A stretch of 64,000 nt of DNA. Origin: Pirellula sp. SH-Sr6A (GTDB lineage Bacteria; Planctomycetota; Planctomycetia; Pirellulales; Pirellulaceae). The DNA lies in contig NZ_CP011272.1 of assembly GCF_001610875.1 (NCBI RefSeq), positions 3,329,988-3,393,987 on the forward strand. The letters are read 5' to 3'. The notes under the pieces were generated by a model, which did no database searches, had not been told where the DNA came from, and saw nothing but the letters and a program-made list of their open reading frames with translations. This document shows, one piece after another, positions 1 to 64,000 of this stretch (the stretch's first letter is position 1; the number at the start of each line of letters is the position of its first letter). The position numbers and the translations under genes were made by a program.

Positions 1-79
1 TCTGCGATGACTTGCAGGGTAGAATCGATTGGCGAACGAGCCCTACCTCCATCCCCCTTCTCAGGTCCCATCGGAATCT

Positions 80-619
80 ATGAGTCAGTTTCTCTTGCCA
101 TGCTCTTGCGGGGCTCAAATACCCGTCAGCCGCTCCCAAGCGGGCATGGCGCTGCAATGTCCCTCTTGCGGGAAATCGATCGACGTCCCGACCATTCGCC
201 ATATCGCCGCTCTCCCTCCCGTCGCAACCACTACCGCGACCGCAGATCGCCCAACTACCCCTCCCAGCATCTTGCTGCGAGTCCTCACAGGAATTTTCCT
301 GATTTCTGCGATCGGATTTCTCGGTTACGGTGGACTGATGGCCTACGATCGCTTGACCTTTCCTGTCGATCTGAGCAAGACCGAAGAGGATTACTACGCC
401 GAAGCTCGCAAGGCGGTCGAGAATATGCCCCCCGTCGCCGCATGGGACACCTGGAACGTCATCGCCTACACCGGACTCTCCGAAACCTACACGCCCGACT
501 ACTTTCGGATGAAACGGGCGTTCGAACAAGCCGCTCCGTATATGTACACCTACCTCGGAATCGGCGCCTTCAGCTTGGTCGGATTCGTTACCTCCATCCT
601 CCTGGCCCGCCGAAAATAA
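80..619 (+). CDS. Zinc-ribbon membrane protein, unknown function
   Basis: The 179-residue protein opens with a treble-clef-like zinc ribbon (CxC at residues 8-10, CxxC at 27-30) of the type planctomycetes place in front of membrane domains. A Thr/Pro-rich linker follows, then two hydrophobic segments (about residues 71-95 and 157-176), with about 60 residues between them that probably face the other side of the membrane. The ATG at 80 was chosen because the frame upstream of it can only start at a TTG. It converges with the sulfatase gene on the other strand. No enzymatic motif is visible. A role as a small envelope or stress protein would be a guess. Confidence 0.6.
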   Translation: MSQFLLPCSCGAQIPVSRSQAGMALQCPSCGKSIDVPTIRHIAALPPVATTTATADRPTTPPSILLRVLTGIFLISAIGFLGYGGLMAYDRLTFPVDLSKTEEDYYAEARKAVENMPPVAAWDTWNVIAYTGLSETYTPDYFRMKRAFEQAAPYMYTYLGIGAFSLVGFVTSILLARRK

Positions 620-721
620 ATCGTCCGCGACGCTGCCAATCGCCTCGCTTTCGGTCGGTCTGGTTTCGAGGGCTCCGGTTTCCGTAGCCCTAGGCAGCCC
701 CTGCCTTCACCGGGCAGGCCG

Positions 722-2251
722 CTACTTTCCCTCCGCTCTCCACTGTTTCATGAGGCGGATATTCTCCTCGACCACGGGATTCCCCTTCCCCACATAGACC
801 GCCATGTCCGAGTCATACATCTGCTCCGACTCGGCTCCGCGATCCCCTGTCTCCACAATCCATCGATCCAAACGCGCTCGATGCCCCTCCAACTCCGATC
901 GATAACGGGAATCCCCCGCGAGATTGGTCAACTGCCAAGGATCCTCCCGCCACGCATACAACTCCTCAGCAGGACGGGTGGGTGAAAACAACAACCGCTC
1001 GCTAAGCGCGCTCAACTCCTTCGCCTCATGCAACCTCCGAAGAGTCTTGACGATCGACTTGCCGTCCTTGTAAGCATTGGGCTGCAAGTGAGGTCGCTCG
1101 GGATGGTAGTTTCGAATGTACAAATACCGATCCGTCCTGACGCTCCGAATCCGCTCCACGGTCTCGTCGCAGCGGTCGCGGGCTGCAAAGACTGCATCTT
1201 TCGGCTCATAGCTCTCGCTCAACAAATCCTCACCCTGCATCGACGCGTGCAATCCAATCCCTGCCACGCGCAAACTGGTCGCGGCCAAGTCGATGTGCTC
1301 GACCAAGTCCTCACGGATCTTCCCCGCCGCAACGCCCGGGCCCCGGATCACCAAAGGTACATGCGTCCCTTCGTTGTATAAAAACTGCTTGCCTCGCGCA
1401 TGACTGATCCCGTGATCGGTCATGAAAGCAATCCAAGTATTCTCGTAGATTCCCTCGCGCTTCAATCTCTCGATGACTTTACCCACATGCAAATCGGTCA
1501 TACGAACCGAATCCAAATAAGCAGCCCAGTCGCGAAGAAGAACTGGATCGCGTGGATAGTAAGGAGGCAGTTCGACACTTTGGGGATCCACCGACCGACC
1601 AAATTCCTTGGCCGCCTGCTCGGCAAATCGAGTCGCCGACGCATCGGTTCCCCCTCGAAGCTTCCCACCCGCCAATTGCACTTGCATGAAGAACGGTTGC
1701 TCCGGCTGGCGGTTCCGCCAATCACTTGCATCGTACATGGAAAGATCGTGTTCGAAGTTGTAATCCGTCTTGCCGAGAGCCTTGCGCTTCGCCGTAGGTG
1801 GATCGGAGGCCCCGTCCAGCCCGCTCCCGATGCAGGTGTAGTACCCCGCTTGCTGAAATAACACAGGTAGCGGCGTGACCCCCTCGGGCAAATGGATCTT
1901 TCTTTCCCCTCGCCCACTTCGGTGATGATGCGCCCCGATGCTCGTCTGGTACATGCCGGTGATCAACGCAGAGCGACAAGGGGAACAAACCGGAGCCGTG
2001 ATGAACGCGTTGCGAAAGAGCGTCCCCTCCTCGGCCAATCGATCCACATGGGGTGTCTCGATCGACCGCTCGCCATAACAAGAGTAGTTCGCGGACATGT
2101 CGTCGACGATGAACCAAAGGATGTTCGGCTTCGCAGACTCCGACTCAGCCCCTGTGGAATCCTCAGACCCAAGAAAACTTCCCACCATCGCCAGCACAAG
2201 CGCGCAGCATCGCGACGCCCATCCGCACCCTTGACGATCTAACCTGCGCAT
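722..2251 (-). CDS. Secreted sulfatase (family S1, heparan-sulfatase-like)
   Basis: The 509-residue protein has an N-terminal signal peptide (about residues 1-35), then the alkaline-phosphatase-like sulfatase fold. The metal-binding DD of IVDDM lies at residues 50-51. The formylglycine motif C-S-P-C-R at 89-93 fits C-x-P-x-R, so Cys89 should be oxidised to the catalytic aldehyde by a formylglycine-generating enzyme. A second metal motif, TDHG, comes later. In this family such enzymes remove sulfate esters from polysaccharides outside the cytoplasm; the start NILWFIVDDM resembles N-sulfoglucosamine-type sulfatases. The substrate is not set by the sequence. The gene stands alone, convergent with the upstream membrane-protein gene. 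Confidence 0.88.
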   Translation of the reverse strand: MRRLDRQGCGWASRCCALVLAMVGSFLGSEDSTGAESESAKPNILWFIVDDMSANYSCYGERSIETPHVDRLAEEGTLFRNAFITAPVCSPCRSALITGMYQTSIGAHHHRSGRGERKIHLPEGVTPLPVLFQQAGYYTCIGSGLDGASDPPTAKRKALGKTDYNFEHDLSMYDASDWRNRQPEQPFFMQVQLAGGKLRGGTDASATRFAEQAAKEFGRSVDPQSVELPPYYPRDPVLLRDWAAYLDSVRMTDLHVGKVIERLKREGIYENTWIAFMTDHGISHARGKQFLYNEGTHVPLVIRGPGVAAGKIREDLVEHIDLAATSLRVAGIGLHASMQGEDLLSESYEPKDAVFAARDRCDETVERIRSVRTDRYLYIRNYHPERPHLQPNAYKDGKSIVKTLRRLHEAKELSALSERLLFSPTRPAEELYAWREDPWQLTNLAGDSRYRSELEGHRARLDRWIVETGDRGAESEQMYDSDMAVYVGKGNPVVEENIRLMKQWRAEGK

Positions 2252-2438
2252 GCTCGATGCCCACCCTTATTCGATTACCACTGTCTACCCGCCCGGCCGT
2301 CTGCCCGCCGCTCGGTCTGCGCGGCTGATTGCTCGGCACCGATCGATCGCAACGCACAAAACGGGCCGCGGAAGAAAACCGGATTGGTTCGCCTCCGCAG
2401 GCCCACGCTTTGAGCGATAGGTTGAGCGATCCCACGAA

Positions 2439-3563
2439 TCAGGAGTCGGCGACTCCCTCGTCCACATCGTCGCCCGCTTCCGGTTTTCCTTCCGGACCGG
2501 TGTAGCCACCGCAAGCCAAAATCGCATCGCGGATCTCGGTCGCGACATCTTTGTTGTCAACCAAGAAGTTTCTGGCCTTCTCTTTTCCTTGACCGATGTA
2601 AGTCTCGCCGTACTTGTACCAAGCACCACTCCGCGAAAGGATCTTGTGGGCTGTCCCCAAGTCCAGCAAATCTCCTTCGTAGCTGATGCCGCAGTTATGC
2701 ATCATGTCGAACTCGGCGATCCGGAACGGAGGCGCAACCTTGTTCTTCACAATCTTGACCTTCACGCGCTGGCCGACGACTTCCTCGCCATCCTTCAATT
2801 GCCCAATGCGGCGAACATCGATTCGACACGACGCATAGAACTTGAGCGCACGCCCGCCAGGGGTCGTCTCAGGACTGCCATAGGACATTCCCCCGATCTT
2901 CTCCCGAATTTGGTTAATAAAGATCACCGCCGTCTTAGAACGAGCGATTGCACCGGTGAGCTTCCGCATCGACTGGCTCATCAATCGAGCTTGCAATCCG
3001 ACGTGGCTATCGCCAATCTCCCCCTCCAATTCTTGCCGGGGAACCAAAGCAGCGACCGAGTCGATGACAATAACATCGACGGCGTTGCTCTTTACAAGCA
3101 TCTCCGTGATCTGCATCGCTTCTTCGCCACTGCTGGGCTGACTCACCAACAGCGTGTCGAGCTCGACACCTAGTTTCTTTCCCCAACTCGGGTCGAACGC
3201 GTGCTCGGCGTCGATGATCGCCGCGATGCCACCTGCCTTTTGAGCTTGGGCGCAGATATGAAGCGATACTGTAGTCTTACCGCTCGACTCCGGGCCAAAG
3301 ATCTCAATGATTCGCCCCCGAGGGATCCCGACCCCACCGAGCGCCATATCTAGCGACAAAGATCCGGTATTGATTCCCTCGATCTTGAGCTGGGATTCAC
3401 CACCGAGGGGCATAATCGAACCTTCGCCAAACTGCTTTTCGATCTGCTGCAGCGTGGTCTTCAATCCCGGTTCGCGCTTGTAGATGCTCTCCATCCCGGA
3501 GGGTTCGCTGGAACCTCCCTTGTCGGTCTTCTTCTTTCCTGCATTCTTGCTGGATGCGGCCAT
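2439..3563 (-). CDS. recA: Recombinase RecA
   Basis: RecA forms filaments on single-stranded DNA, drives strand exchange and triggers SOS repressor self-cleavage. The 374-residue protein matches the family throughout: Walker A GPESSGKT at residues 90-97, the IDAEHAFD segment, the [11 protein letters not shown]2 region, and a C-terminal domain with an acidic tail. A Lys/Ser-rich stretch of about 24 residues precedes the conserved start, slightly longer than in Escherichia coli. The ATG at 3563 follows a purine-rich stretch (ggaatggaag). An inverted repeat 55-85 bases upstream may be an operator. No recX or lexA lies nearby. Confidence 0.98.
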
Positions 3564-3616
3564 TCTTCCATTCCCTTTTCGCTTAAAAGCAAAGCGAGAG
3601 ATTATGAGTATGTCAC

Positions 3617-3648
3617 GTGAACAAGCATCCCTCTTAAGACTTGTTCAC
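3617..3648. promoter_or_regulatory. Inverted repeat upstream of recA, candidate operator or leader hairpin
   Basis: The 9-base arms GTGAACAAG (3617-3625) and CTTGTTCAC (3640-3648) are perfect inverted repeats with a 14-base spacer. They end 54 bases before the recA start codon. On the recA strand a CATAAT hexamer lies between the repeat and the gene, so the site would overlap or sit next to the promoter. The arms contain GAAC/GTTC, the half-site used by several LexA families, but the spacing is wider than the Bacillus (GAAC-N4-GTTC) or E. coli box. An RNA hairpin is the alternative. Confidence 0.4.
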
Positions 3649-3797
3649 CGGGCAGAGGTCATCTCTGGGCGTACGTGCGACTCCATCGCGTGATATGCGA
3701 TGCTATCGAATTCATCTCCCATTCACAATCAGACCTCCGATTGACTGAGAGTATTTTTCGTCGATGCGAGGACACGTTTGGTCACGTCGATGCGGGG

Positions 3798-4286
3798 CTA
3801 GAAAGAATGTGAGATCTTTTTTTGAAGCGCTTCCAATACCCTCGGACATCCCGTCTCCAACATATCGAGCACATATTCAAAGCCTTCCTCGCCTCCATAG
3901 TAAGGATCGGGCACGTCGCGAGGCCACGAGCCATCGAGATAATCGCTGAAGAGCTGAATGTGAGTCGGGACTCCTTCCGCCATCGCCAAAATATCTCGCA
4001 AATTCTCCCGATCCATCGCCAAGATGAGCGTCCGTGACCGGATATGCGATTTCTCGAACTGCTTCGCTCGGCTCGCCAACTCGTACCCTCGCTTCTTCGC
4101 GGACGCCAACATGCGCGTGTCGGGCGGCCGGCCGATGTGATACCCGGCAGTCCCCGCCGAATCGACCGCGAACCGATCGGCCAAACCCCGTGTCCGGATC
4201 AAGTCCTCCATCACCCCTTGAGCGGCCGGCGAACGACAGATATTGCCTAAACATACAAACTGTACCGAAACGATCCGACTTTCCAT
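3798..4286 (-). CDS. Low-molecular-weight protein-tyrosine phosphatase
   Basis: The 162-residue protein has the family P-loop C(x)5R, CLGNICR at residues 12-18, right at the N-terminus. The general-acid loop DPYYGG lies toward the C-terminus, where D-P is the catalytic pair. This matches the standard size and order of the family, which dephosphorylates phosphotyrosine on proteins; in bacteria it is often linked to exopolysaccharide export kinases or stress. The arsenate reductases share the fold, but the DP loop with aromatics favours phosphatase. The ATG at 4286 was chosen over an upstream TTG because it puts the P-loop at the usual distance. No partner kinase is next to it. Confidence 0.9.
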   Translation of the reverse strand: MESRIVSVQFVCLGNICRSPAAQGVMEDLIRTRGLADRFAVDSAGTAGYHIGRPPDTRMLASAKKRGYELASRAKQFEKSHIRSRTLILAMDRENLRDILAMAEGVPTHIQLFSDYLDGSWPRDVPDPYYGGEEGFEYVLDMLETGCPRVLEALQKKISHSF

Positions 4287-4559
4287 CCCAGTCCCCCAAT
4301 CCCCTTCAAGCAAGAAAACCCCACCTTTTCACCGCAATCCCCCCATTTCCCCTCATGCTGACCTGGATTCTCAACCGTTCTCATTCAAGAATACAAAGTT
4401 GCAGCGGTTGGCGGGGTCCTCTACCCGCACCTCAACCCCGGCAAACGCTTGCTGGCACTGTCGTCTTATTCTCTAAGGGAGTATCAACTCCCCAATGGAG
4501 CATTCCAAGCCTTACAAAGTAGCTTTTTCCACCTGATTGCGAAGCTAGGACACGTTCAA

Positions 4560-4880
4560 ATGAGCGGACCGTTTCACCCCAATGACTGGGTTGTGTACAC
4601 GAGAGAGAAGCACAGTCTATCGCCCGGCCCCCGTGCGAAGAACATCGCTCCCTCTCCGCATGGAGAGCTCTACAGCTACGAGGTGGACAAATATTGGATC
4701 GTGCGCGAAGTGCGAGATCGAAGCGTGATCCTGGAAACGCGAAAAGGGAAAACCCACTCGGTCTCGTTGTCCGACCCTCGACTTCGCAAAGCAAACTGGT
4801 GGGAGCGGCTCTTCATGGCCAACCGATTTCCCGCCAAAGGAGCCCCTCAGCAAAACGTGAGAAACGCCTCCGCCGCCTAG
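4560..4880 (+). CDS. Conserved small protein of unknown function
   Basis: A 106-residue soluble protein, rich in basic and aromatic residues, with the stretch NDWVVYTREKHS near the start and VDKYWIVREV in the middle. It looks like a compact beta-rich domain (alternating hydrophobic pattern in ILETRKGKTHSVSL) followed by an amphipathic tail. I recognise the pattern as that of a small planctomycete family without assigned function. An ATG at 4560 is preferred over an upstream GTG or TTG because the extra N-terminal residues look non-coding. The methyltransferase gene follows 29 bases downstream on the same strand, so co-transcription is likely. Confidence 0.6.
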   Translation: MSGPFHPNDWVVYTREKHSLSPGPRAKNIAPSPHGELYSYEVDKYWIVREVRDRSVILETRKGKTHSVSLSDPRLRKANWWERLFMANRFPAKGAPQQNVRNASAA

Positions 4881-4909
4881 CTCTCGCATACGTTGCTGCG
4901 AAACGCCCT

Positions 4910-5509
4910 ATGCTGCTAGAGCTTCCCTATCGCGCTGCAATCCTAATCCTTCTTGGCATAGCGATCGCTAGCATAGTCCCTGCCAAACGAGCTTCGTCGA
5001 CTAACTCGCGGAGGGAAGACCAACCGCGGGATACGATTGGGTTCTTCCTTGCAATTCAATCCTGCACGCTCCTGTTGGTCGCATCCACAGCAGCGTACAT
5101 GATCTACCCCACATCGGTCGCGTGGGCGTCTCTTCCGATTCCATCTCTCGTTCGCTGGGTTGGCATGCTCGTTGGGCTACCCGCCATTGCACTTTTCATC
5201 TGGTCGCTTAGACATCTTGGCAAAAGCTTAACGGGCACTGCGTCGGTTCGATCGGGCGGGGAGCTGGTCACATCAGGTCCCTACCATTGGGTGCGACACC
5301 CTTACTATGTGGCTACCGCGGGCCTAATGACCGGCGTCTGCCTGCTTGCCGCCAACGGACTCCTCGCACTCGGCTGCGCCCTCCTACTCGTTTTGCTGGC
5401 CGCTCGATTACCGCAAGAGGAACAAGCACTGCGAGAAGCATACGGAGAACGCTATGCAAAATATGCGGAACAAACCGGCCGCTTCTTTCCGAGAGTCACA
5501 AAGCGGTAA
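4910..5509 (+). CDS. Isoprenylcysteine carboxyl methyltransferase-like membrane protein
   Basis: The 199-residue protein has about five hydrophobic segments and ends with the signature of the ICMT/phospholipid methyltransferase fold: GPYHWVRHPYYVA, where RHPxY contacts the SAM cofactor, then EE and a GERYAKYAEQTGRFFP tail. Bacterial members methylate lipids or unidentified small membrane substrates; prenylated cysteine is not expected as substrate here. The ATG at 4910 begins just upstream of the first membrane segment. It lies directly upstream of the tandem-repeat block, which starts at its stop codon. Confidence 0.8.
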   Translation: MLLELPYRAAILILLGIAIASIVPAKRASSTNSRREDQPRDTIGFFLAIQSCTLLLVASTAAYMIYPTSVAWASLPIPSLVRWVGMLVGLPAIALFIWSLRHLGKSLTGTASVRSGGELVTSGPYHWVRHPYYVATAGLMTGVCLLAANGLLALGCALLLVLLAARLPQEEQALREAYGERYAKYAEQTGRFFPRVTKR

Positions 5510-5935
5510 GGGACGGAAGGTTTCTCGCAGAGGCGCCAATATGCGAAGGGATGACGGGAGGGGATTAAGGTACGGGAGGGGATTCAATTAGCGGAATGCT
5601 CTCCGTTCTTTTCGTTGCGATCTTTGCGCCTTGGCGAGAAATTCACCCCCACGCAATCGATGGGAATACAGGGACGGAAGGTTTCTCGCAAAGGCGCCAC
5701 GGGCGCGAAGTGATGACGAGAGGAGATGCAAGGTACGGGAGGGGATTCAATTAGCAGAATGCTCTCCGTTCTTCTCTTTGCGATCTTTGCGCCTTGGTGA
5801 GAAACTCATCCCCCACGCAATCGATGGGACTACAGGGACGGAAGGTTTCTCGCAGAGGCGCCACGGGCGCGAAGTGATGACGAGAGGAGATGCAAGGTAC
5901 GGAGGGGATTCGGTGGGAGGGAAACAGGTGAGCTA
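5510..5935. repeat. Tandem repeat, 161-164 bp period, about 2.6 copies
   Basis: Three copies of the element starting GGGACGGAAGGTTTCTCGCA begin at 5510, 5671 and 5835. The first two are nearly complete; the third stops after about 95 bases, before the end of hisS. Each full unit carries TTTCTCGCARAGGCGCC near its start and the near-complement GCGCCTTGGYGAGAAA about 95 bases later, so each unit can fold into a long imperfect hairpin. The motif resembles a widespread intergenic element in environmental bacteria. No convincing gene lies in this stretch; a reading frame crossing it is made of repeat only. Confidence 0.8.
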
Positions 5936-5949
5936 TTCGCTCCGAGTCG

Positions 5950-7302
5950 CTAAGCCAGCAGATCGTCGCCCGTCAATCGGAGGATGGTTTCGACTGCATG
6001 CGAAAGCTTAACCGGCTCGTCTCGCCAGCTCACCTCGGTACCGATCTTATTCACCAAATCTTTAACTTGAACGGTCCCTCGTTCCAGCTCGTCGGAACCT
6101 GCGATCAACGCGACCCGGAATCCTCGCTGATCGGCATACTTAAGTTGCTGTGCCAGCTTCTTTCCGTCGGGATAGACTTCCACGGAATAACCGGCATGGC
6201 GAACAATGGACGCCAATCGAAAATAGTCATTCAATCGCGTTGGATCGAACAAGGCGATAAATACATCCGCCGCACTGCTGTGTTTGGGGAGACGCCCCAA
6301 CTGCTCCAGCGCGGCCAACAATCGATCCAAACCAAGCGATGCACCGATGCCGGGCAAATGCTGCTTCGTATAAAGTCCTGCCAAGTTATCGTAGCGACCA
6401 CCGCTGCAGACGCTGCCGATCGACGGTAGGTCACCGAGAGTCGTTTCGAATACAACGCCCGTGTAATAGTCTAACCCGCGTGCGATCGAGACGTCGATCC
6501 GATAATGTTCGTTCGAAACACCTGCCGCCTCCAATGCGCTGGTGAGGGCGCGGAGCCTTTCGACTCCTTCTCCCCCGAGTTCGACGCCTGCGACGAGCCG
6601 GTCGAGCCGGCTCAGAATCTCGTCGGTCGAGCCGCGGAGGGCCGCGAGCTCCAGCACCGCGCTGGCTTGGTCGGAATTCAATCCAGCTTGCTCCAGCTCT
6701 CTTCGAACTTGATCGCCACCGACTTTCTCGAATTTATCCAATGCTCTCAAAACAGACGTAGATGCGTGTTCAAGCCCCATCGACTGGAGGAACGCCGTCA
6801 AAACTTGGCGGTTGTTGATCCGGATGGCGAAACGTTCGATACCGATGGTTTGCATCAGTTCATGAATCACCAACGCCGTTTCGATATCGGCCACTACCCC
6901 CGTCGTACCGATCGTGTCGAAGTCGCATTGTACGAACTCGCGAAATCGCCCCGCTTGAGGTGTTTCCCCTCGCCATACCGGAGCGATGTGGTACCGCTTG
7001 AACGGAGTTCCCAACTGGCCAATGTGTTGGGCAGCGAATCGAGCGAACGGGACGGTCAGGTCGAATCGCATGCCAACGGCTCGACCTCCCGCATCGGTGA
7101 AGTGGTACATCTGGCGATCGGTTTCATCCGATCCCTTTCCGGTCAACACTTCCAACAGTTCGAGAGCCGGGGTGTCGATCGGGACAAAACCGTAGCGTCG
7201 GTAGACTGTTCGAGCCGTCTCCATGAGCTTTTCCCGAGGAATCATCGACTCGGGTAAGAAATCTCGGAATCCCTTGAGGGTGCGAGGCTCGATCAACGCC
7301 AT
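5950..7302 (-). CDS. hisS: Histidine-tRNA ligase
   Basis: The 450-residue class II synthetase attaches histidine to its tRNA in the cytoplasm. Motif 1 lies at the start (LKGFRDFLPE), motif 2 contains FKRYHIAPVWRGETPQAGRFREF, and the histidine-specific loop GLDYYTG is followed by CSGGRYDNL and motif 3 GLDRLL. The last 95 residues form the usual anticodon-binding domain. The ATG at 7302 gives the canonical start MALIEPRTLKG; an in-frame TTG lies further upstream. The 3' end lies about 15 bases beyond the partial third copy of the 161-bp repeat. A YkgJ-like gene lies upstream in the same direction. Confidence 0.96.
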   Translation of the reverse strand: MALIEPRTLKGFRDFLPESMIPREKLMETARTVYRRYGFVPIDTPALELLEVLTGKGSDETDRQMYHFTDAGGRAVGMRFDLTVPFARFAAQHIGQLGTPFKRYHIAPVWRGETPQAGRFREFVQCDFDTIGTTGVVADIETALVIHELMQTIGIERFAIRINNRQVLTAFLQSMGLEHASTSVLRALDKFEKVGGDQVRRELEQAGLNSDQASAVLELAALRGSTDEILSRLDRLVAGVELGGEGVERLRALTSALEAAGVSNEHYRIDVSIARGLDYYTGVVFETTLGDLPSIGSVCSGGRYDNLAGLYTKQHLPGIGASLGLDRLLAALEQLGRLPKHSSAADVFIALFDPTRLNDYFRLASIVRHAGYSVEVYPDGKKLAQQLKYADQRGFRVALIAGSDELERGTVQVKDLVNKIGTEVSWRDEPVKLSHAVETILRLTGDDLLA

Positions 7303-7405
7303 GGCCAGTTCTTTCAAAATGTGTCGCGGCAAGGAAAGCTTGCATGCTACCGCGACCGTTCGGATTGAACAACGCGAACTAACGGTCGGACGTGGAACCG
7401 CCGAA

Positions 7406-7888
7406 CTAGGACAGGATAGCGAGCGGATTTGGTTCGGGGGATCGGAGCGCGCTCAAGTCGCTGGAATGGAATCGCGCTTCCATGTATTCGGCTACCTGTT
7501 CAGCGGTCTCGAAATACATCTCGTAAACGGCGTCCTCGTCGAATTCGCAATTGTCGGTCGAGTAGTCGCGACAAATTTGGGGACGGGTCTCGTAAATACC
7601 ACAGCGATGATCCGCCTGGAGATGTTTGCAATCGGTGTGAACCAGCAAGTACCACGTTTCGTCCTCGATGAAGACCGAGGCGCGGTCGTGTAGCAGGTAC
7701 CAACGGATGAAATCCAAGTCCTGTTCGGTCGTCGGTGTGTCGATCGGCATCGCAAAGTAACGGCAGCACTTCGCCGTGCAGTATGCACACAGGACTTCGC
7801 TCGACGGCACATCCTCTCGCTTCGGTTTGCGGCCATCGATTGTCTTGGCGGGCAGAAGCTGCAAAGGTGCAAGGGTTGCGGTACTCAT
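7406..7888 (-). CDS. YkgJ-family cysteine-cluster protein
   Basis: The 160-residue protein has the cysteine cluster of the CxxCxxxCC family (CAYCTAKCC at about residues 34-42). A second set follows (CKHLQADHRC, then RPQICRDY and NCEFDED), giving up to eight cysteines that would bind zinc or an iron-sulfur centre. Family members are thought to be metal-binding and are otherwise uncharacterised. The last 30 residues, with SSDLSALRSPEPNPLAIL, look disordered. It lies 103 bases upstream of hisS on the same strand. Confidence 0.82.
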   Translation of the reverse strand: MSTATLAPLQLLPAKTIDGRKPKREDVPSSEVLCAYCTAKCCRYFAMPIDTPTTEQDLDFIRWYLLHDRASVFIEDETWYLLVHTDCKHLQADHRCGIYETRPQICRDYSTDNCEFDEDAVYEMYFETAEQVAEYMEARFHSSDLSALRSPEPNPLAILS

Positions 7889-8031
7889 CGCATGGAAGTC
7901 TTCAAAGAGTTGTTGCGGAATTCAGCCCCGTGCGTCGCTCGCGCGATACCGGAGGAGACGTAGTCTGCACCAATCCTGCACCGGTAGCAAGCGATTTCGC
8001 CAAAATCATCTTCGCCTAGGCGCCTTGCTGG

Positions 8032-9291
8032 CTAGTTGGACTCATGTCCCCCAAGGGTGATCGGCACCTGGACCGTTTCTCCTCCTCGTACCACCGACAA
8101 TACCACTTGGTCCCCCGGCCGTTTCGATTCGATGACGCCCAGCAAATCATCGGAACGTTTCACTTTTTGGCCATCGATACCGACGATCAAATCGGATTGG
8201 CTGTGATCGACGATCTCTTGCTCGACTTGCAGGAGCCCGACCCGATTTTTTCGACGCGCTAATTTGGATCCACGGATTCCAGCTCGCTCCGCCGCACCAT
8301 TGGGTGTTACGTTCACCACCAGCAGACCGCGATCGGTCTCGAAGACTTGCAAGATCCCGATCGTGGGTCGAATGACTTTGCCATGCGTCAACAATTGCGA
8401 AACCACCCGTTTGATCGTGTTGATGGGTATGGCGAATCCGATCCCCGCATTGTCGCCGCTGCGCGTCGCGATGGCCGTGTTCATCCCGATCAGCTCTGCC
8501 CGAGAATTGAGCAATGGCCCCCCCGAGTTTCCTTGGTTCAACGCGGCGTCGATTTGAATGATCGAATGAATCTGCCGCTTGGTCTTTGACCGAATCTGAC
8601 GATTGAGACTGGAAATGATCCCCGTCGTCATCGTGCGCTCCAGTCCGAATGGATTGCCGATCGCGACGACATGCTGCCCAACACGCAGATTGCTGGAATC
8701 CCCCCATGGAACAGGAAAGAGGGCCGTCTCAGGTGCACTGATTTGTAATACCGCGATATCGTTGTCGGCGTCTTGTCCGACCAAGCTCGCTGGGTAAGCA
8801 TCGCCGTTGAAGAGAGTCACGGTCACTTTTTGGGACCCGCTAATGACGTGGTAGTTGGTCAAGATAAGTCCTTGCTTATCCATCACAACACCACTGCCGT
8901 TCCCCTCGACCTCCATGCTCACCAGCATGCTCTCCGGGCGAAGGGTGGTGGTGGAGATGTTCACCACGCTGCGATTGGCCCGGTCGTAAACCGAGACATT
9001 CAACGCCTCCTCGGCGGTCATCGCATAAAATCCGTCTCCCATATCGATACCGATCGGCAGGGGACCTGCGACCGGAACGGGCACGGTCGATGGTGCTGAG
9101 GGGAAGAAGGAGGCAGGCGGGGGGTCGGCGCTGGGAATCGCACCGACGGGAGTCGATTCGGCCGGAAAAACGGGAGGCTGCCCGGTGGCGACTGGAAATC
9201 GCAATGCGCCGTGCAAGGTGACACCGGCGATCACCCCGAAACCGACCAATCCGAACGCAACCAACGCTTTGCGAATCATGCGATACACCAT
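8032..9291 (-). CDS. DegP/HtrA-type serine protease with one PDZ domain
   Basis: The 419-residue protein starts with a membrane anchor or signal (residues 7-28), then a Pro-rich linker, a chymotrypsin-fold protease and a single PDZ domain. The triad is visible: His148 in LTNYH, Asp178 in DNDIAV, Ser256 in GNSGGP. The PDZ domain carries GIRGSKLARR and the DVIVxIxGxxV-like LIVGIDGQKV. Such proteases degrade misfolded envelope proteins. The start is the ATG at 9291; a second ATG at 9279 is equally possible. A longer upstream reading with clustered Cys was rejected as non-coding. It diverges from gltX. Confidence 0.92.
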   Translation of the reverse strand: MVYRMIRKALVAFGLVGFGVIAGVTLHGALRFPVATGQPPVFPAESTPVGAIPSADPPPASFFPSAPSTVPVPVAGPLPIGIDMGDGFYAMTAEEALNVSVYDRANRSVVNISTTTLRPESMLVSMEVEGNGSGVVMDKQGLILTNYHVISGSQKVTVTLFNGDAYPASLVGQDADNDIAVLQISAPETALFPVPWGDSSNLRVGQHVVAIGNPFGLERTMTTGIISSLNRQIRSKTKRQIHSIIQIDAALNQGNSGGPLLNSRAELIGMNTAIATRSGDNAGIGFAIPINTIKRVVSQLLTHGKVIRPTIGILQVFETDRGLLVVNVTPNGAAERAGIRGSKLARRKNRVGLLQVEQEIVDHSQSDLIVGIDGQKVKRSDDLLGVIESKRPGDQVVLSVVRGGETVQVPITLGGHESN

Positions 9292-9465
9292 CCCTGGGAA
9301 ATAGTCTCCGTTCGTGCAGCAGCAGCACTCGAAGGAATCTAATCCCTTTGGTATCACATTACAACATCGGTGAGCGCCTCCTCCTGATCGGGGCATTAAC
9401 GCTAGCGTTTGCTCGCATCGATCGCTTGTTATTTTTTGCTTGTTACACAGAGTCGATTGACATCC

Positions 9466-11025
9466 ATGACCGTACGAACCCGATTTGCCCCCAGCCCCAC
9501 CGGATACTTGCACATCGGCGGAGTGCGCACCGCACTGTTCAACTATTTGCTAGCGAAACAGTCGGGTGGCCAATTCCTTCTTCGCATCGACGACACCGAC
9601 CAAAATCGAAATGTGCAAGCGGCGTTGCAACCTATTTTGGATGGGTTCCGATGGTTGGGATTGAACTGGGACGAAGGTCCGGAGGTGGGAGGCCCCTTCG
9701 CTCCCTACTTCCAATCCCAACGCTCGAATTCTTACGAAGCCGCCGTTGCTCGATTGCTCGAATCCGGGGCCGCCTACTACGACTTCGCGACCGCAGAGGA
9801 ACTGGCGACCCAGCGGGCGGCCGCCGAATCGAGCGGCAAATCGTTCCTCTACGACCGGGCGTTCATGGGGGATACTCCAGAGAAGATCGAACAGTTTCGC
9901 GCCCAAGGCCGGGAAGCGGTGGTTCGACTCAAAATGCCTCGCGAAGGTCACTGCCAATTCCACGATTTGATCCGCGGGGATTGCTCGTTCGCTTGGAGCG
10001 ATGAACAAGATCACGTGATCCAGCGTGCCGACGGGACTTGCCTTTACCACTTGGCCAACGTCGTCGACGATTTCGATTTTCAAATCACCCATGTGGTACG
10101 AGCGGTCGAGCATTTACCCAACACGCCCCGCCAGATCTTCATCGCCCAGTCTCTCGGTTACCCTTTGCCCATCTATGCCCACCTTCCCTACGTCGCCGAG
10201 CCCGGTGGAACGGCCAAGCTGAGCAAACGAAAACTGGATAAGTATCTGAAGCAGAAAGACTTCGCAGCGCTCAATCAACTCGGGGCGACGATCGCCGAGC
10301 GAGCGAAACTCAATGTTGCACCCGAGACTTTCAATCCTGTCGTCGTCGATTTCTATCGCGAGACGGGTTTTCTCCCCGAAGCGGTCCTGAATTACTTGCT
10401 GCTGCTCGGCTGGTCTCTCGATGACAGCACCGAGCATTTTTCTCTCGCCGATGCTATTCAGCACTTCTCCCTAGCGCGGGTCAACAAGGCTCCCGCGTCG
10501 TTTGACCCTCAAAAACTGGTCGCGTTCCAAACCCGTTGGATGAACCAGCTCGATGCCAAGAAAAAGGTCGCGATGGTTTTGCCTTATCTTCAAAAGGCGG
10601 GCTGGGTGCCAACCCCTCCCCCCTGCGACATTGCGGAGTTCCTCACGCAGGTCGTTACCGCCGCCGGAGATCGAATCAAAGTGGCAGGAGATATCCTTCA
10701 ATTCGATGAACTGTTCACACCGGACGATGCGTTCTCGATCGACTCCGATGCGATGGCCAAGAAGCTAAAGGGAGACGCGGCAGTGGTCGAGGCCGTCCAA
10801 GGTTTCTGCGAGGTCATCCGCTCGTCTACGAGCACGCTCCAATCCGACTTCGAACCTACCCTGAAGTCCTACGTCGAGGGTCGTGGTATCAAGCTCGGGA
10901 ACTTTATGGCAGGTCTTCGAATCGCCCTGACGGGCAAGACATCGGGACTTACCCTCTTCGATTACTTGTGCCTCTTCGGGAAAGAACGCTCGATCGCGAG
11001 AATCCAACGCACGCTAAGCCTGTAA
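9466..11025 (+). CDS. gltX: Glutamate-tRNA ligase
   Basis: The 519-residue class I synthetase charges tRNA(Glu). The HIGH signature appears as YLHIGG at about residues 13-18, followed by GGQFLLRIDDTD, where most family members have RIEDTD. The KMSKS equivalent is KLSKRK. The C-terminal helical anticodon domain is complete (ending LCLFGKERSIARI). The ATG at 9466 gives the canonical start MTVRTRFAPSPTG. It diverges from the htrA-like gene and converges with the glycoside hydrolase, leaving only 16 bases between stops. Whether the enzyme also charges tRNA(Gln) cannot be told; no gatCAB is in the window. Confidence 0.95.
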   Translation: MTVRTRFAPSPTGYLHIGGVRTALFNYLLAKQSGGQFLLRIDDTDQNRNVQAALQPILDGFRWLGLNWDEGPEVGGPFAPYFQSQRSNSYEAAVARLLESGAAYYDFATAEELATQRAAAESSGKSFLYDRAFMGDTPEKIEQFRAQGREAVVRLKMPREGHCQFHDLIRGDCSFAWSDEQDHVIQRADGTCLYHLANVVDDFDFQITHVVRAVEHLPNTPRQIFIAQSLGYPLPIYAHLPYVAEPGGTAKLSKRKLDKYLKQKDFAALNQLGATIAERAKLNVAPETFNPVVVDFYRETGFLPEAVLNYLLLLGWSLDDSTEHFSLADAIQHFSLARVNKAPASFDPQKLVAFQTRWMNQLDAKKKVAMVLPYLQKAGWVPTPPPCDIAEFLTQVVTAAGDRIKVAGDILQFDELFTPDDAFSIDSDAMAKKLKGDAAVVEAVQGFCEVIRSSTSTLQSDFEPTLKSYVEGRGIKLGNFMAGLRIALTGKTSGLTLFDYLCLFGKERSIARIQRTLSL

Positions 11026-11041
11026 TGCACCCACACGTCGA

Positions 11042-13612
11042 TCAATCGTTCCACACCATGACTTCCGTCACACCGCTACGCGCTGCGCCGGAGTGTGTGA
11101 ATAGGATGCGAAGCTTGGATGCGGCAGTGGCGGGAAATCTTGCAGTATTCCACTGACTACCCGTCGGCTTGGAGGGCGACAGAACCACTTCTGGAATCGC
11201 CTTCCATTCCGTGCCATTCCAAGCTTGGAAGGCGATCGAGGTGGGCGGTTGAACCCCTCCCCGATCATCGTAGATACCAAGCTCGACGCGACGAAATTCT
11301 GTCGGCTTGCCAAAATCGATCTCCAACCAATCCGATTCGGTCTTGGACTCGTAGCTGGTCCACCGATTGGTCGGCGACGGAAGAAAGTTCGTAATCCCAT
11401 CGATCGCGGACTTGGGGACGCCTCCAAAACGGTCATGGTGACTGCTGGTGGCGCGCGGGAATTCTTTCGAACCATCGTTGAATGCCAAGTTGCCTGCGGG
11501 AGGCGGTACCGTTGCGATCGGCAAGATGGCATCCCCCCAAGCTTCGATTTCGGTTAGTCCCGATCGCCATGATCCATCATGCACGAGCCACGTCCGCAAC
11601 TTTCGAACCTTCTTTGGGGGAAACGACAAGACATATGGTCGATGCCCCTCAGGCCGCGGGAGTGACGCACTCGCTTCGATATTCTCCCAATCGTTCTCGA
11701 CCATAGCTTCCAAACGAACCAAAGCCGGCGCGCGAATAGGAGATGGGTTCGCATCCGCTCGATCGTCCAGAACATAGAGTTGCACCGAATTGATTTCTCT
11801 TTCGACTCCGAAGTCGATTTCGATCCAATCTTCTTGGCTTGCAGATCCCTCGCAGGTCCATCGATTGGGGGGATGGCGCAGATACCAATAATTGCCATCG
11901 TTCAGTTTGCTTGTCGAGGTTCCCGAAGCCGTGTACGACGTAGCGGTACGGGGGAAGTAAGTTCCGTCGTTGTTCACGGCAAAGTTGGTGGGAACACTGG
12001 ACTGTTTGGGGCTGTCCGCCTCGATGCCTTGCCCAGGAACAGCATTGGGCAATATCAACGCTCGCAATGTTGAAGAGTGGCCAGCTCGCTTTCCGTCCAC
12101 CAAGACATGCAGTCCTTTGCCATGACCATATTTGTTTCCCTCTCGATCCCATACGACGGAAATCAGATGCCCGCGGTACGGAACCTCATCCAATGCGAAA
12201 TACTCCCAATCGTCTGGTGCGAGCGGTCGGATCTCGAGTGTCGCATCGCCCCGAGGTACGAGCCCGACCAAGCCTGTGATCACCAGATCGCAATAGCCAG
12301 AGTGGAAGTAATGTTCCGAATGATTGTAGCCATCGTGCCCTTCGAATGAACCGGTATCGGGGTGGAGCGCTTCAGCCAAATAAGGTTTGCCATCCTTTCG
12401 ATGCGAACGCGCATAGATACCGAGGAGATCGACGTAATCCGCCGCAGCAATCTGATCCCCGCCGCTTTGAAGGTAATTGGCGAGACCTTTGAGAGTTTGG
12501 GTCGTGGCGTAGGGCCAAGACTGACCGCTCCACCAGCAGCAACTCTTCTGCAAGAGGAACATCGGATCGTTTCGCTCGACGGTGGAGGGGCCGAAGTCGG
12601 CATAGAATCCATCGCGGTCCATCAACTTCAACCAGGCTGCATCGAATGACGTTTTCCCCTTCAGCACGCCGAACTGCCACGGCACGTAGCCAATCAACTC
12701 CCTGCCGTGCGAATCCCCCGCGAATTGTCCACTCTCGTAGGTGCGGGAGAGCGCTTTTTGTGTAAAGCCATCTCTCTGTTCATCGTTCTTGAGAACAGGG
12801 AAGAAGAACTGCCGTTTGGGATCCCACATCCGTTCCAACATGCGAGACCGCAGCGCCTCTGCCTTGGCCGTATACTGTGCTGCAATCTCCGCCTTGCCTG
12901 CCAGGGTCGCGATCTGCGCGATCGCTTTGGCATCGGCCCACATGTAGCTGTTGAAGGAAGGCCTATAGCTAGGTGCTCCCCGAAGAATGTCTTGCGTTTG
13001 GCGGCTATTGATATTGAGCTCCATGCCATCGTCGTGTCCGGTTTGCCAAAACAGTCCTACCTCGGGGACGAAATGACGCTTCTCCCAGCCTTCGAAGTTC
13101 GCGATCAGATCAGGTAGAAGATCGATCAAGGCCTCGCGGTTCGGATGGACTTGATCCACCGCAACAGCGGAGTCGGCCAGCCAAGTGGAGTAATTGCGGG
13201 GTTGCGCGCCGGGGGTGCGGAACCAGTACTTCAGATAGTCCGTTGCAATGCGAGGGGAGCGGAGCCAGCGCGACTCATAAAGTTGAAAACCAGCTGGACA
13301 ACTGATGGCTCCGTAGGCCCCCGACCAAAACGGTCGGTCGATGAACTCCGTGAAGGAATAGCCGCTATGGGGGGACCCGTACGTCAAGTGTTTCGTCAAA
13401 AGATCCCAACGGTAGTAATACGTCGTGGTGATCTCTCGATCGGGGCAATCAAAAAAAGGAATCTGGTTGGAGTACCAGTTCCAGTCCCGATTATCCCAAA
13501 AGGTCTCGCGCTGCAGCATTTTCTCCTTGTCGAGAATTTGCGATTGGACAGGAGACGGCGACGCCAGGAAGAAGGGAACGGACACCAGGAGGAAGAAAAA
13601 TCGTCGCAGCAT
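11042..13612 (-). CDS. Secreted (alpha/alpha)6 glycoside hydrolase with two discoidin-like domains
   Basis: The 856-residue protein has a signal peptide (about 1-24) and a catalytic region of roughly 500 residues with the layout of MGH1/GH63/trehalase-like barrels. Recognisable segments are GHDDGMEL and PSFNSYMWADAKAIA, matching the acidic catalytic loop and following helix, then WWSGQSWPYAT and the late GYNHSEHYFHSG. The C-terminal 300 residues hold two copies of a galactose-binding (F5/8 type C-like) domain, each with NRWT, DW(I/L)EIDFG and SG(L/V)TE near its end. The substrate is unknown; alpha-linked glycans are likely. The ATG at 13612 was chosen because the signal peptide starts there. 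Confidence 0.8.
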   Translation of the reverse strand: MLRRFFFLLVSVPFFLASPSPVQSQILDKEKMLQRETFWDNRDWNWYSNQIPFFDCPDREITTTYYYRWDLLTKHLTYGSPHSGYSFTEFIDRPFWSGAYGAISCPAGFQLYESRWLRSPRIATDYLKYWFRTPGAQPRNYSTWLADSAVAVDQVHPNREALIDLLPDLIANFEGWEKRHFVPEVGLFWQTGHDDGMELNINSRQTQDILRGAPSYRPSFNSYMWADAKAIAQIATLAGKAEIAAQYTAKAEALRSRMLERMWDPKRQFFFPVLKNDEQRDGFTQKALSRTYESGQFAGDSHGRELIGYVPWQFGVLKGKTSFDAAWLKLMDRDGFYADFGPSTVERNDPMFLLQKSCCWWSGQSWPYATTQTLKGLANYLQSGGDQIAAADYVDLLGIYARSHRKDGKPYLAEALHPDTGSFEGHDGYNHSEHYFHSGYCDLVITGLVGLVPRGDATLEIRPLAPDDWEYFALDEVPYRGHLISVVWDREGNKYGHGKGLHVLVDGKRAGHSSTLRALILPNAVPGQGIEADSPKQSSVPTNFAVNNDGTYFPRTATSYTASGTSTSKLNDGNYWYLRHPPNRWTCEGSASQEDWIEIDFGVEREINSVQLYVLDDRADANPSPIRAPALVRLEAMVENDWENIEASASLPRPEGHRPYVLSFPPKKVRKLRTWLVHDGSWRSGLTEIEAWGDAILPIATVPPPAGNLAFNDGSKEFPRATSSHHDRFGGVPKSAIDGITNFLPSPTNRWTSYESKTESDWLEIDFGKPTEFRRVELGIYDDRGGVQPPTSIAFQAWNGTEWKAIPEVVLSPSKPTGSQWNTARFPATAASKLRILFTHSGAARSGVTEVMVWND

Positions 13613-13727
13613 TGTTGTTCGTCTTGATCGTTTGGAACCGAGTTTCGGGCCGGTGGGCCTCGAAGTCCAATCGTCAAGTTTAGCAGCAAGCACCCGCTTT
13701 CGTATGCCACGCCGATTCGTATAGCGT

Positions 13728-15221
13728 TCAGTACGCCAGGCCGGCGCGGATCACGATACTGTTTTCCAGCTCGAGATTGCTGGTGGGTCGGTAGCGATAA
13801 ATCAGCTCTCGGTCGAACGCATATCCCATTTCGACGAAGCCCAATCGGAAGCCTTGCCGGATTTGATCCGATCGACCGAACTCCAGACCGAGCATAACGC
13901 GGATGTCGTTGATATCGATTTCGTCGTTTGCACCGTCGGTATGCTCGATAGTCCACGTGCCACCGCCGTAATAGCCGGTGAGATACCACCATATATCCGT
14001 ATTGCCGACGGTAGACACGTAATGCGAAAGCTTCGGTTCAGGAAAGAAGATATCGAAACGAGAGTCGGGATTAGGTGCCCAGAGGACTCCGAGCGCGGGC
14101 AATAGTTTGATTTTGTTTCGATCCAGATAAAACACCCCCGCCTTGGCCGTCGCGTTTGGAGTCAATCGCAACCGCCCGAGCGCCTTACCCATTACGCGGA
14201 TACTATCGGAGCTGACCGATTCGAAGTCGGAAAAGACCCCCACGCGAACCCCGAGTTCCACCCCGAGCGTTTGGAGGGGATTCGTATCCCAACCGGCGTC
14301 GAGAAACCCGCTGAAGGCCTTGCTCGGCAAATCGCTACCCGGAACGCTCGGACCGTCCCAAAGGTGGTGCGAGTAGGAAGGGATGATATAGAGGGACCGG
14401 GTACTATTTAAGAAATTGGGGATCCCGAATACCAAAGAAACATCGGTGTCGTTGCTTTCGATCGAATTCGCGTCGCTGTTGCTGAACCCGTTGGTTCCGC
14501 TGAGCCACGTGTGACGGAAGCGAGCCCCTTGAAAGAGCCGCACGACTTGGTTCGAGCCATAGTTCACGTTGGAAGAGGTGTTATTCCAGAAATTGTTCCA
14601 CCATCCTGAACCTTGCGGTGCACCGAACGGGCTATTGAAATTCCAGTTGGTATTGAGGGGAGGGTTATTCGTTCCGGGAAACAACACGTTGGGGGTCGTG
14701 TTGGGATAGACATTCGAAGGGTAGCCGTTGGGGTAGACGCCAGGGGTGGTTCCCCACGGGTTCGTCGTCGGCAATCCCGTTCCGGCAGTTGGGTTCGGAT
14801 AGTTGGGATAGACCCCCGGGTTAGCGGGCCCGAGTGGAATGACGGGAGCGGAGGTGTTCCAGTTGAACAGATTCCCGAGGTTCCAATTCGGCGTGTTGGA
14901 AAACATCGGTTGCGAACTGGGCCGGAAATAGGGATCGAAGCCGGTTGACGGGGTGGTAGGGAGAACGCTGGGCGGGTAGGCGCCAGCGGTGGGGGCCCCC
15001 CAGGCGGGAGCGGTTGGCGCGGGGTACCCGCCGGTTGTAGGGACTGGGTAGGTATTGTTCGGGAGCTGCACACGGGTTTGCGCAGCGGCGTTCGGAATCC
15101 CCGGGGAAAGACCGAGAATCGCAGCAATCGCGAGGATAGGAAGGTACCGAAAAACCACGCTGAAGCCAATGCTGGCAAAGGAACTAGAACGGTTGGACCC
15201 GCGGGAGCCGCACCAACGCAT
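13728..15221 (-). CDS. Asn/Pro-rich secreted protein with barrel-like C-terminus
   Basis: The 497-residue protein has a signal peptide (hydrophobic core LPILAIAAILGLS, then AAAQ) and a low-complexity middle rich in Pro, Asn, Thr and Gly (about residues 50-215). The C-terminal 280 residues show alternating aromatic/hydrophobic patterning like an outer-membrane beta-barrel, ending in an aromatic residue (AGLAY). It may belong with planctomycete barrel proteins such as the DUF6268 group, but I cannot confirm that. The start at 15221 places the signal sensibly. It is divergent from the DUF1598 gene, and both code for Asn-rich exported proteins. Confidence 0.6.
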   Translation of the reverse strand: MRWCGSRGSNRSSSFASIGFSVVFRYLPILAIAAILGLSPGIPNAAAQTRVQLPNNTYPVPTTGGYPAPTAPAWGAPTAGAYPPSVLPTTPSTGFDPYFRPSSQPMFSNTPNWNLGNLFNWNTSAPVIPLGPANPGVYPNYPNPTAGTGLPTTNPWGTTPGVYPNGYPSNVYPNTTPNVLFPGTNNPPLNTNWNFNSPFGAPQGSGWWNNFWNNTSSNVNYGSNQVVRLFQGARFRHTWLSGTNGFSNSDANSIESNDTDVSLVFGIPNFLNSTRSLYIIPSYSHHLWDGPSVPGSDLPSKAFSGFLDAGWDTNPLQTLGVELGVRVGVFSDFESVSSDSIRVMGKALGRLRLTPNATAKAGVFYLDRNKIKLLPALGVLWAPNPDSRFDIFFPEPKLSHYVSTVGNTDIWWYLTGYYGGGTWTIEHTDGANDEIDINDIRVMLGLEFGRSDQIRQGFRLGFVEMGYAFDRELIYRYRPTSNLELENSIVIRAGLAY

Positions 15222-15450
15222 GCAGACGCCGAATGGACGGAATAGCCTTTTCTGTGATTTCCGGTCAAGAAAGCTTGAGGAATTCCGGCGATAATCCCGG
15301 AAAAAGCTATAAAGAATTGTCGAGAGCCGTTTGCAGCAAATTCTTGCGGACCCGCTGTTTGGCAACTATTCTTGAGGAGTGAGGGCTTCCAGTCGCCGGA
15401 GGTCCGTGTCCTCCTTTTCGACGAATCGCACATCCACAGGGCTGCTCGGC

Positions 15451-16878
15451 ATGCGTTACCACTTCTTCTTACGTACAGCTTGCACACTGGCAATGGTTGC
15501 CATTCTCGGCAGCGCGAGCGGAACGTTGTTAGCCCAGAACAATAACAATAACAACAACAACAATAATAATAACAACAATAACAACAACAATAATAACAAC
15601 GGCGCCAACGGCCTCGCAGGGATCGACATCGACGCGACCGGCGTTCTGCGCGTGATGCAGGTCGACCCTCGGGTCGCGGCCGCCCAGCGGATGGCGACGC
15701 TGCAAAGCACCCCTCCCGGGGAGCTGAAAAAGTCTCCGATGCGAAAGGTCTCGCTGAATCGTCTGGAAAAATTTGTCTCCAAGCAGCTGGATGCGGGGCA
15801 ACCTCTGAACGACGAAGTTTGGAGTATCGCAGGACTGCAACGTTTGGAGTATGTCCTCTATCTTCCTGAAACCCAAGACATCGTGATCGCAGGCCCGGCG
15901 GATCAGTGGTACGCCGATGGTTCTGGACGATTTGTCGGTCTTTCCAACGGCCGCGCAACACTCCGACTCGATGATCTGATCGTCGCTTTGCGTGCCTTCG
16001 GACCCAATGGCGGGGCGACCAAGTCCATCGGTTGTTCCATCGACCCAACCCAGGAGGGGCTCAAGCGAATGAAGCAATTCCATTCGCAGTTCGGCGGCCA
16101 AGCTCCCTCGGACATCCGACCGCTTGTGGCCGGAATGAAAAATGCCTTGGGAATGCAAACCGTTACGATCAAGGGTGTTCCCAAATCGACTCACTTCGCG
16201 CGCGTTCTCGTCGAGGCAGACTATCGCATGAAGCTGATCGGGATCGGACTTCAAGACCCCATCGTCCCAATGACCACATGGATCCAGCGTTCCCGCCCCA
16301 ACCCCGGTGGCAATGCCCTCCAACGCTGGTACTTTGAAGCAGATTATTCGACGGTCGCGACTAATGAAGCAGGTACCGCGATGCACTTGGCCGGTCGAGG
16401 TGTGAAGCTTTCTGGAGCGCTCGAAGGTGTTCAATCCGACGGCAAGCGAAAGGATACGGGGAAATCCGGCGATCCAGCGAGCGTCGGGTTCACCCGCGAG
16501 TTCACCGAAAAGTTTGATCTGATCGCCGACGTTACCCCCGTTTTCCACGAAATGCGCAACTTGTTCGACATGAGCATCGCCGCAGCCTTCATCCAAGATC
16601 GCAATCTGTACGAAAAGGCGAGTTGGAACCTAGGGATCTTTGGCAATGAGAATCAATTCGCAGTCAGCACCGGGACGGAAGTCACCCAAGTCGAGACAGC
16701 CATCAATGCGATTTGGAAGGAATCCCAGTTGATGACTCCAATCGGGGGCGGTGTCCACATCGCCGCACGAAAGCTTGTAAACCCCTCCACTGTCTCGGTC
16801 GACAAGGCCGTCGAGGAAAAAGCAGAGTCGATGGGCGCCCCTGCTGACCTGCGAGAGAATCAGTGGTGGTGGGATTGA
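15451..16878 (+). CDS. DUF1598-type exported protein with poly-Asn tract
   Basis: The 475-residue protein has a signal peptide (residues 1-29, cleavage near LAQ) followed at once by 21 consecutive Asn, then a conserved globular part. The patterns match the planctomycete DUF1598 family: LEYVLYLPETQDIVIAGPA, ADYRMKLIGIGL, the late PVFHEMRNLFDMSIAAAFI, and a QWWWD C-terminus. Function is unknown. Mature protein would expose the Asn run at its N-terminus. The ATG at 15451 was chosen because it starts the signal peptide. Expression is closed by the terminator at 16910. It runs divergently from the barrel-like gene. Confidence 0.78.
   Translation: MRYHFFLRTACTLAMVAILGSASGTLLAQNNNNNNNNNNNNNNNNNNNNNGANGLAGIDIDATGVLRVMQVDPRVAAAQRMATLQSTPPGELKKSPMRKVSLNRLEKFVSKQLDAGQPLNDEVWSIAGLQRLEYVLYLPETQDIVIAGPADQWYADGSGRFVGLSNGRATLRLDDLIVALRAFGPNGGATKSIGCSIDPTQEGLKRMKQFHSQFGGQAPSDIRPLVAGMKNALGMQTVTIKGVPKSTHFARVLVEADYRMKLIGIGLQDPIVPMTTWIQRSRPNPGGNALQRWYFEADYSTVATNEAGTAMHLAGRGVKLSGALEGVQSDGKRKDTGKSGDPASVGFTREFTEKFDLIADVTPVFHEMRNLFDMSIAAAFIQDRNLYEKASWNLGIFGNENQFAVSTGTEVTQVETAINAIWKESQLMTPIGGGVHIAARKLVNPSTVSVDKAVEEKAESMGAPADLRENQWWWD
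15538..15600 (+). repeat. In-frame AAY triplet tract coding 21 Asn
   Basis: Sixty-three bases made only of AAC and AAT codons, mixed in no fixed order, directly after the predicted signal-peptide cleavage region. Because the codons alternate, the tract is not a perfect microsatellite. Length changes would be in steps of three and would keep the frame. Confidence 0.95.
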
Positions 16879-16909
16879 TCTCGATCCTTCCAATAGACTA
16901 TCACGCAAA

Positions 16910-16938
16910 ACGGGCGTCGAGCTGACGCCCGTTTTTTC
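16910..16938 (+). terminator. Rho-independent terminator after the DUF1598 gene
   Basis: A 9-bp perfect stem, ACGGGCGTC (16910-16918) and GACGCCCGT (16924-16932), with a 5-base loop, runs straight into six T. It lies 31 bases after the DUF1598 stop and 27 bases before the VanZ start, so it separates the two units. Confidence 0.92.
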
Positions 16939-16965
16939 TTTCTCGAATCCAACTGAGCCCTTCGC

Positions 16966-17397
16966 ATGAAAGCAACCGTCTATGGCCTTCGATGGGCAGT
17001 CGTGTTGCTGTCGGCCTACTGGATTCTGTTGTTCATTGGCACCCACATCCCGCCGAATGCGGTGATGAGCCAGATTCGTGCCAATGACAAATTCTTGCAC
17101 GCAGGGGCCTTCACCGGCCTCTCGTTTCTCGTCGCTTGGGCCATCCCGACCAAACGCAACCGTTGGATCAATGTTGCCGTCGCCATCGCGGTTTGCGTCG
17201 CTTATGCAGCCATCGATGAGTTGCTGCAGATACCGGTCGGTCGAACGGCTGACTGGTATGACTTTGCCGCCGATTTAATCGGGGTTGTCATGGGGATCTC
17301 GATCTATGTGCTGGGACGGGCCATGATCCTCGCCGCCGGTTGGAAAATCTTCGAGCCCGATACACCGGCTCCGTTGGATCCCGAGCTGGACGCGTAG
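16966..17397 (+). CDS. VanZ-family membrane protein
   Basis: The 143-residue protein has four membrane segments (about residues 9-27, 46-64, 69-87 and 100-123), the topology of the VanZ fold. The conserved acidic signature is present as AAIDELLQI followed by RTADWYDFAADLIG. VanZ proteins confer low teicoplanin resistance in enterococci, but most homologues have no known job. The start ATG at 16966 lacks a clear ribosome site. It follows a terminator, so it probably has its own promoter. The next gene begins 59 bases further on. Confidence 0.85.
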   Translation: MKATVYGLRWAVVLLSAYWILLFIGTHIPPNAVMSQIRANDKFLHAGAFTGLSFLVAWAIPTKRNRWINVAVAIAVCVAYAAIDELLQIPVGRTADWYDFAADLIGVVMGISIYVLGRAMILAAGWKIFEPDTPAPLDPELDA

Positions 17398-17456
17398 TGA
17401 GACAGCCGGCCGAATGATCTGGCCTCCGGCAAACCGATCTGTTACAAGCCGACGGT

Positions 17457-17960
17457 ATGCAGGAATATGCGATTCAACGATCATCCCGGAAATGCTATCG
17501 AAACAATCGTCCTCTCGAACCTGGGGAGCGATACATTTCGGCTATTGTTCAGAAGGGTAGCGAACTGGTGCGTCGAGACTTCGGCCTGGACGCTTGGTCA
17601 GGTCCGGACGCGGATACGGTCGGTTGGTGGAAGACATCCATTCCTAGCAAGAAAACGACCGGCAAGACCCTTGCTCCCCCTCGCGTACTCGTCGATACGC
17701 TGGAGGCACTGCTCGATACGGCGGGTCAAGAGTCGCTCGCTTATTTGCTCGCACTGTTGTTGGTTCGTCGCCGCGTCCTCATCGAAGTGGAATCATTCGA
17801 AGCAGCGATGCAGGAATCCGACCTCGACGAGCCGACGCACATGTCGCTTCGATTCGCTGCCGACGATCGCGTGCTGGACGTTCCGATCGTCCCGGCCGAC
17901 CGCGAGCAGTCCTCAGTATTGCAAGCAAAGTTGGCGGAGTTGCTCTATGCCGAGGAATAA
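17457..17960 (+). CDS. Conserved hypothetical protein, first gene of the kinase operon
   Basis: The 167-residue protein has no signal peptide or membrane span. An N-terminal half with RKCYRNNRPLEPGERYIS suggests a zinc-free beta domain; the C-terminal half is rich in acidic and Leu residues, including ESLAYLLALLLVRRRVLIEVESF. I recognise it only as a family seen in planctomycetes. Its end overlaps the next start by 14 bases, which indicates translational coupling to the LolA-like gene. Confidence 0.65.
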   Translation: MQEYAIQRSSRKCYRNNRPLEPGERYISAIVQKGSELVRRDFGLDAWSGPDADTVGWWKTSIPSKKTTGKTLAPPRVLVDTLEALLDTAGQESLAYLLALLLVRRRVLIEVESFEAAMQESDLDEPTHMSLRFAADDRVLDVPIVPADREQSSVLQAKLAELLYAEE

Positions 17961-18930
17961 TCTTCCAAGAAGTAGAACCGTTCTCGGCCTGCTACCGATC
18001 TGGTGGTCCATCGCCATTTTGTTCGTGTCGACGGGTGCTACTTGTCTTCCCAAACGCTCTATTCCCGAATTTCAGCCGACGCAACTCTTTCAATCTCCCC
18101 CTTCCGTGGAGCAATTGGCAGAGGTTCTCAATCGATCCAATACGATCCAATCGCTGCAATCCAATTCGGTCGCAGTCCGCGTGAACAATGAGCTCAATCT
18201 CAATGCCAACCTGACTTGGCTTCGCCCCAAGTACTTTCGAATGACGGGAACTGTCGCAGGCTTCAAAGGCTTTGACCTTGGCAGCAACAACGAGGCCTTT
18301 TGGATGAGCGTCCGAAGTGGGATGACGCCGGAACTATACTTTGCGCGACACGACCTGTTCGATGCGCAGATCAACCGACGTATTTTGCCCGTGTCCCCGA
18401 TCTGGATTATCGAAGCGTTGGGAATCAACTCGCTCGACACTTATCAGATGGTGCAGGCACCTGTTACGCAAGCCGATGGGTTGTGGCAGATCACAACCTC
18501 CGTTCCTTCTCCTTCTGGGAATTATCTTCGAACCCTCGTGATCGATCCTCTATATGGTTTGACCCGTCAGGTCTTCTTGAGGGATCCATCCGGTCGATTG
18601 ATTGCGAATGCGTTCCAATCGGATCATCAATATTACGGTGCGGTACAAACATCGCTTCCGCATAAAATCAAGATCCAGTTGATTCCTGGTTCGAATGATC
18701 CTCCCTTGGAATTGGATCTCACAGTCGGATCGTATGTTGTCAATGGCATGAATGGAGACCCCGGTACCCAGTTCACGTTCCCCAGTACGAGCGGCCATCA
18801 AGTCATCAATCTGGTCGAACTGACCAATGGCGATCCTCAAGCGATCGTCAGTCCGCCCGTCGCCCCTCCTCAAGCCTTCCCGCGCGCCAGCTATCGCGGC
18901 GTTCCGTGGGATAGCGCGATCGTTCGTTAA
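17947..18930 (+). CDS. LolA-like exported protein
   Basis: The 327-residue protein has an N-terminal hydrophobic segment (about residues 11-28, GLLPIWWSIAILFVSTGA) followed by a Cys-Leu-Pro; the residue before Cys is Thr, so a standard lipobox is not present. The mature part (SVEQLAEVLN, NANLTWLRPKYFRMTG, then curved-sheet patterning) resembles the LolA/DUF4292 half-barrel fold used to carry lipids or lipoproteins. It starts inside the end of the preceding gene and ends 10 bases before the histidine kinase, so all four genes probably form one transcript. This could be a sensor accessory or a transported cargo; the sequence does not say. Confidence 0.65.
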   Translation: MPRNNLPRSRTVLGLLPIWWSIAILFVSTGATCLPKRSIPEFQPTQLFQSPPSVEQLAEVLNRSNTIQSLQSNSVAVRVNNELNLNANLTWLRPKYFRMTGTVAGFKGFDLGSNNEAFWMSVRSGMTPELYFARHDLFDAQINRRILPVSPIWIIEALGINSLDTYQMVQAPVTQADGLWQITTSVPSPSGNYLRTLVIDPLYGLTRQVFLRDPSGRLIANAFQSDHQYYGAVQTSLPHKIKIQLIPGSNDPPLELDLTVGSYVVNGMNGDPGTQFTFPSTSGHQVINLVELTNGDPQAIVSPPVAPPQAFPRASYRGVPWDSAIVR

Positions 18931-18940
18931 GGAGTTCGCA

Positions 18941-20620
18941 ATGTGGATCCCCAACGTTCCGAACTGGACGATTCGAAAAAAGCTGCTTGTCTCAATGGTG
19001 GTCCTCGGACTGGTGATCGCCGTTTTGGGCTACAGCAGTTTTCGAGGTGTCTACGCGTACCGCGATTTGGCCGCCACGCTCGGAGAGCGTGCCTTGGAAA
19101 TGCCGATGACCGCCGCACTGACTCGTTCGATCGACGCATTGCGGAATCAAGATCGCACGATCGACATCAAGGAGCCGATGAAGTTTCGGCTCGATCGTGA
19201 ATACGAACGGGAGATGCGAAGCCTTCAATTCCAAAAGGGGCTGGAGCGAGTTCGCAGCATCCTCAGTCGATATCGGGCTCGATTGGAATCTTCCGATGAA
19301 GACGAACTCTTCTTGGCAGACCGTTCTCAAGAACTGGCTTTGGTGGCCGAAATCAGCGACTTGATTCAAGAGATCGATTCGCAACAACGATCGGTTCTGG
19401 CGGAAAACTTCGACGCACCCTCGGCTCAGCATCTGCAGGAACAATTGGCAGAACTTTCCAATCTTGCTCACGAGCTTCCTATGTTGCTCGCGGAAAAGAT
19501 GTCCAGCTTTCGAGAGGATGTGCGAGATCGCTATCGAACTTGGATCGTGCTGACTTGGAGCAGCGCGTTGGTGGCGGGTGTCATGCTGATCGGCTTGATC
19601 AGCTACGCGCGGCGAGCCGTGATTCGACCATTCAAAGAGTTGCTCGCTGGTGCCCGACGTGTCGCCGCCGGGGACTTCACCATTCGGATTGGAGCGGACA
19701 GCAAGGACGAATTGGCGGAGCTGGCGGACGCGATCAACTTGGGTGTAGCCAGCTTTCTCAGCATCCAACGCGATCTGCATGAACAAGTTCGAGAGAGGTC
19801 GCGCGAGGTCATTCGGAACGAGCAGCTCGCGAGCGTTGGATTCCTGGCAGCTGGAGTAGCCCATGAAATCAACAATCCACTGGCATCGATCGCATGGAGC
19901 GCCGAAGCGCTCGAGTCTCGATTGCATCGTATTCTGCACGCGACCGCTGGCCAGTCCCAACCGGACGAATCGACCGGAGTCGATGTGGATACCCTGAAGA
20001 CCTATTTGCGACGAATCCAAGACGAAGCCTTTCGATGCAAAGGAATTACGGAACGCCTGCTCGATTTTTCTCGTCTTGGAACCGAAGAGCGCCGCCAATA
20101 TGTCGATCTCGCGGAACTGATCGAAGATGTCGTCGGCATGGTTCGGCACTTGGGACAATTTCGTTCGAAGAAGATCGAATTCAACCCTGGCCCCGCGGCC
20201 ATGATGGCTTGGGCCAGCCCCCAGGAGATGAAGCAAGTCGTTCTCAATCTTCTTACCAACGCGTTGGAATCGCTCGATCCGAACCGCCCCGATGGCTTGG
20301 TCACCATCACCATCGAACAACAAAACGAACAGATCGAATTCGCTATCCAAGACAACGGGAGCGGTATGACCGAAGAAGTTCTCCAGCATCTCTTCGAGCC
20401 TTTTTTTACACGCCGTCGGGATGGACGCGGAACGGGATTAGGACTACCTATCACCAGCCGAATCATCGCCGATCACGGTGGCCGTATCGCAGCCAAGAGC
20501 TTGGGAGCCGGAAATGGCTCTCGCTTCGAAGTGCGAATCCCTTGCCAGCCCTCCGAATCCAAACACACCACATCCGACCATTCCCCCTCGTCGCCCCGAG
20601 AGTACCGTTATGCAGCATGA
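18941..20620 (+). CDS. Membrane sensor histidine kinase (HAMP-HisKA-HATPase)
   Basis: The 559-residue kinase has a membrane segment at about 15-31, an extracytoplasmic helical sensor of about 170 residues, a second segment at about 201-221, then HAMP, the H-box with phosphoacceptor His308 (GVAHEINNP) and the ATPase domain with N box (VVLNLLTNALES), G1 (DNGSGM) and G2 (GTGLGLP). The start at 18941 has a clear ribosome site AAGGAG six bases upstream. The last 11 bases overlap the response regulator gene, making this a cognate pair. The sensor helices are rich in Glu/Arg and resemble four-helix-bundle sensors; the signal is unknown. Confidence 0.93.
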   Translation: MWIPNVPNWTIRKKLLVSMVVLGLVIAVLGYSSFRGVYAYRDLAATLGERALEMPMTAALTRSIDALRNQDRTIDIKEPMKFRLDREYEREMRSLQFQKGLERVRSILSRYRARLESSDEDELFLADRSQELALVAEISDLIQEIDSQQRSVLAENFDAPSAQHLQEQLAELSNLAHELPMLLAEKMSSFREDVRDRYRTWIVLTWSSALVAGVMLIGLISYARRAVIRPFKELLAGARRVAAGDFTIRIGADSKDELAELADAINLGVASFLSIQRDLHEQVRERSREVIRNEQLASVGFLAAGVAHEINNPLASIAWSAEALESRLHRILHATAGQSQPDESTGVDVDTLKTYLRRIQDEAFRCKGITERLLDFSRLGTEERRQYVDLAELIEDVVGMVRHLGQFRSKKIEFNPGPAAMMAWASPQEMKQVVLNLLTNALESLDPNRPDGLVTITIEQQNEQIEFAIQDNGSGMTEEVLQHLFEPFFTRRRDGRGTGLGLPITSRIIADHGGRIAAKSLGAGNGSRFEVRIPCQPSESKHTTSDHSPSSPREYRYAA

Positions 20621-21983
20621 CCCCCTATCGATTCTATTCGTGGACGATGAGACCTCGCTTCAAGAACTGATGCGCATGGAGATCCCACACATGGGGCACC
20701 GGGTAACGGTATGCCCTGATGGATTGACTGCGATTGCTGCGATGGAAAAGGACACATTCGACTGCATGATCGTCGATCTCGACATGCCTGGCATGAATGG
20801 CCTGCAAGTCATCGAACGGGCATCGAAAATGGCGCCCACGATGGATTGTGTTGTCCTGACGGGTAAACAATCTCTCGAGTCTGCCGTCTTCGCACTGAAG
20901 TACGGGGTTATCGATTACATCGGCAAGCCATGTAAGCTTTCCGAAATGAACGAACTGTTTGAACGCGTGCGTGCGCGGCGTGGATTGAAGCTTCACACTC
21001 TTGCCCTTCAAAAAGCAAAACAACCTCAAAATGCTCGCACGGTATTGATCGGGCAATCCGAGGAAATGAAGACCATCGCAACCTTGGTGTCCAAGGTTGC
21101 CAAGACCAACAGCTCCGTCCTGATTCGAGGCGAAACAGGATGCGGTAAGGAATTGGTGGCGCGCTCTGTCCACGAACATAGCTTGCGTGCCAACCGCGCC
21201 TTCGTCGCCGTCAACTGTGGTGCCCTCCCCGAGCACTTGATCGAAAGCGAACTCTTTGGACATAAGAAGGGGGCATTCACCGGCGCGGATTCGCAGAGGG
21301 ATGGCCTCTTTCATGAGGCCGATGGGGGCACGATTTTTTTGGATGAGATCGGCGAACTCCCGTTACCCATGCAAGCCAAATTGCTGCGAGTCTTGGAGAG
21401 CGGTGATATCCGTCGAGTAGGCGACAACGAGGTCCATCATGTCGATGTCCGCGTCGTGTGCGCGACGCACCGAAATCTGGAGCAAATGGTCGAGGACCAA
21501 ACCTTTCGAGAAGACTTGATGTTTCGTATCAATACCTTCGAAATCCATGTCCCTTCGCTACGAGAACGCTCCGAAGACGTCATGCTCCTCGCGCGACACC
21601 TCTATTTGCGTCACCATCCAGAACACGATTCCATCGATGAACTCTTTGACGACGAGACCATCGCCGCATTCAAACAGCATCCTTGGCCTGGCAATGTCCG
21701 GGAACTTGCCAATGTCGTGGAATACGCGACGATCCTTTGCGACAAACCTCCGATAGGCCTCAAACATCTCCCCAAGCATTTCTGCGATAAGCGGATGAAG
21801 CGAGAAGTCCGAGCCAGCATGCCCGCTCTCACCCTGCGAGACATGGAAGTCCTCGCGGTACAAGAGGCCATCGATCGACACAACGGGAACAAGCCCGCTG
21901 CCGCCGAAGAGCTGGGGATCAGCTTGAAAACCCTCTACAACAAACTCAACCAAGCAGAACCGGGCAGGCGGGCAGCCGTCTAG
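20610..21983 (+). CDS. NtrC-type sigma-54-dependent response regulator
   Basis: The 457-residue protein has an N-terminal receiver (DD at residues 12-13, phosphoacceptor Asp56 in VDLDMPG), a AAA+ domain with Walker A GETGCGKE and the sigma-54 contact loop GAFTGA, and a C-terminal Fis-type helix-turn-helix (PAAAEELGISLKTLYNKL). When phosphorylated by the kinase encoded just upstream it should remodel RNA polymerase carrying sigma-54 at its target promoters. No -24/-12 promoter is obvious in the neighbouring gene starts, so the regulon is likely elsewhere. The ATG at 20610 overlaps the kinase end by 11 bases. Confidence 0.94.
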   Translation: MQHDPLSILFVDDETSLQELMRMEIPHMGHRVTVCPDGLTAIAAMEKDTFDCMIVDLDMPGMNGLQVIERASKMAPTMDCVVLTGKQSLESAVFALKYGVIDYIGKPCKLSEMNELFERVRARRGLKLHTLALQKAKQPQNARTVLIGQSEEMKTIATLVSKVAKTNSSVLIRGETGCGKELVARSVHEHSLRANRAFVAVNCGALPEHLIESELFGHKKGAFTGADSQRDGLFHEADGGTIFLDEIGELPLPMQAKLLRVLESGDIRRVGDNEVHHVDVRVVCATHRNLEQMVEDQTFREDLMFRINTFEIHVPSLRERSEDVMLLARHLYLRHHPEHDSIDELFDDETIAAFKQHPWPGNVRELANVVEYATILCDKPPIGLKHLPKHFCDKRMKREVRASMPALTLRDMEVLAVQEAIDRHNGNKPAAAEELGISLKTLYNKLNQAEPGRRAAV

Positions 21984-22001
21984 GGACATGCCTTGCCAGC
22001 A

Positions 22002-22022
22002 GGGGCGATTCAGAATCGCTCC
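22002..22022. other. Hairpin after the two-component operon
   Basis: GCGATTC (22005-22011), one base, then GAATCGC (22013-22019) form an almost perfect palindrome, extended by G-C pairs and one G-T pair to 22002 and 22022. It lies 18 bases after the response-regulator stop. There is no T tract, so it is a weak terminator candidate at best; a protein site is as likely. Confidence 0.35.
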
Positions 22023-22108
22023 GTATCCCCTGCGCACAGAGCGAGCTATGATATGGGTGTGTTTTGCCATGTTCAACAAGCCAGTGCTCATCCTCCCCAT
22101 GGCTCGCT

Positions 22109-25000
22109 ATGTTCCACTTCACTCGATGGCGGTTCCCCATTTGCTTTGTGCTTGCCACACTCTGCCTAACACTTGGTAGCAGTGTCGCAGAGGAAGAACC
22201 CGCACCCGCTTTCTATCGCGGTGTGAACCTGAATGGCCCGCCGATCACGATCGATGGAAACCTATGGGATGGAAACGACGCACCATGGTTCGATTGCGCG
22301 GATCGCGGATTTGAGAGCCAGTCCGTTCCATTAAAACCCGAGACAGATAAAGCCCGGGCGACGATGATTCGAAGCAGTCGATGGGGGGGCAATCGCGTCA
22401 CATTGAACGAGCTTCCCACCGGCCGATACACGTTATTCTTGTACGTCTGGGAAGACAACAACTCGGAAACCTACAACATCTCGATCGACGGACGCGAAGT
22501 CGTCTCCCAGTACAAAAGCGGTGGCGCCGGCCATTGGGAAAAGTTAGGCCCATGGTTTATTACCCCCAAGAATGGAAGCGTCACCGTCACGAGCCGGGGA
22601 GGTGCTGCCAACTTTTCCGGCATCGAAATTTGGAAAGGAGAATTCGATGGCGTGGAAGAATCGATTTCGAATGATGATCTCGCGTTCTTTGAAAAGAGGA
22701 TCCGTCCTCTCCTGGTCGAGAAGTGTTACGAATGCCACAGCAGCGATTCGGACGAGCTAGGAGGGAATCTTCTCGTCGACTCGCGGGGGACGATTCGTCG
22801 CGGCGGTTCGTTAGGACCCGCCGTCGTGCCACGCGATGAGTCAGGGAGCTTGCTCCTCCGAGCGGTCCGCTACCAAGACGACTTGCAAATGCCTCCGGAC
22901 GAAAAACTTTCCGACGAACAAATCGCAGATCTTGCTCATTGGATCCGCATCGGTGCCCCTGATCCTCGCACCGTCGTGACGAAGCATACGGGCAAAAAAA
23001 TCGACTTGGAGTTGGCCCGCCAATTCTGGTCGTTCCGTTCCTTAACAAAACCATCGGTACTTTCGGTGCAACATTCGGATTGGCCTATCACCGATATCGA
23101 CCGTTTCGTTCTTCATTCGCTGGAGTCGCGAGAGCTAACCCCAGCGCCCCTCGCCGACAAACGAACGCTTCTGCGACGCGCCACTTACGATCTCACCGGT
23201 CTTCCACCCACGCAGTCCGAGCTCGAAACGTTTCTGGCTGACGATTCCGCCGAGGCGTTTGCGACCGTGGTCGATCGATTGCTCCAATCCCCACAATACG
23301 GAGTGCGATGGGGTAGGCATTGGCTGGACGTCGTTCGTTATTCGGATACCGCCGGAGATAATTCCGATTTCCCAATTCCGCAAATGGCGCGCTACCGCGA
23401 CTGGGTGATCGATGCGTTCAACCGGGATTTGCCGTACGATGAATTCGTGCGGGATCAAATCGCGGGCGACCTTCGTGGTGGCGAGAACGAAACAGAGCGT
23501 CAGTCTCGTATCGTCGCCACCGGCTACTTGTCGAACTCGCGGCGATTCGGCTCGCGGGTCGACGACTATCCATGGCACCTGACGATCGAAGACACCATCG
23601 ACAATCTCGGTCGAGCCTTTCTCGGAGTCACCATCAACTGCGCTCGCTGCCACGATCACAAATTCGACCCCATTACGACGCAAGACTATTACGGTCTCTA
23701 TGGGATCTTTGCGAGTACTCGTTATCCGTGGCCTGGCATTGAACTCGATCAGAAGCAACGGGACTTCATCCCATTGGTCCCAGCCTCTGAGCTTGCAGAG
23801 ACCCTGCGGAAACAGTCGGAACGAGACAAGGAGTTGGCCAAGCTCAACGAACGAGCCCGGCAACGGAAAAAGGAGTTTGAAAAGGCAAAGGAAGACCAAA
23901 AGGCGATAGCCGAAAAGGCATACCGAGAAGCGGAAAAGGAGGCCAACGCATTCGCTAGTCACCCCCCCCTCTTCGAATCCGCGTACGCGGTGGCCGATCG
24001 AGAGTCGCCCGTGGATGCCGCGGTCCAATTCAAAGGGGAACCTACCAAGCAAGGTGACATCGTTCGACGAAGATTCCCAGCCATCATGGGAGGTGGAGAT
24101 CTACCGGTCGATTGCCACGAAAGCGGGCGTCGAGAGCTTGCCGAATGGATCGTGTCCGAACGCAATCCTCTCACAGCGAGGGTGATCGCCAATCGCGTTT
24201 GGCAATACCATTTCGGACGGGGAATCGTCCCCACACCGAACGACTTTGGAAAGCAAGGCAAACCTCCGACCCACCCGGAACTCCTCGATTTTCTCGCGTG
24301 CAGTCTGCAAGAGAATGGATGGTCGATCAAGAAACTGCATCGAGACATTATGCTCTCTCGCGTCTACCAACTATCGAGTTTCCGGGATGCCAAGGCGATC
24401 GCCTTGGACCCCAGCAACGAATTTCTCGCTGGGTTTCGACGCCAACGACTCGATGCCGAATCCATTCGCGATACCCTTCTCCATCTCGGAGGGAATTTGA
24501 ATCTGAGCCCGGCTGCACTCCACCCCTTTCCACCCTCGTCGAGCTGGAAATACACCCAACACAATCCGTTCAAAGCCGTTTACGAGTCGGTGCATCGCAG
24601 TGCTTATTTAATGACACAGCGCATTCAACGTCATCCCTTTCTCGCGACGTTCGACGGAGCGGATCCCTCGACGAGCACCGGCTCGCGGTCATCGACCACG
24701 ACCCCGATCCAAGCACTCACCTTGATGAACGATCCGCTTGTCCATCAGCAAGCCGAGCGTATTGCCCAACGCATCTTGGATCACGCACCTGAACAAAAAA
24801 ACCGCATCCGATTCGCGTACCAACATATCCTCGGGCGACCGGTTTCCGAAGAGGAATTGGACGCGTCGAATCGGTTTCTCCTCGCAGCAGCACAGGTGGC
24901 TCGCGAGGGAGGCAATTCGGACAACGAATCGGAACGCGAAGCGTGGTTCGCCCAGGTGCGCGCCATGCTCCGCCTCAATGAGTTCCTATATATCGACTAA
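22109..25000 (+). CDS. Secreted c-type cytochrome/DUF1549/DUF1553 protein with malectin-like domain
   Basis: The 963-residue protein has a signal peptide (about 1-25), a malectin-like carbohydrate-binding domain of about 150 residues, then a planctomycete cytochrome module with heme site CYECH and downstream QMPPDE. DUF1549 follows (WPITDIDRFV, with a second CxxCH in CARCHDH), a charged coiled-coil stretch (KELAKLNERARQRKKEFEKA), and DUF1553 at the end (NRVWQYHFGRGIV). These proteins are expanded in planctomycetes, next to DUF1501 genes; their role is thought to be in polysaccharide metabolism but is unproven. The ATG at 22109 starts the signal peptide. The DUF1501 gene starts 13 bases downstream. 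Confidence 0.9.
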   Translation: MFHFTRWRFPICFVLATLCLTLGSSVAEEEPAPAFYRGVNLNGPPITIDGNLWDGNDAPWFDCADRGFESQSVPLKPETDKARATMIRSSRWGGNRVTLNELPTGRYTLFLYVWEDNNSETYNISIDGREVVSQYKSGGAGHWEKLGPWFITPKNGSVTVTSRGGAANFSGIEIWKGEFDGVEESISNDDLAFFEKRIRPLLVEKCYECHSSDSDELGGNLLVDSRGTIRRGGSLGPAVVPRDESGSLLLRAVRYQDDLQMPPDEKLSDEQIADLAHWIRIGAPDPRTVVTKHTGKKIDLELARQFWSFRSLTKPSVLSVQHSDWPITDIDRFVLHSLESRELTPAPLADKRTLLRRATYDLTGLPPTQSELETFLADDSAEAFATVVDRLLQSPQYGVRWGRHWLDVVRYSDTAGDNSDFPIPQMARYRDWVIDAFNRDLPYDEFVRDQIAGDLRGGENETERQSRIVATGYLSNSRRFGSRVDDYPWHLTIEDTIDNLGRAFLGVTINCARCHDHKFDPITTQDYYGLYGIFASTRYPWPGIELDQKQRDFIPLVPASELAETLRKQSERDKELAKLNERARQRKKEFEKAKEDQKAIAEKAYREAEKEANAFASHPPLFESAYAVADRESPVDAAVQFKGEPTKQGDIVRRRFPAIMGGGDLPVDCHESGRRELAEWIVSERNPLTARVIANRVWQYHFGRGIVPTPNDFGKQGKPPTHPELLDFLACSLQENGWSIKKLHRDIMLSRVYQLSSFRDAKAIALDPSNEFLAGFRRQRLDAESIRDTLLHLGGNLNLSPAALHPFPPSSSWKYTQHNPFKAVYESVHRSAYLMTQRIQRHPFLATFDGADPSTSTGSRSSTTTPIQALTLMNDPLVHQQAERIAQRILDHAPEQKNRIRFAYQHILGRPVSEEELDASNRFLLAAAQVAREGGNSDNESEREAWFAQVRAMLRLNEFLYID

Positions 25001-25013
25001 GGAATCTGGCAAC

Positions 25014-26429
25014 ATGGTTCTCTCCCCAACTCGCTCGTCCACACCGTCTCGCCGAGCGGTCTTTCGATCGCTGTTCGGGGCATCGCTCGTCATGCCCGGA
25101 ATGCTCGGTGAGCTATTGGCGGACGAGTCGTCGTCGGCGTCTCCCAAATTGGAGACCGATCCCCTCGCGCCGAAGAAACCTCACTTTCCAGCCAAGGCCA
25201 AGCGGGTCATCTTTATCTTTTCCAATGGGGGAGCCTCCCATATGGATACCTTCGACTACAAGCCGGAGTTGTTCAAGGCAGACGGAAAGAAGAAAGGGGT
25301 TGGGGGAGGACTATCAAATCAGGAACGGGTTCTCCTCAAACCACTTTGGGATTTCAAACCCGGAGGGGAGTGCGGCACTCTGGTCAGCGATTTGTTTCCC
25401 AATGTGCGCGAAAGGATGGATGACATCTGTGTGATTCGTTCCATGAATGGGAACGATAATGAACATTACAACGCAACGCTGGGCATGCACACCGGCTCAT
25501 TTTTCTTTTCTCGGCCGAGCATCGGTTCATGGGTAAGTTATGGGCTCGGCACCGAGAACCAGAATCTTCCCTCCTTCATTGCGCTCGCTCCGCAAATGCC
25601 ATATGCAGGCACGCAGATCTTCAACAATGACTTCTTGCCGGCCTACCATCAAGGTGTGCGAGTCCTGGGAGGAAGTGAACCCATACCGAACTTGGCTCCG
25701 CGCACAGCATCGCGAAAGATACAACAACTGGAGCTGGACTTCGCTGACCTGCTCAACAATAAACACCTGAGCGAACGAGTGACCGACACCGATCTTTCCG
25801 CTCGCATTCGCAGCTTTGAAACAGCCTTTCATATGCAAAGCGATGCACCGGATGCCTTCGATATCTCCAAAGAGGACGCTCGCACATTGGAGTTGTATGG
25901 TGTGTCGAAAGAAACCAACGAAGGATTCGGATGGATGTGCCTCGTTGCTCGACGAATGGCCGAACGGGGTGTTCGCTTCATCGAATTGGTCGATGGGAGC
26001 AGCAGTCACAATTGGGATCAGCATGGCGATATGGCGGAGCACGCCAAACATGCGAAGAACATCGATAAGCCACTTGCGGGCTTGCTGCGCGATTTGAAAG
26101 ATCGTGGGATGCTCCATGATACCCTCGTTGTCTGGACGACAGAATTCGGACGCACACCGGGCGTGGATGGCGACAAGGGACGCGGCCACCATAGCGCATG
26201 CTTCTCCTCCTGGATGGCAGGTGGCGGGATTCGGGGTGGAATGACCTATGGCGAAACCGATGAAATCGGAGCCACCGTGGCCGAGAAGGGTGTTCACGTT
26301 CACGATTTCCACGCCACGATCTTGCATTTGCTCGGCATCGATCACACCCGATTGACGTATCGTTATGCGGGCCGAGATTTCCGCCTCACCGATGTAGCAG
26401 GTAAAGTAGTAAACGACATCCTCGCTTGA
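25014..26429 (+). CDS. DUF1501 family protein, Tat-type export
   Basis: The 471-residue protein begins with a Tat-like signal (SRRAVFR, then LFGASLVMPGML), followed by a sulfatase/alkaline-phosphatase-like fold, as known for DUF1501. Conserved patterns are FIFSNGGASHMDTFDYKP, the late NWDQHGD, and TTEFGRTPG with GRGHHS. It is the constant partner of the cytochrome/DUF1553 protein in planctomycetes; the pair is likely one operon, and an AAGGA ribosome site spans the previous stop codon. The family has no verified activity. Export across the cytoplasmic membrane in folded form would fit a cofactor-bearing enzyme. Confidence 0.92.
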   Translation: MVLSPTRSSTPSRRAVFRSLFGASLVMPGMLGELLADESSSASPKLETDPLAPKKPHFPAKAKRVIFIFSNGGASHMDTFDYKPELFKADGKKKGVGGGLSNQERVLLKPLWDFKPGGECGTLVSDLFPNVRERMDDICVIRSMNGNDNEHYNATLGMHTGSFFFSRPSIGSWVSYGLGTENQNLPSFIALAPQMPYAGTQIFNNDFLPAYHQGVRVLGGSEPIPNLAPRTASRKIQQLELDFADLLNNKHLSERVTDTDLSARIRSFETAFHMQSDAPDAFDISKEDARTLELYGVSKETNEGFGWMCLVARRMAERGVRFIELVDGSSSHNWDQHGDMAEHAKHAKNIDKPLAGLLRDLKDRGMLHDTLVVWTTEFGRTPGVDGDKGRGHHSACFSSWMAGGGIRGGMTYGETDEIGATVAEKGVHVHDFHATILHLLGIDHTRLTYRYAGRDFRLTDVAGKVVNDILA

Positions 26430-26495
26430 AGATCCCAATCGCTCCCTTCACTCCCGCACCTAAATTTGTTTAAGGCTCCACTGAGAGATTTCATC

Positions 26496-27431
26496 ATGCG
26501 CACTTGTTCCTGCTTTATCATCCTTATCGGGGGCGTCGGCAGCTTCACCCTCGACGGCCTGAGTGTCGGATCTCGGCCGGCGATCGCCCAAGAAGTCCGT
26601 TCCGCAGCCGATTGGGAAGCGCGATTCCCGGGCATCAAAGTCAAACTCGATGCGATGGGATATCTGCAAGTTGCTGACTTCTCCAAATGCACATTTCCAG
26701 ACTCAGCGGGCTCGGCCGATGCAGCGTTGGCGTTCTTGCCTCAACAATCGAAGCTCCGCAATCTAACTCTGAGCGGACGAGGGCTATCCAAGGTGGGGAT
26801 AGGAACTGTCGCAAAATGTGAGAACCTGGGCGCTCTCTCCATCCTCGATGGTCCGATTGGCGATGACGAACTGGCTGCTCTTCGGTCCTTGACGAAGCTG
26901 AAAGAGCTCTCGCTGGTACGGTTGGAAATCGGCAATCGGTGCTTGGCCCCCTTCGTCAACAACCCATCCCTCACCAAGCTTCGGGTACGAGGAGCGGCCG
27001 GGGTGACCGATCAAACGATCGCGGAGTATTTGCCCAACTTCGCGAACCTTGTATCGCTGGAGTTGAGCGAGCTCGCAATAGGAGACGCATCCCTCGACAC
27101 GATCGCCAAATTGCCGAAACTGAGCGAATTGAATCTTCTGAGGACACGTGTGACGAATGCTGGTTTGAAGAAGCTCGCGGGCTTATCCCTCAAGAAACTC
27201 AACCTTGATGATATCGCCACGATAGGCGATGAAGCGATCCCCGCTATCCTTGCCATTCCAACTCTCGAGTTTCTCCACCTTGGCAAGACAAAAGTTACCG
27301 ATCAAGGTGTCGCGGAATTGAGTGGATTGAAGAATCTTAAGGATCTACTAATAAACGATACGGCTGTAAGCGAAAAAGCGCTCGCCGAACTGCAAGCCAA
27401 GCTTCCCGACCTCAAGATCAAATCTAAATAG
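26496..27431 (+). CDS. Exported leucine-rich-repeat protein
   Basis: The 311-residue protein has a signal peptide (about 1-30, ending QE), followed by 8-9 leucine-rich repeats of 22-25 residues (pattern L..L.L....I...GL..L..L..L). Clear units run from KLRNLTLSGRGLSKVG to LKDLLINDTAVSEKALAEL. Such scaffolds bind ligands or proteins; planctomycetes have many exported ones of unknown target. The ATG at 26496 is chosen because the signal peptide starts there. It lies 66 bases after the DUF1501 gene in the same direction and may extend that operon. Converges with the DUF4159 gene. Confidence 0.82.
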   Translation: MRTCSCFIILIGGVGSFTLDGLSVGSRPAIAQEVRSAADWEARFPGIKVKLDAMGYLQVADFSKCTFPDSAGSADAALAFLPQQSKLRNLTLSGRGLSKVGIGTVAKCENLGALSILDGPIGDDELAALRSLTKLKELSLVRLEIGNRCLAPFVNNPSLTKLRVRGAAGVTDQTIAEYLPNFANLVSLELSELAIGDASLDTIAKLPKLSELNLLRTRVTNAGLKKLAGLSLKKLNLDDIATIGDEAIPAILAIPTLEFLHLGKTKVTDQGVAELSGLKNLKDLLINDTAVSEKALAELQAKLPDLKIKSK

Positions 27432-27479
27432 CCATCGAAAGGACCATCGAGCGGGGTACGGACTCCTTTTCGGATCCCG

Positions 27480-29840
27480 TTATTGGGAAAGTCCAAACAG
27501 AATCATATTGATACCAATTCGGAAGGCATCGTCGCGCACATAGCCTTTGCACTGGATCGAATGTTTAGACTCCATCGCACAACTCAGGTCATTGGGAGAG
27601 AAGACAGCGATGATGCGTCCGTTCCACTCGAGGGCTTCGATTTCGGGAGGGCCTTCCCGTTTGGCGCGGCTCAAGTCTCCGGTGCCGATATTCGGATCCA
27701 CCAAATCGACTTGTGAGAGATCGTATCCATCGAAACCATTCACTTCGTCGCGGAGCATGAACGAGTGTTTCGGATCCAAGCTTCGCCATTTCGCATCTGG
27801 CACGGCCCTGAGAAACTCGTCTCGAACGGATGCCGCGAAATCCTTCGATGCGCAGATTGCATCACCGAGAACAAAGCCCCCGTTCTCGAAGTGCTTGCGC
27901 AAACAATCTCTTTCGACGTCGGACAACAGAAACTTGTTTCGACCGTGAATGTAAAGGAGGGGATATCGTTCGATCGATTCATCGGTCAAAGAGATCAGAG
28001 GCGTGTCGCGATCGATAAGTGATTTCGTTTCACGGTGGTAGACATCGAGAAGATTGACGATCGCCCTGGAAGCATCATCGGCACCCCCAGTGTGTTGGAT
28101 CTTCGGCAGTTTCAAAACCCCTCGGGGCAACGTTTGGTAATTCGCTGGTGCCGCAATGACTTCCACCGCATCCAGCTTTTCCTTCAACTCCCGACCGGTC
28201 GCGTACGATGCGAGGTTCACTCCGATCTTGACCGCGTTTTCGATATCGGTGTCGATCGCAGGACCATGTTTTTTCGTCTTTCCCCACGGACGAGCCAATT
28301 CCCAGCGACATGAAAGACTGATGGGAGAATAGATCACGCTCGTGCGGCAGCAAGCGTCGAGGCCATAAAGCCAGAAATCTTCGGGCAGCGCCGAAGGATC
28401 GATCTTCGTTTCGGCAAACCAAACAGGATGAGACGGAGGTAGCTTGGTGAGTGGCTTTTCGAAGATCTGTTGCATTTCATCTCGAAACGTCGCGTCAAAT
28501 GCTCGACCATCGCAGCCGTCGCCGTTGCAGGCTTCAGCAAAAATCAATCCGCCGTTGTCGATATATTCTTTCAGCAATTGGCGTTGATCGGGTGTCAACC
28601 GAAAGGCCTTGGAACCGCTAATGTAAAGAACCGGTGTTTCCAGCAGCGATGCGAGGGTAGCATTCTTTAAGGTGACCGATTGCCACGCCAACTCACGTTT
28701 CCAAACCTTCTCGATCTGGCCGGTCAGATTCTGCACCGCTCTTCGGTGCAACTGCCAGTCACGATCTTCACTGTGTCGAAGGTGTCCAATAACGACTTGC
28801 CGCTTCCCTTTGCTTAAAAAGAGCAAGGCCATAGCGGTGGTGGTGGCGGGCGATTGAGCCTCCATCCCACCGCCATCGATGGAACCCTTCACTTGGGACT
28901 GAACCGATACGAGGTAGCTCGCTCCCTCACGATACCAATCTCGTTCACCAAAAAACCTCTGACCCGTCAATCGTCCGACCCGTTCGAGCGCGTACAAATA
29001 ATAGATATGCCATCCCGTACCAGAGGGATTCTGCTCAACAGAAAAGTTGGCGACGAGCCATGCGAAGCCAAGGGAAACAGGATCGCGCTGCATGGCGTCC
29101 GCCCCACCGCCGCAGCAGACAATACTTCCGTTTTCCACTCGGGCGTCTACGTTCTCCGACGCGTCGCGCAGGATGAGCATGGATGCGATGCCAGCGCATG
29201 TCATGCTGCCGGAGGTCCCTCGTTCGCTGCGGTATCCCCAACCGGACCCGGTGTGTCGACTGTTCCAGTATTGGTACGCCTTCTCCAAACACGCATCGGG
29301 AATCTCGATCCCTAATTTGCTCGCTTCCCAGAGCGCCAGCACCGCAAATTGTGCGTTGGATTCGTCGGAAGAACCATCTCCCAAGTGGTAGCCCCATCCA
29401 CCGTCGGAAGCTTGGATCTCGACGAGCGATTCGACATCCTTGCGAATGATGGCCATATCGCGGGTTGGTTCCGCAGCGCACAACGCCATGCAGTGGAGCG
29501 CGATCTCGTAGGTCTTTGTCGGCCTTGTACGCCGTAGATAATCGAGCGCCTTTTTCAAGCGAGGGTCGGAGGGGCGTTCCTGCGCGCTCAGGAGGGCCAA
29601 TGTCACCAAGGCAGAGCTTCCGCAACCGTAACCGGTCTCGTACTCCCTCCAACCGCCTCGATTCGCGCCGTTGCTCTCTTGCTCGGAGTAGAGGAAATTG
29701 ACCGCTCGGCGGATCGCCTCTTCGACTTGCGGCGCCGTGACGTTTCTCCGTTGTCCAAACACATGGGAGGGACTAAACAGTGAAATCGCGAGCACCAGCA
29801 TCAGCGATAAACAACGGGACAAATGCGTGCTCTCCATCAT
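27480..29840 (-). CDS. Exported DUF4159 protein with prenyltransferase-like toroid
   Basis: The 786-residue protein has a signal peptide (about 1-30), then about 340 residues resembling alpha/alpha toroids (repeats with QASDGGWGY and NSRHTGSGWGYR). Two DUF4159-like Rossmann regions follow, each carrying a similar sequence: LYISGSKAFRLTPDQRQLLKEYIDNGG and LYIHGRNKFLLSDVERDC...HFENGG (long strings are given here only in part). The C-terminal one ends near FGLSQ. The duplication suggests gene-internal amplification. Function is unknown; related proteins are thought to act in envelope or in peptide modification. It lies 8 bases from mtnA on the same strand, and it may be its operon partner. Confidence 0.75.
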   Translation of the reverse strand: MMESTHLSRCLSLMLVLAISLFSPSHVFGQRRNVTAPQVEEAIRRAVNFLYSEQESNGANRGGWREYETGYGCGSSALVTLALLSAQERPSDPRLKKALDYLRRTRPTKTYEIALHCMALCAAEPTRDMAIIRKDVESLVEIQASDGGWGYHLGDGSSDESNAQFAVLALWEASKLGIEIPDACLEKAYQYWNSRHTGSGWGYRSERGTSGSMTCAGIASMLILRDASENVDARVENGSIVCCGGGADAMQRDPVSLGFAWLVANFSVEQNPSGTGWHIYYLYALERVGRLTGQRFFGERDWYREGASYLVSVQSQVKGSIDGGGMEAQSPATTTAMALLFLSKGKRQVVIGHLRHSEDRDWQLHRRAVQNLTGQIEKVWKRELAWQSVTLKNATLASLLETPVLYISGSKAFRLTPDQRQLLKEYIDNGGLIFAEACNGDGCDGRAFDATFRDEMQQIFEKPLTKLPPSHPVWFAETKIDPSALPEDFWLYGLDACCRTSVIYSPISLSCRWELARPWGKTKKHGPAIDTDIENAVKIGVNLASYATGRELKEKLDAVEVIAAPANYQTLPRGVLKLPKIQHTGGADDASRAIVNLLDVYHRETKSLIDRDTPLISLTDESIERYPLLYIHGRNKFLLSDVERDCLRKHFENGGFVLGDAICASKDFAASVRDEFLRAVPDAKWRSLDPKHSFMLRDEVNGFDGYDLSQVDLVDPNIGTGDLSRAKREGPPEIEALEWNGRIIAVFSPNDLSCAMESKHSIQCKGYVRDDAFRIGINMILFGLSQ

Positions 29841-29848
29841 GGTGTTTC

Positions 29849-30958
29849 CTAAGAGAGCATCGATCGGACTTTCGACTCGCTCACCGGGGCGATAATCCCT
29901 CTCTCCGTGATGATCGCTGTGATCAACTCCGCGGGCGTGACATCGAATGCTGGGTTGTAAACCTCAATATGCATGGGAGCGGTTTGCGATCCGAATCCAT
30001 GGGTGATCTCCGTCGACTTGCGCTGTTCGATGGGGATATCGTCCCCCGAGACCAAACTCAAATCGAACGTGCTGGTCGGGGCCGCTACATAAAATGGAAT
30101 CGAATGGTACTTTGCCAAGACAGCGAGGGAGTAAGTACCGATTTTATTGGCTGTGTCACCCCGCGCCGTGATGCGATCGGCTCCCACGATTACCGCTTGC
30201 ACTCTCCCCTCCCGCATGACTTGCGCGGCCATCGAATCGCAAATCAACGTGCACGGAATGCCACGCTGTTGCAATTCCCAAGCGGTGAGACGGGCCCCCT
30301 GCAACAGAGGTCGAGTCTCGTCCGCATAAACCTGCAGCACATGGCCTTGGTCCTGCGCGGTTAAGATCGCCGACAATGCTGTTCCATACTCGGAGGTCGC
30401 CAAACCACCGGTGTTGCAATGGGTTAATACGCCTGTCGCGTCGCGAAGCAGGGATGCTCCGTAAGCTCCGATCGCATGGCACATTCGTCGATCTTCCTCG
30501 TGGATCAACCGCGCCTCGCGAAGGAGCGCACGAGTCAGTTCCTCGCTATCGGATAAACCTTTGTTGCGATCGACGATCTTTCGCATTCGATCCAAAGCCC
30601 AAAACAAATTGACCGCGGTCGGCCTGCTCGTCGCTAGATAGTCACATTGCGTCAAGATGGCGGCCGCAGCGCTGGCCAAGGGCTCTTCGATGACCTTTTG
30701 GGCAGCGATAACCACTCCGTAGGCAGCCGCGATACCAATCGCAGGTGCGCCGCGGACGCGGAGGGAAACGATCGCCTCGAACAGACTTTCCACATCGCGG
30801 TAAGGTTGGATCTCCAGCGTCAGCGGTAGCTTGGTCTGATCGAGCAATTCCAAATGGCCATCAATATCTCCTCGCCAGGCAATGGAGAGATACTCGAAGG
30901 TGGGTGCGATGAGCGAAATGGGTGCATCGGATAGTTCGGAATCGTAATCGCTGCTCAC
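29849..30958 (-). CDS. mtnA: Methylthioribose-1-phosphate isomerase
   Basis: The 369-residue protein is the aldose-ketose isomerase of the methionine salvage pathway, converting S-methyl-5-thioribose-1-phosphate to methylthioribulose-1-phosphate. Signatures include RGAPAIGIAAAYG, the catalytic Cys in LTHCNTGGLAT, and the acid Asp in VGADRI, followed by TANKIGTY. Length and motif order match the family. The start is a GTG at 30958 that overlaps the stop of the response regulator in the 4-base junction GTGA, so translation is coupled. No other salvage gene (mtnB, mtnC, mtnK) is nearby. Confidence 0.95.
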   Translation of the reverse strand: MSSDYDSELSDAPISLIAPTFEYLSIAWRGDIDGHLELLDQTKLPLTLEIQPYRDVESLFEAIVSLRVRGAPAIGIAAAYGVVIAAQKVIEEPLASAAAAILTQCDYLATSRPTAVNLFWALDRMRKIVDRNKGLSDSEELTRALLREARLIHEEDRRMCHAIGAYGASLLRDATGVLTHCNTGGLATSEYGTALSAILTAQDQGHVLQVYADETRPLLQGARLTAWELQQRGIPCTLICDSMAAQVMREGRVQAVIVGADRITARGDTANKIGTYSLAVLAKYHSIPFYVAAPTSTFDLSLVSGDDIPIEQRKSTEITHGFGSQTAPMHIEVYNPAFDVTPAELITAIITERGIIAPVSESKVRSMLS

Positions 30959-31482
30959 GCTGTTCCTCCGGTCGGTTCCGCTTCTGGATTCTCGGAACTC
31001 GGTCCATTGCCCTCACGCGGCTCACTTTCCTCACGCCGCACAGTCTCTTCGTCCGGAAGCGGCATGGCGAGAAGCTCTTGGGCTCTCTGGAGCAGCTTAT
31101 CCATGGCAAAGGGTTTATGCATATACTCGTCCGCCCCGAGCATCCTCGCATAGGCCTGGTGCCGCTCCCCTTCGTTTCCAGTCACCATGATGACTCGAAC
31201 GTTGGAGCGTTTGATGCGTCGGAGGTGTTCCAAGACCAGGAATCCGCTCCTGCCAGGCATCATCATGTCGAGCACCATCAAATCGGGATGGACGACTTCG
31301 ATCGCATCGACTCCTTTGTTCCCATCGGAGACATGGGTGACTGTGTAGCCCAAGCCTTCCAACGCGAATTTGACGGGTTCAGCTACTTCGAAATCGTCAT
31401 CGACAATCAAGACTCGTGGAGGGCGGTTCTCTCGTCGCCAGGCAGGTTCAATCGGCATAATGAAAGCATTGGGGGAGGGCAT
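30955..31482 (-). CDS. CheY-like response regulator coupled to mtnA
   Basis: The 175-residue protein is a receiver domain (residues about 22-140) with DDD near the start of strand 1, phosphoacceptor Asp in LVLDMMMPG, the MVTGN segment and the conserved Lys in YMHKPF. A 35-residue acidic/Pro-rich disordered tail follows, and there is no output domain. It would act by protein contact, or as a phosphate sink. An in-frame ATG at 31458 could be the real start. The overlap with mtnA places both in one transcript, with mtnA at a fixed ratio; there is no histidine kinase here. Confidence 0.85.
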   Translation of the reverse strand: MPSPNAFIMPIEPAWRRENRPPRVLIVDDDFEVAEPVKFALEGLGYTVTHVSDGNKGVDAIEVVHPDLMVLDMMMPGRSGFLVLEHLRRIKRSNVRVIMVTGNEGERHQAYARMLGADEYMHKPFAMDKLLQRAQELLAMPLPDEETVRREESEPREGNGPSSENPEAEPTGGTA

Positions 31483-31661
31483 TCGAATGGAAATTCGAAC
31501 TCAAGGAATGCACGCTTTTATACCATTGAAACAAGTCGACCGAAACCTTGCGAGGAACCTGGAAGCTCGCTTGCATCGAAAAATCGGATTTGCTATCGAA
31601 CAGATTGCGGAAAAAGCATCGTTTCCCCGTTCCTCCGACGTGCGAGCGTCCCAGATACACC

Positions 31662-33047
31662 GTGCATTTCCAACGCCGACGCAAGCATTTGTGGCTTCAC
31701 GAGTCGACGCAGCGAGCGCTGTATCGGTCGGTTCTTTTATTGCTCGGGCTCATTCCCCTCCTCGCCACGTCCGGTTTCGTGGTCCTTTCGAAAACCAGCT
31801 GGTACCAGCTTCGTCAGGCTGCCGCATGGCGGGAACGGATCCGGAGCAATATCGGGCTTGATGTGGTTTTCCAGTCGATTGAGCAGCCCTCGCCTCACAC
31901 ATTTCGAATACGAGAATTGGTCTGTGCCCATCCGGAAACACAGACTCCCATCCTGCGGGCCGAGCAAGTCGACGGAGTCATGACCAACGAGGGCTGGGCT
32001 CTCAAACTGCATGCGGCCGAAATAAAACAAGAGCAATCCAACCTGGCTCTCCAGATCTTGCACGACTCGTTTTTGTGCCGCCCTCATAATTTGGTCCCGA
32101 TCCTCAAAGTCTCGATCGATTCGCTGCGCATTCTCCCCTCGACCTTGACCAACTCCCCCCATTTGGCCTCGGCCCCCAAGCTTGAATCGCTGCACCAGAT
32201 TCAAATCGAATACACCCCTTCGCTTTCATTGTCCGACATCAAGATCTTGTTCGGCTTGGAACCCAAAGGCTCAGAGACGCCGGGGTTGGTTCATGTCCGT
32301 CGCTATCACGACCCCAAACATCCTCATACCGATTGGGCGATCGACACGCGCGATCTTGCTATCCCCTGTTCCGCGATCCAACCCTATTTCCCCGTCGTCG
32401 AACATGTCGGCCCTTTAGCCCTCTTTCGCGGCCAAGTCCGCTGGGAACAGGACGCGCAAGGTTGGCAAAGCACGCTCCATCAAAGCACGTTTCTCAATAC
32501 GTCTTGGGCTGCTTTGTCCCACTCGATCGGAGAGCCGCTTCAAGGTTTTGGAGATCTCCACATCGAAGAAGCTATCCTTCGCAATGGGCTCATCGATCGC
32601 GTTCAAGGTTCGATATCTGCCGGTTCCTCCCACGATGAAACGATCCAGGTGCCTTGGTTGAAACAGACGATGGAACGCTTTGGATGGTGCTCGCACGATC
32701 TCCGACCCTTGCAATCGCAAACCGCCTCGGTGGATTCGATGGAACTGGCATTCCATCTGGACGGCAATGGACTGCGATGGCGAGGCAATGGTCCGGGTCT
32801 CAGCGCGCCAGGGGCCCCACCGAGCCATTCTCAGATCGGGTCGGTAAAGCAAATCCTTCTGGCGACCGATCGAGCCCTTGAATCCAAGATCACGTCCCTC
32901 GATGAGGTCAGCCGGTGGCTCGCGACAGGCCCCGATGCCACCCAGGCTGCGGAACTGGTCCAGCGATGGCATTCGCGATTGGTTTCTTTACTCCCCACAC
33001 CGAGCAACGCCGCTCGATTATCGGGTGTTCCCAATACCATTCGCTGA
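31662..33047 (+). CDS. Membrane-anchored protein of unknown function
   Basis: A 461-residue protein with a short basic N-terminus, one hydrophobic anchor (VLLLLGLIPLLATSGFVVL, about residues 23-41) and a large extracytoplasmic part of mixed alpha/beta composition. There are no catalytic motifs. Repeated hydrophobic strands and lack of Cys in the ectodomain (apart from a few) recall AsmA-like or other envelope proteins, but similarity is weak. No ATG lies upstream of the anchor; a GTG at 31662 gives a sensible signal-anchor, and a TTG at 31548 is an alternative. It lies 42 bases before the DUF4129 gene and probably shares its transcript. Confidence 0.55.
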   Translation: MHFQRRRKHLWLHESTQRALYRSVLLLLGLIPLLATSGFVVLSKTSWYQLRQAAAWRERIRSNIGLDVVFQSIEQPSPHTFRIRELVCAHPETQTPILRAEQVDGVMTNEGWALKLHAAEIKQEQSNLALQILHDSFLCRPHNLVPILKVSIDSLRILPSTLTNSPHLASAPKLESLHQIQIEYTPSLSLSDIKILFGLEPKGSETPGLVHVRRYHDPKHPHTDWAIDTRDLAIPCSAIQPYFPVVEHVGPLALFRGQVRWEQDAQGWQSTLHQSTFLNTSWAALSHSIGEPLQGFGDLHIEEAILRNGLIDRVQGSISAGSSHDETIQVPWLKQTMERFGWCSHDLRPLQSQTASVDSMELAFHLDGNGLRWRGNGPGLSAPGAPPSHSQIGSVKQILLATDRALESKITSLDEVSRWLATGPDATQAAELVQRWHSRLVSLLPTPSNAARLSGVPNTIR

Positions 33048-33089
33048 TCTCGTTTCGAAAGGCGTCCAGCCGGAGTCTATACTGGGGCG

Positions 33090-34808
33090 ATGGAACTGGA
33101 CAAGAAACGAAAACCCGAAAGTCTCGATTACACCCTGGCGGCGATCGCCCCGGCCTTCATCATTTCGATGATCGGTTCGCTCGTCTACTTTCTTATCGTA
33201 CTCTTCTATCCAGGACAGCAAACGGGTCGGTTGATGTGGGTACTCGGGCTCTACACATTCGCCTCCGTGCTGATCGCGCGTATAGCCATTGAACAGTCCC
33301 GAGCTCAGAGTTTCGTGTATATGGCCGGACTGGGAGCTGCAACCCTTCTTGTCATCTCGCGACTTTTCACCGCCAGCGGTTCACTCGCGTTTCTCAGCCT
33401 TCCATTCTTACTATTGATTCTGGTTTTGATCGCCTACCTCGCGGATCGCATTACCTTCGACTGCACCTTGATTCACGAGGGGATATCCAGCCAAGGGGCC
33501 GGACTACTTCAGTCCATCGGTTTGTTTCGAAAAGACCCTCGGGATCCAGCAAATGAAGTGACACCAGCGGTAGGACGCCAACGGAAGCACAATCAAGGAG
33601 TCTGGGTTCTCTACTTCTCGCTCTTGGCCATCCCCGTCTTCGGCATCGGACAATTCTTCATGGGCCCCCAAGCCGACCGAGCCTTCGCCAATCGGATGGT
33701 TTTCGTCTATCTCTTTTCGTCTCTGTCCCTGCTAGTGCTCATCGCGTTGCTGACGCTGCGGAAGTACTTGCGAGAGCGCAATATCCCCATGGAGATGTCG
33801 TTCGCAACACAATGGATCCTGATGGGTGTTACCGCCGTCGCAGCATTGGTATTGCTCTTTGCGTTCCTACCACTCCCGAGCCAACCACTATGGAATTGGC
33901 AACCCCCGTTCAAAATCGCCCGTCGCGACGATCTCCAACCCCACCCCCAAGGCATTGGCCAAGACGCCGTCGAAGCCCCCGGTCAACAAGGTCAACAGGA
34001 TCAGCAACGTCAACAGGATCAGCAACGTCAACAGGATCAGCAACGTCAACAGGATCAACAGCGTCAACAGGATCAACAGCGTCAACAGGATCAAAATCCC
34101 CCAGCGGGGGACAAGGTTGACGGTGTTGACAGGGCTGACAAGGTTGACGGCAAAGAAGGAACCGTCGCCAAAGAAGGAGAGGGCGGTGGCAAAGGAAATG
34201 GCGGCAAAGAACGGGAGGGTGGTGACGAAGGGGACGGGGCGGGGAGAGACGCTGAGGATGCCAGGGGTGAGCAGGGGGGGAAGCCCCAGGGGGCCGCGAA
34301 CCAAAACACTTCGTGGCAAATCAACTGGAATGGGAGCTCGCTTCTCTCCTGGTTGCTCCTATTGATTCTATTGCTGATCGCCGTCGTTTGGGGCTGGACC
34401 CAAAGGCACGCTTTGCTTCGCTTTCTCACCGAGCTGTTCGGTCGGAAACCGACCGCGAAAGAGCTTGACGCCGAACCTGTCTCAGGAGAATCCACAGAAC
34501 CGCTTGCGCCGTTTTCTACCTACGGCAACCCCTTTACTTCTATGCAACTCAATCCAGAGCAAATCGTTCGACACACCTTTCGAGCTTTGATCGCGTGGGG
34601 ACGTGAGCATCGTCTTGCTCGAGGAGAGGAAGAGACGCCGGACGAATTCGTTCGAAGGGTGGCCCGCAAGTATTCCGAACAGCAGTCAAGTCTCATCCAC
34701 CTGGGTCATCTCTACGGACGCATTGCCTACGCGAAACGCCGTGTCCATCCCACCGAACTTGATCCGTTGAAGGACCTCTGGGTGTGGTGGGAATCGTCCA
34801 TGCGATAA
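33090..34808 (+). CDS. Eight-segment membrane protein with Gln-rich repeat and DUF4129 domain
   Basis: The 572-residue protein has seven predicted membrane segments in the first 270 residues, a Gln/Asp-rich repeat (about 300-336), a Lys/Glu/Gly-rich acidic-basic linker, one more segment (LLSWLLLLILLLIAVVWGW), then a C-terminal DUF4129 domain (QIVRHTFRALIAWG, TPDEFVRRVARKY, HLGHLYGRIAYAKRRV). DUF4129 is found with bacterial transglutaminases. Unusual features are the repeat and the missing transglutaminase core. The ATG at 33090 is the only plausible start. The Gln repeat probably sits in an exposed loop. Confidence 0.75.
   Translation: MELDKKRKPESLDYTLAAIAPAFIISMIGSLVYFLIVLFYPGQQTGRLMWVLGLYTFASVLIARIAIEQSRAQSFVYMAGLGAATLLVISRLFTASGSLAFLSLPFLLLILVLIAYLADRITFDCTLIHEGISSQGAGLLQSIGLFRKDPRDPANEVTPAVGRQRKHNQGVWVLYFSLLAIPVFGIGQFFMGPQADRAFANRMVFVYLFSSLSLLVLIALLTLRKYLRERNIPMEMSFATQWILMGVTAVAALVLLFAFLPLPSQPLWNWQPPFKIARRDDLQPHPQGIGQDAVEAPGQQGQQDQQRQQDQQRQQDQQRQQDQQRQQDQQRQQDQNPPAGDKVDGVDRADKVDGKEGTVAKEGEGGGKGNGGKEREGGDEGDGAGRDAEDARGEQGGKPQGAANQNTSWQINWNGSSLLSWLLLLILLLIAVVWGWTQRHALLRFLTELFGRKPTAKELDAEPVSGESTEPLAPFSTYGNPFTSMQLNPEQIVRHTFRALIAWGREHRLARGEEETPDEFVRRVARKYSEQQSSLIHLGHLYGRIAYAKRRVHPTELDPLKDLWVWWESSMR
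33991..34094 (+). repeat. 18-bp tandem repeat coding DQQRQQ
   Basis: Five full copies and a partial sixth of an 18-base unit GTCAACAGGATCAGCAAC (later copies with AACAGC for AGCAAC), all in frame with the DUF4129 gene, giving a repeated DQQRQQ. It is followed by a looser run of GTTGAC-type repeats. Copy number is likely to vary between strains, but no change of frame would follow. Confidence 0.92.
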
Positions 34809-34886
34809 ACATTCCGGTGGCGGACTTCGGAATCGGATACAATCGAGCTTCTCCGAAGCAGCCTTCCTCCCCTGTTCGATTGACCC

Positions 34887-36779
34887 ATGAAAAACATCTT
34901 TGCCTTCATCGCGCTCTGCTTTCCTCTCCTGATCTCCCGTGTGGAGGGGGCTGAAACCGAAGATACACGTCCGAATATCGTGTTGATTCTTGCCGATGAT
35001 CTCGGCGTCAATGATTTGCATTGCTATGGTCGCGAGGAGCATCGCACTCCACATCTCGACGCGTTGGCCAAGCAAGGCCTTCGGTACACCAGCGCGTATT
35101 GCGGATTGTCGATCTGCTCCGCATCGCGAGCTTCACTTTTGACCGGCAAGTCGGCGGCCAGATTGCACCTGACGTCCTTCTTGCCCGGTCGAGCCGACAA
35201 CCCTTCGCAGCGAGTCCTCAACGCACGCATCCATTCCGCCTTGCCACCCGAAGAACGGACCATAGCCGAAGAATTGCAGCGAGCGGGCTATCGGACCGGC
35301 ATGTTCGGGAAATGGCATCTAGGAGGTAAAGAAAGCAGCCCCAAAGAGCAAGGCTTCGAGGTCGTAGCGGAGTTGCCCGCCAAGGGAAAGCTGGATGAAG
35401 AAACCGGCGACAAAAATGAATACTTGATCACCCGTCGCGCAGCCGAGTTTATTGCGACGAAGTCGGATCAACCTTACTTTTGCTATATCCCCCACCACTC
35501 GCCCCATATCAAGTTGGAGGCAACGGAGGAAGCGAAGCGACAGAACTCCGAAGCTTTCAATTCCCTCTACGCGGCAAGCATCGAGTCGTTGGACCGCTCC
35601 GTTGGCAAGCTGCTCGATGCCATACACCGTCAGCCCTCCGAACGAGAGACGATCATCCTATTTACCAGCGACAACGGTGGATTGCATGTGCGAGAGCTTC
35701 ATGAAGAGCCCATGACTCACAACACCCCATTTCGAGCCGGAAAGGGATATCTCTATGAAGGGGGGGTGCGCATCCCGCTAATCATCGCCTCAACAAAACA
35801 ATCGATTGCACCGAACCGTGTTTCGAATGCCCCTGCTTCCTTGATCGACTTGATGCCCACCTTCCTGAAGTTGGCGGGGGTAAACGTCGGCCAGACCCTC
35901 GGGCCCTTGGATGGTATCGATCTGAGTTCGCATTGGTTCGAGAATCGAGAACCGTCGTTGGATAGGCCATTCTTTTGGAATTTTCCACACTACACCAATC
36001 AAGGTAGCCGACCTGCCGCGGCTATTCGGAAAGGGAAGTGGAAAGGAATCCTGCAGTATGAAGACAACTCGTTCGAACTCTATGATCTGGAAAAGGATAT
36101 CGGTGAAGAGTCTGATCTTTCAGCATCGATGCCGGACAAGGCGCGGGAGCTGCGAGCGGAATTGGATCAATGGCTCGACTCGGTCGGTGGGCAGCGATGT
36201 GCGCCGAATCCTGAGTTTGATCCCAAACAATACGACGCAATTTATGGTCAATTCGATTCCTCCCGATTGCGAGCCAATGCCAGCGCCAAACAGATTGGAC
36301 AGGATTGGAAAGTATGGCGAGAGCGAATGGACCAAGCGTCGAAGGGTCGTAAGCCGATATTGAAAACACCGCAGGGAGCCGTGACGTTGTTCGCCAATCA
36401 AGCTGTCCCGCATGGAATGAAGCTTCGGTACGAACCTGAGCTTCATAAGAATGTGTTGGGATACTGGACCGAGGTGGACGATTGGGCTCATTGGGATCTG
36501 AACATTCCCGTCGATGGGACCTATGAGATCGAAGTCCAGTGCGGTTGCGGCAGTGGAAACGGTGGCTCGCAAGTCGCATTGTCGATCGGCGATCAATCGT
36601 TCGATTGGGTCGTTCCCGACACAGGTCATTACCAGAACATGGTTTATTTGACGGTTGGAAAGGCGAATCTATCGGCGGGTACGGCGAGACTGGAGGTTCG
36701 GCCGAAGACCAAGTCCAAGATTGCTGTGATGGATATTCGTAAAATCGTATTGCGTCCGATACCAGAAGAGGGGCGATAG
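34887..36779 (+). CDS. Secreted sulfatase with C-terminal carbohydrate-binding-like domain
   Basis: The 630-residue protein has a signal peptide (about 1-21), the sulfatase fold starting NIVLILADDLG (metal ligands in DD, residues 37-38) and a formylglycine motif CSASR at 77-81. This is C-x-A-x-R rather than C-x-P-x-R. A second metal site (FTSDNGG) follows. The last 140 residues (from TLFANQAVPHGMKLRYEP) form a beta-sandwich resembling the carbohydrate-binding domain that planctomycete sulfatases often carry. It would remove sulfate from external polysaccharide. The gene for a Tat-exported protein follows after 113 bases. Confidence 0.87.
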   Translation: MKNIFAFIALCFPLLISRVEGAETEDTRPNIVLILADDLGVNDLHCYGREEHRTPHLDALAKQGLRYTSAYCGLSICSASRASLLTGKSAARLHLTSFLPGRADNPSQRVLNARIHSALPPEERTIAEELQRAGYRTGMFGKWHLGGKESSPKEQGFEVVAELPAKGKLDEETGDKNEYLITRRAAEFIATKSDQPYFCYIPHHSPHIKLEATEEAKRQNSEAFNSLYAASIESLDRSVGKLLDAIHRQPSERETIILFTSDNGGLHVRELHEEPMTHNTPFRAGKGYLYEGGVRIPLIIASTKQSIAPNRVSNAPASLIDLMPTFLKLAGVNVGQTLGPLDGIDLSSHWFENREPSLDRPFFWNFPHYTNQGSRPAAAIRKGKWKGILQYEDNSFELYDLEKDIGEESDLSASMPDKARELRAELDQWLDSVGGQRCAPNPEFDPKQYDAIYGQFDSSRLRANASAKQIGQDWKVWRERMDQASKGRKPILKTPQGAVTLFANQAVPHGMKLRYEPELHKNVLGYWTEVDDWAHWDLNIPVDGTYEIEVQCGCGSGNGGSQVALSIGDQSFDWVVPDTGHYQNMVYLTVGKANLSAGTARLEVRPKTKSKIAVMDIRKIVLRPIPEEGR

Positions 36780-36892
36780 CCATCGGTCGAGCAGGCCCAA
36801 ACGTCCTTCATCCCGTTCGCACACTTCCGCTTTTCCGTTTTCGACGGAGTCGGAAAGTGTCAGCTCAAATTCTTACTCTGGAGGTTCTGGAA

Positions 36893-38419
36893 ATGGGGTC
36901 ACAAACGAGACGAAACTTCTTGTCGGTATCGGCAGCCACGACTGCCGCCGGTTCGTTGGGTTTCTCAGGATCTTGGCTGCCGAGCGTTCGTGCTTCGGAA
37001 ATGCAAGTGCCGAGCGGGATGGTGCAGTTCCGACCAGAGATCGAGCCTTTGGTCCGATTGCTGGAAGACACTCCGCGAGAGAAGATCGTCGAAACGGTGA
37101 TGACGAGAATAAGGGATGGAGTCAGTTACCAGGAATGGCTGGCCGCGCTGTTCTTGGCCGGGATTCGAAATGTGCAACCTAGACCAGCGGTCGGGTTCAA
37201 ATTCCACTCGGTTTTGGTGGTGCATGCGGCCCATCAAGCCTCCATGGCAGCGGTCGACCAACAGAGATGGCTACCCTTGCTCTGGTCGATCGACTACTTC
37301 AAGAGTGCGCAGGCCACGGACGTTTCCGAAGGGAACTGGACCATGGCTGCGGTCGACGAGGCCCGGGTGCCCGAGGCCCATCAAGCCTACGCGAAGCTCG
37401 ACGAAGCCATGGCACAGTGGGACGTAGAGAAGGCGGATGCCGCCGCAGCGGCCGCATCACGAGTTTTGTCCACGAGCACCTTGCTCGACCTCCTGGCCAA
37501 GCATGCGGCTCGCGATTTCCGAAGCATCGGTCATAAAAGCATCTACGTCGCAGGAGCATTTCGAACTCTCGCCGTGATCGGCTGGGAGCACTCGGAACCG
37601 GTGATTCGTTCGCTGGCATACGCGATATTGAATCACACTGGGGAGGCCAACCCGTCCACCACCGATGCGGAAGTCGATCGCGCCGGTCGCTTCAACTGGG
37701 AGCTTGTTCCCTCCATCACCAAACAGTGGAGTTTCGGAAAGCGAGATCCGCAGGCTAGCGTGCGAGTGTTAGAGGGGCTTCGAACCCTCACCCCCACCGG
37801 GGCATCGCTGATGGTCAAAGAGATGCTAAACGCAGGGGTGCACCCAAGCTCCATTTATGATGGTATCTTCTTGGCTTCCTCGGAATTGGTAACCCGTCAG
37901 CCTGCCATTGTTCCCTTGCATGCCATCACGACTAGCAATGCGATGCACTATCTGTATCAGCATGTCCAAGACGATTCGCTACGATGCTGGTTGCTCCTTC
38001 AAAATGCGTCTTTTTTAGCTCACTTCCGGGAGGCCGCCAATGCGCGAGGCGATCTTCAGGATGGCCGCATCGAGGCGTTTCGCGATGCCCTCGCAGGGCA
38101 GGACACGCCCCCTGGAATCGATTCCGTCTTTCAGACGATTCGAGAGGATCGCAAAGCAGCGGCGGAGAAGACGCTGCAGTTTCTCACGAACGGAGGATCC
38201 GCGACGGAATTGGTCCGCAAGTCGAGGGAGTTCGTATTTCTAAAAGGAACCGATTCCCACGATTACAAATTCAGTTCCGCATGCCTCGAGGATTATCAAT
38301 CCATTGCACCGCAGTGGCGAGATCTGTATCTGGCGGGTTGCACATACCTATTGCATGGCGACCGAGAAAAAACGACCCCCTTGGCGCGGCGCGTCATGGA
38401 ACTCTCGTCCTCGTCATAA
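36893..38419 (+). CDS. Tat-exported protein of unknown function
   Basis: The 508-residue protein starts with a Tat signal (SQTRRNFLSVSAATTAAG, the RR pair at residues 6-7), then an all-helical body. Recognisable segments are VLVVHAAHQASMAAVD and IGHKSIYVAGAFRTLAVIGWEHSEP, with histidines that could bind a cofactor. A distant likeness to questin-oxidase-type proteins exists but is not firm. The ATG at 36893 has a GGAGG ribosome site 8 bases upstream; an earlier GTG would spoil the signal. It follows a sulfatase gene and may share its promoter. The last residues SSSS look disordered. Confidence 0.65.
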   Translation: MGSQTRRNFLSVSAATTAAGSLGFSGSWLPSVRASEMQVPSGMVQFRPEIEPLVRLLEDTPREKIVETVMTRIRDGVSYQEWLAALFLAGIRNVQPRPAVGFKFHSVLVVHAAHQASMAAVDQQRWLPLLWSIDYFKSAQATDVSEGNWTMAAVDEARVPEAHQAYAKLDEAMAQWDVEKADAAAAAASRVLSTSTLLDLLAKHAARDFRSIGHKSIYVAGAFRTLAVIGWEHSEPVIRSLAYAILNHTGEANPSTTDAEVDRAGRFNWELVPSITKQWSFGKRDPQASVRVLEGLRTLTPTGASLMVKEMLNAGVHPSSIYDGIFLASSELVTRQPAIVPLHAITTSNAMHYLYQHVQDDSLRCWLLLQNASFLAHFREAANARGDLQDGRIEAFRDALAGQDTPPGIDSVFQTIREDRKAAAEKTLQFLTNGGSATELVRKSREFVFLKGTDSHDYKFSSACLEDYQSIAPQWRDLYLAGCTYLLHGDREKTTPLARRVMELSSSS

Positions 38420-38592
38420 GGGGAACCGCCTCGAGGTGTTATACCTGTGTTGCGGTTGTACGCAGGTTGACGGAATGAACGGGACGACTTAGTCTGGAGA
38501 GTGCACTCTACCTCTCCTGGAGTTCATGGATCATTCTTAGAATTAGACGCTACCGTTCCGCTATTCTGCGCATCAGACGAGAGCGTCGTCGT

Positions 38593-39105
38593 TTGGTGGT
38601 GTCAGCAAAGCGGAGTCGACGAAAAGGGAAGGCATTCCAGCCTCGATTTTCCCGTGACCAAATGGCCCTTTCCTGGGCAGGCAGCTTTGTAGGTATCGCC
38701 ATGTTGGCATACCTCTCGTATTACAGCCGATACCCTCTGATCGCTGCGCCCATGGGGGCAACGTCGGTGTTGGTTTTTGGCGTTCCCAAGAGCCCTCTCG
38801 CGCAGCCCCGGAACGTGGTAGGTGGCAATATTATCGGTGCCGCCATCGCCGTCCTTGTTGTGGCCTTGTTTGGGACCGATCCCTGGGTCATGGCCATCGC
38901 CGTTTCGACCACGATCGTGACGATGAAGATCACACGGACGGTCCACCCCCCCGCTGGCGCGGTCGCGTTGGTGGGGGTGATGGCCGATGTCTCGTGGGAC
39001 TTCTTGATCGCGCCGGTAGCAATCGGATCGATCTTGATCGTCCTCTGGACGTTTGTCTTCAACAATCTAACGCCAGAGCGAGCTTACCCGACGCATTGGC
39101 TCTAA
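38593..39105 (+). CDS. HPP-family membrane protein
   Basis: The protein of up to 170 residues has four membrane segments and the two signatures of the HPP family: MGATSVLVFGVPKSPLAQPRN after the second segment, and the name-giving VHPPAGAVAL. HPP proteins are compact integral-membrane proteins; plant plastid members transport nitrite, while bacterial ones are mostly uncharacterised. No ATG precedes the first segment except at 38662, which would cut into it; TTG at 38593 and GTG at 38596 or 38599 are possible. It converges with pgi, with 25 bases between stops. Confidence 0.8.
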   Translation: MVVSAKRSRRKGKAFQPRFSRDQMALSWAGSFVGIAMLAYLSYYSRYPLIAAPMGATSVLVFGVPKSPLAQPRNVVGGNIIGAAIAVLVVALFGTDPWVMAIAVSTTIVTMKITRTVHPPAGAVALVGVMADVSWDFLIAPVAIGSILIVLWTFVFNNLTPERAYPTHWL

Positions 39106-39130
39106 TGGCCAGTGGCTCGACCGATCCCGG

Positions 39131-40768
39131 TCAGCTTCGTGCATCTCGATATCGCCGGATGAGTGCGTTGGTAGAGCTATCGTGCTGCAGGGGTGCTTCG
39201 GAAGACGCTGTCAGTTCTGGAACAATCCGTTGCGCCAAAGCTTTACCGAGTTCTACCCCCCATTGGTCAAAACAATTGATATTCCAGATGACTCCTTGCG
39301 TGTACACAGCGTGTTCGTACAGCGCGACCAATTTACCCAAGATATCGGGGGTAAGTTTTTGAGCGAGAATGGTATTGGATGGCCGGTTTCCTTCGAACAC
39401 ACGGTGCGGCACCAACTCCTGCGGCGTTCCTTCGGCGATGACTTGCTCCGTCGTCTTGCCAAATGCCAGCGCTTCGGATTGGGCTAACACATTCGCAAAG
39501 AGCTTATCGTGGTGATCACCGATCGGGTGGAGCGATTCCAGGAATGCGATGAAATCACAAGGGATCAATCGAGTTCCTTGGTGGATCAACTGGTAGAAAG
39601 AGTGTTGCCCGTTCGTTCCAGGTTCGCCCCAATAGATTGGCCCCGTCGAATGGCTAACCCGTTGGCCATCGAGCGTCACTTGTTTGCCGTTGCTCTCCAT
39701 CGTTAATTGCTGCAAGTACGCGGGAAAGCGTTTGAGATACTGATCATACGGAAGGATGGCCAACGTATGGGCGCCGAGGAAGTTGCAATTCCATACCGAG
39801 ATCAATCCAAGCATCGCTGGCAAATTGCGATCAAACGGCGTCGTGCGAAAGTGTTCATCCATCGCATGGAATCCACCCAGCATCTCCAAGAACGCTTCGG
39901 GGCCAATTGCGAGCATCGTCGACAGCCCGATGGCGGAGTCCATCGAATAGCGGCCTCCAACCCAGTCCCAAAACCCGAACATGTTGGCGGTATCGATTCC
40001 GAACTGCGAGACCTTTTCCGCGTTGGTGGAAACCGCGACAAAGTGCTTGGCGACCGCCTCGCTATCTCCCCCCAATCCGCTCAAAAGCCACTCGCGAGCG
40101 CTCAAGGCATTGGTCATGGTCTCCTGGGTTGTAAAGGTTTTGGACGACACGATCACCAACGTCTCGGAGGGATCCAGGTCGCGCGTGGCTTCTACGAAAT
40201 CGGTGCCGTCGATATTGGATACAAACCTAAACACCAACGATCGATCGCTGTAATGCTTCAAGGCTTCGTACGCCATGACGGGTCCCAGATCCGAGCCTCC
40301 GATTCCGATGTTGACAATATTGCGAATCCGGTTGCCCGTGTACCCTTTCCATTCCCCCCGGCGCACCCGATTGCAAAACGCAGTCATCTTGTCGAGCACT
40401 GCATGAACCTGCGGAACTACGTCCACGCCATCCACGACAATAGAAGCGGTGCGAGGCGCGCGAAGCGCGATGTGAAGCACCGACCGATTTTCGGTAGTAT
40501 TGATACGGTCTCCGCGAAACATCGCCTCGATCCGCGCTCGCAAATGGCAACTTTCGGCAAGCTGCACAAGGAGCGCGACCGTTTCGCGATACATCCGGTT
40601 CTTCGAGTAATCCAGGGTAAGTCCGATCGCATCGATCACCATCTCTTCGCCCCGGAGAGGCTCTTCCGCAAAGAGCTCTCGAAGGTGGACATGGCAAAGT
40701 TTGTGGTGATGTTCGGTGAGAGCGGTCCAAGCCGGGTTCTGGGGGTGACTGGACGGATGCGAATTCAT
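39131..40768 (-). CDS. pgi: Glucose-6-phosphate isomerase
   Basis: The 545-residue enzyme interconverts glucose-6-phosphate and fructose-6-phosphate in glycolysis. Signatures include [42 protein letters not shown] with the catalytic Glu, and the C-terminal signature QWGVELGK. The size and order match long bacterial and eukaryotic PGI. The ATG at 40768 is preferred over a TTG two codons upstream. No other glycolysis gene is adjacent; the amidohydrolase gene follows upstream in the same direction with 84 bases between. Confidence 0.97.
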
Positions 40769-40852
40769 AACCAACTTTCTATGGGTTGCGTGGAGAGTAA
40801 CAGTTTTAGTGGGTCCGGGTGTTGGAGCGAACGGTTTGTTTTACACCGTGCT

Positions 40853-42244
40853 TTAATCGACTGGGAACGAATTCACGGTGTTGGGAGTCACCGTGTTGGC
40901 AGTTACCGTGTTCTTGAAGATTTTCCCATCCTTCATGATGACGATGAAGGCCTTGGAAGGATTGGCGATCAATTCGATTTCTTCGAGTGGGTTTCCACGG
41001 ACGAGAATCAGATCGGCCAAGGCGTCGGATTCGATCACGCCGAGTTTGCCCTCGTAGGGGGCACGCTTCCCGGAGAGAGCCAGCAATGCCGCATTCCCCG
41101 AAGTCGCCATTTTCAGGACTTCCACTGGAGTGTACCAGCGAGTCATTTTCGCAAGCTGTGCCCCTTGTAGCTTCGCGCCTTCTGCGCTAAAGAGGTTGTC
41201 GGTCCCCCAAGCGGTTTGGATCTTGTATTTTTTAGCAAGTTTGTACGCGAGGTCGGTTCCTTGGTACATCTCCAATTGCTTCAATCGATTGGGAGAGCCC
41301 TCGGCAAAGGGACTTGGGCGATCATCGAGAAACGGCTGCAAACTCCACCAGACTTTTTTATCTGCCATGAGCTTGCCGGTATCGTCATCGAGCAGTTGGC
41401 CGTGATCGATGCATCGCACGCCAGCCTCAATGGCTTGCCGAACCGCTTTCGGGGTGTAAGCATGAACCGTCACATAGGTCCCCCAATTTTCCGCGGCCTC
41501 GACGGCAGCTCGCAACTCTTCAACCGTGTATTGGGTGACATCGATAGGATCGTAGGGTGAGGAGACGCCTCCCCCTGCCATCAATTTGATTTGGGACGCA
41601 CCGAGCCCGAGCAACTCGCGCGCTCGCTTTCGAACCGTCGCTGCGTCATCCGCAATGGCGGAACCACCCATTCGTTCCGAGACGCTAAGACTGTTTGCAG
41701 GAGCAGGAAACTCATTGGGCATTCGAAAGTCTCCGTGCCCTCCTGATTGAGAGATAAACGCTCCGCTGGGCCAAATCCTCGGGCCAACGACCAAGCCGGA
41801 GTCGATCCCCTTTTTAAGACCAAAAACGGGCCCCCCGAGATCGCGGACCGATGTGAATCCTCGCATCAGCGTATCGCTCGCGGCGCGCGTGGACACGACG
41901 TGGAGGAATCCCGCATCACTCATCAAAGCGGCTTGCTGGGGAACCAGGGAAAAAAGCAAATGGGTGTGGGCATCGATGAGTCCCGGCATCAACGTACAGC
42001 CCGAACCATCGATGAGAACCGTATCCCCGCGGCGGTCCGTGGGTATCGGTGAAGACGAAATCCGCTCGATCCGATTTCCCCGAACGAGAACGAACGAAGG
42101 TGGTGACAACTCGTCGTGAATGCCATCAAAGATTTGAACGTTCTGAAACAACGTGACTTGAGCACGAACCTGCATCGGTGCGGTCGCAACGGCTAGTAAG
42201 AGCGAACCAACCCAAAAGAAGAGGCGTCGCGATACATTGCTCAT
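40853..42244 (-). CDS. Exported metal-dependent amidohydrolase
   Basis: The 463-residue protein has a signal peptide (about 1-28, AQ at the end), then the TIM-barrel amidohydrolase fold with the first metal pair HTH in GLIDAHTHLL, a Lys in QIKLMAGGGV, the second His set (VHAYTP and DHGQLL) and a metal Asp (WGTDN). It resembles imidazolonepropionase-like and prolidase-like members. Reaction is hydrolysis of an amide or cyclic amide; substrate unknown. The last 25 residues with TVTANTVTPNTVNS show a repeated NTVT pattern. The upstream CPSF-type gene is divergent. Confidence 0.85.
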   Translation of the reverse strand: MSNVSRRLFFWVGSLLLAVATAPMQVRAQVTLFQNVQIFDGIHDELSPPSFVLVRGNRIERISSSPIPTDRRGDTVLIDGSGCTLMPGLIDAHTHLLFSLVPQQAALMSDAGFLHVVSTRAASDTLMRGFTSVRDLGGPVFGLKKGIDSGLVVGPRIWPSGAFISQSGGHGDFRMPNEFPAPANSLSVSERMGGSAIADDAATVRKRARELLGLGASQIKLMAGGGVSSPYDPIDVTQYTVEELRAAVEAAENWGTYVTVHAYTPKAVRQAIEAGVRCIDHGQLLDDDTGKLMADKKVWWSLQPFLDDRPSPFAEGSPNRLKQLEMYQGTDLAYKLAKKYKIQTAWGTDNLFSAEGAKLQGAQLAKMTRWYTPVEVLKMATSGNAALLALSGKRAPYEGKLGVIESDALADLILVRGNPLEEIELIANPSKAFIVIMKDGKIFKNTVTANTVTPNTVNSFPVD

Positions 42245-42382
42245 AAACCTTGTCTCCGTGCCATTTTGAATCCCTAAACGATGCCTGGATGGATCGTTGG
42301 AATGATAAAAGGATCAGTATAGCAGGTCGCGGTACGTATTCTGGGGCTGTGTATTCAGGGTGGATCCCCTACGATATCGAGC

Positions 42383-43768
42383 ATGGACCGAAGCTCTTTG
42401 AACCCTCAGCCCTCCGCCACCCTTCAATTTTTGGGCGCCACCGATTCGGTGACCGGCTCCATGCATCTGCTCGATACCGGCTCGTATCGCCTCTTGTTGG
42501 ATTGCGGCAATGAATCGAGCGAAGACGAACGGGGACGCAAGAAACCGTTTCGCTGGCAATTTGAACCTGGATCGATCGACGCTGTTTGCATCACCCATGC
42601 GCACCAAGATCATTGTGGAGGGCTTCCTCTGCTGGTCCGCGATGGTTTTCGCGGTCCGATTCTTTGCTCTCACGCCACGTACGACCTGCTGGAAGTCATC
42701 CTCAGTGACCGAGCCCACTACTTTGAACGGAGCGCGCTGCGACGCACTTCGTTTCGCTCTCGCGGCTGGCAAGAAGACGAATCGACGTCCTTCACCTACA
42801 CGGATGTCGAAAATACGCTGCGTCTTTGCACGCCCCTCCCGCTCGGCGAACCATTCCGGCTATGCCCTACCGTATCGGTGCAATTGATCGATTCCGGCCA
42901 CGTCCTCGGCAGCGTCAGTTTTCAAGTGGAATTTCGTTCAGGAGAACGATGGAAGCGAGTCTTCTTCACCGGAGACCTGGGGCGGTCGGATCTGCCGTTG
43001 GTCGGGAATCTTTCCCCACTTCCCACCGCGGACGCGATCATTTGTGAAAGCACCTATGGGGGCAAACAACATGAGTCCTACCCCTCTACCATCGACAAAC
43101 TTTCGTCGATCATCCGGCAAACGGTCGCTCGAGGAGGAAAAGTCCTCATCCCTGCCTTTAGCTTGGGGCGCATCCATTTGGTGATGCACACCTTGCAAAG
43201 CGCCAAACAAGATGGGCGGATACCGAACTGCCCGATCTACATCGACAGCCCTTTGGCCAAGAGGCTGGATGACGTTTACCACGAACATCTCGGCGACGAA
43301 GCCTTGCGAAGTCTCGCTGGAAACTGGATTAACGATAGCGACGAGGCTTGGTACCGTTCCACCCAGCCCGGCTCGTCCATCATCATCGCATCCGGTGGTA
43401 TGTGCGATAGCGGAAGAATCCTGGACCACCTGCGGTATCATATCGACGACCCCCGCAGCAGCTTGGTCATGGTGAGCTACCAAGCTCCCGCGTCGTTCGG
43501 CGCGAAGCTTCTTTCACCCACCCCTATCGTCCGATTCAAGGGACGGGTTTGGAACAAATGGATCGACATCCATCAAGTCAGTGGATTCTCGGCCCATGCA
43601 GACCAAAACGATCTTCTTCGCGTACTTTCTTCCACCGCGACCGAAACGAAGAATCTGTTTCTTATCCACGGCGAATCCGAACAAAAAGTTGCGCTAAAGC
43701 AACGCTGTCAGGAAATCGGCTTTCGGAATGTCTTCATTCCCGCGCACGGTCAGGCGTTTCCGATTTAA
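42383..43768 (+). CDS. Beta-CASP/RMMBL metallo-beta-lactamase-fold nuclease-like protein
   Basis: The 461-residue protein has the HxHxDH metal motif as HAHQDH, the beta-CASP insert, and the C-terminal RNA-specificity signature SGFSAHAD, followed by HGE (LIHGESEQK). This is the architecture of CPSF73-like and bacterial RNase-like exonucleases that process RNA. The protein is cytoplasmic and lacks a signal peptide. It was not assigned as RNase J, which has a different C-terminal layout. It is convergent with the MgtC-like gene, with the stops overlapping by 4 bases. Confidence 0.88.
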   Translation: MDRSSLNPQPSATLQFLGATDSVTGSMHLLDTGSYRLLLDCGNESSEDERGRKKPFRWQFEPGSIDAVCITHAHQDHCGGLPLLVRDGFRGPILCSHATYDLLEVILSDRAHYFERSALRRTSFRSRGWQEDESTSFTYTDVENTLRLCTPLPLGEPFRLCPTVSVQLIDSGHVLGSVSFQVEFRSGERWKRVFFTGDLGRSDLPLVGNLSPLPTADAIICESTYGGKQHESYPSTIDKLSSIIRQTVARGGKVLIPAFSLGRIHLVMHTLQSAKQDGRIPNCPIYIDSPLAKRLDDVYHEHLGDEALRSLAGNWINDSDEAWYRSTQPGSSIIIASGGMCDSGRILDHLRYHIDDPRSSLVMVSYQAPASFGAKLLSPTPIVRFKGRVWNKWIDIHQVSGFSAHADQNDLLRVLSSTATETKNLFLIHGESEQKVALKQRCQEIGFRNVFIPAHGQAFPI

Positions 43769-44346
43769 TTCGATTGCGATTCGTCGTACGACGAAGAGGA
43801 ATGATTCGACTTGCGCTGCTTCTCTTGCGCCACAAACGGAATATGGGGAATGAGCGAGAGAATGATCATGGCGAACACGGTACTGATAATGGCAGTCAGT
43901 TCCCGACCCAGCCCGGCGGAAACACCGATCGCGGCGGTCAGCCAGATGCCCGCTGCGGTGGTCAGACCTCGCACATCCTCTCCGGAGTTCTTGACAATGG
44001 TCCCTGCTCCGAGAAATCCAACCCCTGCAATAATGCCTTGCAAAACTCGGCTGAGCTCCGCATCTTCCAGTCCATCGAATTGCGGCACCATGACGAACAT
44101 GGCAGACCCCATCGCGACGAGCATATGCGTTCGGATCCCAGCCGATTTTCCATGCTGTTCCCGTTCAAAACCCAGAATCCCGCCAAGAACGGCGGCCACC
44201 GTGAGACGGACCGCCACGCGAACGAACTCCAGGAGATCCAAATCGGAAAACTCCTGGACTAGCAAATCATAAAGCTCGGTTCCCATACTTGGTTCGATTC
44301 CGTTCCTGGGCTTGAGAGGGACATCGTTTCGAAGCGATTGTACCAT
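43765..44346 (-). CDS. MgtC/SapB-family membrane protein
   Basis: The 193-residue protein has about five membrane segments and the MgtC signatures GFEREQHGKSAGIRTH and GVGFLGAGTIVK, with the conserved Gly pairs of the N-terminal MgtC domain. Members support growth in low magnesium or protect the proton-motive force; the larger C-terminal regulatory domain is missing. Two starts are possible: the ATG at 44346 and one at 44286. The stop overlaps that of the convergent nuclease gene by 4 bases (43765-43768). Confidence 0.86.
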   Translation of the reverse strand: MVQSLRNDVPLKPRNGIEPSMGTELYDLLVQEFSDLDLLEFVRVAVRLTVAAVLGGILGFEREQHGKSAGIRTHMLVAMGSAMFVMVPQFDGLEDAELSRVLQGIIAGVGFLGAGTIVKNSGEDVRGLTTAAGIWLTAAIGVSAGLGRELTAIISTVFAMIILSLIPHIPFVAQEKQRKSNHSSSSYDESQSN

Positions 44347-44368
44347 CGCCTAGATCGGGTGGCCGACT

Positions 44369-46654
<2,286 letters not shown>

Positions 46655-46716
46655 CGTTTCGTTTTCCTTGCGAGGCGTGAGGGTCGAAAGTGGAAAGGGA
46701 GGTTTCAAGGCGGGGA

Positions 46717-47976
46717 TTATCCCCGTTTCGCTTGAATGCGAAATTCACCTGGAGTCAAGTTCTCGTGCCGTTTGAATACGACATACATATATTCGGGGTG
46801 CTCGAATCCGCAGAGGGGTGCAATGCGTTCTGCAGAAAGCTCGGTGGTAGCAAGCAGTTCTTTGACTCTCTTAATCTGCACATTGCGAATTTCCTCCTGC
46901 GGCGTGCGTCCGAGATGCTTTCGAATTTTTCGTTCCAGCGAACTTCGGGATATCCCGGTTTGCCGAACAACATCTTGCACCGAGATTCCACGGCTCGCAT
47001 ATTGCCGAATATACTGCAACGCGGACACGATGGCGGGGTCATCGATGGCGACGACATCTGTCGATTGTCGGACGGCGATTCCGAGAGGTGGGATGGTGGT
47101 CTCGACTGGATCGCTCGCGTTTCCGGACATCAGAGCGGAGAGAACTTCTGCGGCTCGAAAACCGACTCCTTCGGCGTTGACAACAACACTCGAGAGAGCG
47201 GGTTCGCACACGCTGCAGAGAAGGTCGTCATTGTCGACGCCCAAAACAGCCACATGCTCGGGAACAGCGATCTGTTCACGGATACAGGCAGAGAGAATGG
47301 TTTGGCCGCAAGCATCGTTGCAGGCGAGGACGCCGCAGGGTCGTTCCAAGGTACGAAGCCACGCAGCCAGATCGTTCTGTTCTTCATCCCAGGTCCGGGT
47401 CGACGTGTCCATCCAGGCGACATGATGCGCCGTCGAATCAAAACCTTGCTCGCGAAGCCGCTCGCGAAACCCGATCAACCGCCGCTCCGACCAAGCTTCA
47501 TTGCGGTAGCCGCAGAACGCGAAGTTCCGAAAACCGCGTTCGAGCAAGTGCTCCGCGGCGAGCCGCCCCACTTGCAAGTCGTCCGTTCGAACCAACGGCA
47601 GACCGGAGTTCGCGTATCGATCGGTTAATTCAACGGTCGGTACCTTGGTGCGCCGCACAATCTCAAGCAAACGAGGTGTGGTCACGCGAGAAACAATCCC
47701 GTCACCTTGCCAATTCTCTAACCAAGCTGGAGGTTCGGCGGTTAAATCGCGCTGCTCCAAAAAGACCGACCATTCGTCGTGCATCCGCATGAAACGCACA
47801 ATCCCCGCCAGCAACCCGCGTCCATACGCGCTCGACGTCTCGATCAGCAAAACGACCTGTCGTCTGGATGGGGAGCTGCATTGGTGCACAGGGAATCGAC
47901 CGGTTGGAACAGCGAGATGACAAGGAAACAACAAGTTTTCCACGCTAGCGTAGGCCGCTCTAAGGCCGGTTGCCAT
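46717..47976 (-). CDS. XylR-like transcriptional regulator (periplasmic-binding fold + AraC helix-turn-helix)
   Basis: The 419-residue regulator has an N-terminal sugar-sensing domain with the fold of LacI/XylR proteins (VVLLIETSSAYGRGLLAGI, then GVLACNDACG, and LGVDNDDLLC), and a C-terminal AraC-type DNA-binding domain (GISRSSLERKIRKHLGRTPQEEI, with helix CGFEHPEYMYVVFKRH). Related E. coli XylR activates xylose genes; here the regulated gene should be the downstream glycoside hydrolase. The first 40 residues lie upstream of the fold and could be non-coding. The ATG at 47976 is the only upstream start without interruption. Confidence 0.9.
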   Translation of the reverse strand: MATGLRAAYASVENLLFPCHLAVPTGRFPVHQCSSPSRRQVVLLIETSSAYGRGLLAGIVRFMRMHDEWSVFLEQRDLTAEPPAWLENWQGDGIVSRVTTPRLLEIVRRTKVPTVELTDRYANSGLPLVRTDDLQVGRLAAEHLLERGFRNFAFCGYRNEAWSERRLIGFRERLREQGFDSTAHHVAWMDTSTRTWDEEQNDLAAWLRTLERPCGVLACNDACGQTILSACIREQIAVPEHVAVLGVDNDDLLCSVCEPALSSVVVNAEGVGFRAAEVLSALMSGNASDPVETTIPPLGIAVRQSTDVVAIDDPAIVSALQYIRQYASRGISVQDVVRQTGISRSSLERKIRKHLGRTPQEEIRNVQIKRVKELLATTELSAERIAPLCGFEHPEYMYVVFKRHENLTPGEFRIQAKRG

Positions 47977-48387
47977 GAGATGAAGCGTACAGTTCCTAAA
48001 CTATTTTGCCAAACTCTACGCGAAGTCGGCCTTGGAATTATCAAAGGCCTTTTAAATGCCATTAAAACCAAACCAAGGACAATGAAGTGGGCAGAAGGGT
48101 GGAGAGTCGTAAAAAGAGGATTTGTGCTTCGGCCGGTGCTTCAGGTGGGTTGAATGAGTCATTTTGTCAGGGCATTGGGCATTTAAAATGGAGGCGTTCT
48201 GAGACTTTTCGCAATCGGCAAACCCGATGCCTTGTTTTCGAGGAAAATAGAGTTGTTGCCGCTGGTCCTCGCGACGTGGACATGCGTACTATTGGGGCGA
48301 CTCAGGGGAGAGGGAGCTCCTGGTTGAACAGAGTATGCTCGTCGATCTTGGCGGCGGAAATTCTTTCCTACTTGTTTCTTCACTGTG
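47977..48387. other. Gene-free stretch upstream of the regulator, with one inverted repeat
   Basis: No convincing gene is found in these 410 bases; short frames have unlikely composition. One inverted repeat, TTTTAA (48050-48055) and TTAAAA (48062-48067) with a 6-base spacer, lies 74 bases upstream of the regulator start and could be an operator for it. The region must hold the divergent promoters of the regulator and of the small membrane-protein gene. Confidence 0.4.
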
Positions 48388-48672
48388 ATGAACACGACGA
48401 GCTCTGCACCGATCCAAATAGGGTTGTGGGATTTGGTATCCCACCCTGCCTTGCAGGCCATACTGGGTGTTCTGATTTTGATGGCCGTGTCCTTTGTTGC
48501 GTTTCAGTCGTTGGCAAAGTTGCGCGGATCCACCAAAAGCGAGGGCGAACTGGCCGACTTGCTCCAAAAGAATTTCGAAGAAATGCGGAGTGAGGGTGAC
48601 ATCAGCGAAGCAGAATTCCGAAAGATTAGTGCGTCTCTCACGGTGGTTGCGTCCTCACGCAACGATCGATGA
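48388..48672 (+). CDS. Small single-span membrane protein
   Basis: The 94-residue protein has one membrane segment (about residues 23-43, QAILGVLILMAVSFVAFQSL) and a charged C-terminal tail with GELADLLQKNFEEMRSEGDIS, EAEFRKI, which looks like a short helical hairpin of the kind found in SHOCT-like regions. Function is unknown. The ATG at 48388 was chosen; a GTG precedes it by one codon. It lies 350 bases upstream of clpX in the same direction. Confidence 0.6.
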   Translation: MNTTSSAPIQIGLWDLVSHPALQAILGVLILMAVSFVAFQSLAKLRGSTKSEGELADLLQKNFEEMRSEGDISEAEFRKISASLTVVASSRNDR

Positions 48673-48717
48673 GAGATCTAACCCGACGATGTCCGTGGAG
48701 ACCGCTCCAACCTCGGA

Positions 48718-48852
48718 GCCCCTCAGGGGGCGCGAGAAAAACGATTCTCTCGGCAACTTCGCGTGTTAGACTTACAGAGACAGAACAATCGATCAGCCTG
48801 GGAGGCTGAGACCGGTCCGCAAAGCGACGAAAGCTTTGCGGAATGTTCGGTC
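48718..48852 (+). ncRNA. Candidate structured RNA or long 5' leader upstream of clpX
   Basis: Within the 350 gene-free bases before clpX lie three hairpins in order: GCCCC/GGGGC (48718-48731), TCAGCCT/AGGCTGA (48793-48809), and a long one with TCCGCAAAGC (48816-48825) and GCTTTGCGGA (48833-48842) enclosed by GACCG/CGGTC (48810-48814 and 48848-48852). The long hairpin has a 10-bp perfect stem with a 7-base loop. No known riboswitch or RNA family was recognised, and no T tract follows. It may be a small RNA or the leader of the clpX transcript. Confidence 0.35.
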
Positions 48853-49022
48853 CCAATGATGAATTCGGCTCGAATGGTGGACACGGATGCCCTTGTCGTA
48901 TAACCGACGCAAATCCAATTGCGAAGACTTTGCGATGGCTCGAGCTTCAATATATCCAGTGTCCCAATTCATTTCTTGAGCAGCCCGTCAATGCGGCTTG
49001 AGAGAACAGCAAGGAGTCGATA

Positions 49023-50327
49023 ATGCCCCAAGGTAAGGATGTCGTTCCCGGTCGTCGTAGCGTGGGTGGTAGCGGCAGTGGCAACACCACTCGTCGCAAT
49101 GCCTTCTGCTCGTTTTGTCGCAAGAGCTATCGCGACGTCGGACCGTTGGTCGAGGGGCCAGGCGACGTGTACATTTGCGGCGAATGCATCGAGCTTTGCC
49201 AATCGATCTTGGATCAAGAGCAAAAGCGGAAGCCGCAGAAAAAGCTCTTCAATGAAATTCCCAGCCCTCGCGATATCGTGACCCACCTCGATGAATATGT
49301 CATCGGTCAAACAGGTACGAAACGAGCGCTCGCGGTCGCCGTCCACAATCACTACAAACGTTTGAGCGCGACCTGGGAAGGCGGAAACGATGTCGAGATC
49401 GAGAAATCGAATATCTTGCTCGTTGGCCCAACCGGCAGCGGAAAGACCTTGCTCGCTCGAAGCTTGGCCAAAATGCTGAACGTCCCGTTCGCCATCGGGG
49501 ATGCGACGACCCTCACCGAAGCGGGCTACGTCGGAGAAGACGTCGAGAATCTGCTCCTGAAGTTGTTGCACGCTGCCGATTTCGATATCGAAGCGGCCCA
49601 GCGAGGCATTCTCTACATCGACGAGATCGATAAGATCGGAAAGACAAGCCAGAACGTCTCCATTACCCGCGACGTCTCCGGTGAAGGAGTCCAGCAAGCT
49701 CTCTTGAAGATGCTCGAAGGAACGGTCGCGAACGTTCCGCCACAAGGCGGACGGAAGCACCCTGAACAACAATACATCCAGATCGACACGACCAATATCC
49801 TCTTCATCTGCGGCGGAACGTTTGTCGGTGTGGACGAAATCATCCGCAAACGACTGGGCAAGAAGTCGTTCGGCTTCGGCCCCGGCTCCACCGTAAAGGA
49901 AGAGGCAGACGTCGCGACCTTGCTCGGCCAAGTTCACTCGGACGATATTCTAGAATTCGGAATGATCCCCGAATTGATCGGACGTCTCCCTGTCGTCACC
50001 GCCCTCGCGCCGCTGGATGTTCCCGGTTTGATCAAAGTTCTTACCGAACCGAAAAACGCGCTGGTGAAGCAGTATCAAGCCCTCTTTGGTATGGAAGATT
50101 GCGAACTCCATTTCACCGAAGCGGCCCTCAAGTCGATTGCACAGAAAGCGCAAGTCAAGAATGTGGGTGCTCGGGGCCTACGAGGGATTGTCGAGGAAAT
50201 CATGCTGGACGTGATGTTCGAATTGCCCGATCAAGAGCCAGGAACCACTTACACCATCGACGTCGATTCAACCGATGGAAAAGTCCGACACTGCAAAAGC
50301 ATCCCCCAACGCAAAGAGAGCGCCTGA
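49023..50327 (+). CDS. clpX: ATP-dependent Clp protease unfoldase ClpX
   Basis: The 434-residue AAA+ unfoldase delivers proteins to the ClpP peptidase. It has the N-terminal zinc finger (CSFC and CGEC, about residues 30-56), Walker A GPTGSGKT, the pore loop GYVGEDVE, Walker [11 protein letters not shown] and sensor 2 near the end (GARGLRGI). This matches the family in full. The ATG at 49023 has no strong ribosome site visible. There is no clpP gene or trigger-factor gene upstream, as is usual in many bacteria; the small membrane-protein gene takes that place. A rho-independent terminator follows at 50395. Confidence 0.97.
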
Positions 50328-50394
50328 GCGACTCCCCGCAACGTCAGCGAGGGATAGCTCTGCCTAACTCTCCATGACGGAAGCTCTCCAAACC

Positions 50395-50423
50395 AAGGTC
50401 GAGGAAATCCCTCGACCTTTTTT
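50395..50423 (+). terminator. Rho-independent terminator after clpX
   Basis: AAGGTCGAGG (50395-50404) pairs with CCTCGACCTT (50410-50419) as a 10-bp perfect stem with a 5-base loop, running into TTTTTT. It lies 68 bases after the clpX stop and is well formed, so clpX transcription should end here. Confidence 0.92.
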
Positions 50424-50561
50424 CATTGATACATTCGTTAACCAGTCGCGCTATTCTCCTACTCGCGCGCCCGATTTTTCCAGCATGCCACGTTTCAAGG
50501 GCTACATTCCCACAGGGAATATGGTATCCCGCTAGAACGGTTTCTTGAGGGTCATGCACGG

Positions 50562-53135
50562 ATGGTTGCCAACGCCACATCACCAACCCAACCAACACTG
50601 CGAGCGCTCGCTCGCGGCTTGGTCGCATGGTGCCCGTTCATCCTGGCTCTGCTCTCGGGTGCAACGGGTTGTCAAACTATTTCTCTTCCTGCGATCGATC
50701 CTAGCGGCAATCGACTCTTCGATCCCAATCGGCCGTTGACCTTTGTCTCGCCCCATGATCCGAACAACGGATACCCCAGCACCGCGCCTGCCTTTCAAAC
50801 TCCTCCAACACCGCCTCGATGTGTGCAAACCGGGGAAAAGAAGCTGTGCAAAGGGTGTCTCTCAGGCAAAGGCTGCGTCTTTGGAAAGAAGCAAGAAGCC
50901 GAAGAGATGCGAGGGCGATGCGGCGACTTGTTGATTACACCGAATCGACTGGTCGCCCCGGTCGGGGGCGAAGTGGTTTTGCTGGCCGGTATCTGCGGAA
51001 CCGATGATCATCTGGTCACCAATGAGCCAATCGAATGGATGCTCGCACCTGACAGCGTGGGGCAAATTGTCGAAGTGGGGGACGATGCAAAAGGCCAACG
51101 CCAGTCGTTTTGGAAGCCCGCGTCCAGTCCGAAGGTGGAGAAATTGGGTATCGACTTCGCACGCGGTCGCACCAGCAACGCTCCCGGTATCATCACCAAA
51201 GGGACTGCCGATCGCTCGGACGATCTACCAATTCGCAAAGGCCAAACTTGGGTCAGCCTCACCAGTCCCTCGGAAGGCGTGTCAAAGGTCACCGTCCTGG
51301 CGCCAGAAAGCGACGTATGGAACAAGCGTCGTCAAACCGCAACGATCTATTGGATCGATGTCAGCTGGGATTTCCCATTACCGCAAGTCATCACCAACGA
51401 CGCCCCCGCTCGCCTAGCGACCAAAGTAACCCGCAGCGAGGGATTCGTCGCGGCCAAAGATTGGATTGTGCGATACCGGTCTCTCAATCCCGAGTTTGCG
51501 CAGTTTGTGTTGACCAGCACCGACCCAACACGTCCCGGGGAGCAACTCAAGGATTCCGTCGATGCGATCGTCGATCAAAATGGAATTGCGTACGTCTACC
51601 TGAAACGATTGGAGAATGCGGCTAGCGGCGTCAGCCTCCCGAAGAACGGCTCGGCATTGGTCGAAGTCGAAGTCGTTCGCCCACAACAACCTGGCGAAAA
51701 TATGCCGGAACTCTCGTTGGCTCGCGGGACAACCTCGGTGACATGGAACGCGCCGGAACTGGTGCTCGACGCTCTCGGCCCCGACATAGGAAGCCCCGGT
51801 CAGTCACTCCAATACTTCGTGAAGGTTTCCAACATCGGTGGATTGCCCGCAGAAAACGTCGTCCTTACCGCAACCATCCCCAATGGCATGACGATCGATG
51901 GGACCTCCTATCCACCCCATCGCAAAGCGGCTCAATCGCTGATTTGGGAAATCGGCCCCCTCGATGCACGTCGAGTCTTTGAAGTCTCGATCCAAGCGAC
52001 GCCGACGACCGATATGGATGCCCGCGTGGTATTCGATCTACTGGCTGCACCAAGTGTCAAACAGCAGAAGACCGTTCCAACCTTGATCCAAAAAGCAGCG
52101 GTCTCGTTGCAATTCGCGCCGAAAGCCAATATGGCACAAGCCCCCGTGAACGGCGACGTCGTATTCGACTGCGTCCTCACCAATAACGGCAATCAAGCTC
52201 TCCAAAGCGTACGGATCCAAATCGATAGCCGTCCTGGTCTAGTGCATAAGGAAAGCGGGGACGTTCGTGTCATCCGCGACTTCCCAATCCTTCGCCCGGG
52301 CGAACGCCAATTCCTGGAGCCTGTATTCTTCGTCCAACAACCCGGCGACTACCCCGTCACTGCCAGCCTCTACGCCATGGGCCAACTGCTCGCCTCGCAG
52401 ACCACCACGGTACGAGGCTTTGCCAGCTCCGCACCGGGGGGCTTGGCCAATCCCAATACCATTCCCGGAAATTCACCCCCGTCAACAGGACCGGGTAGCG
52501 TCCTGCCAGGTGGTCTCAATAACGGCGCTTTACCGAGCGCTCCTCTGCCCAACGGGGGCTTGCCCAGCGGCGCGTTGCCTGGTGGTGGTTTGCCCAGCGG
52601 GGCTCTGCCTGGTGGTGGGTTGCCTGGAGGCGGGCTACCGAGCGGCGAATTGCCTAGCAGTCCCACACCTGGTAGCTCAGCTCCTGGCATGGGACTACCC
52701 ACGGCCCCCGGTGGGTTAGGATTGCCAGGCTCTAGCGCCCGACCCGCTATCGGCTCTGGTGTTGCATCGGATGAGCGCTTGAATGTTTCTGTGCAACCCC
52801 TTGTTCAACTCATCAAGCAGGGAGATACGGTTGCGTATGAGTTGCGAGTGGAGAATCGTCTACAGCAACCCGATCAAAAGGTGGCGATTTCGCTCCAGAT
52901 ACCCAAGGAGTGTAAGCTGCAGTCGGTCCGTGCGCTGGGCTTGGACTACCGCGTCGTGGAGGGGACTGGGGTCGTCGAGTTGACTCCCATTCAGTTCTTC
53001 CGACCGCGCGATGCGTTCACCATCGTGTTTCAATTGAAGCATGAAGTGCGAGGATCGCAGCAGATCACGGTGAGCGCACAAAGTCGCAATCAACCCGAAC
53101 CTGTCTCTTCGTCGATCAACGTTTCGGTTCAATAG
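50562..53135 (+). CDS. DUF11/CARDB-type lipoprotein with Gly-Pro-Leu repeats
   Basis: The 857-residue protein has a signal ending in a lipobox-like ATGC (Cys37), then a Cys-rich stretch with at least eight Cys (CVQTGEKKLCKGCLSGKGC, and later CGDLL, ICG), and Ig-like repeats. Two DUF11/CARDB-like domains follow (SPGQSLQYFVKVSNIGG and NGDVVFDCVLTNNGNQ), then a low-complexity linker with LPGGGLPSG repeats, then a third DUF11-like domain at the end. Such proteins are surface or matrix components in planctomycetes. The ATG at 50562 gives the signal peptide. It converges with the DUF4185-like gene, overlapping its stop by 20 bases. Confidence 0.8.
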   Translation: MVANATSPTQPTLRALARGLVAWCPFILALLSGATGCQTISLPAIDPSGNRLFDPNRPLTFVSPHDPNNGYPSTAPAFQTPPTPPRCVQTGEKKLCKGCLSGKGCVFGKKQEAEEMRGRCGDLLITPNRLVAPVGGEVVLLAGICGTDDHLVTNEPIEWMLAPDSVGQIVEVGDDAKGQRQSFWKPASSPKVEKLGIDFARGRTSNAPGIITKGTADRSDDLPIRKGQTWVSLTSPSEGVSKVTVLAPESDVWNKRRQTATIYWIDVSWDFPLPQVITNDAPARLATKVTRSEGFVAAKDWIVRYRSLNPEFAQFVLTSTDPTRPGEQLKDSVDAIVDQNGIAYVYLKRLENAASGVSLPKNGSALVEVEVVRPQQPGENMPELSLARGTTSVTWNAPELVLDALGPDIGSPGQSLQYFVKVSNIGGLPAENVVLTATIPNGMTIDGTSYPPHRKAAQSLIWEIGPLDARRVFEVSIQATPTTDMDARVVFDLLAAPSVKQQKTVPTLIQKAAVSLQFAPKANMAQAPVNGDVVFDCVLTNNGNQALQSVRIQIDSRPGLVHKESGDVRVIRDFPILRPGERQFLEPVFFVQQPGDYPVTASLYAMGQLLASQTTTVRGFASSAPGGLANPNTIPGNSPPSTGPGSVLPGGLNNGALPSAPLPNGGLPSGALPGGGLPSGALPGGGLPGGGLPSGELPSSPTPGSSAPGMGLPTAPGGLGLPGSSARPAIGSGVASDERLNVSVQPLVQLIKQGDTVAYELRVENRLQQPDQKVAISLQIPKECKLQSVRALGLDYRVVEGTGVVELTPIQFFRPRDAFTIVFQLKHEVRGSQQITVSAQSRNQPEPVSSSINVSVQ
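52495..52675 (+). repeat. Degenerate repeat coding LPGGGLPSG in the DUF11 protein
   Basis: About seven degenerate copies of a 15-30 base unit rich in TTGCC, GGTGG and AGCGG, all in frame. They encode a Leu-Pro-Gly-Gly linker between the second and third DUF11-like domains. It looks like an expanded linker rather than a functional domain. Confidence 0.85.
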
Positions 53136-54528
53136 TGGATAGCTGAGGATCGTCGATTCGGACGCGATACAAGATTTGATTGTAGTCGTAGCGCGGCGTC
53201 CTCTCCGGCTTGTTCGCAAACTCAGCCGTATAGGTGCCTTCCAAGTAGACCCAAGGCTGATCATCTCGAAGCCATTCGCTGTGGATGATCGGATTGTAGA
53301 ACGTGTAATTGCTATGCGTGACGATAGGGACTGCTGGAGTCCACTCTCCGAACGGCGAGTCTGCCGTGCTCATCCAGATTTCTCCTAGCGGCGACGCTTT
53401 GCCGAACAGCTGGGTGAATACCATCACCCACTTTTTCGCATAGCCGCTCCAAGCGATATCGCCTCGATGGATCTGAATCGTGCTTCCGTCGCGGGAGCGA
53501 ATCGCATCAAGCTTGGGATGAACCTGCCACTTCACTGGGTCGAACCAATCTTCGTACGTATCACGGATCTGGATTCGAGGTGTCGGATTAGAGAAGAGAA
53601 TCCAATCCTGTCCAGAGGCGTCGCGGTATCGAACGGCATGCCCGTCCGGTACAGCGACTTGTTCGGGATCGGTGGTCTCGCTCGCGCCTCGCTTCCAAAG
53701 TGTTTTGACGGCGCGAAAGACACGATCGACTTCATTCCACTCACAAAGTCCGAACTCCTCGATGTCCATCGGTGCTCGAATCTTCGCGTAGCTGGCGACC
53801 AAATGTTCTATCCCGTTGCGGTCTTTCAAACCGATTAGGCCGCCTAGCCAAACCGGGCCTGGATGTTCGATATCCGCAATCGGTCGCAATGTGTTCGTTG
53901 GATCTCGAAAGAACTCGAGTTGGGGTTGAAGCGGCATCTTTTCCAAGTCGAACGGATGCAACTCCGATTCGGCTCCCAGCATTCGAAAGATACCAAGGGG
54001 ATATCGGAACAAGTTGGTATCCCCCCAGAACCAAAACAGCTTTCCTTTCCAAATGGTTGTTTGGACCGAGTCGCAACCCACGACGCCGCTCTCGTTCCAG
54101 TCGGTGTATTCCCCGATTTTCTGACTCTCGGCGAGAAGTCCGCTGCCGGTCAGTCGGCCGATCCGCTCGGCGGCCAAGGCACGCTTCAATCGAACGGGGT
54201 GGGTCGTCCCGCGGGTGGGCGTCAACCGAACTCCTTGGAAACCGAAGCCATCGCGGGGGACATCGTAACCGTGCCCCACTACCGAAAACCAGATCTCTCG
54301 ATCGAACAGTTCCGGAGCGTCGATAACTGCTTTTCCTGCATTGTCCGTGATCCACTTCATCCCTGACGTAGTCCGAAACTCGATCAGTGGAACAGGGCGT
54401 CCATTTTCTTCGTCGATCGCTTCGATCACAAATGCGTCATGGGGCGATGCGAATGCAATGTTCGTAGCGAGAACGAGCGTGGAAACGAGAGACAGAAAAC
54501 GTGATATAACAAAACAGGAAGGCCGCAT
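53116..54528 (-). CDS. Exported DUF4185-like propeller protein
   Basis: The 470-residue protein has a signal peptide (about 1-27), then a transthyretin-like domain (VIEAIDEENGRPVPLIEFRT, carboxypeptidase-regulatory type) and a five-bladed-propeller-like region (WKGKLFWFWGDTN, then WLGGLIGLKDRNG and the late GEIWMSTADSPFGEW and PIIHSEW). The last part resembles DUF4185 or GH43-like folds. No catalytic residue set could be placed. The ATG at 54528 is chosen because the signal starts there; earlier in-frame starts give non-coding-like sequence. It diverges from the small coiled-coil gene and converges with the DUF11 gene, overlapping it by 20 bases. Confidence 0.68.
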   Translation of the reverse strand: MRPSCFVISRFLSLVSTLVLATNIAFASPHDAFVIEAIDEENGRPVPLIEFRTTSGMKWITDNAGKAVIDAPELFDREIWFSVVGHGYDVPRDGFGFQGVRLTPTRGTTHPVRLKRALAAERIGRLTGSGLLAESQKIGEYTDWNESGVVGCDSVQTTIWKGKLFWFWGDTNLFRYPLGIFRMLGAESELHPFDLEKMPLQPQLEFFRDPTNTLRPIADIEHPGPVWLGGLIGLKDRNGIEHLVASYAKIRAPMDIEEFGLCEWNEVDRVFRAVKTLWKRGASETTDPEQVAVPDGHAVRYRDASGQDWILFSNPTPRIQIRDTYEDWFDPVKWQVHPKLDAIRSRDGSTIQIHRGDIAWSGYAKKWVMVFTQLFGKASPLGEIWMSTADSPFGEWTPAVPIVTHSNYTFYNPIIHSEWLRDDQPWVYLEGTYTAEFANKPERTPRYDYNQILYRVRIDDPQLSTIEPKR

Positions 54529-54564
54529 GTCGAAGATTTTGTTTCGAAACAAGGAGAGCATGAG

Positions 54565-54831
54565 ATGACCGAAAGCCATCAGTCTACCTTCGAAAAGCTC
54601 CTCACGGAGCTTGCTCATCAGCGCGATGAATTGCGATTGAAGATCCATTTGGGAAATATGGAGGCCAAAGAGCAACTAGGGAAGCTTGAAGAAAGGCTCT
54701 TCGAGTTGAGGCAGCGCTATGCGCCGACCAAGGAAGCGATCGACGAAACGGCCGAGGAGGTTTGGGAATCGCTCAAGTCGGTTGGAGGCGAAATCTTGGA
54801 AGGGTTCCACCGCATCCGAAAGTCCTTGTAG
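54565..54831 (+). CDS. Small coiled-coil protein of unknown function
   Basis: The 88-residue protein is all-helical and highly charged, with heptad-like spacing (residues 8-50, FEKLLTELAHQRDELRLKIH). The second half, EEVWESLKSVGGEILEGF, looks amphipathic. I recognise it as a small planctomycete family with no assigned role; a stress or chaperone-like function is a guess. An AAGGAG ribosome site lies 8 bases before the ATG at 54565. The REP-like island begins 15 bases after its stop. Confidence 0.6.
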   Translation: MTESHQSTFEKLLTELAHQRDELRLKIHLGNMEAKEQLGKLEERLFELRQRYAPTKEAIDETAEEVWESLKSVGGEILEGFHRIRKSL

Positions 54832-54845
54832 TGCGAATGCGTTGT

Positions 54846-55032
54846 TGAGATACCTCAAGGCGATCCTAAACGGTCGAGGACGACCGTTCGACATCCCCCG
54901 TCAAGCAGTCGTCCTCGACTGCTTCAGCACGCTAAACCACCGCCCCAACAACAAGAAAACCAAAAACCCTTCGAGCTTAGCGACTTTCAGATACCTCAAG
55001 GCGATCCTGAACGGTCGAGGACGACCGTTCGA
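54846..55032. repeat. Left block of a REP-like palindrome island (A1-B1-spacer-A2)
   Basis: Two copies of hairpin A, AACGGTCG-AGGA-CGACCGTT (54869-54888 and 55009-55030, the second one pair longer), flank hairpin B, AAGCAGTCG-TCCT-CGACTGCTT (54903-54924). An 84-base spacer separates B from the second A. Each A is preceded by GATACCTCAAGGCGATCCT. The central core of A, GTCGAGGACGAC, is the reverse complement of the core of B, so A and B are inverted versions of one element. Confidence 0.85.
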
Positions 55033-55075
55033 CGGGAGCCTCAACAGTTCTGGATCGCCTAGCCCCACATCAAGG

Positions 55076-55198
55076 AATTCTGTGAAGCGCTATATTGCCA
55101 ATCAGGAAGAACATCACAAAACGAAGTCGAGTCTTGATGAGTTTGTCGAGATGCTGGAAGCATCAGGCATTCCATACGATCGCAAGTATCTCGACTAG
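55076..55198 (+). pseudogene. Remnant: C-terminus of a REP-associated Y1 transposase
   Basis: A 41-codon fragment ending in a stop reads RYIANQEEHHKTKSSLDEF then VEMLEASGIPYDRKYLD. This is the typical C-terminal tail of Y1 (IS200-like, RAYT) transposases, where RYI-NQE-HH, EF and Y(D)-KYL recur. The catalytic Tyr and HUH motif would lie upstream, but that part is replaced by the hairpin block. No full-length copy is in the window. The remnant sits between hairpin blocks, as RAYT genes do with their REP elements. Confidence 0.72.
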
Positions 55199-55200
55199 GT

Positions 55201-55390
55201 GCGCGATGAGGCGTGGGGCTGGCATCCCGTCGGGATGCATTGACTATGAAATCCACCGGGGGTGTCGCTCGCGCTCAACCCCCGGCTAATCGCTTAAGTC
55301 CTTTCAGGACAAAAGAGAGGAATGGTCGAAGATTGTCGATCTGTTGTCCTCAACAGATCAGCATCGCCTGACGCATTGCGCCAGGTGAGA
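55201..55390. repeat. Middle of the island: five unrelated-looking palindromes
   Basis: In order: GCATCCCG-T-CGGGATGC (55222-55238); CCGGGGGT/ACCCCCGG (55256-55285) around a GC-rich loop; GTCCT/AGGAC (55298-55310); GATCTGTTG-TCCT-CAACAGATC (55338-55359), a perfect 9-bp stem with the same TCCT loop as hairpin B; and CCTG-A-CGC/GCG-C-CAGG (55367-55385). The CCGGGGG-type palindrome resembles intergenic repeats I recall from planctomycete genomes. No gene is present. Confidence 0.75.
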
Positions 55391-55403
55391 ATCTGCCCCA
55401 GAC

Positions 55404-55740
55404 ATCCCCCGTCAAGCAGTCGTCCTCAACTGCTTCAGCATCCTAGACCACCGTCCTAAAAGCAAGAAAACCAAAAACCCTTGGGGCTTAGTAACTTTTA
55501 GATGCCTCAAGGCGATCCTAAACGGTCGAGGACGACCGTTCGACAACCCGTCAAGCAGTCGTCCTCAACTGCTTCAGCATCCTAGACCACCGTCCTAAAA
55601 GCAAGAAAACCAAAAACCCTTGGGGCTTTGTAACTTTTAGATACCTCAAGGCGATCCTAAACGGTCGAGGACGACCGTTCGACATTGAACTTTTAGACAC
55701 CTTAACACGGTTGCTGAACGGTCGGGTCGACCGTTCGGCA
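55404..55740. repeat. Right block of the REP-like island (B2-spacer-A3-B3-spacer-A4-A5)
   Basis: Hairpin B recurs at 55414-55435 and 55553-55574, both with the loop-side base changed (CAAC instead of CGAC). Hairpin A recurs at 55521-55540 and 55660-55679. The B-to-A spacer is again 85 bases in both cases and is nearly identical to that of the left block, so the period is about 139-141 bases. A diverged fifth hairpin, GAACGGTCG-GGT-CGACCGTTC (55716-55736), closes the block 17 bases from the DUF1080 stop. Confidence 0.85.
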
Positions 55741-55752
55741 GCGAGGGGCAGA

Positions 55753-57681
55753 CTATTCCTTCGATTCGAATTTGAAGATGCATTGTTCGCGGTTGGTGTC
55801 CATCATGTAATAGACCTCTCCGCTCTCATCTTCCCCGAACGCTAAGACGGGAACGCCTCCTTCGATGATCTGCTCGTTGCGCGTCGCTTTGCCGCTCTTG
55901 GCATCATAGGACAAGGCCCAAAGCGCACCGCTCACATAGTCAGCGTACAAGTATTTGCCTTGCAAAGCCGGAAGCCGCTTGGTGTTGGAAACCCGTCCGC
56001 CGGTGATCGATTTCCCGATCGCGTGGTCGTATTCCCAAATCGGATCGATCGGCGTCGAAGTTCCTTCGACCACGGGCCGATTGCCAAAAGGATGGGTTCC
56101 CTCCCAATTGCTCCAGCCATAGTTCCCACCCTTGACCACAATATCGACTTCTTCATAGAGATCTTGCCCGACATCGGAGCACCAAAGTGTTCCGGTCGCT
56201 TTGTCAAACGCGATTCGCCATGGGTTGCGGAATCCGTGGGCATAGATCTCAGGTCGAAGCCCCGTTTGACCTGCGAAGGGATTGTCCGCTGGGATTCCAT
56301 AGGCAAGCCCATCGCTTTTCTTGTTCACATCAATTCGAAGAATCGAACCGAGCAATTGTTTGCGATTCTGGCCCGATGCCTTCGGATCGTTGCGCAAACC
56401 TCCGTCACCGAATGCGACGTACAGGTATCCGTCAGGTCCGAATTCAATCGCACCACCATTGTGATTCTTGTAAGGTTGCTCCAACTCCAGAAGGATCTCT
56501 TCGGAGCCTGCATCTCCCTTGAGCAGATCATCACCCTTCGCCTTGAATCGCGAGACGACGGACTTGTCGTCCGATTTGCGGGTGTAGCAGACGTAGAACT
56601 CTTTGTTCTCATTGTAATTGGGATGGAAAGCCAGCCCCAAGAGCCCTTGCTCGTTTGCACCAGGCCCGGCCCAGTAGCTCACCTTGTCTTGGATATCGAG
56701 GTAGAGCGAAGCCTGCTTCGTGTCGGTTTTGTTCTCGAAGGTGAAGATGCGGCCTTTTTGATCCATGGCGAACAAGCGATGGGCCAATCCCTTGGCGTAG
56801 GTCAACTCGAGGATGCGAAGCGGTTTGTTGATCGTTCCATCCTCTTCGACAGGGGTCCAGCCTTCCCACTTCATTTGCGGAAAAGCCGGGACGCCTTTCA
56901 CAGAGAGTTTTCCATCGATCGGTTGAGGAGGTTGTCCCTTTTCAGGCAGCTCTCGGATCTTGATATTGCGGAACGATACAAGGTTCCCGTGGTCTTGAAG
57001 GCAAATGTGGCCTTCGCCAGTCTTACCAAAGTCAGCCATCTGAGCGAATTTGCTTTTGGCAACCCGATCGTTCCAATCTTTGTCGCCCAACTTGAAGTGA
57101 TAGTAGACAGCGCCGTTCATGGAGACTTCGCACTGGTTCGGAGCGATGCGAAGGTAAAGCTGGTTCCATTCCCCAACCGGTCGAGTTACGTCGAGAGGTG
57201 CTGTTTCTCCAAGGGCGCGATTGGCAGGAGGCTGGTAGAGTTGGTAAAGCCAACCCGATTTCTGCGGGTCATGTCCCTTTGCGTTGTCTTGGATCTGGAT
57301 TTCGGGTCCGCTTTGCCAAGGAGCTCCGTTCTTCTCGTTGACATGGAACATCAAACCGCTGTTCCCTTCCTCGGAGATCTTGTATTCGAGCATCAACTCA
57401 AAGTGCTTGTACTTTTCTTTGGTGACGATATCGCCCGCATTGGATCCTTCTCGAACCAAGGCCCCGTCGACCACTTTCCAGCCGCTCGAGATTTCATCCT
57501 TCTTGTAATTTCGCCATTGGTCGGTCGACTTGCCATCGAAGAGAAGTTTCCAACCGCTCAACTCTTCGGAACGGGTCAACTGATTGGCAGGGATTTCCGC
57601 GAGCGAGACCGAAACGGGCAGGAAGGTAAGAGAGCTAATCACGGCGAGACGAAGAAGGCCGCGCAGGTTGCGACGAAGCAT
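55753..57681 (-). CDS. Exported DUF1080 domain fused to a sorbosone-dehydrogenase-like propeller
   Basis: The 642-residue protein has a signal peptide (about 1-29), a DUF1080 (3-keto-disaccharide hydrolase) sandwich in the first 250 residues (WKLLFDGKSTDQWRNY, MFHVNEKNGAPWQSGPE, NDRVAKSKFAQMADFG), then a beta-propeller of the glucose/sorbosone dehydrogenase type (GLLGLAFHPNY, AFGDGGLRNDP, NPWRIAFDKATGTLWCSDVGQ). The family of the second part oxidises sugars with PQQ or acts as a binder. The combination suggests that both steps act on one released sugar. The ATG at 57681 starts the signal peptide. Confidence 0.88.
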   Translation of the reverse strand: MLRRNLRGLLRLAVISSLTFLPVSVSLAEIPANQLTRSEELSGWKLLFDGKSTDQWRNYKKDEISSGWKVVDGALVREGSNAGDIVTKEKYKHFELMLEYKISEEGNSGLMFHVNEKNGAPWQSGPEIQIQDNAKGHDPQKSGWLYQLYQPPANRALGETAPLDVTRPVGEWNQLYLRIAPNQCEVSMNGAVYYHFKLGDKDWNDRVAKSKFAQMADFGKTGEGHICLQDHGNLVSFRNIKIRELPEKGQPPQPIDGKLSVKGVPAFPQMKWEGWTPVEEDGTINKPLRILELTYAKGLAHRLFAMDQKGRIFTFENKTDTKQASLYLDIQDKVSYWAGPGANEQGLLGLAFHPNYNENKEFYVCYTRKSDDKSVVSRFKAKGDDLLKGDAGSEEILLELEQPYKNHNGGAIEFGPDGYLYVAFGDGGLRNDPKASGQNRKQLLGSILRIDVNKKSDGLAYGIPADNPFAGQTGLRPEIYAHGFRNPWRIAFDKATGTLWCSDVGQDLYEEVDIVVKGGNYGWSNWEGTHPFGNRPVVEGTSTPIDPIWEYDHAIGKSITGGRVSNTKRLPALQGKYLYADYVSGALWALSYDAKSGKATRNEQIIEGGVPVLAFGEDESGEVYYMMDTNREQCIFKFESKE

Positions 57682-57827
57682 GGAGGGGATCCCTTTACGA
57701 GGTGGATGAACGCCAGATGACAATCTGAGAACGAAAACAACCCCTCGATGCTAAACGCCAAGGTACCTGCGGTCAATCAGACTCGTAGGCACAGCCGCGG
57801 AGATCCCGTGAATTTACATACCGGATA

Positions 57828-58154
57828 CTAGGGAGAGATCTCTAATGCTCGGGCGTCTTCGATCACCCCCTCTTCCATTACCTCTTCCACTCCACCCTCA
57901 TAGTATTCCCCCTCGTAATACGGCAACTCGGCTTCGCTTTGGATTACCGTTTGGGTCGCCGGATCGCTGAAAGGGGAGCCCACCCGCCCACGTTTCATAT
58001 CGCTCCTCGGAACGCGAGAGCCAAACGCGACATAATCGTCGAGGTAAGGCTGGCAACAGATGGAACACCCCGGAGCGAATGCGAGGACCAGCAATCCCCA
58101 AGCAAACTTGGAGACGCGGGTGGAACGGTGGAGTTGGTTCGTTGACGGGATCAT
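57828..58154 (-). CDS. Small putative lipoprotein
   Basis: The 108-residue protein has a basic N-terminus, a hydrophobic stretch (FAWGLLVLAFAPGC) and a Cys that could be lipid-modified, followed at once by SICC. The mature part has YVAFGSRVPRSDMKRGRVGSPF, a pattern recalling planctomycete small lipoproteins, and an acidic Tyr/Glu-rich tail. The ATG at 58154 is preferred to an upstream TTG. It is divergent from the membrane-protein gene at 58315 and downstream of the DUF1080 gene on the same strand. Confidence 0.6.
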   Translation of the reverse strand: MIPSTNQLHRSTRVSKFAWGLLVLAFAPGCSICCQPYLDDYVAFGSRVPRSDMKRGRVGSPFSDPATQTVIQSEAELPYYEGEYYEGGVEEVMEEGVIEDARALEISP

Positions 58155-58314
58155 GGCGGAACGCTGGTAAGGGGCCTGCAAAACCCAGAAGGGAATATCT
58201 CCGTCATCGACATCGGAGCCTGCGTTATTTAGAGAAACTCTACCGATTGCATCAACTATTCCTTTTGCCGTTTATGTAGCAACGGTTCAGGTTTTCTCGC
58301 CCCACGTCCGAAGA

Positions 58315-59637
58315 ATGAATTCACAGACCCTGGAATTACTTCCTGACTCGTTTGCATGCATTCACGGTGACCGTTCGATGCGAGATGTATGGTTCCAAAT
58401 CCGAACAGTGAAGGAATGGCTGGTCGCCAAGCCGGTGTCGTATCTGACACTGGCCCTTCTCGTGTGGGCACTGAACTGGCTGGACATCCAGCAGGTGCAA
58501 TTCGAACAACGAGGGACGATAGCTATTTCTAGACAGCGTCTGGAGGCACTCCATTCGCTGGCGAAACTCGGCCCCAAGGCAGGCCCCTACACATTTCTAG
58601 AATGCCGCCCGATTGTCGGGGACGAGACGGTTCCCGATCATTCCGATATGTGCACGATCAAGTTTCGGGTCAGGTCGACTCGGTACATCGATCTGGCGAA
58701 GTTGGAGGATTTTTTGCTCTCCAAGACCGAGCCTCGCGAGCCCTCGTCCGAATGCATTTCCCTCCTGCGAGAGATCCGAAAAACGGAATGGACGCGGGAG
58801 TCGCTCCTCCACCAATGCCGCTGTCTGGAACTACAACAACAGAAATCACAGGCCTATGCGGCCCTTGGAGAAACGGCCGATTCGATCGCTGAACCGGTTG
58901 TTGCAGAACCTTCCGACAACAGCTCCGACGGCCCGCCCCTCCGGTTTGTCGGTTATCAAAATAGCACCGAGCTGCAACCCTCGGAGCGCACGCTCGAAGC
59001 GTTGCGTACCGAGCTTCTCGCGCAGTGCCGCGACTGCGATGCCAAAGTTGCATCGCTCAAGCAATGGCACGCGAACTCCCACGCTTCCTCGATTGGATAT
59101 CTTTCTCTGACGGGGTCGCAACAGAAATATCCCGTCGTACAACCTGTGCAAGGATCGAAGTTAGCGATTCTCCTCCTGCTCGCCACCAGCGCATGGAGCT
59201 TGATCGCCATCGCGTTAAACCGATTCCCAAAGCTGCAACCTTGGATTGATCGATGGCGAGGCAAGGCCGTTCACGTCACTCCTTCGAACCGTCGTCCCAA
59301 CGGAAAGTCGCCCGCTCGTTGCGACTTGGGAATACCGTTCCTGGGAACGATCGAGATTATTCACTCGGATTCGTCCTCCCACAGCGGCTCATCTGAACAC
59401 ATTGATGCACCGACGGACATCCCTGCAACAAATTCATCGGATCTGGAGCGTTGGAACGATCGATTACCCAAGCGAACCAGTCAGGGGCGACTTCGGGTCC
59501 AGCAAGCGGCCGCCCTCGCGCTGAGCCTGTGGTTAGCCGTGTTTGTCTTGCGATTGCTGTCGGACTCGGCATGGCGGGAGCTTTTTCTTGCTTCGCCGCT
59601 CGCGGGACTTACGCACTTGATCTCAGGTGTTCCGTGA
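58315..59637 (+). CDS. Membrane protein of unknown function
   Basis: A 440-residue protein with an N-terminal membrane segment (about residues 40-57), a soluble helical/mixed part of about 220 residues rich in Cys and Leu (LHQCRCLELQQQKSQAY), a second segment (about 283-301), a low-complexity Ser/Pro region and a third segment near the end (about 398-417). It has the two-segment-plus-ectodomain shape of chain-length regulators, but no sequence motif supports that. It ends on a TGA whose last base is the A of the next ATG, so it is coupled to the helical-repeat gene. Confidence 0.6.
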   Translation: MNSQTLELLPDSFACIHGDRSMRDVWFQIRTVKEWLVAKPVSYLTLALLVWALNWLDIQQVQFEQRGTIAISRQRLEALHSLAKLGPKAGPYTFLECRPIVGDETVPDHSDMCTIKFRVRSTRYIDLAKLEDFLLSKTEPREPSSECISLLREIRKTEWTRESLLHQCRCLELQQQKSQAYAALGETADSIAEPVVAEPSDNSSDGPPLRFVGYQNSTELQPSERTLEALRTELLAQCRDCDAKVASLKQWHANSHASSIGYLSLTGSQQKYPVVQPVQGSKLAILLLLATSAWSLIAIALNRFPKLQPWIDRWRGKAVHVTPSNRRPNGKSPARCDLGIPFLGTIEIIHSDSSSHSGSSEHIDAPTDIPATNSSDLERWNDRLPKRTSQGRLRVQQAAALALSLWLAVFVLRLLSDSAWRELFLASPLAGLTHLISGVP

Positions 59638-62123
59638 TGCTGTTGCAGCATGGGAGAAAGCCTGCTCGCTTTCCGGCGATGAAACGTCGACGGCGCGGAT
59701 TGAGCATGAAGACACTCTTAGGTGCGGTGGCCGTACTGGTGCTCACCTCCTTTGCAGCGCTCGGAGTGTACCTCTATGCGTTTCCAGAGCCAGCTCCCAC
59801 CGAGCAGCTGGATTTGGCCTTGAGGCTCCTGTCCAAAGGGGAGATCGATGTCGCTGCGAGGCTTGCGTCGGTTGTCGAAGACGCGGATCTCGTCAAGAAC
59901 TCAGACCATTCGAAAAAGCTATTCTTGCTGGGAGCTCGCGAGAGAAACTTAGCGCGCAGTATCGAGCAGCGTCCCGTCGCAATGGAGCGAAACGAAAAAG
60001 CGGTAGAGTATCTCACAAAGAGCCGCAGCTATTCTTTTCCAGACGGATTCGAAGGACTCGCCAATTACCATTTGGGAATGGCGCTCTTCGACTTGTTTCG
60101 GTGGGATGAGGCGGAAGAGCCATTGGCGATTGCTTCCGCGAGATGGCCCGCGGGCAGATCGGACGCCATCGAGCGTCTCGTCGATATCGACTTGTCGCGT
60201 GATCGACAAGATATCGAGAATGCGTTGGATCGTATTTCTCACTGGAGAACCTTGCCGCGAAGCTCCGCCGACGACGACGAGCGGGCGGACATCAAAGAGA
60301 TGCAGGCATACTTCGCAGCCGGTGAGTTTGAAAAGGTAGATGCGTTGCAAGCTCGCATTCCCAAGAACTCGAACTACCGCCCCTTGAGCGACCTATTCGC
60401 TGGCAAATGTGAAATGGAACTTTCCAAACGAGAGAACTCTCCAGAGGGCAGGACCAAGCGTTTGGAAAAGGCATTGGAGTATTTGGCAGCGGTACTCAAA
60501 TCTCCCAAAACGACTATTTCGGTTCGCAGGCAAGCGAACTTAGATCAAGGCAAGGTGACTCGTTCCCTAGGAAGACTCACCGAAGCGATCAGTATTCTCA
60601 GCATCCTAAGGCTATCGTCCCCCTATGAACCGGAGAGTTTGGCCGCGGGGATCGAAGAGATCGAAACCCTAATCCAAGCGGATCGTGTGGACGATGCAAT
60701 CGATACCATGGTCCAGGTTTCCAATAACCTCGGCGACTTGAGGTGGTATTACACCGACTGGTTACCTATATCGGGATTGCGAGATAGAGTTACCGCTGCT
60801 TGCCAAACGTTGATTGACATGGGGCGATATCCGCAAGCGCAGAAGTTTGTGAGCAGCCTCCCTAAATTCTGCGACATGCTCGATCGCATCCGCCTCGAGA
60901 GCAGCCTCTATGAGAAGTGGGCGGAGAGTCTACCGAAGGGTGGAAGCAACGATCGCGATCGACTGGAGCATTATCGAAGTGCGGGCAAAGCATACGAAGA
61001 TCTGACTCGGCAGCTGCCACGCGCCAAAGAGTATGACGACTGGCTTTGGAGCTCGATCGAAAACTATCGCAAATCAGGCGACTATCTCAGCAGCAATCGG
61101 ATGTTGGATCGCTATATCAGTTTGCAAGACCGTGCGAATCGGCCAAAAGGTTACTTCGTTCGGGCTAAGAACTTGGCATCGATGGAAAAAAGTGACGATG
61201 CGATGAAATCGTTGCAGCAGATCCTGGCTAGCAATATCGACACACCACTGATCTACGACGCGAGGCTAGAGTTGGCGAAGTTGAAACGTCAACAGGATGC
61301 GTTCGATGAAGCGCAAGACTTGATGTTGGAAAACCTGTCGGGGGAACTTCGACCGGAAAGTCCTATATGGAGGGAGTCTCTCTTCGAGCTTGCACTGATG
61401 CTCTTCTCTCGCGGGGAGAGAGGGTTGTTGAAGGCTCGGAACGAGATCGAAGCGAATCCGAGCAAGATGCAAGACTTTCTTGGCCAAGTCGAAGCGAGCC
61501 AGGAGCAGTTGCTGGAATCGATCCGGCGCATCGAGGAATTCCTCCGCCGTTATCCCACCGATGTACGCCGATTTCAATTCTTGTATCAAATGGCACAAGG
61601 CTACCAGCATGCCTCGTTTTGGCCAGAGATACAACTGAGAGAGAGCAAGATCGCCAGCGAAGAGCGATTGGCCTCTCTCAAGTCGCAAAAGAAAGAGCTC
61701 TTGGTTCAGGCCAGGAAGGCATACAGTCGATTGCGGCAAGAGATTTTGGCCGACCGGGACGCTTCGCGTGCGCTGGTCAGCAACCTCGACGATCTTCTTC
61801 GAAATAGTTTCTTTGGAGAAGCCGATTTGTACTTCAACGACGAGGAGTACGAAGAAGCATTGATCGCTTATACGGATGCCGCCAATCGCTTTATCAATGA
61901 ACCCGAATCGCTCGAAGCCCGCAAACAGATCGCGCTGTGCCAACGAAAGCTTGGTCGGCTCGCCGATTGCCGTCGCTCTCTCGAGCTGGCTAGGGATTCG
62001 TTGCAACGGATTCCTGCCGAGCAAGACGCGAAATTCAAAGCGGTAACTCCGCACGATCGCGCCGGTTGGGAACGATATCTGACCGCATTGATTCAGGACC
62101 TGGATCGGGAAAATACCCCATGA
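59637..62123 (+). CDS. Membrane-anchored helical-repeat (TPR-like) protein
   Basis: The 828-residue protein starts with a basic N-terminus and one hydrophobic segment (about 28-48), then is helical throughout, with TPR-like stretches (GLANYHLGMALFDLFRWDEAEEPL, RQANLDQGKVTRSLGRLTEAI, and ADLYFNDEEYEEALIAYTDAA). Such repeats assemble protein complexes. The start overlaps the preceding stop by one base (TGATG), so the two genes are translationally coupled and probably form one complex in the membrane. No enzyme motif is present. Confidence 0.75.
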   Translation: MLLQHGRKPARFPAMKRRRRGLSMKTLLGAVAVLVLTSFAALGVYLYAFPEPAPTEQLDLALRLLSKGEIDVAARLASVVEDADLVKNSDHSKKLFLLGARERNLARSIEQRPVAMERNEKAVEYLTKSRSYSFPDGFEGLANYHLGMALFDLFRWDEAEEPLAIASARWPAGRSDAIERLVDIDLSRDRQDIENALDRISHWRTLPRSSADDDERADIKEMQAYFAAGEFEKVDALQARIPKNSNYRPLSDLFAGKCEMELSKRENSPEGRTKRLEKALEYLAAVLKSPKTTISVRRQANLDQGKVTRSLGRLTEAISILSILRLSSPYEPESLAAGIEEIETLIQADRVDDAIDTMVQVSNNLGDLRWYYTDWLPISGLRDRVTAACQTLIDMGRYPQAQKFVSSLPKFCDMLDRIRLESSLYEKWAESLPKGGSNDRDRLEHYRSAGKAYEDLTRQLPRAKEYDDWLWSSIENYRKSGDYLSSNRMLDRYISLQDRANRPKGYFVRAKNLASMEKSDDAMKSLQQILASNIDTPLIYDARLELAKLKRQQDAFDEAQDLMLENLSGELRPESPIWRESLFELALMLFSRGERGLLKARNEIEANPSKMQDFLGQVEASQEQLLESIRRIEEFLRRYPTDVRRFQFLYQMAQGYQHASFWPEIQLRESKIASEERLASLKSQKKELLVQARKAYSRLRQEILADRDASRALVSNLDDLLRNSFFGEADLYFNDEEYEEALIAYTDAANRFINEPESLEARKQIALCQRKLGRLADCRRSLELARDSLQRIPAEQDAKFKAVTPHDRAGWERYLTALIQDLDRENTP

Positions 62124-62259
62124 GGATTCTGATTAATTCGTCTGGCCAAACCCCGACTCCCTTGACGATAAAAGAAGACCGATCGAGACATCCGAGTTTG
62201 GTAGGGGCGCCAGACAAAGATCGATCAATTCTTTATTCTCGTTTCCGAACGGAATTGGA

Positions 62260-63333
62260 ATGCCAGCTTTGCGTCTAGCGAATTCCATTCGAATGCTTGC
62301 GACAAGCGGGCTTGCCGTCGTACTGGCTTGCTCGGCAACGCAGGCTCAGGGGTTGCGGCCAGAACCCGAGGTCACGATTCCCGTCGGAAACTCCACTCGA
62401 GAAGCGCGCGACCAAGCGATACGATCGCTTCCCTACCCACAACTGACGCAAGCAGCATCGTCGAAGATCCGTGAGGTCGTCGACCACGCCAGTTATTTCC
62501 GACGCCTCCCCTCGCAATCGGTCGAATGCGACCCGGAGATGTTTTCGTTCCTGGTGCGCAATCCAGAAGTGATTGTGAACATTTGGGATGTGATGGGAAT
62601 CACCCGTGTCTCGCTGCAGCGATTGGGTCAGTACCAGTTGGCAGGAGATGATGGTTCCGGCACGACTTGCAAAATGGATCTCATTTTCGGTAACGATACC
62701 ACGCACATTTATCATGTGACTGGCGGCTACAAAGGAAGCATGTGGCCTAAGGAGTTGCACGGGAAAAGCGTCGTCGTCCTTCATCACAAAGCGTTGCCAG
62801 CATCCGGTGGAGTTCCACAAATGTCTGTCACGATGGACGTGTTTTTGAAGTTGGAGAATCTAGGGGCGGACTTGGTCGTCCGAACCCTGGGACCGCTGGT
62901 CAACAAGAGCGCTGACTACAACTTTGTGGAGTGCGTCGCGTTTGTAGGTCAAGTGTCTCAGGTAGCCGTCAACAACCCGGTCGGCCTGCAGAACTTGGCT
63001 TCGCGATTGGACTCCGTCGATCCTCGTGTCCGAGATCAGTTTGTTAGCACGGCCAAAGCGATGGCGACCAAGTATCCAGCGCGAGGGCAGCGCCCGCTCG
63101 TCATCGGATCTACACCTGGCGGTTATAGCGTCGAAGAGGTGTTCGAAGTAGAATCCGAGCTCGTTGCAACGGTGGTTCCTCCACCGGATGCCATACTGAC
63201 ATCCTCCGATGCGGCATCGAGACCGATTTCCACTCGAAAGCCTCCGAGCGGTCCGAATCGCGCAGAGGGCGAGAATCGTGAGGGTAGCAGCGATTCACCC
63301 ACCCTTCAGAAATTACGTCGCATCAGTCCTTGA
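62260..63333 (+). CDS. Exported protein of unknown function
   Basis: A 357-residue protein with a signal peptide (about 1-30, ending in TQAQG), a mixed alpha/beta body (residues about 60-290, with VNIWDVMGITRVSLQRLGQYQL and a HIYHVTGGYKGSM segment), and a Ser/Pro/Glu-rich disordered tail. I recognise it only as a planctomycete family. It lies 136 bases after the helical-repeat gene and may be a third member of that unit. The ATG at 62260 follows a GGAATTGGA purine-rich stretch. Confidence 0.65.
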   Translation: MPALRLANSIRMLATSGLAVVLACSATQAQGLRPEPEVTIPVGNSTREARDQAIRSLPYPQLTQAASSKIREVVDHASYFRRLPSQSVECDPEMFSFLVRNPEVIVNIWDVMGITRVSLQRLGQYQLAGDDGSGTTCKMDLIFGNDTTHIYHVTGGYKGSMWPKELHGKSVVVLHHKALPASGGVPQMSVTMDVFLKLENLGADLVVRTLGPLVNKSADYNFVECVAFVGQVSQVAVNNPVGLQNLASRLDSVDPRVRDQFVSTAKAMATKYPARGQRPLVIGSTPGGYSVEEVFEVESELVATVVPPPDAILTSSDAASRPISTRKPPSGPNRAEGENREGSSDSPTLQKLRRISP

Positions 63334-63374
63334 TCGGTCGCCGTCCATCGAGAGCCTGCGACACGGCATTCGAG

Positions 63375-64000
63375 ATGGCATACTCTCTTAGCGATCTATT
63401 GCAGCACCGGTTGCTTTTTCTCGGGACCAACAACAAGAAAAAAATCCTCGAACTCGGAAATGAACTTCGACCTCGTGGTTTTGACATTTGTTGTCCCAAA
63501 GATTTCGAAGACCACTTTGATGTCGAGGAAACCGGTTCGACCTTCATCGAGAATGCGCGTATCAAAGCTATGGCGCAGGCTCAGCATCGTGGCATTTGGG
63601 CAATAGGCGAAGACAGCGGGCTGTGCGTCGTAGCGCTCGATGGCGAACCAGGCATTTACTCCGCTCGATTCAGCGGCGCGGGAGCTACCGACGCGTCGAA
63701 CAACTCGTTGCTCCTGGAACGCATGAAAGACGTTCCAGCTACGCATCGACATGCTTATTATGTTTCGACTATCGCTCTCTCGGACCCCGACGGCGTGGTT
63801 CATCTGGAGTCGAGCGGTGAATGTTGGGGACGTGTTTTAAAAGAACCGAGGGGCCAAGGAGGGTTCGGCTACGATCCACTCTTCGAGATCGCCGAGTACC
63901 ACCAAACGTTCGCAGAAATGGGATTGGGGGTGAAACGTGCGATCAGCCATCGTGCTCGCTCGCTTCGCTCGTTCCTTCGACAATTGGACATCGCGGTATT
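63375..64000 (+). CDS. rdgB: Non-canonical purine NTP pyrophosphatase (RdgB/HAM1), cut by window end
   Basis: The visible 208 residues carry the HAM1 pattern in order: FLGTNNKKK near the start, TGSTFIENARIKA, IGEDSGLCVVALDGEPGIYSARF, the late GGFGYDPLFE and AEMGLGVKRAISHRARS. The enzyme hydrolyses inosine and xanthosine triphosphates to keep them out of nucleic acids. The frame runs to the window end, so the stop codon is not visible, though almost the whole domain is present. The ATG at 63375 is followed by about a dozen extra residues before the first strand. Confidence 0.9.
   Translation, partial: MAYSLSDLLQHRLLFLGTNNKKKILELGNELRPRGFDICCPKDFEDHFDVEETGSTFIENARIKAMAQAQHRGIWAIGEDSGLCVVALDGEPGIYSARFSGAGATDASNNSLLLERMKDVPATHRHAYYVSTIALSDPDGVVHLESSGECWGRVLKEPRGQGGFGYDPLFEIAEYHQTFAEMGLGVKRAISHRARSLRSFLRQLDIAV

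Follow-up and report, generated by a model that had tools for sequence, protein, structure and literature searches.

The window, by which we mean the whole stretch of 64,000 nucleotides analyzed here, contains an island of short palindromes in the 921-base intergenic gap between an ORF of 88 amino acids and a gene of 656 amino acids. Hairpins of types A and B, inverted relative to each other, run across positions 54869 to 55736. Read from the left, the order is <A >B <A >C >B <A >B <A, plus a degenerate fifth A, so that the island consists of four A, one degenerate A, three B, and one C hairpin. Its features and neighbors are the following.

54565-54831, forward strand: 88-aa ORF, left neighbor, 95% conserved in the sister species (G026)
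54869-54888, reverse strand: hairpin A1, loop TCCT on the reverse strand; foot TGTC to the right of the right arm, one base away
54903-54924, forward strand: hairpin B1, foot CGTC at 54899-54902, exact core
54925-55008, no strand: conserved 84-nt spacer B1-A2; most of it, folded alone, gave nothing
55009-55030, reverse strand: hairpin A2, foot CGTC on the reverse strand
55079-55195, forward strand: remnant of an IS200-type TnpA, C-terminal 39 residues, signature YIANQEEHH
55338-55359, forward strand: hairpin C with the GATCTGTTG stem, foot TGTC at 55334-55337; the commonest type in the genome stretches examined
55414-55435, forward strand: hairpin B2, one stem mismatch, foot CGTC
55436-55520, no strand: conserved spacer B2-A3, a B-to-A interval
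55521-55540, reverse strand: hairpin A3, foot TGTC
55553-55574, forward strand: hairpin B3, one stem mismatch, foot CGTC
55575-55659, no strand: conserved spacer B3-A4, a B-to-A interval
55660-55679, reverse strand: hairpin A4, foot TGTC
55716-55736, reverse strand: degenerate fifth A, 3-base loop ACC, foot TGCC, 16 nt past the stop of the 656-aa gene
55753-57723, reverse strand: 656-aa gene, right neighbor, convergent with the 88-aa ORF

Read on the strand that carries the TCCT loop, hairpin A is [C/T]GTC-GAACGGTCG-TCCT-CGACCGTT, hairpin B is CGTC-AAGCAGTCG-TCCT-CGACTGCTT, and hairpin C is TGTC-GATCTGTTG-TCCT-CAACAGATC. The eight hairpins that are not degenerate have a YGTC foot, an 8- to 9-bp stem, and a TCCT loop in common, with one mismatch in two of the B copies. 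An earlier note on this DNA had described five A and three B hairpins on one 12-base core. Four A copies and B1 do carry it exactly, but the fifth A has a shortened loop and a changed foot, and B2 and B3 each depart from it at one stem position. The note was correct that A and B are mutually inverted, with 84 to 85 nt from the B stem to the next A stem: wherever A comes before B, their tags face each other, and the spacer separates their other sides. Its composite module of about 140 bases exists as a 138-nt unit in three copies (88% and 99% identical with the reference; spacing, 511 and 139), distributed over two blocks with about 371 bases between them, but this is one local form, and other spacings are commoner in the genome. 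The note counted only two hairpin types and overlooked both hairpin C and the TnpA fragment, which lie between the blocks.

Folding of the copies, a check that the same note had proposed, showed that the hairpins fold better than shuffled sequences in six stretches (z, -3.2 to -6.3), whereas one spacer did not (z, +0.7). Uninterrupted stems of at least 7 bp with a TCCT/AGGA loop occur six times in the 64 kb, all six within the island. A looser detector that requires 7 of 9 stem positions to be paired found 17 hairpins in the same 64 kb, eight of them in the island; the YGTC foot is present in 8/8 of these and in 0/9 outside.

The TnpA remnant has matches at E ≤ 0.001 in 22 of 59 other genomes, mostly within open frames of 150 to 230 residues. 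There is no second close match in its own genome, where the next best is an intact TnpA (E, 0.14). Its YIANQEEHH fits Y...Q..HH, the signature of subclass 1.2 (PMC6006769). A 159-aa ORF that runs through the hairpins (54719-55198) had no family match above cut-off. Separately, positions 55206 to 55310 form a second repeat-like stretch (GGCATCCCGTCGGGATGC, CAACCCCCGGCTA, GTCCTTTCAGGAC); comparable sequence comes after some C hairpins at other places, so a further family of palindromic repeats may be interspersed there.

Hairpins of the same family across the genome

We searched the source genome, which is complete (6,534,136 bases). Hairpin A has 43 exact copies and 72 with up to two mismatches, and the reversed control has none; the 12-base core occurs 80 times, against 5 for its reversed control. 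A pattern covering A, B, and C gave 195 matches (reversed control, 0), which excludes the possibility, raised in the earlier note, that the module occurs only here. The genome stretches that we examined closely contain 184 of these 195 copies, of which 171 begin their stem with G; tails are of the kind AGGATCGCC.

We then used a detector that relies on loop and stem alone (TCCT loop, 7 of 9 stem positions paired). It picked 249 loop hairpins in the examined stretches; 34 with other stems, 3 of which have a GTC foot, were set aside, leaving 215. The foot of these 215 is GTC in 200, GTA in 5, GTT in 4, GTG in 3, and TTC in 3, and the base preceding GTC is T or C in 197, so that 197/215 hairpins have YGTC. 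Theirs is therefore not the GTAG (or GTGG) foot of the GTAG REP superfamily. The foot stays constant while the stems vary (118 C, 43 A, and others). Those with GTN feet, 212 in all, group into 32 clusters in the examined stretches, each of 1 to 17 hairpins.

Close pairs stand tag to tag, with 2 to 7 nt between the feet in 37 of 39. Partners are exchanged among pairs: A occurs with B, A with C, and C alone. The earlier inference that the module "was spread as a unit" is thus partly supported: the tag-to-tag arrangement recurs, but with varying partners. Spacings between hairpins of the same type and strand are mostly 161, 170, 151, and 162; the 139 to 141 of the window is a minor form, and spacings of 148 to 170 are commoner than that of the ~140-base module.

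Gene context was surveyed for 24 of the 32 clusters (160 hairpins), with mechanically called ORFs of at least 180 aa taken as neighbors. Outside such ORFs lie 138 of the 160 hairpins, and 22 lie inside. Among the 20 clusters with two such neighbors, 12 are between convergent genes, 7 between genes in the same direction, and 1, the RAYT site described below, between divergent genes. The cluster of the window was scored as same-direction, its 88-aa neighbor being below the size limit, and is convergent once that ORF is included. In the broad sense of REP/BIME (REPIN), then, the family is a dispersed, mainly extragenic palindrome with inverted pairing and tandem arrays.

Three side observations concern other repeats. 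The minor stem types GAACCGTCG and GAGCCGTCG have a GTA foot in 5 of 6 examined copies (L046, L047, L053, and L036; G000, about 242, 1701, 260, and 1690 kb) and are perhaps relics of an older GTAG family. Short tandem GGTTCTT units lie between hairpins with GTA and GTC feet at L047:2935-2985. At L034:3700-5000, several TAGTCCCGGTAGGGACG-like palindromes occur near an intact IS200-type TnpA gene, possibly a second REP-like system.

A RAYT-type gene within arrays of the hairpins

A search of the source genome for Y1 transposases returned three genes. One of these is a RAYT-type ORF of 236 aa (1680501-1681212) that has arrays of hairpin C and of altered hairpin A to either side of it. As in REP/BIME systems, a RAYT is flanked here by the same hairpins, and we assign it as cognate by position only. 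Of the 184 examined hairpins, 89 lie within 150 kb of it, compared with 9.0 expected for 195 evenly spread copies. The 9-kb stretches surrounding the other two Y1 genes contain no such hairpins.

The protein scores 24 bits against Pfam Y1_Tnp (cut-off, 23) and 53.6 bits (E, 2.2e-14) against NCBIfam NF047646, the REP-associated tyrosine transposase model, which is below the cut-off of 80. In the PDB it matches a single entry, 4ER8 (E. coli TnpA-REP; E, 0.0025). It has NHVH at 151 and YIRENP at 212 and therefore both the HUH motif and the catalytic Tyr (Y...NP). The Trp-Gln that precedes the conserved DH is absent: a K is aligned to Q95 of E. coli TnpA-REP, giving WK instead of WQ. Another RAYT-like gene, located at 1,925 kb, reaches 63.6 bits against the NCBIfam RAYT model and is without A, B, or C hairpins around it. 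Since this gene scores higher but lacks the hairpins, the choice of the 236-aa RAYT as partner is one of position. Some clusters are millions of bases from it, so an older source is possible. Two other RAYT genes of equal identity, one in the same genus (L065) and one probably in it (L096), have the same flanking hairpins.

The same sites in a sister species and other relatives

The search of relatives and the comparison of copy number and position, also proposed in the earlier note, set the family in a wider frame. A 20-base piece of hairpin A with the GTC foot (up to two mismatches) was found in 3 of 60 genomes: 71 times in the source genome, 54 times in G026, and once in G015. Of 50 hairpins in G026, taken from stretches picked by a pattern with GTC in it, 42 carry a GTC foot. 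A search of this G026 assembly, a draft that is 82% complete, returned no RAYT homologue, though the hairpins are present.

At the window site of G026 (L285; flanks 76 to 82% identical) the gap is 204 bases, compared with 921 in the window. It holds three copies, the first with a GTG foot and the third imperfectly paired, and no B hairpin, no C hairpin, and no TnpA fragment. Both sides of a ten-hairpin cluster at about 930 kb match one G026 contig, with two copies in the gap. On contig 385, clusters of 14 and 5 hairpins in our genome (gaps of 1,314 and 598) stand against hairpin-free gaps of 253 and 270, one anchor of this comparison being only 100 bases long. The sister species thus has three copies at the site of the window and none at two others. 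For a third cluster of the source genome, a 3.9-kb stretch is replaced by 375 bases in G026; because the 3.9 kb include an ORF as well, we do not count this as a clean empty site. The remaining matches between hairpin stretches of the two genomes are one-sided or short. Evidence on pair mobility is confined to these site differences between species.

The C-terminal end of the 656-aa gene was recovered in 24 of 25 further members of the genus. Within 1,000 bases downstream of it, none of the 24 has a GTC-foot TCCT hairpin or the 88-aa ORF; with that ORF not found, the sites may not correspond. GTAG hairpins with TCCC or TCC loops lie just downstream of the homologue of the 656-aa gene at L261 (G015) and L265 (G014), where the island would be expected by position.

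Feet across RAYT relatives

RAYT homologues were found in 37 of 60 genomes, our own included, and in 51 of 297 at a stricter E of 1e-30. Among the matches listed in a further search, 80 named RAYT loci were kept of 270. The 182 RAYT loci, minus 11 repeats, gave 171 distinct genes that we examined for a foot, accepting one when at least three hairpins were present with 70% agreement, on both sides, and considering GTNG only. By this rule 82 of the 171 genes have a consistent GTNG foot on both sides, and 89 do not. The feet of the 82 were initially GTAG in 44, GTCG in 19, GTGG in 15, and GTTG in 4. Two loci were re-read by hand to C, L208 (from T, wrong strand) and L241 (from G, overlapping tags; a debatable case), after which the counts are 44, 21, 14, and 3, respectively.

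We placed 77 of these genes on a tree, leaving out five rows without a recognized HUH motif. GTCG requires at least 5 changes on it, 4 of them forced by well-supported branches, against a shuffled mean of 17.9. All four feet together require 17 changes versus 32.7 for shuffled labels; the feet therefore follow RAYT lineages, with several switches. In two cases the switch occurs on a common hairpin stem: the sister RAYTs L104 (GTTG) and L226 (GTAG) have CGAGTCAC, and L064 (GTAG) and L069 (GTCG) have GAGCAGTTG. The RAYT at L069:1450-2300 (G002) is frameshifted and still flanked by GTC-foot hairpins plus one GTAG copy.

In Marinomonas, there appears to be pairing between the foot and the cut site, and a GTGG foot allowed cutting at CC (PMC8266576). 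If foot positions 3 and 4 select the cut site in this way, one expects CT next to hairpins with a GTAG foot, CC with GTGG, CG with GTCG, and CA with GTTG. The predicted dinucleotide was above its mean by 0.046 to 0.063 in the 3' tail, and 76 to 221 of 5000 label shuffles were as high, depending on which of four window lengths was used. On the 5' side the excess was 0.011 to 0.026, with 843 to 1691 of 5000 shuffles as high over five lengths. These shuffles used the labels from before the re-reading of L208 and L241 and ignored kinship. CG occurs within the first 10 nt of 0.86 of GTCG-foot tails, against 0.57 to 0.69 elsewhere; CT is not enriched in the first 10 nt of GTAG-foot tails (0.43 versus 0.41 to 0.69). 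This amounts to weak evidence for the guide model.

A mutual-information scan of RAYT residues against the foot (44 of 110 loci labeled) gave nothing convincing, its top columns being variable and gappy. The residue after the conserved Trp is Q in 39/39 aligned GTAG RAYTs and something else in 7 of 36 others (Fisher, 0.004). All seven Q changes are in non-A rows, and a sign test controlled for kinship was too small to reach 0.05. Since 29 of the 36 non-A RAYTs retain Q, its loss is not required for a non-A foot. We accordingly rejected a single-residue code. These data give weak support to the ideas that cleavage is redirected by the foot or that the residue after the Trp reads it.

Discussion

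We observed hairpins with a near-invariant YGTC foot, inverted pairing, genome-wide copies, an association with a RAYT array, and site differences between species. The earlier note had likened the island to REP/BIME elements, and its reading is borne out by the inverted pairs throughout the genome, the RAYT-type gene inside such an array, and the differences at corresponding sites of the sister species. Very probably, then, we are dealing with an array of the BIME/REPIN type, in which REPs have piled up locally and serve as substrates for a RAYT (TnpA-REP), a single-stranded DNA HUH nuclease encoded 1.7 Mb away within an array of the same hairpins.

Other origins can be weighed against this one. 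Duplication in tandem of a palindrome that arose here by chance, without a family elsewhere in the genome, would suit the 138-nt copies, which are 88 to 100% alike and include two in tandem; the 32 clusters and 195 genome-wide matches refute it, related hairpins are present in the sister species, and we give this reading next to no chance. CRISPR was ruled out on the form of the array, the repeats being inverted pairs and the spacers alike. The TnpA remnant between the two module blocks would fit hairpins that are the ends or miniature derivatives of an IS200/IS605-type element. That origin is highly unlikely, given that the 9 kb surrounding an intact IS200-type TnpA (G000:C1, about 864,140-864,590) contain none of these hairpins, in contrast to the RAYT embedded in A/C-type hairpins. 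The remnant itself stands without close kin in the genome, and we saw no intact small TnpA bounded by A, B, or C hairpins in the examined stretches.

The hairpins might instead be RNA elements maintained by the host, terminators or stabilizers of 3' ends repeated by chance, with an incidental link to RAYT. Convergent genes flank 12 of the 20 assignable clusters, and in the window a hairpin begins just past the stop of the 656-aa gene, as such a role would have it. Yet a terminator scan of 54500 to 56100 returned two sites (2.9 expected), which lie within spacers and do not coincide with any A, B, or C hairpin; this led us to reject intrinsic terminators, and Rfam had no match at E ≤ 1 in 54500 to 56000. 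The foot is kept while the stems vary, and hairpins flank RAYT genes on both sides at 82 of 171 loci. We consider an RNA origin quite unlikely; RNA use may be a by-product of the hairpins.

That REP/BIME arrays occur together with a RAYT is well known; what varies here is the GTC foot beside a RAYT. In the BIMEs and REPINs of E. coli and Pseudomonas fluorescens, the RAYT gene lies beside a cluster of its own REPs (PMC3116915, PMC8266576). The planctomycete system resembles this arrangement, or REPtron, in its short inverted-pair palindromes, many extragenic copies, tandem arrays, and RAYT beside its own REPs. It differs in the foot, which is GTC and not GTAG or GTGG, in the facing of the tags at 2 to 7 nt, and in the long RAYT (236 aa) with WK instead of WQ.

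The foot recalls the CGTC-tagged REP superfamily of Di Nocera et al. (2013), for which the available text reports no association with transposase genes (PMC3733652). Our hairpins agree with it in the Y-GTC tag (CGTC or TGTC) directly before an 8- to 9-bp stem, a 4-base loop (4 to 5 in the superfamily), dimers, and heterodimers, bearing in mind that they were preselected for TCCT loop and pairing. Unlike that superfamily, they flank a RAYT. In CGTC REPs, moreover, the stem opens with two AT pairs and the tail is mostly CCA (PMC3733652), whereas the first stem base in the planctomycete is G in most copies and the tails differ. The Results of that paper, in the text available, place CGTC REPs in five phyla, planctomycetes not among them, while its abstract and discussion more loosely assign both superfamilies to deep phyla including Planctomycetes (PMC3733652). 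GTAG REP families are listed there for Rhodopirellula baltica and Opitutus terrae, one O. terrae family being mostly GTGG, and GTMG (A or C) is given as a degenerate foot in some GTAG families (PMC3733652). Those REPs are likewise tagged short palindromes of PVC bacteria but belong to the GTAG superfamily. A program search for REPs used GTAG or GTGG, with atypical structures found by hand for two groups (PMC6006769). In the literature that we searched, supplements and figures aside, we came across no account of REPs that combine a GTC foot with a RAYT, and the available text of a paper on bacterial satellites held nothing on planctomycete palindromes.

Work on REPs of E. coli, Stenotrophomonas, and Marinomonas indicates how a BIME/REPIN-type array of this kind could arise. 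There the nuclease acts on single-stranded REP, and foot and hairpin are needed to differing degrees (PMC8266576). By analogy, the same foot-guided action on single-stranded DNA may take place here, with C at foot position 3. The RAYT would bind the folded strand via foot, stem, and loop and cut next to the hairpin; inverted pairs would be copied by it to new intergenic sites, and arrays would then grow in place through recombination or slippage. The third base of the foot, C here instead of the usual A, is inherited with the RAYT lineage. Arrays persist mostly at the 3' ends of genes, where insertions are presumably least harmful, and any benefit to the host would be secondary. In Stenotrophomonas, a change of the third base (GTTG) abolished cutting (PMC8266576); where GTC or GTTG feet occur naturally, an enzyme adapted to them is therefore implied.

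A broader proposal is possible, though we hold it doubtful at present: the third base of the foot may be an evolving address. RAYT lineages would have switched among A, G, C, and T, the cut site would have followed by base-pairing from CT to CC, CG, or CA, and the conserved Gln (Q95 in E. coli) would have been lost in some switched lineages. On this view, the "orphan" CGTC REPs would be RAYT substrates with a GTC foot and not a separate superfamily. The pairs L064/L069 and L104/L226 are natural single-base tests of this proposal of foot-guided cleavage. Whether CGTC and GTAG REPs are related, and which enzyme moves the CGTC REPs, are questions that Di Nocera et al. did not settle (PMC3733652); the genome studied here provides a RAYT seated among YGTC-tagged REPs.
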